DNA from: an uncultured Erysipelotrichaceae bacterium
Lineage (GTDB): Bacteria > Bacillota_I > Bacilli_A > Erysipelotrichales > Erysipelotrichaceae
Length of the DNA stretch: 33,264 nucleotides
Assembly: GCA_900320455.1 (NCBI GenBank)
Contig: ONSK01000220.1
Span: 1 to 33,264 of the forward strand
Direction: 5' to 3'
The notes under the pieces: model-generated
What the model saw: only the letters and a program-made list of their open reading frames with translations
Databases searched by the model: none
Told to the model about the DNA's origin: nothing
Made by a program: the position numbers and the translations under genes
Part shown: in pieces, positions 1-33,264 of the stretch
Layout: the number at the start of each line of letters is the position of its first letter
Numbering within the stretch: the stretch's first letter is position 1

Positions 1-25
1 CGTTTTTAGAGATATCTGCTTTTTT

Positions 26-703
26 TCATTCGTCTTTTTCAAAGCGGTACCCTACCCCTCTTAATGTCACAATATACTTTGCGTAATCACCGAGATTTCT
101 GCGCAGCAGCTTGATATGCGTATCGAGCGTACGGTCATCGCCGAAGAAATCATAGCCCCATACATTCTGCAGAAGCTGTTCTCTCGTCAAAGCAATGCCG
201 GTGTTCTTTGCAAGATAGGCAAGCAGTTCGTATTCCTTCGGAGAGAGCGGAATACGCTCGCCGCGGATCGTTACCGTGCGTGCTGAATAATCAATGCACA
301 TTTCGCCGACCTGTTTGGTATCACCGGAGGCAGCAGCGGGACTGACACGCTTCAGAATCGCGTGAATGCGCATCATCAGCTCCTTGCTGGAGAACGGCTT
401 GACAACATAGTCATCGACACCAATATCGAATCCGTGGATACGGTCATATTCCTCACCGAGTGCCGACAGCATAATGAAAGGAATCGCAGGTCTGATCTTC
501 TTGATTTCTTTGACTGCGGAGAAGCCGTCAAGCTCTGGCATCATGACATCCATGATGACCAGGTCATAATTACCGGCTTCGCACTTTTCAACAGCCTCCA
601 TGCCGTTTGCGGCCTCGTCTGTCTCAAAGCCTTCATGCTTTGCGTATTTCACGATCATCTCGCGGATCTTCGCTTCATCATCAACGATCAGAATTCTTGT
701 CAT
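26..703 (-). CDS. OmpR/PhoB-family response regulator
   Basis: This 225-residue protein is a two-component transcription factor. The receiver domain (about 1-115) has the acidic pair D8-D9, the phospho-acceptor D52 in a DVMMP context, S80 and K102 in a VKPF motif. The C-terminal winged helix (about 130-223) has the family pattern LSPKEYELL, DDRTLDTHI and RGVGYRFE. The ATG is preceded by an AAAGGAAG ribosome binding site. No histidine kinase follows inside the window; a partner would be expected just beyond the left edge, because the gene reads towards it. A PhoB-type direct repeat lies upstream (731-764), suggesting autoregulation. The protein resembles the second regulator at 17359-18021, so the two are probably paralogues. 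PhoP/PhoB identity is inference from the repeat and general similarity. Confidence 0.93.
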   Translation of the reverse strand: MTRILIVDDEAKIREMIVKYAKHEGFETDEAANGMEAVEKCEAGNYDLVIMDVMMPELDGFSAVKEIKKIRPAIPFIMLSALGEEYDRIHGFDIGVDDYVVKPFSSKELMMRIHAILKRVSPAAASGDTKQVGEMCIDYSARTVTIRGERIPLSPKEYELLAYLAKNTGIALTREQLLQNVWGYDFFGDDRTLDTHIKLLRRNLGDYAKYIVTLRGVGYRFEKDE

Positions 704-730
704 ATACTGTTCTTCCTTTCTGTTGCCGGT

Positions 731-764
731 ATCATATTACGCTTATGTGAACAGAGGGTGAACA
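731..764 (-). promoter_or_regulatory. Pho-box-like direct repeat with -10 element ahead of the response regulator
   Basis: On the minus strand two perfect 7-bp copies of TGTTCAC (758-764 and 747-753) are separated by 4 bp, giving an 11-bp period. They end exactly 10 bp before a TATGAT -10 element (731-736). No TTGACA-like -35 is visible. This geometry is that of PhoB/OmpR-type activated promoters, in which the tandem repeat replaces the -35. The predicted start lies near 724, about 20 bases before the regulator's ATG. Confidence 0.55.
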
Positions 765-775
765 CCGGCTGAATC

Positions 776-1624
776 TCAGCCGATATTCTCGAGTACGTCA
801 ACTGCTGTCTTGATTTCCTCAATTTCGAGGTCTTCCATTGTTCCGGCATCGCCTGCTTCCGCGATACGCGGATCCAGCGGTACCTGGGCAATGACAGGAA
901 GGCCGTACTTCGCGGCTGTTTCCTGAATGTGGGATCTGCCGAAGGCAAGGATCTTCTCATCGCAGCACGGGCACTTGACATATGCCATGTTCTCGATCAG
1001 TCCGATGATATTCACATTCATGGACTTAGCCATGTTGATGGCCTTGGCAACAACCATGGATACAAGCTCCTGCGGAGATGTTACGACAACGATGCCGTCC
1101 AGCGGGAATGACTGGAACAGTGTCAGCGGAACATCGCTTGTTCCCGGAGGCATGTCAACAAACATGTAGTCAACATCATCCCAGAAAACCTCCTCGTAGA
1201 ACTGCTTCAGAATGCCTGATACAAGCGGTCCTCTCCAGAGAACGGGAACATCATCTCTGTCCAGCAGCATGTTTGTGCTGATGACCTGGATTCCGTTGGG
1301 AGTCACTGCCGGGAATGTCACTTCACCATCAGACATAGCCGGTTCATGGATGCCGAATGCCATTGCCTGGCTGGGTCCGGTAATATCACCGTCCAGTACA
1401 GCTGTGCGGTGTCCTCTTCTCTGCATCTCAGCTGCCAGCATGGAAGTCACAAAGGATTTGCCTACGCCGCCCTTGCCGGATACAACACCGATGATTTTCC
1501 TGACGGAAGATCTCGGATTCAGATGAAACATCATATCTGCAGGATCTTTGCGTCCGCCGCAGCCTTCTACGCCGCAGCTGGAGCACTGATGATTGCAATT
1601 ATTCTGATTAACGTTTTCACTCAT
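776..1624 (-). CDS. mrp: Mrp/NBP35-family iron-sulfur cluster carrier ATPase
   Basis: This 282-residue protein is a P-loop ATPase of the Mrp/ApbC/NBP35 group, which assembles and hands over Fe-S clusters in the cytoplasm. The deviant Walker A KGGVGKS lies near residue 50. The MPPGTSD motif near 158 is a family hallmark, and a CPCC motif near 218 supplies the cluster cysteines at the dimer interface. The N-terminus is cysteine-rich (C10, C14, C17, C22), as in NBP35-type members, and could hold a second cluster. The start is supported by a TGGAGGTGA ribosome binding site. The gene is divergent from purA. It lies directly upstream of the response regulator, with no clear terminator between, so some co-transcription is possible. 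Confidence 0.93.
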   Translation of the reverse strand: MSENVNQNNCNHQCSSCGVEGCGGRKDPADMMFHLNPRSSVRKIIGVVSGKGGVGKSFVTSMLAAEMQRRGHRTAVLDGDITGPSQAMAFGIHEPAMSDGEVTFPAVTPNGIQVISTNMLLDRDDVPVLWRGPLVSGILKQFYEEVFWDDVDYMFVDMPPGTSDVPLTLFQSFPLDGIVVVTSPQELVSMVVAKAINMAKSMNVNIIGLIENMAYVKCPCCDEKILAFGRSHIQETAAKYGLPVIAQVPLDPRIAEAGDAGTMEDLEIEEIKTAVDVLENIG

Positions 1625-1670
1625 TTCACTATCACCTCCATGCTATTCTACAACAAAATGCAAAAATATG

Positions 1671-1698
1671 ATGACGAATTACCCTCTTGTGCTATGAT
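1671..1698 (+). promoter_or_regulatory. purA promoter with extended -10
   Basis: TGC followed by TATGAT (1690-1698) forms an extended -10. A weak -35 (ATGACG, 1671-1676) lies 16 bp upstream. Transcription would begin near 1705, so the ATG at 1726 follows a short leader containing GGATGGAG. This excludes a longer purA reading from a TTG at 1687, which lies within the promoter. Confidence 0.5.
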
Positions 1699-1725
1699 AA
1701 GCGGGTTAAAGGATGGAGAACATTT

Positions 1726-3009
1726 ATGGCTGGATATGTAGTTGTAGGCGCTCAGTGGGGCGATGAAGGCAAAGGCAAGGTTGTCGACCTTCTCGGTTCC
1801 CATGTAGACATGGTTGTCCGCTTCCAGGGCGGAAACAACGCCGGACACACTGTCGTGGTCAACGGCAGAAAAACAGTGCTTCACCTTCTTCCCTCCGGCA
1901 TTCTGAATCACGATGCGCTCTGCGTCATCGGTCCCGGTGTCGTTGTGAATCCGTTTGTATTATTCTCTGAAATCGATGCGCTTGAGAAACAGGGATGCAT
2001 CTGCGACCACGTGCGTGTCAGTGACAGAGCTCATCTGATCATGCCCTATCACATCAGACTCGATGAACTGATGGAACAAAGAGCAGGAAAGAACAAGATC
2101 GGAACAACCAAAAACGGCATCGGTCCCTGCTATGCCGACAAGTATACGAGAATCGGCATCCGCGTATGCGATCTGCGTGACTGGGATGTCTTCTGTGAAA
2201 AACTCAGTGATACGCTTTCCCTCAAGAACGAGGAAATCGTGAAGATCTACGGCGGCGAACCGTTTGACTACGAAGAGATGAAGGAACAGTTCGCTGCGAT
2301 CCGCACCAGAATCCTTCCGATGATCATCGATGCGACTGACAAGGTCAACAAAGCCCTTGATCAGGATCAGACAGTCCTGTTTGAAGGTGCTCAGGCTAAC
2401 ATGCTTGATATCAACTACGGAACATATCCGTACGTCACTTCCTCTTCCCCGACAGCTGCCGGCGTCTGCACCGGAATCGGCGTCTCACCGCGTAAGCTGG
2501 GAAGAATCATCGGTGTCGTCAAGGCATATTCCACACGTGTCGGCGAAGGTCCCTTCGTTACCGAGCTGCTGAATGAAACCGGCGAAAGCATGCGTGAAAA
2601 AGGCGGTGAATACGGTGCGACAACAGGACGTCCGAGACGATGCGGCTGGCTCGATCTGCCGGTTGTCAAACAGGCTGTCACAATCAACGGTCTGACTGAT
2701 ATTGCACTGACAAAGATCGATGTGCTCTCCGGCTATGAAAAGCTGTATGTCTGCACAGGATACGACATTGACGGAAAGATCTATGATACCGTTCCTGCCT
2801 CCCTGAAGGACTATGCCCGTGCCAAGGCTGTCTACAAGGTATTCGACGGCTGGAATGAAGACATTTCCAGCGTCAGAACATTCGCGGAACTCCCGAAGAA
2901 CTGCCAGGAATACATCCGCTTTATTGAAGACTACTGCAAAACAGATATCTGCCTTGTTTCCGTCAGTCCTGAACGCAACGGCAATATCATCCTGAAGGAA
3001 CTGATATGA
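1726..3009 (+). CDS. purA: Adenylosuccinate synthetase
   Basis: This 427-residue enzyme joins IMP and aspartate using GTP to form adenylosuccinate, the first committed step to AMP. The N-terminus carries the signature GAQWGDEGKGK with the catalytic Asp (D13), followed by the NNAGHTVV segment. GTTKNGIGP and GATTGRPRRCGW match conserved IMP-binding regions, and the C-terminal SVSPER.NGNI stretch is typical. Length is normal for the family. I chose ATG 1726 over the longer reading from 1687 because it has a GGATGGAG ribosome binding site and a promoter element occupies 1690-1698. The stop overlaps the cutC start by four bases, implying translational coupling. purB lies just downstream but convergent. 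Confidence 0.97.
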   Translation: MAGYVVVGAQWGDEGKGKVVDLLGSHVDMVVRFQGGNNAGHTVVVNGRKTVLHLLPSGILNHDALCVIGPGVVVNPFVLFSEIDALEKQGCICDHVRVSDRAHLIMPYHIRLDELMEQRAGKNKIGTTKNGIGPCYADKYTRIGIRVCDLRDWDVFCEKLSDTLSLKNEEIVKIYGGEPFDYEEMKEQFAAIRTRILPMIIDATDKVNKALDQDQTVLFEGAQANMLDINYGTYPYVTSSSPTAAGVCTGIGVSPRKLGRIIGVVKAYSTRVGEGPFVTELLNETGESMREKGGEYGATTGRPRRCGWLDLPVVKQAVTINGLTDIALTKIDVLSGYEKLYVCTGYDIDGKIYDTVPASLKDYARAKAVYKVFDGWNEDISSVRTFAELPKNCQEYIRFIEDYCKTDICLVSVSPERNGNIILKELI

Positions 3010-3812
3010 TCAGAGACATCACCATTGAGATCTGTGCCGGAAGTCTTAGTGACGTGCTTGCGGCTTCCTCTGTCAGAGGAACAGACAGAATCGAGCTCAA
3101 CAGCGCTCTGGAGCTTGGCGGACTCACACCGTCTGCCGAAACACTGCGCATGGCAAGAGAGATGTCAGACAGAAAGCTCATCTGCATGGTGCGTCCCCGC
3201 CCTGCCGGATTCGTCTACAATGAGACGGAAAAAGCATCCATGATGAAAGACGCGGAAGCCTTCCTGAAAGATGGCGCAGACGGCATCGTCTTCGGCTGTC
3301 TGAAAGAAGATCTGACCGTTGATGAAGAATACACAAAACAGATGAGTGATCTGATTCACCGCTATGGCAAAGAAGCTGTCTTCCACAAGGCATTTGATGA
3401 AACACCGGATCTCTTCGAAGCCTGCCGGACGCTTGCGGAATGCGGCATTGACAGGATCCTGACTTCCGGCGGAAAGGAAGATGTTTCTGCCGGCGCGGAT
3501 ATGATACGTGATCTGCAGAAAGCATTCGGTTCAAAGATCGAGATCCTGCCGGGCGGCGGCGTCAGCGAAACAAATGCGGCAAATATCCTGAAGCATACCG
3601 GATGCCGCAGCATTCACATGAGCGCCAAGCGCACGTGTCACGACTGCGGTGACTACTACGCTGTTGATCCCGAAAGGATCCGGAAAATCATTCAGACGAT
3701 TGAAGCGGCGAAACCTAAGCATCTGAGCGGCGAAGACATCATGATGCTGAGAAACGACACATATGAAAATACCGTCATCTCCTATGAAGACGACGGCAGA
3801 GACAGATACTGA
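3006..3812 (+). CDS. cutC: CutC-family protein
   Basis: This 268-residue protein belongs to the CutC family of TIM-barrel proteins, historically linked to copper tolerance; the biochemical role in bacteria remains uncertain. It has the family start (IEICAGSL near residue 7), RIELNSALELGGLTPS, a MVRPRPAGFVY segment, FHKAFDETPD and RILTSGG, followed by ILPGGGVSETN. Family members are usually about 210-250 residues, so the tail here is slightly longer. Its ATG overlaps the purA stop codon (ATGA), with no separate promoter, so expression should track purA. A strong intrinsic terminator begins at the stop codon. No copper sensor or exporter genes are nearby. Confidence 0.9.
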   Translation: MIRDITIEICAGSLSDVLAASSVRGTDRIELNSALELGGLTPSAETLRMAREMSDRKLICMVRPRPAGFVYNETEKASMMKDAEAFLKDGADGIVFGCLKEDLTVDEEYTKQMSDLIHRYGKEAVFHKAFDETPDLFEACRTLAECGIDRILTSGGKEDVSAGADMIRDLQKAFGSKIEILPGGGVSETNAANILKHTGCRSIHMSAKRTCHDCGDYYAVDPERIRKIIQTIEAAKPKHLSGEDIMMLRNDTYENTVISYEDDGRDRY

Positions 3813-3842
3813 AAACGGAAGCTTTCATCGCTTCCGTTTTTT
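3812..3842 (+). terminator. Intrinsic terminator after purA-cutC, possibly bidirectional
   Basis: Perfect 11-bp stem, AAAACGGAAGC (3812-3822) with GCTTCCGTTTT (3830-3840), a 7-base loop and a T run continuing to 3842. The stem begins at the cutC stop codon. On the opposite strand the arm ends in four Ts, so it may also stop transcription from convergent purB. Confidence 0.9.
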
Positions 3843-3845
3843 CTG

Positions 3846-5147
3846 TTACTTTTCAATGATTCCGACACGCTTGAAGATCTCATCGACTCTCTGTACGTGA
3901 TAGGACGTATCGAAGCAGTCATCGATCTCTTCCGGTGTCATCACGTCAGTGACCTCTTTGACACCTTCCATCAGCTCACGGAAGTTGAGGTTGTTTTCCC
4001 ATGCCTTGATTGCCTGCGGCTGCACGGTGTCATATGCCTTTTCACGTGTCCAGCCTTTCTCAACAAGCTTGAGCATGAAGCGCTGTGAGAAGATGACGCC
4101 GTTTGTCTTCCAGATATTGCGTTCCATGTTTTCCGGGAAGACCGTCAGGTTCTTGAGGATTCTGCCGAATCTTGTCAGCATGTAGTCCAGCAGCGCTGTT
4201 GCGTCCGGCGCGATGATTCTTTCAGCGGAAGAATGGGAGATATCACGCTCATGCCAGAGAGGGACATCCTCATAGGCTGTGACCATGTATCCTTTCAGAA
4301 CACGGGCGCATCCGCAGATATTCTCCGAACCGATCGGATTTCTCTTGTGCGGCATCGCGCTGGAGCCCTTCTGTCCCTTGTTGAAATGTTCTTCCGCTTC
4401 ACGGACTTCCGTTCTCTGCAGATGACGCACTTCCGTTGCCATCTGTTCCAGTGTGGCGCCGATCAGCGCAAGTGTTGCGAAGTAGTGCGCATGGCGGTCT
4501 CTCTGCAGCACCTGTGTGCTGATGGCAGCGGAATGAATGCCGAGCTGCTCGCATACGTAGTCCTGCACAAACGGCGGAATGTTGGCGAATGTGCCGACAG
4601 CACCGGAGATCTTGCCTGCCTCAACATCTGCCGCAGCGAGATCAAAGCGCTCAAGATTGCGCTTCATTTCCTCATACCAGAGGGCAAACTTCATGCCGAA
4701 GGTTGTGATCTCGGCATGGACGCCGTGTGTTCTTCCCATGCAGATGGTATCCTTGTATTTCAGCGCGTTCTCACGCAGGATCTCCATGAAATCAACGATA
4801 TCCTGACGGAGAATTGTATTTGCCTGCTTGAAGCGGATGCCGTTTGCCGTATCGACAACGTCAGTGGAAGTCACGCCGTAGTGGACCCACTTCTTTTCCG
4901 GTCCGAGGCTTTCTGAGACACATCTGGTAAATGCCACGACATCATGTCTTGTCTCCTGTTCGATCTCGAGGATCCTGTCAACGGAGAAGCGGGCATTCTG
5001 GCGGATTTTTTCGACATCTTCCATGGGAATCTCGCCAAGCTTTGCCCACGCTTCATCGATCAGGATTTCCACGTCAAGCCATGCCTGGAATTTGGCTTCC
5101 TCACTCCAGATGTCACGCATTACTTTTCTTGAATATCTTTCCAGCAT
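3846..5147 (-). CDS. purB: Adenylosuccinate lyase
   Basis: This 433-residue member of the fumarase/aspartase superfamily cleaves SAICAR and adenylosuccinate, acting in both purine synthesis and AMP formation. The signature loop [11 protein letters not shown], with the catalytic serine, lies near residue 270, and GRTHGVHAE around 140 carries the catalytic histidine. [13 protein letters not shown] near 90 and [11 protein letters not shown] near 310 are also conserved. Length is typical. The ATG has an AAGGAGG ribosome binding site. Only about 50 bases separate it from the upstream lipoprotein gene, and a terminator-like hairpin sits there, so its transcription source is unclear: either read-through or a promoter inside the upstream gene. 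Confidence 0.96.
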
Positions 5148-5167
5148 ATTTATGTCCTCCTTGGGGA

Positions 5168-5192
5168 AAGAAAAGACTCTTAAAAAGAGTCT
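5168..5192 (-). terminator. Terminator-like hairpin between the DUF4358-like gene and purB
   Basis: On the minus strand a perfect 8-bp stem, AGACTCTT/AAGAGTCT, closes a 3-base loop and is followed by TTTTCTTT. It ends the scpA-scpB-lipoprotein unit. It is only about 20 bases before the purB start, so it could also act as an attenuator of read-through into purB. Confidence 0.75.
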
Positions 5193-5196
5193 CTGG

Positions 5197-5667
5197 TCAG
5201 TTGCTGAAAGCCTTATCGGCTGTTGTCTTGGCTGCTTCGATATCGTTGCAGATGATGATTACCACAATGTCCTTGCCGTACTCCTTGATCAGGGCGTGGG
5301 AAATCTTGAACACTTCTTCCTGTGTGTAGACCTCCGCCTGCTTCTTGATCGTTTCGACGTAGTTGTTCAGATAGGTCTTGCACTTTTCAACATCAGTTGT
5401 TCTGAAGACACCGACCGTATCGGACTTGCCGTCATTGTTCAGATAGACAGTACCTTCTGTGACGGTTTCCTTGTCCATGTCAAAAAAGTATCCGTACATT
5501 GTTCTTTCCTGAATCTCAGCTACCGTATCGCTGAGTCCGAGATCAGAAACAAGCTTCGCAGCCATATCCTTTACCTGGATATCTGTCGTCGTGTCTTCTT
5601 TCTTTCCGCCGCATCCGCTCAGTACCATCAGTACTGCAACAAGGCTAATCACAAATCTCTTTAACAT
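5197..5667 (-). CDS. DUF4358-like lipoprotein
   Basis: This 156-residue protein has a short signal peptide ([15 protein letters not shown]) ending in a lipobox LSGC with the lipidated cysteine at 19, so it should be anchored on the outer face of the membrane. The mature part resembles DUF4358 proteins: an MYGYFFD segment, a strand around VGVFRTTD, a helix with [16 protein letters not shown], and a C-terminal strand IVVIIICND. The function of this family is unknown. The ATG has a GGAGGAGG site and lies inside the end of the upstream GDSL gene (23-base overlap), so the two are made together. An intrinsic terminator follows the stop. Confidence 0.75.
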
Positions 5668-6388
5668 ATTCCTCCTCCTTCACTGCATGTGTTCTGATAT
5701 ATTCGGACAGAGCTTTTGTGCCCTCGGTATTGAGGTGCAGTCCGTCCCATACATAATCGCTTCTGACAAGTCCCGTATCATCCGTCAGTGCCGGATCAGG
5801 ATTTATATAGTACAGATGCTTATCGATCGCAAGCTCGCGGATGGCATCATTCAGTTTCTTCACCTGGGTGCGCATCTGTTCTTCGCTCAGGCCTGAGATC
5901 GTGCGCGGCATGTATGACTGGATCATGTAGATATTGACATCCGGATGCTTTTCCCTGATCTCGTCGATCATCGTTCCGGCTTCCTTGATCCATGAGGCGA
6001 AGCTGTCTGTTCTGACCTCATTGATGCCGATCATCACATACAGATATTTCTTCTTTGAGTTCAGCATCAGATCATAGAGGGAAGATTCACTGTCTTCCGC
6101 CTTCATGTCATAGATACGCCACAGTGACAGAGATTCGGCATACCAGATCTCCGCTCCTGCCTTCTTCAGATCGGAATACAGATACAGGCTGCCCATGCGT
6201 GAATCACCGGCAAACAGCGTATCCGCGAAATACAGATCCTCAGCACGTTCTGTCTCAGGAACCTCTGAAGCATAGTCATAATAGTTCACATATCTGCATG
6301 TGTAAGTGTTTTCTTCTTCCGCTGTATTTTTCCCTGTGCATCCGAGCGCAAGACAGGAAACAGCGGCGATAATCAGACTCTTCTTCAT
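5645..6388 (-). CDS. SGNH/GDSL-like lipoprotein hydrolase
   Basis: This 247-residue protein has a lipoprotein signal peptide with lipobox LALGC (cysteine 17). The SGNH-type motifs are visible: FAGDSRMGSL near residue 60 (nucleophile Ser), MIGINEV near 118 and DGLHLN near 216 (catalytic Asp and His). Such enzymes deacylate esters; extracellular members often act on O-acetylated polysaccharides or peptidoglycan, but the substrate cannot be read from the sequence. The start overlaps the scpB stop (ATGA), and the end overlaps the DUF4358-like lipoprotein, so these two lipoproteins form the distal part of the scpAB transcription unit. Confidence 0.8.
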   Translation of the reverse strand: MKKSLIIAAVSCLALGCTGKNTAEEENTYTCRYVNYYDYASEVPETERAEDLYFADTLFAGDSRMGSLYLYSDLKKAGAEIWYAESLSLWRIYDMKAEDSESSLYDLMLNSKKKYLYVMIGINEVRTDSFASWIKEAGTMIDEIREKHPDVNIYMIQSYMPRTISGLSEEQMRTQVKKLNDAIRELAIDKHLYYINPDPALTDDTGLVRSDYVWDGLHLNTEGTKALSEYIRTHAVKEEEYVKEICD

Positions 6389-7038
6389 TGTTCAAACAGA
6401 TCTCCACTTTCCTCTTCACCCGCAAAACTGGGCAGTTCCGGAAGCTCATCCAGACTGAGCAGCTGGAAAGCATCCATGAATTCATCCGTTACAGTATACA
6501 GAATCGGTCTGCCCGGGGCTTCCGAGCGTCCGGATTCTTTGATCAGTCCTCTTGCCTCAAGCTTTCTGAGCATCACATCGGCGCTGACACCGCGGATCTC
6601 CTCGATTTCAACCCTGGTCACAGGCTGCTTGTAGGCAATGATGGCAAGTGTCTCAAGCGCCGCATTGGAAAGCTTGGCTTCCTTCTGCAGGTTGAACAGC
6701 TTGACCGCGTATTCATGCACATACGCCTTGCTGAGGAAGCGGTAGTAGTTTCCGAAGCGGGCAATCTCAATTCCCCTCTCCTCTGCCAGATACAGCTTCT
6801 GAAGATAATCAAAGAGCTGTTCGGTATAGGCAGGTTCCGTGCCGAGAGCTTCCGAAGCCTGTTCCGGCGTAATGCCTTCATCCCCGGTCACAAACAGCAG
6901 ACCTTCAAGAACACCGGCCATATGCAGAAAAATCTCATCAGGCGCGGCTGTCTCTTCCGTCTTTTCCCCTGTTTCCTCATCATCATATTCAGCATCCAGA
7001 AAGGATGTGTTGTCTTCCGTCATCAACTCATCACTCAT
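6385..7038 (-). CDS. scpB: Segregation and condensation protein B
   Basis: This 217-residue protein is ScpB, the winged-helix partner of the kleisin ScpA in the SMC-ScpAB condensin that organises and segregates the chromosome. The conserved core starts near residue 40 (GVLEGLLFVTGDEGIT) and includes KLSNAALETLAIIAYKQPVTR, with a second winged helix (RGLIKESGRSEAPGRP). It carries an unusually acidic N-terminal extension of about 35 residues and an acidic tail, both likely disordered. The ATG overlaps the scpA stop (ATGA), indicating coupling and balanced stoichiometry. Confidence 0.95.
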   Translation of the reverse strand: MSDELMTEDNTSFLDAEYDDEETGEKTEETAAPDEIFLHMAGVLEGLLFVTGDEGITPEQASEALGTEPAYTEQLFDYLQKLYLAEERGIEIARFGNYYRFLSKAYVHEYAVKLFNLQKEAKLSNAALETLAIIAYKQPVTRVEIEEIRGVSADVMLRKLEARGLIKESGRSEAPGRPILYTVTDEFMDAFQLLSLDELPELPSFAGEEESGDLFEQ

Positions 7039-7772
7039 GCGTAAAGGTCTCCTCTTGAGAACCAGATAACTTCATCGTCATCCACTGTGAATACAAGCTT
7101 TCTCTGTCTGGCAAGATCCAGCACAGAAAGGAATGTCGCGATAAACATCGGCAGATCGCGGACATCATCCAGCAGAGCCTCGAAGCGGAATGTGGAAGGA
7201 AGCCTGTCCAGTTTGGCACGTACTTCCAGTTCCCTGTCTTCCATTGATATTTCCTTGACCGTGAGCTTTGTCTCCATCGGTCTTGCCAGCTGCATGCGCA
7301 TCATAATGCGGCGCATTGCCTTCATCAGCTCATACGGACTGCCGCTGTAGTGCTGATCCTCAGCCGGTGCTGCCCACTGTTCAACTTCGCTGCTGACAGG
7401 TCTTGTCATCAGCTTCTGTCTGTCTTCGAACATCGAAAGCAGATCGTTGCTGACTTCCTTGAACTGCTGGTATTCAATCAGGCGTCTGACAAGACGCGAC
7501 TTGATATCCTCTTCGCTCTCCTGTTCCAGCTCATCCTTTGTGCCGGGAATGAGCTTCTTGGATTTATATTCGATCAGGATCGCCAGTTCAACCAGATATT
7601 CGCTTGCGATCTCGAGATGCAGGCTGCTCATGCTGTTGAGATAGGCAATGTACTGATCGGTAAGCACATTCATATCAAGATCCAGAAGATCCAGCTGCTT
7701 TTCACGCACCAGGTGAAGCATCAGATCCAGAGGACCGTCAAAATTTTCAATCGTTACCTTGAATTCTTCCAT
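7035..7772 (-). CDS. scpA: Segregation and condensation protein A
   Basis: ScpA is the kleisin that bridges the SMC dimer. The N-terminal domain shows VTIENFDGPLDLMLHLV and the C-terminal winged helix ends in the segment around AFTLSVLDLARQRKLVF-like residues. The protein is 245 residues from ATG 7772. A TTG at 7787 would add five residues, but the extended -10 promoter at 7791-7799 would start transcription near 7784, after that codon. GAAGGG just before ATG 7772 serves as ribosome binding site, and MEEFKV matches the usual ScpA N-terminus. scpB follows with a 4-base overlap. Confidence 0.95.
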   Translation of the reverse strand: MEEFKVTIENFDGPLDLMLHLVREKQLDLLDLDMNVLTDQYIAYLNSMSSLHLEIASEYLVELAILIEYKSKKLIPGTKDELEQESEEDIKSRLVRRLIEYQQFKEVSNDLLSMFEDRQKLMTRPVSSEVEQWAAPAEDQHYSGSPYELMKAMRRIMMRMQLARPMETKLTVKEISMEDRELEVRAKLDRLPSTFRFEALLDDVRDLPMFIATFLSVLDLARQRKLVFTVDDDEVIWFSRGDLYA

Positions 7773-7790
7773 ATACCCTTCATCCAAAGC

Positions 7791-7799
7791 ATTATATCA
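7791..7799 (-). promoter_or_regulatory. scpA extended -10 promoter
   Basis: On the minus strand TGA is followed by a perfect TATAAT (7791-7796). The -35 region is weak, as extended -10 promoters allow. Transcription is predicted from about 7784, giving a leader of roughly 12 bases before ATG 7772. Confidence 0.6.
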
Positions 7800-7829
7800 A
7801 AAAAGATATCTCAAAACTACAGTAACCGG

Positions 7830-7855
7830 AAAAAAGCACCGGAAGCCCGGTGCTT
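7830..7855 (-). terminator. Intrinsic terminator of the leuS-aldolase operon
   Basis: On the minus strand AAGCACCGG pairs perfectly with CCGGTGCTT around a 4-base loop and is followed by a T run. The 5' arm overlaps the stop codon of the aldolase gene. Confidence 0.9.
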
Positions 7856-8879
7856 ACAGCAGATCAGTCAGTCTGCTGAGATTTTCCTCGGTTGTTGCCC
7901 AGCTGGTAGCGAATCTTACAACTGTATGATTCTCATCATACTTTTCCCAGAAGCTGAACCTGACGTGCTTCTGAAGTTCTTCCATGAAGCTGTTTTCCAG
8001 GATCACGAACTGCTGGTTCGTCGGTGATTCCAGGAAGAAGCGGTATCCCTTCTCCTTCAGCGCCTGCTTCAGAAGTCCTGCCATGCGGATCGCATGAGCG
8101 GAGATCTTCATATACAGATCATCCGTGAACAGCGTATCGAACTGCACCCCGAGCACTCTGCCCTTGGCCAGAAGACCGCCGTGCTGCTTGACTCTTGTCA
8201 CGAAGTGATCCGGACGGTATTCACCGCTGAACACCACTGCTTCACCAAAGAGCGCGCCTACCTTTGTGCCGCCGATATAGAACGCATCGCACAGTTCAGC
8301 GATATCCTTCAGCGTCACGTCTGTGTTCTCCGCTGCCAGCGCGTATCCCATGCGGGCGCCGTCAAGGTACAGCGGCAGATGATAGTTTCTGCATACTTTG
8401 CTGATGGCAGCCAGTTCATCACGGGTGTAGATTGTTCCGTATTCCGTCGGATGGGTAATATACACCATGCCCGGGAAGACCATGTGTTCATGGTTTCCGT
8501 CACTGAAGAAACGGTTCAGATATTCATCCAGCTCCTTCGGATCCATCTTTCCGCAGTGATGCGGCAGTGCAAGCACCTTGTGACCGGTGAACTCCACAGC
8601 ACCTGCCTCATGGGCATTGATATGGCCTGTTTCAGCGGAAACAACGCCTTCATACGGTTTCAGAAGAGAATCGATCACAATCTGGTTGGTCTGTGTGCCG
8701 CCTGTCAGAAAGAATACATATGCATCGGGGCAGCCGCAGGCAGAGCGGATTTTCTCTGCGGCAGAAGCACAGAACTCATCGGTTCCGTACCCCGGTGTCT
8801 GTACCATATTGGTTTCCTGCAGTCTCTGCAGGATCTGCGGATGTGCACCTTCGGTGTAGTCACTTTCAAACGACAGCAT
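7854..8879 (-). CDS. ltaE: Low-specificity L-threonine aldolase
   Basis: This 341-residue PLP enzyme of the beta-eliminating lyase family cleaves threonine/allo-threonine to glycine and acetaldehyde. The Schiff-base lysine is K206 in YIGGTKVGALFG, and YLDGARMGYAL (D173) binds the PLP ring nitrogen. TGGTQTNQIV near 59 holds the phosphate, and ETGHINAHEAGA near 83 is conserved. Length is normal. The ATG has a GAGGAGG site and is only 12 bases from the leuS stop, so it is co-transcribed under the leucine T-box and ends at a strong terminator. An aldolase under leucyl-tRNA control is unexpected. Other members of this fold act on related beta-hydroxy amino acids, so substrate preference is not certain. 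Confidence 0.9.
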   Translation of the reverse strand: MLSFESDYTEGAHPQILQRLQETNMVQTPGYGTDEFCASAAEKIRSACGCPDAYVFFLTGGTQTNQIVIDSLLKPYEGVVSAETGHINAHEAGAVEFTGHKVLALPHHCGKMDPKELDEYLNRFFSDGNHEHMVFPGMVYITHPTEYGTIYTRDELAAISKVCRNYHLPLYLDGARMGYALAAENTDVTLKDIAELCDAFYIGGTKVGALFGEAVVFSGEYRPDHFVTRVKQHGGLLAKGRVLGVQFDTLFTDDLYMKISAHAIRMAGLLKQALKEKGYRFFLESPTNQQFVILENSFMEELQKHVRFSFWEKYDENHTVVRFATSWATTEENLSRLTDLL

Positions 8880-8891
8880 TTCCCAACCTCC

Positions 8892-11294
8892 TCAGCCGAC
8901 AACGATATTAACGATTTTGTTCGGAATCACGATGACCTTGCGGATCTGCTTTCCGTCTGTGTATGCCTTGATACTCTCAAGCGCGAGAGCTTCCTTCTCG
9001 AGGATTTCCTTGTCCGTGTCCTTGTTGACGCTGAACTTGCCTCTGAGCTTGCCGTTGACCTGAACGGCGATCTCGATCTTTCTGACCTGCAGAGCCTCTT
9101 CACTGTAGGAAGGCCACGGCTCATACGCGACTGTGTCTTTTCCTGTGTAGGAAGTGAAGATTTCCTCGCAGATATGCGGTGTGATCGGGCTCAGCACCTT
9201 GATGAAGTCGATGATCATGTTTCTGTTCACCTTTTCTGCCTTGTAGCAGTCATTGATGAAGATCATCATCTGGCTGATCGCGGTGTTGAAGTTGAGAGAG
9301 TCAATATCGTCTCCGACCTTCTTGATCGTGTAGTTGAACACATAGTTCAGATCCGGTGTTTCCTCATCCGTGATCTTTTCCGGCATTTCCATGCACAGAC
9401 GCCATACACGGTCGATCCACTTCTTCGCGCCTTCTACGCCCTGTTCGCTCCAGGGCTTGCTGGCCTCAAGAGGTCCCATGAACATTTCATACAGACGCAG
9501 TGTGTCAGCGCCGTATACGTCAACGATGACATTCGGATCAACAATGAATTCCGGATATCTCTTGCCCATCTTGATGCCGTTGGCACCGAGGATCATACCC
9601 TGGTGGACAAGCTTGGCAAACGGTTCCTTGACCGGAACAATTCCCTTGTCATAGAGGAAGTTGTTCCACATGCGGCTGTACAGCAGATGGCCGACAGCGT
9701 GCTCCGGCCCGCCGACATACAGATCGACAGGCATCCAGTGCTTCATCAGTTCCGGATCAGCGATCGCATTGTCATTGTGCGGATCGATATAACGTAGGAA
9801 GTACCAGGAGCTTCCGGCGCTGCCCGGCATTGTGCTTGTCTCGCGCTTTCCGGGCTTTCCGTCAATCTCCGTGCGCACCCAGTCTTCCGCTTTCTCCAGC
9901 GGGGATGCGCCGGACTTGGAAGGCTTGTAGTCGCTGAGTTCCGGCAGGATCAGCGGCAGCTGATCGAGCGGCAGCGCGACAAGGCTGTCATCTTCCAGGT
10001 GAACGATCGGAATCGGTTCACCCCAGTAACGCTGACGGGCGAAGATCCATTCACGGATTCTGTAGTTGACCTTCTTCTGGCCGAGGCCTCTTTCCTCCAG
10101 CCAGGCAATCATCGCATTGATCGCGTCTTCCTTGTTCATGCCGTCCAGGAAACCGCTGTTGATATGCGTGCCGTCTTCTGTCCAGGCTTCCACTTCAACA
10201 TTTCCGCCTTCGAGAACCGGAATGATCTCCAGTCCGAACTTCTTGGCGAAGTCATAGTCACGTGTGTCGTGGGCAGGAACTGCCATGATCGCGCCTGTTC
10301 CGTATGTCGCAAGAACATAGTCGGAGATCCAAATCGGAATCTTCTTGCCGTTGACCGGATTGATCGCGTATGCGCCGGTGAACACACCTGTCTTTTCCTT
10401 GTTCAGTTCCGTTCTTTCCAGATCTGATTTTGTCGAGCAGATTCTGACATATTCATCGACTGCTTCCTTCTGTTCCGGTGTTGTGATCTTTTCGACCAGT
10501 CTGTGCTCCGGAGCCAGTACGCAGTAAGTTGCGCCGAAGAGTGTATCGCAGCGTGTTGTGAATACGGTGAAGTCCTCATCACATCCGTCTACCGCGAATT
10601 TCACATGGGCACCGACGGATCTGCCGATCCAGTTGCGCTGCATTTCCTTTGTGCTTTCCGGCCAGTCGATTTCATCGAGCCCTTCCAGCAGGCGGTCGGC
10701 ATACTTGACGATGTCGATGACCCACTGCTTCATATTCTTTCTGACAACAGGATATCCGCCGCGTTCGCTCTTGCCGTCGATGACTTCATCGTTGGCAAGC
10801 ACAGTGCCGAGTTCCTCGCACCAGTTGACAGGCATATCAACGCATTTCGCAAGGCCTTCCTCAAAGAGCAGCGTGAAGATATACTGCGTCCACTTATAGA
10901 ATGACGGATCACATGTAGAGACGACTCTGTCCCAGTCATAGGAGAATCCGATGTTCTTCAGCTGTTTTGTGAAGAATTCGATATTGTCCTTTGTGAACTT
11001 CTCCGGATGGTTGCCGGTGCTGATCGCATACTGCTCTGCCGGCAGACCGAAGGAGTCAAATCCCATCGGATGCAGAACGTTGTATCCTTCCATTCTCTTC
11101 TTTCTGGATACGATGTCTGTCGCCGTATATCCTTCCGGATGTCCGACGTGCAGACCAGCTCCGCTCGGATACGGGAACATATCCAGGGCATAGAACTTCG
11201 GCTTCGCAAAATCCCATACATCAGTCTTAAAAGTTTTGTTTTCTTCCCAGTAAGTGCGCCATTTCTGTTCAACGGCCTTATGGTTGTATGCCAT
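8892..11294 (-). CDS. leuS: Leucyl-tRNA synthetase
   Basis: This 800-residue class I synthetase charges tRNA-Leu. The HIGH motif is HVGH (49-52) after PYPSGAGL. The CP1 editing domain shows [20 protein letters not shown]. The tryptophan-rich WYFLRYIDP region and a C-terminal anticodon-binding domain follow. The KMSKS loop reads KMGKR (575-579): Gly replaces the conserved Ser. The following YPEFIVDPN context otherwise matches LeuRS. A GGAGGAGA ribosome binding site precedes the ATG. A complete leucine T-box leader lies upstream, and the aldolase gene follows in the same transcript. Length is typical for bacterial LeuS. Confidence 0.98.
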
Positions 11295-11307
11295 ACTCTC
11301 TCCTCCT

Positions 11308-11338
11308 GATAAAAATAAAACGTCCTGTCTAAGGACGC
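11308..11338 (-). terminator. Regulated terminator of the leuS T-box
   Basis: CGTCCT pairs with AGGACG around a short loop, followed by TTTTATTTTT on the minus strand. Its 5' arm shares the CCT bases with the antiterminator, as expected for a T-box switch. Confidence 0.9.
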
Positions 11339-11513
11339 TGAATCACGCGGTACCACCTTAGTTTACGCATCTGTGGATGCATACCCTCAAATCCGATAAC
11401 GCCGGATCAGCATTCGCTCCAAAGGCCAGTTCACGGATTTCCCCACTCCGGCTTTCACCAACCGCCGTCTCTCTCTGCTATGTCCGTCCGCTACTATTCT
11501 TTTTCTACGCGAT
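11308..11513 (-). promoter_or_regulatory. Leucine T-box riboswitch (leuS leader)
   Basis: The minus-strand leader contains the T-box AAGGTGGTACCGCG (11346-11359), whose last bases pair with the tRNA acceptor end. A GAGAGA element and GGTGAAAGCCGG lie in stem I. The specifier is CTG (11427-11429) in the pattern GAA-CTG-GCCTTTGGAGC, a leucine codon that fits leuS. CTAAGG (11356-11361) can pair with CCTTAG (11329-11334) to form the antiterminator, which excludes the terminator stem CGTCCT/AGGACG. Uncharged tRNA-Leu(CAG) should therefore turn on leuS and the aldolase gene. This leader fills most of the non-coding stretch 11295-11609. Confidence 0.95.
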
Positions 11514-11519
11514 ATGAAA

Positions 11520-11548
11520 ATACTATCAGTTTACCTGCCAAACTGCAA
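11520..11548 (-). promoter_or_regulatory. leuS operon promoter
   Basis: On the minus strand -35 TTGCAG (11543-11548), a 17-bp spacer and -10 TAGTAT (11520-11525) with an upstream TGA (extended -10). The predicted start near 11513 sits just before stem I of the T-box. Confidence 0.7.
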
Positions 11549-11577
11549 TCATTTCGAGTACCATTTTTACAGCTTTC

Positions 11578-11586
11578 TGCTATCAT
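11578..11586 (+). promoter_or_regulatory. Possible puuD-like gene promoter
   Basis: TGC followed by TATCAT is a fair extended -10 with no clear -35. It would give a short leader holding GGAGA before the ATG at 11610. It lies back to back with the leuS promoter. Confidence 0.35.
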
Positions 11587-11609
11587 CTTTTCTATGGAGA
11601 AATAAAGCT

Positions 11610-12323
11610 ATGAAAAAACCTTTGATCGCACTCACAGCAAGAGACAAAACAGAGAACGATAACAGAATGTTTATCGACAACGAAAGCTACTATACATATA
11701 TTCAGAATGCCGGCGGAATTCCCGCTGTCATCATGGTCACAAGCGAAGAAGACGCCGAAGAGGCAGCAGAGCGTTTTGACGGACTTCTGATCACCGGCGG
11801 CGAGGATGTGGATCCTGCGCTGTATGGTGAAGAGAACAACGGGAGCTTCCCTGCTCCGGCGGATATCGACGCTTCTGATGCCATGCTGTTCAGAGCATTC
11901 AAAAAGGCAGGCAAGCCGATTCTCGGCATCTGCCGCGGCATTCAGGTCATCGCAGCCTGCGAAGGCGCAAAACTGATCCAGGATATTCCTACATACAACG
12001 GCGGATCCCATTACCAGTCACGTCTTGAACCGCCCATCAGCCGTGAGAAGCCGATGCACTCCGTAAAGATCTTCCCCGACACATTCCTTGCGGATATCTT
12101 CGGTGAGACAGCGGAAGTCAACTCCTTCCATCACCAGGCCCTGATGACGCTTCCCGAAGGCTATACACAGGCAGCGGAAAGCCCGGACGGACTGATTGAG
12201 GGAATGGAAAAGGACCAGGTCACAGCAGTGCAGTGGCACCCTGAGCGCATGGTCCTTGATGAAAAGCATCTTGAGATTGCGAAGCACTTCATCAACAGAT
12301 GCATTACTTGGCAAGACCGCTGA
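11610..12323 (+). CDS. Class I glutamine amidotransferase-like hydrolase, PuuD type (peptidase C26)
   Basis: This 237-residue protein resembles gamma-glutamyl-GABA hydrolase, which releases glutamate from gamma-glutamyl conjugates. The catalytic triad is visible: nucleophile C108 in ILGICRGIQV, and His and Glu in the AVQWHPE motif near residue 205. DGLLITGGEDVDP near 58 forms the oxyanion strand region, and SFHHQA is also typical. ATG 11610 was chosen because GGAGA lies 9 bases before it and the residues further upstream are not family-like; a longer reading from 11514 would run through the likely promoter. No other putrescine genes are nearby, so the substrate may be another gamma-glutamyl compound. 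Its 3' end overlaps the convergent HAD gene by 20 bases. Confidence 0.88.
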   Translation: MKKPLIALTARDKTENDNRMFIDNESYYTYIQNAGGIPAVIMVTSEEDAEEAAERFDGLLITGGEDVDPALYGEENNGSFPAPADIDASDAMLFRAFKKAGKPILGICRGIQVIAACEGAKLIQDIPTYNGGSHYQSRLEPPISREKPMHSVKIFPDTFLADIFGETAEVNSFHHQALMTLPEGYTQAAESPDGLIEGMEKDQVTAVQWHPERMVLDEKHLEIAKHFINRCITWQDR

Positions 12324-13068
12324 GATCCTCAACGATATAATCGGGATGAACCTGATCGCTCATGCCGAGCCCCAGGATATCCTTTCCGCCGGTGACATAG
12401 ACAGTTGTCATATTGAGCAGAAGCGCCGGAACGATGTCTTTCTCAAAATCTGAACCAACCATGATTACCTGATGCGCCATGACCTGCATATACCGCAGCG
12501 CCATGCGCATCATTTTTTCACTTCCCCTGCCGAAATCAACAGCGGTTTCTCCGGATGCGGCTTCCAGCATCTTCACGACAGCGCCGTTGCCGATCTGAAT
12601 GATGCCGTCGCTCTTTACCCGCAGCCTGTTGTCCACACTGATCAGATCTGCGCCGCAGATGATGTGATAGACAGCTTCTGAATATTCCCTGTATGTCATA
12701 TTTTTTTCAAGACCGACAAACAGCAGCTCGGGATCGCGGTTGTCAATGATATAGCCGCCTTTTTCCAGTGCAGCCTTGATGGCGGGAGAACCGATATAGG
12801 CAGCTCTGTTCTTCGCCGGCGAATACATGATCATCCAGTCAACCGCTGCCATGACGCCGGTGTAGATCTGATCATATGTCACATGGGAAAAGCCTGCCTG
12901 CATCATTGCCGCAGCAATCTGTTCATTTGTTCTTGCGCTCTGGTCGGTAATGATCAGATACGGCATCTGCATCTCCTGCAGCTTTTCCAGAAACAGCACG
13001 GCACCGGGTCTTGCGGTTCCGCCTCTGATCAGTGAATCCAGTTCGATAAAATAGTACCCTTTCAGCAT
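12304..13068 (-). CDS. HAD-superfamily (NagD-like) protein with degenerate active site
   Basis: From ATG 13068 this is a 254-residue protein with the NagD/AraL-type HAD layout: motif I near residue 9, a cap domain, and a C-terminal VIMVG...D motif IV. Key catalytic residues are changed. Motif I, normally DxDGT, reads ELDSL (nucleophile D replaced by E9, G12 by S, T13 by L). The GKP lysine region reads FGRGSEK. Motif IV, normally GDxxxTD, reads GSDFEKD. The frame is intact, so this is probably an expressed pseudo-phosphatase rather than a broken gene. GAGGT precedes ATG 13068; a GTG at 13101 would add eleven residues but lies at or before the predicted -10. It is divergent from the metallophosphoesterase-like gene. 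Confidence 0.82.
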   Translation of the reverse strand: MLKGYYFIELDSLIRGGTARPGAVLFLEKLQEMQMPYLIITDQSARTNEQIAAAMMQAGFSHVTYDQIYTGVMAAVDWMIMYSPAKNRAAYIGSPAIKAALEKGGYIIDNRDPELLFVGLEKNMTYREYSEAVYHIICGADLISVDNRLRVKSDGIIQIGNGAVVKMLEAASGETAVDFGRGSEKMMRMALRYMQVMAHQVIMVGSDFEKDIVPALLLNMTTVYVTGGKDILGLGMSDQVHPDYIVEDLSGLAK

Positions 13069-13087
13069 GTTATACCTCAGCCTTTTC

Positions 13088-13121
13088 ATTTTAGCATCCA
13101 CACGCCCGGTTGTGGTATGAT
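13088..13121. promoter_or_regulatory. Compact divergent promoter pair for the two phosphatase-like genes
   Basis: Minus strand: TGC plus TAAAAT (13088-13096), leader about 13 bases to ATG 13068. Plus strand: TGG plus TATGAT (13113-13121), leader about 13 bases to ATG 13141. The two extended -10 elements are only 16 bp apart, so the polymerase footprints overlap and the genes could be mutually exclusive or jointly controlled. Confidence 0.5.
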
Positions 13122-13140
13122 GTTGTGCAGGGAGTTTGAT

Positions 13141-14190
13141 ATGTCCATTGACAGAGAAAAAGAAAACCAGCGGAAAAACAGGTCTCTGCCTGCCTCCGTT
13201 TATATTTATATCGTATCCGCGCTGCTTGCGGTGATCCTGTGTATCGCAGGTCTGCTGTACTTCGATTCCGTAAAGTTTGCGCCGTCACGCTTCAACATCA
13301 GACGTGAACAGCTGTCCTCTGATAAGATTCCATCCCAGCTGGACAATGTGAGGATCCTGTACTTCTCCGATCTGAAATACGGTTCCTACATGGATGATGA
13401 AAGACTGCAGAAGCTGTCTGAGAGAATCGGTCTTGTCAATACCGATGCGCTTGTCTTCGGCGGCGACCTCTTCGACGACACAGCCGCGCTGCCGGAGAAT
13501 CTCGAACAGCTGACGGCCTTCTTCAAAAACATTGACGCACCGCTCGGCAAATTCGCGGTGCTCGGCGATACCGACAGGCTTTCGGAAAAGCATCTGGCAG
13601 CCGCGACGGAAGTATTCAGAAACGCAGGCGTTGAGATCCTTGTCAACAAATCCGCGTTCCTGCACAATCACGGTTCGGAATCCGTGACGCTTGTCGGTCT
13701 CGACAACGGATTGAACGGTCTGCCGGATCAGGCAGTCGCGTATGAATCCGTTTCCCCTTCCGCCTATACGATCACCGTCTGCCACACACCGGATACCGCT
13801 GATTCCGTGCGCGGTGAACTGACTGACTGGTTCCTGGCAGGACACAGCCTCGGCGGGCAGGCATACAACCTTGTCTCTTATGAATACACACCGGCAATGG
13901 CCGTGCAGTATTTCAGAGGAAAGCATGAACTGAATTCCTTCACGCTGGATATTACTTCCGGAACAGGAACAACAGGCAGAGATATCCGCTTCCTGAGCGG
14001 AGCTGAAATTGTTCTCTACACCCTGCATCATGAAGAAGCTTCCGCAGCTCCTGTCATCACGCCGACACCGGATGATGCATCCGTAACACCGGAAGCGGAA
14101 ACACCTGAAGCTGAAACTCCGGAAGAAAACAGCTCACAGGAAACACAAACACCGGAAGAAACGAAAGAAGACTCAGCTCCTCAGAACTGA
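13141..14190 (+). CDS. Membrane-anchored metallophosphoesterase-like protein with degenerate metal site
   Basis: This 349-residue protein has a charged N-terminus, one transmembrane helix (about 20-41) and an extracellular calcineurin-type domain (about 70-300), so it resembles YkuE-type phosphohydrolases. Several metal ligands are lost: DxH reads DLK (77-79), GNHD reads GDTD (142-145), and GHxHGGQ reads GHSLGGQ (234-240). GGDLFDD (107-113) and H215 are kept. Binding of two metals in the usual way is unlikely. The last 45 residues are an acidic Pro/Glu/Thr-rich tail, probably disordered. ATG 13141 has AGGGAG in front; an ATG at 13117 lies inside the -10 element. A terminator overlaps the end of the gene. 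Confidence 0.85.
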   Translation: MSIDREKENQRKNRSLPASVYIYIVSALLAVILCIAGLLYFDSVKFAPSRFNIRREQLSSDKIPSQLDNVRILYFSDLKYGSYMDDERLQKLSERIGLVNTDALVFGGDLFDDTAALPENLEQLTAFFKNIDAPLGKFAVLGDTDRLSEKHLAAATEVFRNAGVEILVNKSAFLHNHGSESVTLVGLDNGLNGLPDQAVAYESVSPSAYTITVCHTPDTADSVRGELTDWFLAGHSLGGQAYNLVSYEYTPAMAVQYFRGKHELNSFTLDITSGTGTTGRDIRFLSGAEIVLYTLHHEEASAAPVITPTPDDASVTPEAETPEAETPEENSSQETQTPEETKEDSAPQN

Positions 14191-14198
14191 GTCTTTTT
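14170..14198 (+). terminator. Terminator overlapping the ends of two convergent genes
   Basis: GACTCAG (14170-14176) pairs with CTGAGTC (14187-14193) around a 10-base loop, followed by TTTTT. The stem contains the stop codon of the metallophosphoesterase-like gene, and the loop contains the stop codon of the convergent gene. Confidence 0.8.
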
Positions 14199-14885
14199 AA
14201 TAATCTGATGATAATATTCCACGGCTGTTTCATCCGCTTCCGGAGGAAATATGAGCACCGGAATGTCCGTATCGGGATATGCACTGTCCCGGCACGGACA
14301 GAGCTGGAGTTTACTGCTGCCAAGCTCAGCGCAGAGAGATTCCGCAAGTCTGCGTGCCGCTTTGGTTTCAATGCATTTCTTTGAAGAGGCAGAATACAAT
14401 GCGCTGCCGTTTTTTTCTGCTGTTTCCCGCAGGATCCGCAGTGATTCTTCCAGCAGTTCATCAGACTGCGCTTCCATGCGCAGTCCGTCGTTCAGCTGCG
14501 GCACATACATCAGCGCATCTTCCGGCGCGATCCGCATGAGTCTTCTGACTGCCGCCTTCTTCAGAAACGGCGTTTTCAGCATCCGCTGTATGCTTCGCGG
14601 AATGCTTTTCAATGAGCGCGCATATCGCTCTGCGGATACATAATCATACGGCAGTTTCCTGATTGCATCGGAGAGCCATGCCGGAGTTTCAGTTCCTTCT
14701 GCAGTAAGTGCAAGAGCGGCTGAGGCAGCTCTGCCGCAGTACATGCGGTAAACCGTCTTTGTGCCGTCTGTCCGTTTCATTCCGCCTTCACAGAAAGCAG
14801 CTATGATTTTCATACCGTCCGCTTTCAGCATCTCTTCCGCTTCTTTAAATGCATTTGGTATCTGGGCAGCGTTCTGGGTATACAT
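14181..14885 (-). CDS. Hypothetical protein, unknown family
   Basis: I do not recognise this protein of about 234 residues. It is basic in the middle (ERYARSLKSIPRSIQRMLK) with an alpha-helical, charged C-terminal half; no signal peptide or membrane helix is evident in the part shown. The ATG at 14885 (preceded by an in-frame TTG) has no ribosome binding site. The same frame stays open for 23 more codons back to the amber stop of the upstream gene, and those residues (for example the YEREN and KRIAL segments) look like protein. The true start is therefore unclear; the gene may be the second half of a product split by a TAG. It overlaps the convergent metallophosphoesterase-like gene by 10 bases. 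Confidence 0.6.
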   Translation of the reverse strand: MYTQNAAQIPNAFKEAEEMLKADGMKIIAAFCEGGMKRTDGTKTVYRMYCGRAASAALALTAEGTETPAWLSDAIRKLPYDYVSAERYARSLKSIPRSIQRMLKTPFLKKAAVRRLMRIAPEDALMYVPQLNDGLRMEAQSDELLEESLRILRETAEKNGSALYSASSKKCIETKAARRLAESLCAELGSSKLQLCPCRDSAYPDTDIPVLIFPPEADETAVEYYHQIIKKTQF

Positions 14886-14957
14886 CAATGCGATCCGTTT
14901 TGCGCTGGCGCCGTTTTCTCTTTCGTATGCATGGAAGAACTGCGGACCGGTTTCATT

Positions 14958-15254
14958 CTAGCTGCATACGGTCAGAATGCATTCTTTTTCTTCCCTGCCT
15001 TTCTGCAGAAGAAGGATTCCCCAGGTTCCTTCCCGTATTTCAAACTGCAGTTCGGGATTCATGCATCGGATTTTGATGCTTCTGAGCAGTGCGGTGCGGT
15101 TGATTGGCCAGACTTTCTTTTCTTCCTGTTCCTGCTTCTGAATGATCTTTCCCGGGGCATGGAGTTCCCTGATCGGAAGCAGTCCGTATAATCTGCAAAG
15201 CTGATATGCCAGAATCAGAAACAGCACGATCAGCACTATCTGTACTGCGTTCAT
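14958..15254 (-). CDS. Small membrane protein, unknown
   Basis: This 98-residue protein begins with a hydrophobic helix (about 4-22) and continues with a charged segment rich in Gln, Glu and Lys, then a strand-rich part ending at a TAG. I do not recognise a family. Its ATG overlaps the stop of the methyltransferase gene (ATGA), so it is translationally coupled to it. The reading frame after the TAG remains open and leads into the next gene without any shift, which raises the possibility of one longer protein interrupted by a stop codon. Confidence 0.6.
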   Translation of the reverse strand: MNAVQIVLIVLFLILAYQLCRLYGLLPIRELHAPGKIIQKQEQEEKKVWPINRTALLRSIKIRCMNPELQFEIREGTWGILLLQKGREEKECILTVCS

Positions 15255-15931
15255 ACCGTCTCACATCCTTTCGGGTAGGTTTCTCTTTGATCAAGATATA
15301 CCGGCGGTTCAATAACCATTTCTTTCCGTCTGGCAAAAGAGAATTCCAGCAGGACACTGCGGGCTGCCTTTCCTTCTGCTTCATAGGCAATCTGAAGGCG
15401 TACCGGACGCAGTCTGTATTCACTCGCGCACATGATGAGATCCATGAGCCTTGAAGCCCGGTGCACAATGTAAAGCCGTCCGGTGTCCTTCATCAGTCTT
15501 GCGGCATTTGCAAACAGTTCCTCCATCGGAAGATTTGTGTCGTGTCTTGCGGCTTCGAGATATCTGTTTTCACTGACCATTGTTCCGCTCTGTGAAAAGT
15601 ACGGCGGATTGCATACGAGAACATCAAAGCGCTCATGTCTGAAATCCTGCAGACGGGAAACGTGCAGTTCCGCTTCCACATGATTTGTGTCCATATTCTT
15701 TGACGCGAGATTGATCGCTTCTTCAAACAGGTCGATGCCGCACAGATGCTTTGGTTTCCAGCAGGACGCATACAGCAGAAGAACACCGTTGTTTGTGCCG
15801 ATATCAAGCACGCTGTCACGGTGTTTCAGACGCATGAAAAGACCGAGCAGCTCGGAATCGGAATTCATGCGGAACATTTCTTCTGACTGGTATAAAACAC
15901 AGTCAGTGCCGTATACATATTCAGGCTTCAT
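15251..15931 (-). CDS. trmN6: tRNA1(Val) (adenine37-N6)-methyltransferase-like protein
   Basis: This 226-residue class I SAM-dependent methyltransferase has the SAM-binding motif VLDIGTNNG near residue 42, an acidic motif II in LCGIDLFEEA, and the catalytic CNPPYF motif near 109, typical of N6-adenine methylation. The N-terminal YQSEEMFRMNSDSELL and the HRASRL segment fit the YfiC/YabB (TrmN6) family, which modifies A37 of tRNA-Val. A GAGGGAG site precedes the ATG. The start overlaps the histidine kinase by 11 bases, and the next gene starts inside its stop, so it belongs to the dnaE-led array. The usual rsmI neighbour is absent. Confidence 0.85.
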   Translation of the reverse strand: MKPEYVYGTDCVLYQSEEMFRMNSDSELLGLFMRLKHRDSVLDIGTNNGVLLLYASCWKPKHLCGIDLFEEAINLASKNMDTNHVEAELHVSRLQDFRHERFDVLVCNPPYFSQSGTMVSENRYLEAARHDTNLPMEELFANAARLMKDTGRLYIVHRASRLMDLIMCASEYRLRPVRLQIAYEAEGKAARSVLLEFSFARRKEMVIEPPVYLDQRETYPKGCETV

Positions 15932-17369
15932 GTGTCTCCCTCAGTTCAAACCAGAAAACAGAGCCTTCCCCGACTTTGCTTTCAACGCCGCACACGGCAT
16001 GATGCATATCGGCGATTGCCTTGACGATGCTTAAGCCAAGACCGGTGGATGTCATCGTTCTTGAGAATGAGCGGCTGCTCTTCTGATATCTGTCCCAGAT
16101 ATAAGGCAGATCCTCTTCCGGTATGCCTTCGCCTTCATCCGCAACTTCCAGACGCACGGTTTCCTCATCATCCTTCAGCCATGCCCTTACATAGACATTC
16201 TTGCCGGCTGGCGTGTGCTTGATGGCATTGGACAGATAGTTCGCAACGACCTGGGTGATCTTCAGCTCATCGGCGAAGATCGTCAGATGATCCGGCATTT
16301 CCGTATGGAGAATGATGCCGGCATCCTCGGCAAGCTTTGCGTCCATATCCACGACGTCACTGATGATCTCGCAGAGATCAATATTCTCGGCATTCAGGGT
16401 TTCATTGCCTGACTGCATCTTTGAAAGCTCGCTCATGTCATTGACGAGCATGTTCATATACTGCGTCTCACGGATGATGACGTCGAGATGCTTTTCGCGC
16501 TTTTCCGGAATATCGCCGGAGATATCACGGATCATTTCCGCATAGGCGCGGATATCCGTCAGAGGTGTTCTGATATCATGCGAAACATTCGCAATCAGAT
16601 CACGGCGCATCTCTTCCACCTTGGCGAGCTTCTCATTCGCCCTGTTCAGTGTTCCGGCAAGCATCTGCGTCTCCGTAAAGGTGCCGCCGTCAAACTCTCC
16701 GCTGTAATCAGCCGAAGCGAGCTTCTGCGCTTCTCTCCGCATCCTGACGATCGGATCTGTCAGGGTTCTGGCAAGGCCAAGACCGACGATCGAGGCAACG
16801 ATGATCGCCACGATCATATAGATTCCATACTGCCTGGTAAAAAACTGCACGACGGAATCCACCGGTTCCAGAGGTGAATTGACAAGCATGTAATAATTGC
16901 CGAGATTCTCCCGGATCTGTCTGCCGTAGATGATCATCTCCTGGCCGGTTGTGTTATTCGTCATATTGATGCTGTATTCCGGAGATTCCCGGTTCAGCGT
17001 ATTCGCGAGATTTTCCGGATCCAGCAGATGATTTACTTCAGAGGACAGCGGTGAGCGGAACACGCAGCCGGCACCGATGCTGTCAGCTTCATAGACGACC
17101 TTTCCGCTGCTGTTGAGAATCAGCACGCAGGCATTGTTGTTTACGGTCTGTCTCAGGGCAGACGAAATCCCTTCCCGGGTCGGACGTCCGACGAGAAGTT
17201 CATCCTGTATGATATCCGCCACTGTCTGCACAGCCCTGATCTTTGAATTGCGGTAGTAGGGACCGATGAGTCCTGTCTGCAGGACACCGATAAACATCGT
17301 GATGCCCACCGCAAGAAACATGAAGACCAGCCAGAGACGGAAACGAATGCCGTGAATATCAAGCTTCAA
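15921..17369 (-). CDS. Membrane sensor histidine kinase
   Basis: This 482-residue kinase has a transmembrane helix at about 11-33, an extracellular sensor of about 145 residues, a second helix at about 182-200 and a HAMP linker to about 255. The phospho-acceptor is H264 in NVSHDIRTPLTD. The ATP-binding domain shows the N-box NYLSNAIKHTP (N381), DEGEGIP (411-417) and TGLGLS (442-447). The start is a TTG at 17367-17369 overlapping the end of the response regulator by 11 bases, with GAGGAATGGGG upstream; there is no later start codon before the first helix. The pair forms a two-component system downstream of dnaE. The signal sensed cannot be inferred. Confidence 0.93.
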   Translation of the reverse strand: MKLDIHGIRFRLWLVFMFLAVGITMFIGVLQTGLIGPYYRNSKIRAVQTVADIIQDELLVGRPTREGISSALRQTVNNNACVLILNSSGKVVYEADSIGAGCVFRSPLSSEVNHLLDPENLANTLNRESPEYSINMTNNTTGQEMIIYGRQIRENLGNYYMLVNSPLEPVDSVVQFFTRQYGIYMIVAIIVASIVGLGLARTLTDPIVRMRREAQKLASADYSGEFDGGTFTETQMLAGTLNRANEKLAKVEEMRRDLIANVSHDIRTPLTDIRAYAEMIRDISGDIPEKREKHLDVIIRETQYMNMLVNDMSELSKMQSGNETLNAENIDLCEIISDVVDMDAKLAEDAGIILHTEMPDHLTIFADELKITQVVANYLSNAIKHTPAGKNVYVRAWLKDDEETVRLEVADEGEGIPEEDLPYIWDRYQKSSRSFSRTMTSTGLGLSIVKAIADMHHAVCGVESKVGEGSVFWFELRETHEA

Positions 17370-18021
17370 ACTTATACCCCATTCCTCTTACGGTAACGAT
17401 TCTGTCGCGGTATTTTCCAAGGTTGTGACGCAGCATCTTGACATGGGTGTCAACGGTTCTGTCATCACCCGCAAAATCATAGTTCCAGACTTCCTCCAGA
17501 AGCTTCTGACGTGACATCGCAACATTGGGATTGGAGGCAAGATACAGAAGAAGATCGATCTCCTTCGGTGTCAGCGCCGCTCTTTCCCCGTCAACCGTGA
17601 CAGTTCTTGCGAGTTCGTCAATGACAAGTCCGTCAAAGCGGAGGACTTTCTTTTCCTTCTGTCTTCCCCGCTCCATCACAACGCGGATTCTTGCCATCAG
17701 TTCCTTCGGTGAAAACGGCTTGACGACATAGTCATCCACGCCGAGTTCAAACCCGAACAGTTTGTCATATTCATCCTGGCGGGCACTCAGCATGATGACC
17801 GGCACAGCAGCGATGCGCTTGATTTCCCGGCATGTTGAAAAACCGTCCATCCGGGGCATCATGACATCGAGAATCACACAGTCATAGGACTGGTTTCTGA
17901 CATACTCAAGCGCCTCGAGGCCGTCAGCCGCCTCATCTGTATCATATCCGCTGATTTCGCAGTATTCCTTGACGACTTCGCGGATGTTCTTTTCATCATC
18001 TACAATCAGTATTCTCGCCAT
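17359..18021 (-). CDS. OmpR-family response regulator (cognate of the adjacent kinase)
   Basis: This 220-residue regulator has D8-D9, phospho-acceptor D52 in LDVMMP and K102 in VKPF in its receiver domain, and a winged helix with LTPKEIDLLLYL, DDRTVDTHVKMLR and RGMGYKFE. It starts 6 bases after the dnaE stop and overlaps the histidine kinase start, so the three genes are almost certainly one transcript. It resembles the regulator at 26-703, with shared KPFS.KELM.RI and WNYDFAGDDRT-type segments. No target sites are evident nearby. Confidence 0.95.
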   Translation of the reverse strand: MARILIVDDEKNIREVVKEYCEISGYDTDEAADGLEALEYVRNQSYDCVILDVMMPRMDGFSTCREIKRIAAVPVIMLSARQDEYDKLFGFELGVDDYVVKPFSPKELMARIRVVMERGRQKEKKVLRFDGLVIDELARTVTVDGERAALTPKEIDLLLYLASNPNVAMSRQKLLEEVWNYDFAGDDRTVDTHVKMLRHNLGKYRDRIVTVRGMGYKFEA

Positions 18022-18027
18022 ATTTCC

Positions 18028-21000
18028 TCACTTCGCGGATACCACTGCGATGCGGTCGGCAAGCAGTGATCCGTCATCAGATATTTTAGCATCAAACAGG
18101 ATGTATGTCCCGCGGCGCAGCGACTGTCCGACAGCCGCATACAGACGCGGCATGACTGCCATGTCAATTTCTCCTGTCTCATCGCTCAGCTTCAAAAACA
18201 CCATCATATCGCCGCGCTTTGTCTTGTGCTGATGGGTATTGGCAATCATCGCAAAACCGCTGCATACGCCCTGCATGGTGCGGATCGCGGCAATCGGCGG
18301 CACGTGAATGTTTTTGCTCTGGCGGATCACAACGATCGGCTGTTCGCCGATGTTGAATCCCAGTGCTTCACGTTCCATCTGGCTGATTTCAAAACGCTCA
18401 TCCTTCATCCTGATAAACGCCGGTTTTGAGACAAGCGATGTGTCAATCGTCATGACGCCGTTCTTTTTCACCTGGACAAGCTGGGCATAGCTCATCGCTT
18501 CATCCATGCTCTCAAGCATTGTTTTTCTTCCCATTCCGAATGTATCAACGGCGCCTGCCTTGATCATCGAGATGATGTCGTTCTGGGAAATCTTGATCAG
18601 AGTCATGCGGGCGGTGAAGTCATAGAAATCATCATAGACGCCGTTCTGTTCACGCTCTTTTCTGATCGTTGAGGCAGCAGAAGCGCCGATTCCCTTGACA
18701 ATGCTGAGCGGCGGCAGGATGCCGTCTCCCGTAACGACATAGCGTTCATCGCTGCGGCAGACATCCGGATACAGAATGCGGATTCCTCTTCTGCGGCATT
18801 CCGCCATGTACTGGGCTGTTCTGTTCTCATCGCCGATGACACTGTTCAGAAGACAGGTATAGAAGCGCAGCGGATAATTCGCCTTCAGATATGCCATCTG
18901 ATACGAGATGATACCGTAGGCAACCGCATGCGACTTGTTGAAACCATAGCCGGAGAATCTTGATACAAGGGCAAAGAGATCTTCCGCTTTCTGATGATCC
19001 ATGCCGCCCTTTTCACAGCCGCGGATAAATTCATCATTCATGGAAGAGAGCTCTTTTTCATTCTTCTTGGACATCGCCTTGCGCAGAGTATCCGCTCTGC
19101 TCAGCGTGAAGCCGGCGCAGATTTCAGAGGCAAGCATCGCCTGTTCCTGATAAATCATCACGCCATATGTTTCCTTCAGGATCCCCTTCAGTCTTTCATC
19201 CGGGTATCTCACGGAAGAAGGATCGTTCTTGCCGGCAAGATAGGAAGGAATCGAATCAGCGGATGCCGGTCTGTACAGAGCCAGCGCAGCGACGATATCC
19301 TCAAAGCGTTCCGGTTTCATCTTTCTGAGAAGATTCTGCATGCCGGCGGATTCAAACTGGAAGATACCGGTCGTATCAGCGCTTCTGAAGACTTCATACG
19401 CCGCTCTGTTATCCATCGGAATCTGCATGATGCTGAAGGAAGGATCCTGTTTCCGGATGTCAGTGACGATCTCGTCGATGATCGTCAGATTGCGCAGTCC
19501 CAGGAAGTCCATCTTGATCAGACCTCTCTCCTCCAGATAGCCGGCGGTATACTGGCTGTTCAGCATCCCATCTCCCTGGCGCATCGTCGGAACGATTTCG
19601 TTCAGCGGTTTGCGGGAAAGCAGCACGCCGGCTGCGTGCGTACTGGCGTGACGCGGCAGACCTTCCAGCTTTTCGGCAAGCGCGAACAGTCTGACAAAAC
19701 GGCTGTCGGAAGCGACCGCCTGTTTCAGACGGGGATTTTTTTCAAGCGCTGTCTTCAGCGTGATCTGCGGCAGATTCGGAATCAGCCTTGTCAGCATATC
19801 CGTATCCCGTCCGGAAAGACCGGAGATCTTTGCCATGTCGCGGATCACCTGTTTGGCGCCGAAGGTACCGAAGGTAATGATGCCTGCCACATGATCAGGA
19901 CCATATTTCTCCAGAACATAGCGGATCACGTCATCACGGCGGTTGTCGGGAATGTCGGTATCAATATCCGGCATCGTGACACGCTCCGGATTGAGGAATC
20001 GTTCAAACAGCAGTCCGTATCTGACCGGATCCACCTGGGTGATGCCAAGACACCATGAAACCAGTGACCCTGCCGCGCTTCCTCTGCCCGGACCGATATA
20101 GATATTCTCGGAACGGCTGTAGCGGATAAAGTCATAGACGATCATGAAGTAATCTTCAAAATGCATTTTGCCGATGATATCCAGCTCGTATTTCAGACGT
20201 CTGACATAATTCTCCGGCACATGCCCGTTCAGTCGTTTCTTCAAACCGGCCGCGCATAACTGCGGCAGATACTCAGAAGCCGGAATTCCCTTTCCTGTGT
20301 CATAGACAGGCAGTGACGTCTTTTCCAGATTGTAATCAGCCCGGCACTGGGAAGCGATCTCATCCGTTCTCTTCAGATCATCCTCTTCGTACAGCGCTTC
20401 CATCTCTTCTTCGGAAAGCAGGTATCTTCCGCGGATGACAGGCAGTGCGTGATCCTGCAGCGTCGTGGAAAGACGGATCGCGCTCAGTGCCCGGTAGGCT
20501 TCCGCATCATCCTTTTCCAGGTAGAAGACCTTATTCAAAGCAAGCGTCCGGATGCCAAGCGAAGAAGCGACCCGCTTCAATACGGGATTTCTTTCCCGCC
20601 ATAAAGAAGCGTCCATATAGGAAAGCGCCAGGTCAAAGACAGGCAGTTCTGCCTTCATCATCTCCAGTTTCTTTCGCACTTCATTGAAATCACTGCGCAC
20701 AAGTTCGCCATCGATCCATCCGCCTTCGCTGAACGCGATGATAAAGCAGTGCGCTGCGCATTTCCATAAATCTTCCGGCAGACAGTATTCCCGCTCACCG
20801 CAAAGCGAGCTGGAAAGACGGATCAGATCCAGATAGCCGGCATTGTCTTTCGCAAGCAGGACAAAAGGAACACGCTCATCGTGATAAAACACCTCTATTT
20901 CCAGACCGGCGATGCCTCTGAGACCGTATTTTGCGGCTGCGCGGATGAATTCCGCCATGCCGTACATGACATTTCTGTCGGTCAGGGCAAGCGCGCTGAA

Positions 21001-21093
21001 ACCGAGCTCTTTCGCTCTGCGGCAGAGCTCATCGATTCGTATTGTACTGTTCAGCAGCGTGTAGCTGCTGCGGATAAACAAATGTGCTGTCAT
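18028..21093 (-). CDS. dnaE: DNA polymerase III alpha subunit, DnaE type
   Basis: This 1021-residue C-family polymerase is shorter than the usual 1100-1160. The N-terminal PHP domain (1-200) has lost its metal ligands: the usual HLHVHS reads HLFIRS and LTDHG reads LTDRN, as in other Firmicute DnaE proteins. The palm carries GPGRGSAAGSLVSW and MPDIDTDIPDNRRD with the catalytic Asp pair, and KMDFLGLRNLTII. YGFNKSHAVAY lies in the fingers, and a C-terminal OB fold (about 920-1010) with GEIDMAVMP follows. In Firmicutes with PolC, DnaE extends primers. The ATG directly precedes the expected HLxxxS segment. An extended -10 lies so close upstream that a leaderless transcript is possible. The downstream two-component genes follow 6 bases later. 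Confidence 0.96.
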   Translation of the reverse strand: MTAHLFIRSSYTLLNSTIRIDELCRRAKELGFSALALTDRNVMYGMAEFIRAAAKYGLRGIAGLEIEVFYHDERVPFVLLAKDNAGYLDLIRLSSSLCGEREYCLPEDLWKCAAHCFIIAFSEGGWIDGELVRSDFNEVRKKLEMMKAELPVFDLALSYMDASLWRERNPVLKRVASSLGIRTLALNKVFYLEKDDAEAYRALSAIRLSTTLQDHALPVIRGRYLLSEEEMEALYEEDDLKRTDEIASQCRADYNLEKTSLPVYDTGKGIPASEYLPQLCAAGLKKRLNGHVPENYVRRLKYELDIIGKMHFEDYFMIVYDFIRYSRSENIYIGPGRGSAAGSLVSWCLGITQVDPVRYGLLFERFLNPERVTMPDIDTDIPDNRRDDVIRYVLEKYGPDHVAGIITFGTFGAKQVIRDMAKISGLSGRDTDMLTRLIPNLPQITLKTALEKNPRLKQAVASDSRFVRLFALAEKLEGLPRHASTHAAGVLLSRKPLNEIVPTMRQGDGMLNSQYTAGYLEERGLIKMDFLGLRNLTIIDEIVTDIRKQDPSFSIMQIPMDNRAAYEVFRSADTTGIFQFESAGMQNLLRKMKPERFEDIVAALALYRPASADSIPSYLAGKNDPSSVRYPDERLKGILKETYGVMIYQEQAMLASEICAGFTLSRADTLRKAMSKKNEKELSSMNDEFIRGCEKGGMDHQKAEDLFALVSRFSGYGFNKSHAVAYGIISYQMAYLKANYPLRFYTCLLNSVIGDENRTAQYMAECRRRGIRILYPDVCRSDERYVVTGDGILPPLSIVKGIGASAASTIRKEREQNGVYDDFYDFTARMTLIKISQNDIISMIKAGAVDTFGMGRKTMLESMDEAMSYAQLVQVKKNGVMTIDTSLVSKPAFIRMKDERFEISQMEREALGFNIGEQPIVVIRQSKNIHVPPIAAIRTMQGVCSGFAMIANTHQHKTKRGDMMVFLKLSDETGEIDMAVMPRLYAAVGQSLRRGTYILFDAKISDDGSLLADRIAVVSAK

Positions 21094-21099
21094 ACCTGT

Positions 21100-21108
21100 A
21101 TTGTATCA
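21100..21108 (-). promoter_or_regulatory. dnaE extended -10 promoter, possibly leaderless
   Basis: On the minus strand TGA plus TACAAT (21100-21105) ends 6 bases before the dnaE ATG (21091-21093). A normal -10 to start distance would place the first transcribed base at or next to the A of the ATG. Only ACAGGT lies between. Confidence 0.45.
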
Positions 21109-21187
21109 AAATGAAGCCGCATCAGGGACACTTTCCAATACTGAGGATGAATATTAGAAATATGTTAATAAACTAAACATGCATTTA

Positions 21188-21196
21188 TGATAAAAT
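21188..21196 (+). promoter_or_regulatory. PBP1A gene promoter
   Basis: TGA followed by TAAAAT forms an extended -10 in an AT-rich stretch; no good -35 is seen. The predicted start near 21203 gives a leader of about 35 bases with CAGGAGGA before the ATG. Confidence 0.45.
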
Positions 21197-21237
21197 ATTC
21201 GGGATACACGTAGTGTGTATGTTTTCAGGAGGACTGT

Positions 21238-24213
21238 ATGGAAAATGAAAAAGAACATACCGGCCGATCAATGAGCAGTCAGGGGAGAAAAGGAACTCCT
21301 TCTTCCCGTTTCTATAATAACCGCGGTGATGAACCGTTCCATCTGGAAGGCGACAGAAAAAAGCTGCGCAGAAAAGCATTGGGCCAGCGGCGCTTCAGGC
21401 GTCTGATGACAGGCTTCATGGTATTGATGCTTGCGGCCTATGCGGCTGCCGGATTCATCGGCATCAAGCTTGCGGACAAACTGCTTACCGGCAAACCGGA
21501 ACTGGACGTTGCGGACTTCGTCAGTGAGGAATCAACAAAGATCTATGACGGCGACGGAAAGCTGATCACGGAAATCGGACATCTCTACCGAGAGAACATC
21601 AAATATGATGACTGTCCGGAATCCCTGATCGATGCGTTCCTGGCTATCGAGGACTCCCGTTATTTCTCACATAACGGATTCGATATCCCCCGTTTCATGA
21701 AAGCGGCTGTCGAGCACGTCATCAGCCATGGTTCCCAGGGCGGCTCCACCTTCACGATGCAGCTGGTCAAGAACACCTACTTCTCCATCGATGATGAGGA
21801 AGGCGGCAAGGAACGTGAAGCAACCTATGAATACAAAGCCCAGCAGATCGTACTGGCGATGGAGCTTGAGCTCTATCTGAATAAACAGGAAATCTTTGAA
21901 CTCTATGTCAACAAGCTGAACTTCGGCGGTCATATCCGCGGTGTTCAGAAAGCAGCGGAATACTATTTCGGCAAGGATGTCACCGATCTGACCCTCAGCG
22001 AATCCGCCCTTCTCGCCGGCATCATCAACCAGCCGAACGGATTCAATCCGTACAACTATCTGGAAAGCGCCACGGCAAGACGAAACAACGTGCTCTGGCT
22101 GATGCGCCAGCACGGCTATATCACCGATACGGAATACAAGCTGGCCCGCGATATCAACATCGAGGATCAGCTGGTCGGCGAAGACAACATGAACGTTGAA
22201 TCCACAATCTACGGTGCTTATATCGATGCCGTGATCGAGGAAGTCAAGGAAAAGACAGGCTACGATCCGTCCCTCAAGGGCATGAAGATCTACACCGCGC
22301 TTGATCCTGACATCCAGACACAGATTGAAAAGATCGAAGACGGCGGCGTCGGAATCAGCTACACGGATGATCTGATGCAGGTTGCCATCATCACGATGAA
22401 CAACCAGAACGGCGAAATCGTCGGTGTCGGCGGCGGCCGCAATTACAAAGGCGGCACCCGTTCCTTCAACCGCGCGACGCAGATGTTCAAGCAGCCAGGT
22501 TCTTCCGTCAAGCCGATTCTCGACTATGCTCTCGCATTTGAATATCTCGGCTATTCCCTCGATGAGATCATTGAGGACAAGCCGATCACATTCCCCGGTG
22601 AAAGCCGCGTTCTGAAGAATGCCGGCGGCAAATATACCGGTGACGTCACGATTAAAGAAGCACTGGCAAGATCGCTGAACATCCCTGCCATCATCACACT
22701 GGAACGCGTTGTCGGAAAGATCGGCAACGAGGCAGTCGTTGATTATCTGCAGAGCATCGGCATCTCCAGAGCCTCCTACAAGAATTTCCATCTGTCCTTC
22801 GCCATCGGCGGAAACGAATGCGAACTGACCGTCAAGCAGCTTGCCGGCGCGCATGCGATGCTGATCAACCTCGGCGTCTACAACGAACCGCATACGATCC
22901 GCAAGATCGAGTTCTCCAACGGCGACCTGTATTATCCGGAAGGACAGAATGTCCGTGCTCTCTCAAGCGGCAGCGCGTATCTGGTTGACTGCCTGACGAG
23001 GAACAACGTCGATATGCAGATCTGGAACTACATGCATATCCTGAAGAGAAAGTATCCTGTATACGCAAAGACAGGTACAACTGACTGGGGTACATCCGGC
23101 AGGCAGTACGGCATTCCGGAAGGTGCTTCCAAGGACAAGTGGATGGTCTCCTCCACTTCCCAGTACACCAACGCTGTATGGCTCGGCTATGACCAGGCGG
23201 TCAAGGGCAGAGACACATACTTCCAGAGATGGAAGGCAAACCTGAACATTCACGGAAAGATCAACAACAAGCTTCTTGATATTGAGGAACAGGTATCACC
23301 GAATACCCTCTCCGGTGTCAAGGAACCTGCGGATATCCAGGATGTCAGATACGTCTACGGCACATGGCCGCACGTCAAGCCGGAATCATGGATGGCAGGC
23401 GCGCGCATGATCACCTCCAAGGAATCCACTGCCGGTATCACAAACTACCCTCTGATCTCATCTGATGAGTATAAAGAGATTGCCCAGCCTACAACAGGCG
23501 GCGGCAAGCCTGTTCTCAGCGGTGTCACAGCATCCGTCACAAACGGTGTCCTGTCCATCCACTGGTCAAACATCAGCGGCTGCGCAGGCGGCGTAAAGGA
23601 TATCTCACTGCATGATAACTGGAATGATATTCCGATGAGCGGAAGATGTCTGGTTGACCTTTCATGGCTGACAGGCAAACGCAGCGGAAGCTCAACAGGA
23701 ACAGGATTCGGCGCTAAAATCTACGCCAATGACGTCCTTGTCGCAACGATCACAAGCGGATCCAACACATACTCCGGAACACCGGCTGTGATGGAAGGTA
23801 CTATCAAGGTATGCGGCTACGCAGTCAACTCACTCGGCAAGAGCAACGAGATCTGCACAACGGCCGGAGTCATCGTACCGACACCGGAGCCCACGCCGAC
23901 GCCAACTCCGACACCGACACCTACGCCGACTCCTACGGCAACGCCGAAGCCGACACCGACTCCTACCCCGAAGCCCACGCCGACGCCGACTCCCAAGCCA
24001 ACACCTACACCGACGCCTACTCCGACTCCTACACCGACTCCGACACCTACACCGACACCTACACCGACACCGACACCTACACCTACACCGACTCCGACAC
24101 CTACGCCGAAGCCGACGCCCACACCAACACCAACACCGACTCCGACACCGGAGCCGACACATACTCCTGAACCCGAACCGGAACCGACGCCGGATTCAGA
24201 AGTCAATCCGTAA
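21238..24213 (+). CDS. Class A penicillin-binding protein (PBP1A type) with Pro-Thr tail
   Basis: This 991-residue bifunctional enzyme polymerises and crosslinks peptidoglycan. It has a basic cytoplasmic N-terminus, a membrane helix (about 57-78), a GT51 glycosyltransferase domain with catalytic E138 in [10 protein letters not shown] and [12 protein letters not shown] (168-179), and a transpeptidase domain with SSVK (S422), SLN (479-481) and KTGTT (611-615). A further strand-rich region (about 740-870) looks like a fibronectin-type or similar beta module. Residues from about 881 are an almost pure Pro-Thr repeat ending in acidic residues. The ATG has a strong AGGAGG site. A terminator follows. 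Such tails probably span the cell wall as an extended linker. Confidence 0.95.
23878..24183 (+). repeat. Pro-Thr coding repeat in the PBP tail
   Basis: About 300 bases encode alternating Pro and Thr with occasional Lys, Glu or Ala (PTPTPTPK-like blocks). Codons vary (CCG, CCT, CCC, CCA; ACA, ACT, ACG), so the DNA is an imperfect 6-bp repeat. Slippage could alter its length between strains. The opposite strand reads as a Gly-Val repeat, which is a shadow. Confidence 0.9.
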
Positions 24214-24217
24214 TATG

Positions 24218-24248
24218 AAAACGGTCTGCATGCGCAGGCCGTTTTATT
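24218..24248 (+). terminator. Terminator after the PBP1A gene
   Basis: AAAACGG (24218-24224) pairs with CCGTTTT (24239-24245), with inner CTGC/GCAG pairing, followed by a T-rich run. Confidence 0.85.
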
Positions 24249-24254
24249 ATGGAA

Positions 24255-24293
24255 ACATAAAAATCCGTATCCCTCATGTATGGGGTACGGATT
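24255..24293 (-). terminator. Terminator of the cmk-der-gpsA unit
   Basis: AATCCGTA pairs with TACGGATT, extended by CCC/GGG, around an 8-base loop. On the minus strand the hairpin runs into TTTTTATG. On the plus strand TTTTAT follows, so it may work both ways. Confidence 0.8.
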
Positions 24294-24302
24294 GTTTTAT
24301 AT

Positions 24303-25295
24303 TCAGTTTTCAGCTTTCAGATCTCTGTTCATCAGATCATGGGCTGCTTCACGGGGATCTTTTCCTTCATAGAGAACAGCGTAGACCTGTTCCGTGATCG
24401 GCATTTCAATGCCTTCCTGCTTTGCGTCTTCATAGACGGCTTTGCAGGCAAAGATACCTTCAACGGTCTTGGTGTTGTTCTTCATGAATTCCGCGGCACC
24501 GCCTGCCCTGCCGATTTCAAGACCTGCCATGAAGTTTCTGGAATGTCTTGATGTGCAGGTGACGATCAGATCGCCGACGCCATCCAGTCCAAGATACGTT
24601 TCTCTTTTGCCGCCTTTGAGCACGCCATAGCGGGTGATTTCCGCAAGGCCTCTTGTCATCAGAGCAGCTTTTGCGTTATCTCCCTGGCCGATGCCTTCCA
24701 GGATGCCGCTGGCAATTGCCATGACATTCTTCAAAGCGACGCCGATTTCCGCGCCGACAACATCAGTATTGCGGTAAACACGGAAGTAGCTGTTGGAGAA
24801 CAGATTCTGCACGATGGCTGCCGCCTCTTCATCTTCGGATACCGCGTTGACTGTTGTCAGAAGTCTGAGAATCACTTCCTCGGCATGGGAAGGACCGATC
24901 AGTGAAACAACTGCCCGGCGCTTGTCTTCCGGGATGATCTCACAGATCACCTGGCTGAGGCGCTTATGTGATACCGGATGGAAGCCCTTGGCGACATTGA
25001 TCCAGATCGCCGGTTGATTGATTTCATCCGCTGCTTTCTTCAATACGGATTCCAGCGCCATAACCGGCACTGCCGCAAGAATGACGTCAGCGTCCGCAAT
25101 AACGTGAATATCTTCCGATGCTCTGACGTTTTCATTGACCGGTGCGTCGAAGAACGCGGAATTGCGGTGATTGACATTCAGATCATTGATCTGTTCCGGG
25201 CTGATGCCCCACATGATCACATCATGTCCGTTATCCGCAAGCACCTGGGCAAGCGCTGTTCCCCAGCTGCCGGTGCCGAGTACTCTCACATTCAT
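24303..25295 (-). CDS. gpsA: Glycerol-3-phosphate dehydrogenase [NAD(P)+]
   Basis: This 330-residue enzyme reduces dihydroxyacetone phosphate to sn-glycerol 3-phosphate for phospholipid synthesis. The Rossmann motif [11 protein letters not shown] is at the N-terminus. NVAKGF near 103, IGPSHAEEV near 132, [13 protein letters not shown] with the catalytic lysine near 187, and [18 protein letters not shown] near 243 are all characteristic. Its ATG overlaps the der stop (ATGA), with AAGAAGG upstream. A terminator follows about 10 bases after the stop. The der-gpsA order is common in Firmicutes. Confidence 0.97.
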
Positions 25296-26605
25296 TCTGA
25301 TACCTTCTTTCTGACGATGATACGAATGGGTGTTCCTTCAAAATCAAAGGCATGACGCAGCGCGTTCTCCAGGAAGCGCTGATAGGAGAAATGCATCAGC
25401 TTCGGATCATTGCATGAAAGAACAAATGTCGGAGGCTGCTGAGCAACCTGTGTCGCGTAGTAGACGCGGAAACGCTTGCCGTTGCGGGCAGGCGCGGGAT
25501 TTGTGATCTGGGTATCCGCGATCACCTCGTTCAGGATATTTGTCGGTATGCGGCGGCAGGAGTTCTCATACACCTTGTCAACCGCCGGAATAACCGTATC
25601 GACACGCTGATGTGTTTTCGCGCTGATGAAAATGATCGGCGCGTAGGACAGATACGCGAATTCTGTTCTGACCTGTTCCGTGAAGCGATTCATTGTCTTG
25701 TCATCCTTCTCTATGGCATCCCATTTGTTTACTACGATGACAACAGGCTTTCCTGCCTCGCTTGCATATCCGGCAACGTGTTTGTCCTGTTCTCTGATTC
25801 CTGCTTCGGCATCAATCAGAAACAGCGCCACGTCGCATCTTTCAATTGCCTTCATCGCTCTCATGACGGAGTACTTCTCAACCGATTCATACACCTTGCC
25901 GCGCTTGCGGATACCGGCTGTATCAACGATGACATACGGTCTTCCTTCATGCACAAACGGTGTATCCACGGCATCTCTTGTCGTTCCCTGCACATTGGAG
26001 ACGATGGATCTGTCTTCTTTCAGGATCGCGTTGACAAGAGAGGATTTGCCGACATTCGGTTCACCGATGACGGCGATGTGAATTCCCTCATCCTCATCTT
26101 TGGCATTTTCTTCCGGCATTGCCTTCAGACAGGCGTCAAGTAGATCGCCGATGCCGATGCCGTGCACGCCGGAACAGGCAATCGGATCACCGATGCCGAG
26201 GTTGTAGAACTCATAGATATTCATCAGTCTGCTCTGGTCATCGATCATATTGACAGCCAGCACGACCGGTTTGTTCTGACGCTGCAGGATCTGGGCAATA
26301 TATTCATCATCATCGGTCAGTCCTGTCTTTCCGTTGACAACGAACAGGATCACGTCCGCCTCATTGATGGCAATCTGTACCTGGGCGCGGATTTCTTCCT
26401 GATACGGCTGGTCCTGAAGCTGGATCCCGCCGGTATCGATCAGCTGGAAATGCCTGCCGGCCCAGTCTGATGTCGCATAGATTCTGTCACGCGTAACGCC
26501 GGGTGTGTCTTCAACAATGGAAACACGCTCACCGGCAATTCTATTAAAGATCGTAGACTTGCCTACGTTCGGCCTGCCTACGATCGCAATCATTCCACTC
26601 TTCAT
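25292..26605 (-). CDS. der: Ribosome assembly GTPase Der (EngA)
   Basis: Der is a double GTPase needed for maturation of the 50S subunit. The first G domain has GRPNVGKS (10-17), DTGG (58-61) and NMID (119-122); the second has GEPNVGKS (181-188), DTAG and NKWD. A KH-like domain (about 350-437) follows, ending in [13 protein letters not shown] and IRIIVRKK. At 437 residues the length is standard. The G4 motif of the first domain has Met where NKxD has Lys. The gene starts 1 base after cmk and overlaps gpsA. Confidence 0.97.
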
Positions 26606-26606
26606 G

Positions 26607-27278
26607 TTATGCCTCCCTGTTCAGGAACGGCTCGGCAAGTGCATAGATGGCACTGCATACTTCTTCGATCGTCATATATGACGTATCGATTTCTGTGGCA
26701 TCATCCGCCTTCTTCAGCGGTGAAGCTGCACGGTGTGTGTCCTCATAGTCACGCTGACGGATTTCCTCCGCAATCGTTGCTATGTCACTTGTCGGAATTC
26801 CCTTCTCGATATTCTGCTTATATCTGCGCTCAGCTCTTGCCTCCGGAGAAGCCGTCATGAAAATCTTGACTTCCGCATCCTTCAGCACGACAGTGCCGAT
26901 ATCGCGTCCGTCCATGATGTATCCCTTCTCTTCCGCCATCTTCTGCTGGCGTCTGACGAGCTCTTCACGCACCTTCGGAAGCTTGGAAACAGCGCTTGCC
27001 GCAAGGCTGTTCTCATCCGTGCGGATTGCCTGTGACACATCTTCCCCGTCCATGAACACTTCTCCTGTGCTCAGAAGACGGATATCTGTATCTTCCAGCA
27101 TGGCGCAGACGGATGCTTCATCATCCAGTGCGATGCCGCTGCGCACTGCCTTCAGCGCAGTGCAGCGGTACATGGCACCTGTATCCAGATGAACGTATCC
27201 GAGCTTTTCAGCAAGTTTCTTGGCAATTGTGCTTTTTCCGGCAGCACTGGGGCCGTCTATCGCAATATTGATTTTCAT
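26607..27278 (-). CDS. cmk: Cytidylate kinase
   Basis: This 223-residue kinase phosphorylates CMP and dCMP. The P-loop [10 protein letters not shown] is at residues 8-17, LDTGAMYRC near 32 binds the nucleotide, and [11 protein letters not shown] near 142 contains conserved CMP-contact residues. [10 protein letters not shown] and [13 protein letters not shown] form the lid and C-terminal region. GAGGATG precedes the ATG. It follows the tail-anchored protein gene by four bases and precedes der by one, so the four genes form one operon. The rpsA-like gene often found between cmk and der is missing here. Confidence 0.97.
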
Positions 27279-27282
27279 AGTC

Positions 27283-28194
27283 TTACATCCTCGAAATAAC
27301 GATCCAGTAAATCACGATGCCGAGAATCACAATCAGAGCAATGATCAGGACGATCAGCACGATATTCAGGATCCGGTTGGTCTGGCGCATTTTGTCATTG
27401 ACTTCATTGAGGTTATCCTCATAATCATCCAGCTGTGCGCGCATCTGGGTTGTTTCATTAAGCAGCTGCTGTCTTGTCGTACGGTCATCTTCATAGCTGC
27501 TCTTGTCATAGGCAGGCGCTGCAGGTGCAGCTGGTGCCGGTTCATCATCACTCAGATATCCCTGTCTGCGGGAACCGTTGACGAGGTTCTGCACTTCCGC
27601 CATGATGTCTTCCTTGGTCAGGTTCTGCGAAGGTTCTTCCTTGTAGGAGGTTGTCACCGGAATCTTCTCGGTGTTCTCAAAGGCGTCTTCATATTTTCTG
27701 TGCCTGGAATTCATGAACGGAATATCCGCTGTATCGTTATCCTTTGGCTTCGGCGGATACGGCTTGGAGGGAGCCGGTGTCTCCGGCATTTTCTCACGGA
27801 TATTCTTCAGCACATTCACCTGTGTATTCTCACTGACGGCATTGCCCTGATCAATGTTGTACTGCTTGACCTCACGGATGTACTGGTCAAGGAAGTCATT
27901 GTCAAAGCCGCTGCTGTTCTCATTCTCATCCATGAAGTTCTCATCAAACACCGGCTTGTTTCTGGACTGTGTTCTGGAGAGAACAGGCTCGGGAACAGGT
28001 TCCTGCACCCTTGCATGCTGAGCTTCATGAACATCTTCCCGGACTTCCTGAGGAGCGCTGAAATTCTGAGCATCAATTCTGTTCAGACGGCGTTCAAACC
28101 GGGAAAGTTCTTTCGTTGTTTCTGTACTGCCTGTATCGTTCTGCAGGCCGTCCCGCAGGTTTTTGTATTTTTCCATTCGTGACAAACTGGCCAT
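27283..28194 (-). CDS. Tail-anchored coiled-coil protein, unknown
   Basis: I do not recognise a family in this 303-residue protein. It has a charged, low-complexity, probably disordered N-terminal two-thirds, including Pro-rich stretches (PETPAPSKPYPPKPK, APAAPAAPA). A predicted coiled coil (about 228-270) is followed by a single C-terminal hydrophobic helix of about 25 residues ending two residues before the stop. The body would be cytoplasmic and anchored at its tail. The ATG at 28194 has AGTGAGGT in front; a GTG four codons earlier lies in that site. It is the first gene of the operon with cmk, der and gpsA, with a strong promoter upstream. Confidence 0.75.
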   Translation of the reverse strand: MASLSRMEKYKNLRDGLQNDTGSTETTKELSRFERRLNRIDAQNFSAPQEVREDVHEAQHARVQEPVPEPVLSRTQSRNKPVFDENFMDENENSSGFDNDFLDQYIREVKQYNIDQGNAVSENTQVNVLKNIREKMPETPAPSKPYPPKPKDNDTADIPFMNSRHRKYEDAFENTEKIPVTTSYKEEPSQNLTKEDIMAEVQNLVNGSRRQGYLSDDEPAPAAPAAPAYDKSSYEDDRTTRQQLLNETTQMRAQLDDYEDNLNEVNDKMRQTNRILNIVLIVLIIALIVILGIVIYWIVISRM

Positions 28195-28224
28195 AATCAA
28201 CCTCACTTAATCGAATTACACTTT

Positions 28225-28233
28225 ATTATAGCA
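28225..28233 (-). promoter_or_regulatory. Promoter of the tail-anchored protein-cmk-der-gpsA operon
   Basis: On the minus strand TGC is followed by a perfect TATAAT (28225-28230). The -35 region is poor. Predicted start near 28218, about 24 bases before ATG 28194. Confidence 0.6.
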
Positions 28234-28249
28234 CAGAATCACGCGGCGC

Positions 28250-28273
28250 AGAAAAAAGGCTGCCTGAGCAGCC
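28250..28273 (-). terminator. Terminator after ribU
   Basis: On the minus strand GGCTGC and GCAGCC form a 6-bp stem with loop TCAG, followed by TTTTTT. It lies directly after the ribU stop. Confidence 0.9.
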
Positions 28274-28278
28274 TGTGC

Positions 28279-28875
28279 TTATCTGTGCAGAAGCGGTGAT
28301 ACTTTCTTGTAGAGCAGCGCGGTGATAACGCTGACGATCACACCCTTGATGAAGTTGAATGGAACCGTTCCGTATACGACGAGTGTTCCGATATCCTTGA
28401 TGCCGGCAATCGCGCTTGCCATGCCGAGGATTGCTTCCATGCCAAAGGCTGCGGAATAAACCGGAATCAGCACGAAGTAGTTGAACAGCGCTCCGACAAC
28501 CGTCATGGTGATCGTTCCGGCGCAAAGACCGATCACAGCGCCTTTTCTTGTCTTGCGGAACTTGTATACAAGACCTGCCGGGATAACAAGTGCAGCGCCG
28601 ATCGTGAAGTTGGCAAGTTCGCCGATGCCGAGTGTTGTCGTCGGCTTGATCAGGAATTTCACCAGGATCTTGACGCCTTCGATCAGAACACCCTCTGCCG
28701 GGCCCATGGCGAATGTGCCAAGCAGTGCCGGAATGTCGCTGAAGTCAAGCTTGTAGAATGTCGGGAACGGAGGAATCACGAATTCCAGATACATCAATGC
28801 GCCGGCAAGCGCGCCGAGCACTGCGATTCTGGCAATCGATCTGACCGAGAAGAATACTGAAGCTTTGTTTTCCAT
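28279..28875 (-). CDS. ribU: Riboflavin ECF transporter S component RibU
   Basis: This 198-residue membrane protein has about six hydrophobic helices. The segment MYLEFVIPPFPTFYKLDFSDIPAL near residue 28, split here as YLEFVIPPFPTF and KLDFSDIPALL, is the hallmark of RibU substrate-binding subunits of ECF transporters, which take up riboflavin with a shared EcfAAT module encoded elsewhere. An FMN riboswitch with its own terminator directly precedes the gene, which supports the assignment independently. The gene is a single-gene transcript ending at a strong terminator. No riboflavin synthesis genes are in the window. Confidence 0.95.
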   Translation of the reverse strand: MENKASVFFSVRSIARIAVLGALAGALMYLEFVIPPFPTFYKLDFSDIPALLGTFAMGPAEGVLIEGVKILVKFLIKPTTTLGIGELANFTIGAALVIPAGLVYKFRKTRKGAVIGLCAGTITMTVVGALFNYFVLIPVYSAAFGMEAILGMASAIAGIKDIGTLVVYGTVPFNFIKGVIVSVITALLYKKVSPLLHR

Positions 28876-28894
28876 GTTTTATCCTTTCTGCCTC

Positions 28895-28922
28895 AAAAAA
28901 AGAGGTTTCACGATAAAACCTC
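28895..28922 (-). terminator. Regulated terminator of the FMN riboswitch
   Basis: On the minus strand GAGGTTT and AAACCTC pair around a 7-base loop, followed by TTTTTTT, between the aptamer and the ribU start. It would form when FMN is bound. Confidence 0.9.
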
Positions 28923-28938
28923 GGGTTTACAAGATTAA

Positions 28939-29059
28939 GACGATAACATCTCTTTCATCCAGACTTTACTGTCGCCACCGGAATCAGACCGGTTCAGCCT
29001 TTCGGCTCGCGGGGTATACCGCCGGTCGGGAATTGCACCCTGCCCTGAGTTTTATCATC
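28939..29059 (-). promoter_or_regulatory. FMN riboswitch (RFN element)
   Basis: The minus strand holds the conserved RFN blocks in order: CAGGGCAGGGTG, AATTCCCGACCGGCGGT, CCCGCGAGCC, GATTCCGGTG and CAGTAAAGTCTGGATGAAAG. P1 is formed by GATGATAA (29052-29059) with TTATCGTC (28939-28946). With the downstream terminator it should switch off ribU when FMN is abundant. It accounts for most of the gene-free stretch 28876-29138. Confidence 0.97.
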
Positions 29060-29062
29060 TGT

Positions 29063-29091
29063 ATTATACAATTCAGCATGTATTACTTCAA
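29063..29091 (-). promoter_or_regulatory. ribU promoter
   Basis: On the minus strand -35 TTGAAG (29086-29091), 17-bp spacer, -10 TATAAT (29063-29068). Predicted start near 29056, at the beginning of riboswitch helix P1. Confidence 0.75.
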
Positions 29092-29103
29092 TTGTAATGC
29101 ACA

Positions 29104-29129
29104 GAAAAAGCTGTGTGCGTGACACAGCT
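29104..29129 (-). terminator. Terminator after the five-TM protein gene
   Basis: AGCTGTGT pairs with ACACAGCT around a 5-base loop, followed by TTTT on the minus strand. Confidence 0.85.
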
Positions 29130-29138
29130 CATACATCA

Positions 29139-30119
29139 TTACGCGGTAAGCAGCGTTTTCATCAGTTCGATGATATCGGCGAACGCGAAGCCGGCAAACT
29201 TGATGCCTGCCAGGGCAAACAGGAATGTCAGTACCAGCATGCAGATAATCTGCACGGTCTTGGGCATCGCGAGGAACAGGTCCATGCTGTAGCCCTTGAG
29301 CATCAGTCCGGTAACGCATGCCGCAGCAAACAGCGCTGTCGCAAGTCCTGCGTTGAAGTGAAGCAGAACACAGCTGAGAATCATCAGGACGCCTGTGAAC
29401 ACGCCTCCTCTGCCGTTGATCTCCGTGATCTTGACAGCCTTGACAGGTCTTTTCATGAAGCCGCTGACAATGCTCAGAAGGAAATCTCCGAGGTATTCCG
29501 CTGCCAGGCAGAATACGCAGATCTTTAAGGCCATCAGAACCTCAGAAGTGAAGTTCATCCGGATGAAGCCGTAAGCTTCGGTATTGATCAGCATCTTTGC
29601 GGCTGACGCGAAGAACCATCCGAAAGCAAACCATTTGATCACGTTGATCAGCAGGATACTCATGGCGCTGATCGTCAGATCATCGATCATCGATACCTTT
29701 TCCATCGCATATCCCGGATTGACAAGCATCTCGACAACACTGGAACGCGGGGTATCGATCAGATCCTGCACTGCTTCTTCCTTCTGTTCGGCAATGCGCT
29801 CTTTTCTTGTCTTCGGCATTCCTTCTGCCGCGATATTCTTTTTCTCTTCTTCCGAAAGGACCTTTTCGGTATACAGAAAGCTGCTGAGCTTTCCGCCGAG
29901 ACCCTTCGGCTCAGCCTTGACTTTCTTTGTTTCAGCAGCTGCTGTCCTGACGACTTCCGGCGCAGGTGCTGTCTGCTGTATTGTTTCCGTCACCGCTTCA
30001 GCGGCAGCCGGTTCTGACGCATGTCTGTAGCGCACATGTCTGTATGCCACAGCGCGTTTTCTGTTTTCCACGGGAGTATTTGAACGTTTTCCCCTGGCTC
30101 CCAAATAAACTCTGGTCAT
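29139..30119 (-). CDS. Polytopic membrane protein with basic N-terminus, unknown
   Basis: This 326-residue protein starts with a strongly basic stretch (many Arg and Lys in the first 35 residues), then a charged Ala/Glu/Lys-rich linker. From about residue 155 five hydrophobic helices follow, with short loops containing KRPVKAVKITEINGRGG. The overall layout recalls Yip1-type membrane proteins, but I see no diagnostic motif, so I leave it unassigned. ATG 30119 was chosen because GGAGGTGAT lies just upstream; an ATG seven codons earlier precedes that site. It lies between the efp terminator and its own terminator, and no clear promoter was found. Confidence 0.75.
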   Translation of the reverse strand: MTRVYLGARGKRSNTPVENRKRAVAYRHVRYRHASEPAAAEAVTETIQQTAPAPEVVRTAAAETKKVKAEPKGLGGKLSSFLYTEKVLSEEEKKNIAAEGMPKTRKERIAEQKEEAVQDLIDTPRSSVVEMLVNPGYAMEKVSMIDDLTISAMSILLINVIKWFAFGWFFASAAKMLINTEAYGFIRMNFTSEVLMALKICVFCLAAEYLGDFLLSIVSGFMKRPVKAVKITEINGRGGVFTGVLMILSCVLLHFNAGLATALFAAACVTGLMLKGYSMDLFLAMPKTVQIICMLVLTFLFALAGIKFAGFAFADIIELMKTLLTA

Positions 30120-30149
30120 TCCATCACCTCCATACTGCATTAATCAACG

Positions 30150-30174
30150 AACAAAATGTGCCTTGCAGCACATT
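30150..30174 (-). terminator. Terminator after efp
   Basis: On the minus strand AATGTGC and GCACATT form a 7-bp stem with a 6-base loop, followed by TTGTT. The weak T tract may let some transcription continue into the downstream membrane protein gene. Confidence 0.7.
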
Positions 30175-30182
30175 GTCAGTGA

Positions 30183-30740
30183 TTATGCTCTTCCAGAATA
30201 CTTTCCGTCAAGTGTGGAAATGATAACCATTTCACCGTTCTGAATAAAGAGCGGGACCTTGATTTCAAGCCCTGTCTCAAGAACGGCATTCTTTGTGGCG
30301 GAAGTTGCCGTATCGCCCTTGACTGCCTGTTCGCATTCCGTGATCTGCAGTTCAACCTTATCGGGAAGAATGACACCCAGGATCTCTTCTCCGTACATGG
30401 AGATGAAGACGTTGTCATTGACCTTCAGGAACTGCATTTCCCATTCCAGACGCGTCTTGTCGATTTCAACCTGATCATATGTGTTTGTATCCATGAAGAC
30501 GAGGTTTGTTCCGTCATCATACAGATACTGCATTTCCTTCTTCTCGATGTGGGCAAGTTCAACCTTGTCACCGCCGGTGAAAGACATTTCATTGATAACA
30601 CCAGTGCGGACGTTCTTTACCTTGACCTTGATGATCATCTGACGCATCGCTGTCTTGTTGTGGTCGACATTGATGACTGTCAGAATGTCATTGCCGTATT
30701 CAAACGTCATTCCCGGTTTCAGATCATTTACAATTACCAT
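30183..30740 (-). CDS. efp: Elongation factor P
   Basis: This 185-residue three-domain protein binds stalled ribosomes at the E site and promotes peptide bonds at polyproline stretches. The N-terminal KOW-like domain (1-63), the KVRTG-type KNVRTG motif and the C-terminal end DGKYSGRA are characteristic. An ungapped comparison from memory with Bacillus subtilis EF-P places Met at position 32, where that protein has its modified Lys; the loop reads NKTAMRQ instead of KPGKGAA. Modification by the usual lysine routes is therefore not possible at that site. AGAGG precedes the ATG, and a good promoter lies upstream. The Pro-Thr-rich PBP in this window is a plausible client. Confidence 0.96.
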   Translation of the reverse strand: MVIVNDLKPGMTFEYGNDILTVINVDHNKTAMRQMIIKVKVKNVRTGVINEMSFTGGDKVELAHIEKKEMQYLYDDGTNLVFMDTNTYDQVEIDKTRLEWEMQFLKVNDNVFISMYGEEILGVILPDKVELQITECEQAVKGDTATSATKNAVLETGLEIKVPLFIQNGEMVIISTLDGKYSGRA

Positions 30741-30776
30741 GCTTTGTACCTCTGTTTTCTACCTGATTACCTAAAA

Positions 30777-30804
30777 ATTCTAACATATAGAAGGTATATT
30801 GCAA
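30777..30804 (-). promoter_or_regulatory. efp promoter
   Basis: On the minus strand -35 TTGCAA (30799-30804), 16-bp spacer and -10 TAGAAT (30777-30782) preceded by TGT (extended -10). Confidence 0.7.
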
Positions 30805-30823
30805 GCAGAAACCACAGTCTCAA

Positions 30824-30864
30824 AGCCCCGGCAATTCTTACAATACGCTTAAGAATCCGGGGCT
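30824..30864 (-). terminator. Probable comG operon terminator hairpin
   Basis: AGCCCCGG (minus strand) pairs with CCGGGGCT, extended by TCTTA/TAAGA after a small internal bulge. The stem is strong, but only TTTGAG follows, so it may act as an RNA end stabiliser rather than an efficient terminator. Confidence 0.5.
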
Positions 30865-30868
30865 CTGA

Positions 30869-31228
30869 TCAGCTTTTCTCAGAATACACGTCATTGGTAT
30901 TCCGTTCAAAAACACAGTTGATGATCCTGCCGGAAACAGGATCCAGGTACACGGTGATGGTCTCGGGAAGACTGCCTTCAAAGACAATGGTGCGGATTGC
31001 CTGAACCTCTTCCTCTTCTTCCCGGTTTTCCAGTTCGCATTTCAATGCCGCAATTGCGGAAGCCTCCTGCACGAAGTACGCAGTGTCTGTCCTGAGGTTC
31101 AGCACTGTCATCATGCTGAACTTCTGAATGAGTATGGAGACAGCGCACAGCTCGCTGATGCATAGAAAGCAGATCAGAAACCAGGTGCTGACAAAGCCTT
31201 CACTGCAATGGGCAGAGTACCGCTTCAT
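30869..31228 (-). CDS. comGG: ComGG-like minor pseudopilin
   Basis: This 119-residue protein is the last gene of the comG operon. It has a short basic N-terminus (MKRYSAHCSEG), then a hydrophobic helix (FVSTWFLICFLCISEL onwards) and a charged C-terminal region. The Gly before Phe resembles a prepilin cleavage site, but the usual Glu at +5 is Trp. ComGG proteins also lack that Glu in other species, and the order supports the call. ATG 31228 is preceded by AAAGGG and overlaps comGF by 29 bases; upstream ATG codons lack a binding site. Sequence alone would not identify it; position in the operon carries most weight. Confidence 0.7.
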   Translation of the reverse strand: MKRYSAHCSEGFVSTWFLICFLCISELCAVSILIQKFSMMTVLNLRTDTAYFVQEASAIAALKCELENREEEEEVQAIRTIVFEGSLPETITVYLDPVSGRIINCVFERNTNDVYSEKS

Positions 31229-31592
31229 ACTGCTTTCCCTTTCGTTCATAAATAACATACAGAAGATCGTTCCGTTCAATAAAGCGGCCGCCCTCCACCA
31301 TCGCAAGCATGATCTCCGTACCGGGTGAAATCAAAAGCCAGTCGCCGGTAAAGCGCAGAAGGCGATCCTCATTCTGATAGGAAAACCGGACGGTGTTCCC
31401 TTCCGTATGCACATCATATGAGAGCATTAATATCCGTCTGAGCTGTGAGAGCGCGATCCTGTCCTGCACTTCTTCCCGGAAGCGCAGACAGCCGGAGATG
31501 GAAGAAAGACACAGGATCACTGCCGGCGCCAGCATCAGGCAGATGATCATCGCTGCCGCGGTTTCCTTCAGTATGAATCCTCTGCATCGCAT
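31200..31592 (-). CDS. comGF: ComGF-like competence pseudopilin
   Basis: This 130-residue protein has a very short leader MRCRG before the pilin-like helix FILKETAAAMIICLML, with the required Glu at +5 after the Gly. The C-terminal half (YQNEDRLLRF, MVEGGRFIERNDLLYVIYERKGKQYEAVL) is strand-rich, as in ComGF. It is a minor subunit of the DNA-uptake pilus, cleaved by a prepilin peptidase (ComC) encoded elsewhere. It overlaps comGE by 25 bases and comGG by 29, which fits a tightly coupled operon. Confidence 0.78.
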   Translation of the reverse strand: MRCRGFILKETAAAMIICLMLAPAVILCLSSISGCLRFREEVQDRIALSQLRRILMLSYDVHTEGNTVRFSYQNEDRLLRFTGDWLLISPGTEIMLAMVEGGRFIERNDLLYVIYERKGKQYEAVLCPLQ

Positions 31593-31786
31593 GCCTTCTC
31601 ACACCTTTCCGTATTTCCAAGTCCATTTACTGCCATTTCTTCCTGGGAATCGATTTCTTTCCTGATCTGTTTTGATGTGTTGATATCAGATGAAATCAGA
31701 CAGACCGTGATCACGGCTGTGAGTGCCGTTACAAATACCGCCAGCAGCGCATCCGGCAGAACAAACCCTCTGTTATCTGAGAACAA
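31568..31786 (-). CDS. comGE: ComGE-like minor pseudopilin, TTG start
   Basis: From TTG 31786 this is a 72-residue protein with leader MFSDNRG and the helix FVLPDALLAVFVTALTAV. TTG was chosen because GGAGG lies 8 bases before it and the leader then has the usual length; an upstream ATG at 31870 would add 28 residues that are out-of-frame comGD sequence and not leader-like. The residue at +5 after the Gly is Asp instead of Glu, which prepilin methylation and assembly would tolerate less well. The C-terminal part is polar and Cys-containing. It overlaps comGD by 14 bases. Identity rests on operon position and the N-terminal pattern. Confidence 0.65.
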   Translation of the reverse strand: MFSDNRGFVLPDALLAVFVTALTAVITVCLISSDINTSKQIRKEIDSQEEMAVNGLGNTERCEKACDAEDSY

Positions 31787-32057
31787 GACGGCCGCCTCCA
31801 AGCTCAATGACGATCTTTCTGCCGTTGGAGAAATGCAGTGTTCCGGCTTTTCTGACATTCCCGTTTTCATTGAAATGAATCACTCCCTGCGCAGAAGCAA
31901 AATCCCTCGGCAGTGAGGACGCGATGGCTTCTGACTGCGCAAGCAGATAGGAAGCAGGAAAGATTCTTCTTTCATCGCTCTCCATCATGCGCACAGGCGG
32001 CGCAAACGCGGTGAGCGTTCCCAGCATCAGAAGAACAATCAGTATTTCGTTCAGCAT
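31773..32057 (-). CDS. comGD: ComGD-like minor pseudopilin lacking an evident leader
   Basis: This 94-residue protein begins directly with a hydrophobic helix (MLNEILIVLLMLGTLTAFAPP), with no basic leader. The C-terminal half, FNENGNVRKAGTLHF and RKIVIELGGGRLVLR, is the GspH/ComGD-type strand pattern. GAGG precedes ATG 32057. In the same frame 13 codons upstream stay open and read RRISTEAG before the Met; cleavage between A and G would place Glu at +5, but no ATG, GTG or TTG is available there. It follows comGC by 7 bases and overlaps comGE. Confidence 0.72.
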   Translation of the reverse strand: MLNEILIVLLMLGTLTAFAPPVRMMESDERRIFPASYLLAQSEAIASSLPRDFASAQGVIHFNENGNVRKAGTLHFSNGRKIVIELGGGRLVLR

Positions 32058-32064
32058 ACCCGCC

Positions 32065-32367
32065 TCAGTCGATATACGCCTGTCCGTTGGAAATCGTCAG
32101 ATGCTTTGAACCATCGCATGTAAGCTGATCACTGCTTAAAAAGCCGGCACTGACAAGATCGGAGACACTGGACGGGAATGCATCGTATTCCAGCTTGTAC
32201 TGCAGGATCGCCGCGTCAGCCACCTTTTCAATGGCCTTGCAGCCTTTGCTGTTGACAACTGAGAGTGTCTTCTGGATATTCGGCACAGTCAGAAGAAACA
32301 GCACGCTGACAATCAGTACGACGATTGTCATTTCCAGCAGCGTAAATCCTTTGTTGTTTTTGATCAT
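32065..32367 (-). CDS. comGC: Major competence pseudopilin ComGC
   Basis: This 100-residue protein is the main subunit of the competence pilus that binds and pulls in DNA. The class III prepilin signal MIKNNKG is followed by FTLLEMTIVVLIVSVLFLL, with cleavage after G7 and Glu at +5. Cys residues in SKGCKA and LTCDGS match the pair seen in ComGC proteins. The ATG at 32367 has GGAAGTGAT in front; longer upstream readings are antisense or out-of-frame with comGB. It starts about 20 bases after comGB and is followed by comGD. Confidence 0.93.
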   Translation of the reverse strand: MIKNNKGFTLLEMTIVVLIVSVLFLLTVPNIQKTLSVVNSKGCKAIEKVADAAILQYKLEYDAFPSSVSDLVSAGFLSSDQLTCDGSKHLTISNGQAYID

Positions 32368-32387
32368 ACGTATCACTTCCTTTCTTT

Positions 32388-33264
32388 TTACAGATTCTGC
32401 ATCATCTTCATCGGCATCAGCATCACCAGATACACAAATACGATCATCACGCCGATCACGGCATAGGAGAGCAGCTGAACGGCTGAGGAGAAGCGGCGGA
32501 TCAGCGTTTCCGTCCTGAGACTGCTCATCTGCAGATATCCTTCCAGCATCTTTTCGCACTGCGAGGCATGAAATGCCGTTCTGAGAAAACGGGACAGCGA
32601 AGGATCCACGTCAATGGCAGACACAGCCGTTTCAAAATCACTGCCGTGTGAAAGCATTCTGTCCATCTCTTCCGCGATCAGTCCGACAAGCGGCTTGCCT
32701 TCCAGGTTCTGTAACAGATGCAGCGTATTGATCGTTGAGATATTGCGCCTGACGCATTCCAGGTAATAGCGGGAAAAGTCTTCCGAGGCATGGCGTATCA
32801 TCAGGATTCCCCTGTTATGTGCCGCAAGAAACAGATATGTTTTCCGGATCCGTTTCGGACGGGTACAGAATACCGCAAGCAAAGATCCTGCAAGAAAGAG
32901 AACAAACAGGACCGCCGAGACGGTCTGAATCAGAATGCGCACGCCGTCCAGTCCTCCTTCCGTCACATGGAAACTCGCCAGCAGGCTGATCATCCGCGGC
33001 AGAACAAAGGACGAAAACAGACAGATCCCGGCCAGTGTTCCGCACATCATCAGGATCGGATACAGCATCTGCCTGATGATTTTCTGACGGATCTGTTTCT
33101 CATTGGCCATGACTGTCATCGAAAGCGAGAGCGCCTGATGAAACGGCAGCACCTGCAGGAAACCATCCATGACATTTCCCAGTCCGCGCGTCAGCAGTGA
33201 TGGAAAGAATGATGCCAGCTGTTCTCCTTTCGCGAGACGCTCACGGACCAGCGTGAACGCATCC
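32388..33264 (-). CDS. comGB: Competence pilus membrane platform protein ComGB, 5' end outside the window
   Basis: At least 291 residues of a type II secretion F-domain (GspF/PilC) protein are present. The frame remains open without a stop to the right edge, so the internal ATG at 33170 is not the start. The region before it (RERLAKGEQLASFFPSLL) matches the family. Three hydrophobic segments are visible: around LYPILMMCGTLAGICLFSSF, around ILIQTVSAVLFVLFLAG and the C-terminal YAVIGVMIVFVYLVMLM. ComGB supports assembly of the pseudopilus with the ATPase ComGA, which should lie beyond the edge. Confidence 0.92.
   Translation of the reverse strand, partial: DAFTLVRERLAKGEQLASFFPSLLTRGLGNVMDGFLQVLPFHQALSLSMTVMANEKQIRQKIIRQMLYPILMMCGTLAGICLFSSFVLPRMISLLASFHVTEGGLDGVRILIQTVSAVLFVLFLAGSLLAVFCTRPKRIRKTYLFLAAHNRGILMIRHASEDFSRYYLECVRRNISTINTLHLLQNLEGKPLVGLIAEEMDRMLSHGSDFETAVSAIDVDPSLSRFLRTAFHASQCEKMLEGYLQMSSLRTETLIRRFSSAVQLLSYAVIGVMIVFVYLVMLMPMKMMQNL

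Follow-up and report, generated by a model that had tools for sequence, protein, structure and literature searches.

The window examined here, a stretch of 33,264 nt from an uncultured Erysipelotrichaceae bacterium, carries two adjacent, divergent genes encoding phosphatase-like proteins of unrelated fold, a HAD protein and a metallophosphoesterase (MPE), and it raises the question of whether both have ceased to be enzymes, by which route, and what they have been kept for. Bacterial pseudophosphatases are rarely studied. Our reading, which we consider probable, is that the HAD and the MPE form a conserved pseudoenzyme couple, built in two steps, whose members would now be non-catalytic binding proteins. 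Throughout, the genus means the GTDB genus holding Bulleidia extructa (family Erysipelotrichaceae), with more than 40 genomes, many of them Solobacterium-labelled rumen/gut assemblies.

Organization of the Locus

The degenerate HAD-IIA (NagD/YutF-like) protein of 254 aa is encoded on the minus strand at 12307..13068, and the degenerate membrane-anchored MPE of 349 aa on the plus strand at 13141..14190. Both frames are intact, as the preliminary description of this DNA had it, and the ORFs span 12304-13101 (-; from GTG 13101 at the upstream end, with the stop reaching to 12304) and 13117-14190 (+; opening at ATG 13117). The conserved starts are shifted relative to these spans, being ATG 13068 with GAGG upstream for the HAD, rather than GTG 13101, and ATG 13141 with GGGAG upstream for the MPE, rather than ATG 13117. 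The two conserved starts are separated by a divergent intergenic stretch of 72 nt (13069..13140), compared with 11–81 nt in orthologues, and a promoter scan of this gap found no match to the sigma-70 consensus. The MPE is laid out as an N-terminal hydrophobic helix, a COG1408/YaeI/LpxG-like domain and a C-terminal Glu/Pro/Thr-rich tail; this low-complexity Thr/Pro/Glu tail (14035-14187) is found in only part of the genus and is very variable in length.

A Peptidase C26 family (gamma-glutamyl hydrolase-like) gene with an intact catalytic Cys-His-Glu (11610..12323, +) is convergent with the HAD gene, overlaps its 3′ end, and belongs to a recurrent C26-HAD-MPE trio. The neighbours at 14181-14888 and 14958-15254 (-) are predicted to encode proteins of 235 and 98 aa, which match no Pfam/NCBIfam family.

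Catalytic Residues and Fold of the HAD Protein

Motif I of the HAD (13027..13047, -) reads IELDSLI in place of (D)LDGT, with E9 at the position of the nucleophile Asp, and motif IV (12433..12459, -) reads VGSDFEKDI in place of VGDNLETDI, with the GD Asp replaced by S206 and D211 retained. Both losses had been pointed out in the preliminary description, which overlooked an additional one, that of the motif III Lys (12526..12528, -), where canonical orthologues have GKP and the window has R181 (GRG). The residues retained (254-aa numbering) are D11, the second Asp of motif I, T41 of motif II and the distal D211. Set against HAD-IIA enzymes, the protein has E9 in place of the DxD nucleophile, R181 in place of the motif III Lys and S206 in place of the motif IV Asp.

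The fold itself is preserved. Pfam Hydrolase_6 and Hydrolase_like both score above their cut-offs, and the structure model (pLDDT 94, pTM 0.90) aligns to NagD-type structures with TM values of about 0.86–0.89, the C2 cap being shared. The window HAD has fold, length and C2 cap in common with the NagD/YutF-type HAD-IIA phosphatases (PDB 2c4n, 3pdw, 3epr, 4kn8), but it lacks their nucleophile, Lys and GD Asp and falls below the curated cut-off of the NCBIfam HAD-IIA profile (TIGR01460, 100.15 bits), scoring 77.1 bits (71.1 in the sister sequence) vs. 118.7–131 bits in canonical relatives. On the grounds of enzyme chemistry, since the catalytic residues are gone, the HAD should be unable to form an aspartyl-phosphate and presumably serves to bind a ligand or another protein. 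An intact HAD-IIA paralogue as a replacement was rejected, because a strong second HAD-IIA (173–220 bits) occurs in only 3 of 40 genus genomes; none is above the TIGR01457 cut-off.

Metal Site, Fold and Membrane Anchor of the MPE

The MPE was expected from the preliminary description to lack ligands in three motifs, and it does. DLK replaces DLH in motif I (13369..13377, +; His to K79), DTD replaces NHD in motif III (13567..13575, +; Asn to D143, His to T144), and HSL replaces H[ST]H in motif V (13843..13851, +; second His to L237), giving the strings DLK, GDTD and GHSL. Thus, four of the eight metal-site or catalytic residues that define calcineurin-like metallophosphoesterases (DxH, GD, GNHD, H and GHxH; COG1408/YaeI/LpxG/UpsH) are replaced (K79, D143, T144 and L237; 349-aa numbering), and D77, D109, H215 and H235 are retained.

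Family membership is still recognizable from profiles and fold. The best NCBIfam profiles are LpxG (3.9e-23) and YaeI (4.9e-15), both under their curated cut-offs, and the Pfam Metallophos score is 20.4 against a cut-off of 21.5. Most of the model between about residues 50 and 300 is confident, with a weak stretch at 241–250, a hydrophobic helix before and a disordered Glu/Pro-rich tail after, and the domain aligns to Mre11 and GpdQ with Z of 16–18 over 190–200 residues. A sequence search of solved structures with the MPE profile gave no match, whereas the fold search did. In the window's subclade (K79/L237), metal site 1 has probably been lost, and the protein would then be a membrane-tethered binding or scaffold domain. 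The positive-inside counts are near equal (2.89 vs. 2.63 K/R) and favour neither orientation in the membrane. Of the related MPEs, YkuE is exported while the UpsH domain is cytosolic, so that physical contact of the MPE with the HAD is conceivable.

Distribution and Synteny within the Genus

Co-occurrence was counted in 35 same-genus relatives, the window genome being additional. The HAD and the MPE are both present in 28 of the 35 and in the window, always adjacent and divergent, with 11–81 nt between their starts, and both are absent from five. One species (G003) contains the MPE without the HAD, the HAD alone having been deleted, and in one HAD-only case (G033) the MPE side ends at a contig edge. 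In G003 (L079/L155), the genus's only clear case of a HAD-less MPE, the C26 gene lies directly upstream of the MPE, about 25 nt away and in the same direction. The C26 gene, convergent with the HAD, often completes the trio even where the outer neighbourhood differs, and its Cys-His-Glu, which served as an internal control, is retained in every aligned copy. The checks proposed in the preliminary description therefore came out in its favour on both co-occurrence and conservation of the substitutions, as the degenerate state is kept in all genus orthologues of both genes. Chance and sequencing or assembly error are ruled out, since identical positions are altered in dozens of independent genomes.

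In Bulleidia extructa and its kin (L164, L226, L227), which have reduced genomes, the HAD is extremely diverged, scoring about 130 bits against the genus profile and sitting on a branch of 2.59 changes per site; its frame is open and it adjoins the MPE.

Evolutionary History of the Two Losses

All 54 distinct HADs of the genus lack D1 and the Lys, while all 39 orthologues sampled from other genera of the family are canonical (D,D,T,K,D,D). In the HAD tree, a single branch divides the genus from the canonical set (SH-aLRT 100), and D1 and K each change once, so that the HAD lost catalysis in a single event at the root of the Bulleidia/Solobacterium genus. Since then the former catalytic columns have varied freely overall: identity at D1, D3, K and D4 is 0.16–0.27 in the genus vs. 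1.0 in canonical sequences, while the motif II Thr/Ser and the final Asp/Glu are each retained in 50 of the 54; Arg is common at the Lys position in the window's subclade. What has taken the place of the catalytic residues is not uniform, and for the genus as a whole the data do not support a new function conserved at the former active-site pocket.

The MPE has a different history. No genus copy is intact, N3 and/or H3 being altered in every one; D1 and D2 are invariant, H4 and H5 nearly so, and the His of GNHD is gone almost everywhere. Nearly all degenerate MPEs have Asp or Glu in place of the Asn and retain D1, D2, H4 and H5, and His1 is replaced either by Asp/Glu, with His6 usually kept, or by Lys/Tyr/Gln, with His6 usually lost. 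In the MPE tree, rooted on intact paralogues, the starred branches force at least three changes between the intact and degenerate states. The window genus and its g22/g24 kin have one loss in common (support 99/97). The divergent HAD neighbours of the degenerate MPE are still canonical in g22/g24 (L159, L161, L191, L192), as is the HAD that adjoins a degenerate MPE in L207, and both genes are canonical in L193, where they are adjacent, and in L166, L168, L197 and L198, where they lie about 1–2.4 kb apart. One degenerate MPE group belongs to another family, its MPE following DegV and RNase J with no HAD nearby.

Judged from the two trees, the decay of the MPE predates that of the HAD, and the order has seen it at least three times. 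Because degenerate MPEs adjoin canonical HADs in g22/g24 and pairs with both genes canonical exist, the sequence of events ran from both intact, through a degenerate MPE beside an intact HAD, to both degenerate. The ancestral HAD would have been a cytosolic sugar/cofactor-phosphate phosphatase of the NagD/YutF type, and the ancestral MPE a membrane-anchored metallophosphoesterase of the YaeI/UpsH/LpxG type. The MPE was the first to change, losing its GNHD catalytic motif, with Asn going to Asp and D77, D109, H215 and H235 being retained; at the base of the genus, the nucleophile and the motif III Lys of the HAD then disappeared, after which selection retained both folds. Simultaneous loss of both activities is ruled out by this order on the HAD and MPE trees. 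The preliminary description had pictured two folds losing catalysis side by side; on this point it has to be revised, as the losses were separate and the older decay, that of the MPE, is also seen beside an intact HAD or where no HAD is present.

The closest MPE relatives in another family of the same order (L081-L096) are degenerate (G[DE]xD, GH[ST]xGG) and form part of a conserved DegV - RNase J - MPE operon; RNase J-linked MPEs with a canonical GNHD were also found (L176, L179, L180). A pattern in which Lys replaces the DxH His and Leu the final GHxH His (DKDDxHHL) was observed at two distinct places in the MPE tree, in L182/L185 (Longicatena/Amedibacillus) and in the window/L002 subclade, suggesting that Lys may have replaced a metal more than once.

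Selection and Competing Explanations

Both genes are under strong purifying selection. Pairwise dN/dS between close species is 0.016–0.20 for the HAD and 0.020–0.21 for the MPE, compared with 0.125–0.15 for canonical HADs, and the C26 and TrmN neighbours are similar. The preliminary description had named intact orthologues in close relatives, together with relaxed selection here, as what would speak against it; intact orthologues do occur in the sister genera, but relaxed selection was not found. That the two genes are decaying toward pseudogenes is accordingly extremely improbable. The HAD has indeed evolved faster after its loss than canonical orthologues (mean column identity 0.35 vs. 0.51; long stem of 0.63), and one subclade has near-random residues at the former catalytic positions, but the frame is open in every one of the 54 distinct HADs across deep divergence and dN/dS is about 0.02–0.2 for both genes, in the range of C26, TrmN and canonical HADs, which rules out relaxed selection, and the models of both proteins fold with high confidence. 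With catalytic residues lost, fold conserved and purifying selection acting, the HAD and the MPE resemble the scaffold-type class represented by VPS29 and PcrP.

It is unlikely, in our estimate, that only the HAD is a pseudoenzyme and that the MPE still works as a phosphodiesterase through a remodelled metal centre (Asp/Glu for the site 1 His, Asp for the site 2 Asn), the window MPE being a further variant that uses only site 2. The near invariance of D1, D2, H4 and H5, the replacement of N by D or E rather than by arbitrary residues, recurring on separate branches of the MPE tree, and the change of H1 to D or E with H6 retained in most genus copies would all fit such an enzyme, and because the replacement pattern is non-random, many genus MPEs could bind two metals (D1, D/E at H1, D2, D3, H4, H5, H6) and may be active in an altered way. 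It is countered by the almost genus-wide loss of the GNHD His and by the window and its sister, where H1 is K and H6 is L, so that site 1 is without two of its four ligands, the corresponding His being essential in UpsH (PMC11898649). Independent losses with no shared role, in which old synteny explains the adjacency and the two pseudoenzymes serve separate functions, is an explanation whose chances we put somewhat short of even. Degenerate MPEs also occur in RNase J operons that lack a neighbouring HAD, many other genera of the family have adjacent HAD and C26 genes without an MPE, and the species that retains the MPE without the HAD also counts against a shared role; yet the trio remains together after a move to a different chromosomal context, five genomes lack both genes, and the rates of the HAD and the MPE covary after controls, with a partial r of 0.61 (n = 12) when LeuS, TrmN and the adjacent histidine kinase are controlled for and of 0.34 (n = 28) when C26 is. 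Given the small sample sizes and the linkage of the genes, the covariation is only suggestive. The two members of the couple may be functionally connected, and the shared binding or regulatory role put forward in the preliminary description is plausible: retained non-catalytic roles fit the data, while the evidence that they are shared is indirect, namely linkage, the five joint absences and rate covariation.

A more specific form of the couple, a two-part non-catalytic phospho-ligand sensor jointly regulating envelope/carbon metabolism, is decidedly less likely than the general one and rather improbable. The tethered MPE domain would bind lipid-linked phosphate intermediates, ligands of the UpsH type, through a one-metal site where Lys can substitute for the missing metal. 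The HAD (Lys to Arg) would hold a phosphometabolite without cleaving it; the same re-tooling of the MPE would have arisen repeatedly in Erysipelotrichales.

Comparison with Known Systems

Pseudoenzymes as such are already known, but a literature search found no report of the HAD-MPE pair or of a degenerate HAD-IIA clade, and both are apparently unreported. Two unrelated phosphatase folds would here have become pseudoenzymes stepwise at a single locus. Living relatives preserve the intact, the half-degenerate and the fully degenerate stage, so that naturally occurring proteins allow a direct test of how an enzyme turns into a non-enzyme. The automated labels HAD hydrolase and metallophosphoesterase are probably wrong for a whole genus of gut/oral bacteria, and the latter probably for much of the order too.

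UpsH (YpbG) of B. subtilis, an enzyme of the COG1408 type, crosses the membrane with one segment and has its domain in the cytosol; H202 and H204 of its H-x-H are both needed, each Ala mutant being null (PMC11898649). UpsH, YaeI and LpxG share the single membrane segment with the window MPE. UpsH is active and needs both His, whereas the window MPE has H-x-L, with L237 corresponding by motif to the second, and no GNHD. For the HAD, a precedent is offered by PcrP of Pseudomonas aeruginosa (PA2803 subfamily), which is described as a HAD-superfamily protein that lacks catalytic activity and binds protein partners (PMC12632274), much as proposed here for a HAD repurposed for binding. PcrP belongs to a phosphonatase-like subfamily, its partners are known, and it is not known to have an MPE neighbour, whereas the window HAD is of the HAD-IIA/NagD type and adjoins an MPE.

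The retromer subunit VPS29, a protein scaffold with a metallophosphoesterase fold, an altered metal site and no phosphatase activity (PMC3101248, PMC7539009), is a precedent for the role proposed for the MPE, here on an UpsH/YaeI-type membrane anchor. VPS29 was not among the fold-search matches listed for the MPE domain, which is no evidence against the analogy. Phe63 of VPS29, at the former metal site, is presumably comparable to the F in the GDFD of many genus MPEs. VPS29 is eukaryotic and soluble and weakly binds two metals, whereas the window MPE is bacterial and membrane-anchored, and the bridging Asp, which is Asn in VPS29, is retained in the window MPE, where other ligands are lost.

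Follow-up and report, generated by a model that had tools for sequence, protein, structure and literature searches.

The efp gene of the window and its tip residue

The window, a stretch of 33,264 nucleotides from an uncultured Erysipelotrichaceae bacterium, contains a single gene for EF-P, a factor usually described as needing a modified tip. Its tip residue is a methionine. The locus is laid out as follows.

28279..28875, minus strand: ECF transporter substrate component (PF12822), syntenic; downstream marker of the comG-efp locus
29139-30140, minus strand: hypothetical protein, unmatched in Pfam and NCBIfam, encoded between the ECF transporter gene and efp
30183..30740, minus strand: efp with a methionine tip, 185 amino acids (TIGR00038; three Pfam domains; synteny with comG, ECF transporter, cmk and der in relatives)
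30309..30317, minus strand: GDT motif of the domain 3 loop, residues 142-144, lining up with the loop by which E. coli EF-P reads the E-site codon
30639..30659, minus strand: NKTAMRQ, residues 28-34, beta3-beta4 loop region (direct reading; loop 30-34 in the model; motif found in 95 loci)
30642..30644, minus strand: Arg33 codon, +1 from the tip (direct reading)
30645..30647, minus strand: Met32 codon, loop tip, where PGKG-type EF-Ps have Lys (ungapped alignment with EF-Ps of the PDB; model)
32065..32559, minus strand: comGC-like pseudopilin (PF07963), syntenic in relatives; upstream marker of the ancestral comG-efp locus (the frame includes upstream codons)

The protein scored 219.3 bits against the curated efp profile TIGR00038 (cut-off 185.8) and matched all three Pfam EF-P domains (PF08207, PF01132 and PF09285); it fell below the cut-offs for EfpL (126.4 versus 216) and YeiP (107.4 versus 264.05). 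In ungapped phmmer alignments Met32 falls over the Lys of PGKG in the EF-Ps of S. aureus (6rk3, 6rji) and C. thermocellum (1yby). The AlphaFold model (mean pLDDT 89) has a strand at 18-29, a loop at 30-34 (T-A-M-R-Q) with Met32 as its middle residue, and a strand at 35-43, and matches 6rk3 from end to end (residues 1-185 on 1-185, 185 aligned, Z 19.6, rmsd 2.3). By alignment, model and comparison with 6rk3, the window protein thus has the fold and the loop register of solved EF-Ps. The first-pass annotation had put Met32 at the site of the modified Lys32, in an NKTAMRQ loop with Arg33 one residue away. The alignments and the model bear out the first point and direct reading the second, and the structure-based comparison, which the annotation had named as able to refute its claim, has Met32, not Lys or Arg, at the loop tip. 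The Lys of P-G-K-G is absent from the window copy, which reads TAMRQ, and is present in a second copy carried by relatives; nor is the tip the Arg of rhamnosylated Arg-type EF-P. We agree with the annotation that the known modification chemistries for Lys and Arg are unable to act on Met.

Comparison of neighbourhoods showed that the efp gene at the comG-efp locus encodes a Lys tip in family f10, an Arg tip in f2 and a Met tip in f1 (family codes are internal labels, f1 being the window's family). Since the same neighbourhood holds Lys, Arg and Met versions, the window gene, judged by gene order, is an ordinary vertically inherited EF-P whose lysine was lost. Synteny rules out a horizontal origin. 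The hypothetical protein at 29139-30140 is poorly conserved or absent in relatives.

The loop itself is strongly conserved. Among the related EF-Ps retrieved, all those of the same genus that are at least 72% identical to the window copy carry NKTAMRQ, and the 95 NKTAMRQ copies in all loci read are encoded by 61 different 21-base sequences, indicating that conservation acts at the protein level and that the protein motif is under selection. All 121 distinct Met-type EF-Ps share NKTAM and carry a basic residue either one or two positions after the Met; four of them, with NKTAMAK loops, have Ala at +1. The source assembly is fragmented (329 contigs) and 80.7% complete, which would favour a sequence error, a pseudogene or a misaligned loop. 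These readings are ruled out by the recurrence of the loop in 95 loci with 61 DNA versions and by the ungapped alignment and the model, both of which place Met32 at the tip; we give them practically no credence. Close relatives with Lys at position 32, which the annotation had named as a sign of such an error, did not turn up: wherever the loops of close kin were read, the residue is Met or Arg.

Tip types across the class

Our class-wide draw comprised 296 genomes, of which 290 gave an EF-P match, and loops were read for part of them; G256, which gave no match for EF-P, YnbB, HemL, ValS, YebC, the ABC-F C-terminal domain or EpmA, was left out of the counts. Among the loops read, methionine tips occur in f1, f8, f19 and f23, and arginine tips in f2, part of f1, f5, f16, f9 and one f11 genome. 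In most other families read, the vertical copy as a rule has the Lys of PGKG. Family f23 consists of code-4 genomes of 0.5-1.4 Mb, many of them below 1 Mb, which, from the code and genome size, we take to be mycoplasma-like relatives of M. pneumoniae and M. genitalium. EF-P was found in 29 of the 30 f23 genomes searched, one copy each, and all 29 proteins read NKTAMR, even at 36% overall identity.

Other loop forms were also seen. An Asn tip stands in a VKSANSM loop at L182 and L227 (families f17 and f15). In f21, five EF-Ps (L230, L231, L237, L238, L240) have tip-less loops, about four residues shorter, in which NKVAY or NKTAF leads directly to the following strand; three f21 genomes with such loops (G210, G293, G315) also gave a canonical KPGKG copy. 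Neither a protein query nor TIGR00038 detected any EF-P in G049, G163, G169, G189 and G224, which are 93-98% complete.

We built two trees, both without the tip-loop columns and the domain 3 loop columns. In the 73-row tree the Met and Arg types of f1, f2, f5, f8, f16 and f19 form one Lys-free clade (SH-aLRT 99), the single f23 row being a long branch outside it. The 57-row tree, with 11 f23 rows, recovers a Lys-free Met/Arg clade with the same SH-aLRT of 99 and f23 inside. On these two trees the clade of the window would, most simply, have lost its modifiable tip lysine once. Neither tree settles the order of Met and Arg within the clade. The Arg tips of f9 and f11 fall outside it, indicating that the lysine was also lost elsewhere.

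A second, Lys-tipped EF-P and its neighbours

A second EF-P is encoded in many relatives. Its identity with the window copy is 34-40%, and its loop reads KPGKGAAILKTK or a close variant. It is present in 17 of the 40 readable Erysipelotrichales genomes of the class draw (27 from f1 and 13 from f2). In all 24 loci the next gene after the second efp, in the same orientation, encodes an SDR reductase; the distance is mostly no more than 100 bases, but about 590 in L274. A YnbB-like enzyme is encoded within the fetched stretch in 19 of the 24; in G268 and G167 ynbB lies outside that stretch, farther along the same contig. YnbB (E < 1e-100) was found in 17 of 17 f1 and f2 genomes with the second copy and in none of the 23 without it (p 1e-11, kinship ignored). 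G154 was counted among the latter, since its extra EF-P match is a piece of 47 residues that contains GDT and is no Lys-type protein. In f12 the SDR adjoins YnbB in four of four loci read, once next to the single Lys-type efp, and at the same threshold no YnbB was found in the f5, f8, f16, f19 and f23 genomes of the class sample.

Two genes of this kind are present in the window's own assembly (G000), on another contig; an example of the complete arrangement comes from L245.

L277 (contig C15, 6902 bases), 4888-6147, plus strand: ynbB (PF06838, 498.9 bits; the family may be wider than YnbB)
L277 (contig C15), 6144-6890, minus strand: SDR gene, the contig ending 12 bases before its start
L245:7677-8234: Lys-type second efp, example

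Contig C15 thus ends where the Lys-type efp lies in kin of G000. The second efp of G000 was not seen, nor was any fragment of it elsewhere in this 80.7%-complete assembly. Given the contig end and the gene order in kin, it most likely fell into an assembly gap, and the cell from which the window comes probably has both a Met-type and a Lys-type EF-P. Contigs also break inside the second efp in three more same-genus assemblies (L285, L286 and L287, from G004, G013 and G016), so that four same-genus assemblies have a contig end in or at this gene, as if it were hard to assemble from metagenomes. A genome without any modification genes is ruled out by ynbB and the SDR gene on C15. The first-pass annotation had left two choices: either EF-P goes unmodified, or polyproline stalling is solved in some other way. 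This alternative stands for genomes in which the Met-type protein is the sole EF-P; for the window's genome it is incomplete, because that genome carries ynbB and the SDR gene, and in all 24 related loci the SDR gene adjoins one for a Lys-tipped EF-P.

YnbB and YmfI are reported to be required for 5-aminopentanol on Lys32 of B. subtilis EF-P, and the study that reports this also saw hydroxypentanone, at +100.05 (Witzky 2018, PMC5885033). We infer that the efp-SDR-ynbB cluster makes a Lys-type EF-P and would modify it by a route akin to the 5-aminopentanolylation of B. subtilis, with no recognisable GsaB. Searches for homologues of epmA, earP and ymfI, which the annotation had proposed, gave no EpmA above the curated cut-off of 286.9 in the 296 class genomes, G000 being 80.7% complete (2 of 14 controls exceeded it), and no EarP in the 296, where no control genome matched either; as for YmfI, the SDR is present and scores below the NCBIfam cut-off of 238 (172.7 in G000, 166.3 in G121). 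The HemL model TIGR00713, used as a proxy for GsaB, had no match in G000 or in G121, a single-contig genome, 99% complete, that carries the second copy. It exceeded its cut-off only in G036, G219, G033 and G028 of 54 hand-picked genomes and did not track the second copy. Because the SDR falls below the YmfI cut-off and no GsaB/HemL-type match was found, a distinct modification of a related kind is likelier than 5-aminopentanol itself as the product.

The SDR and YnbB-like genes might instead form a metabolic cluster unrelated to EF-P modification. The SDR indeed scores as a general FabG-like reductase, under every curated cut-off shown, a PnuC-type transporter gene often lies upstream, and GsaB is missing. 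Against this reading, efp and the SDR gene adjoin in 24 of 24 loci, the second copy and YnbB co-occur all-or-none in f1 and f2, the SDR stays beside YnbB in all four f12 loci, once adjoining the single Lys-type efp, and YmfI and YnbB are known pathway genes. We therefore consider a purely metabolic role distinctly unlikely.

Several further features of these loci may be noted. At L245:6390-7604, and in most second-copy loci, the PnuC-type transporter gene immediately precedes the second efp. In L252 (G025), positions 9109-11825 encode decarboxylase-like (Orn/Lys/Arg type by eye) and radical-SAM-like proteins between the efp-SDR pair and ynbB. At 1e-30, NCBIfam gave no family for either the decarboxylase-like protein or the YnbB-like protein. 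G032 (f2; L106, L253), listed as 100% complete, has the Lys-type second EF-P only, with no vertical copy found. Support for transfer of the second-copy module between f1 and f2 was weak (f2 rows as one clade, p-AU 0.032).

Function of the Met-type EF-P and comparison with known systems

The two copies differ in domain 3 as well. In E. coli EF-P, residues G144-G148 of domain 3 loop I are reported to touch the E-site codon, D145 and T146 contacting its bases (Sieber 2024, PMC11611912). The corresponding motif in 162 Met or Arg rows is GDT in 153, GNT in six, GNS in two and GDS in one; all 26 second copies have GAPS or GAPT in its place. GDT is missing from a few further Lys-type EF-Ps as well. 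The pattern suggests that one copy would read the codon without a modifiable tip and the other would do the reverse. Neither appears to be always needed, because G032 has the second copy only and 12 of the 27 readable f1 genomes, each at least 95% complete, have the Met-type as sole EF-P. We raise, tentatively and with some doubt, the idea that EF-P has split in two: a codon-reading EF-P whose Met or Arg tip cannot be modified, and a cluster-modified Lys-tipped EF-P without codon reading, each serving different sets of proline stalls, while mycoplasmas and many Erysipelotrichales would make do with the first.

As to the Met-type protein itself, the PGKG loop would have been replaced in this clade by a Met or Arg loop, TAMRQ in the window, and the factor probably works with its tip unmodified. 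On the ribosome it would sit beside peptidyl-tRNA-Pro, domain 3 reading the E-site codon, while the unmodified Met tip and the basic residue that follows press on the CCA end; the shape of the loop would stand in for the missing side-chain extension. Such a factor would act alone in many species and be supplemented in the window's genome by the Lys-type EF-P. Polyproline must still be translated in these bacteria: 53 genomes gave a ValS match, and in all 30 of the loci read the protein retains PPPNVTG. The searches for ValS, HemL, YebC and ABC-F covered the same 54 hand-picked genomes, mainly from f1 and f2, not a random draw.

The Met-type EF-P might, alternatively, no longer rescue polyproline stalls and use its codon-reading domain to bind ribosomes in a different and milder role, leaving polyproline to YebC, ABC-F proteins and, in genomes that have it, the Lys-type EF-P. 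YebC is present in 52 of the 54 genomes and the ABC-F C-terminal domain in 43, a spread that means the Met-type EF-P need not be the polyproline factor; G032, moreover, keeps the Lys-type copy only. E. coli EF-P with K34M is reported inactive, which points the same way; changes of P32 and G33 in that loop are reported inactive too (Volkwein 2019, PMC6544042), so that the loop perhaps functions only as an intact unit. Loss of rescue is harder to reconcile with the 12 f1 genomes and all 29 f23 genomes with EF-P in which the Met-type is alone, or with a Met loop that is invariant rather than decaying. The ABC-F misses include all f5, f8, f16 and f23 genomes tested, among them the f8 and f23 genomes G102, G143, G163, G235 and G291. 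EF-P is also reported to occur in all Mollicutes and to be essential in M. genitalium and M. pneumoniae, while homologues of the modification enzymes YjeK, YjeA and YfcM are reported to be absent from Mollicutes (Grosjean 2014, PMC4014445). On balance we hold loss of rescue to be unlikely.

An enzyme not yet known might, on the other hand, modify the tip, on Arg33 or on Met itself. Every Met-type protein has a basic residue at +1 or +2, and Arg-tipped relatives exist. The Ala at +1 in the four NKTAMAK proteins speaks against such a modification, as do the absence of EarP from the 296 genomes (for what a search with no matching control can say) and the lack of YnbB in f5, f8, f16, f19 and f23, and we judge it very improbable. 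The account that we consider probable as a whole is that the window encodes the vertical Met-type EF-P of a lysine-loss clade, working unmodified; that the Lys-type EF-P is modified by its own cluster; and that the second efp of G000 lies in an assembly gap.

The Met/Arg clade offers natural experiments, as it includes genomes with the Met-type only, the Lys-type only, both, or neither detected (five, at least 93% complete). The separate contributions of tip modification and E-site codon contact become testable, as does the need of minimal genomes of the mycoplasma kind for any EF-P chemistry, and efp-SDR-ynbB is a compact cluster for reconstituting an unsolved EF-P modification pathway.

A search of openly licensed papers gave no account of a single Lys-free clade, of a second Lys-type EF-P with SDR-ynbB, or of the exchange of GDT for GAPS or GAPT. 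Met-tipped EF-Ps as such were already known, at 0.77% of 1166 EF-Ps in one survey (Volkwein 2019, PMC6544042). In those surveyed, as in the window EF-P, Met forms the tip and position -2 is never Pro (Volkwein 2019, PMC6544042; Sieber 2024, PMC11611912); the available text of these surveys differs from the present account in describing no single Lys-free clade with Arg types and mycoplasma-like EF-Ps and no link to a second Lys-type EF-P. With the 5-aminopentanol system of B. subtilis (YnbB, GsaB, YmfI) the second copy shares the PGKG Lys tip, a YnbB relative and an SDR reductase; it differs in the gene cluster, the SDR score below the YmfI cut-off, the lack of a GsaB-type match and the replacement of GDT by GAPS or GAPT. 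The EF-P of the actinobacterium Corynebacterium glutamicum (PDB 6s8z) reportedly works unmodified, by a proposed stiffness of the loop, and is said to keep Lys there, in contrast to the Met of the window EF-P. E. coli EfpL (YeiP) is a paralogue of EF-P reported to be active with an unmodified R33 tip alongside a modified Lys-type EF-P (Sieber 2024, PMC11611912). Unlike EfpL, the unmodified-type copy of the window is the vertical EF-P, not a paralogue, and its modelled loop is not lengthened. The Met-type EF-P most likely works unmodified, as reported for R33 of EfpL.
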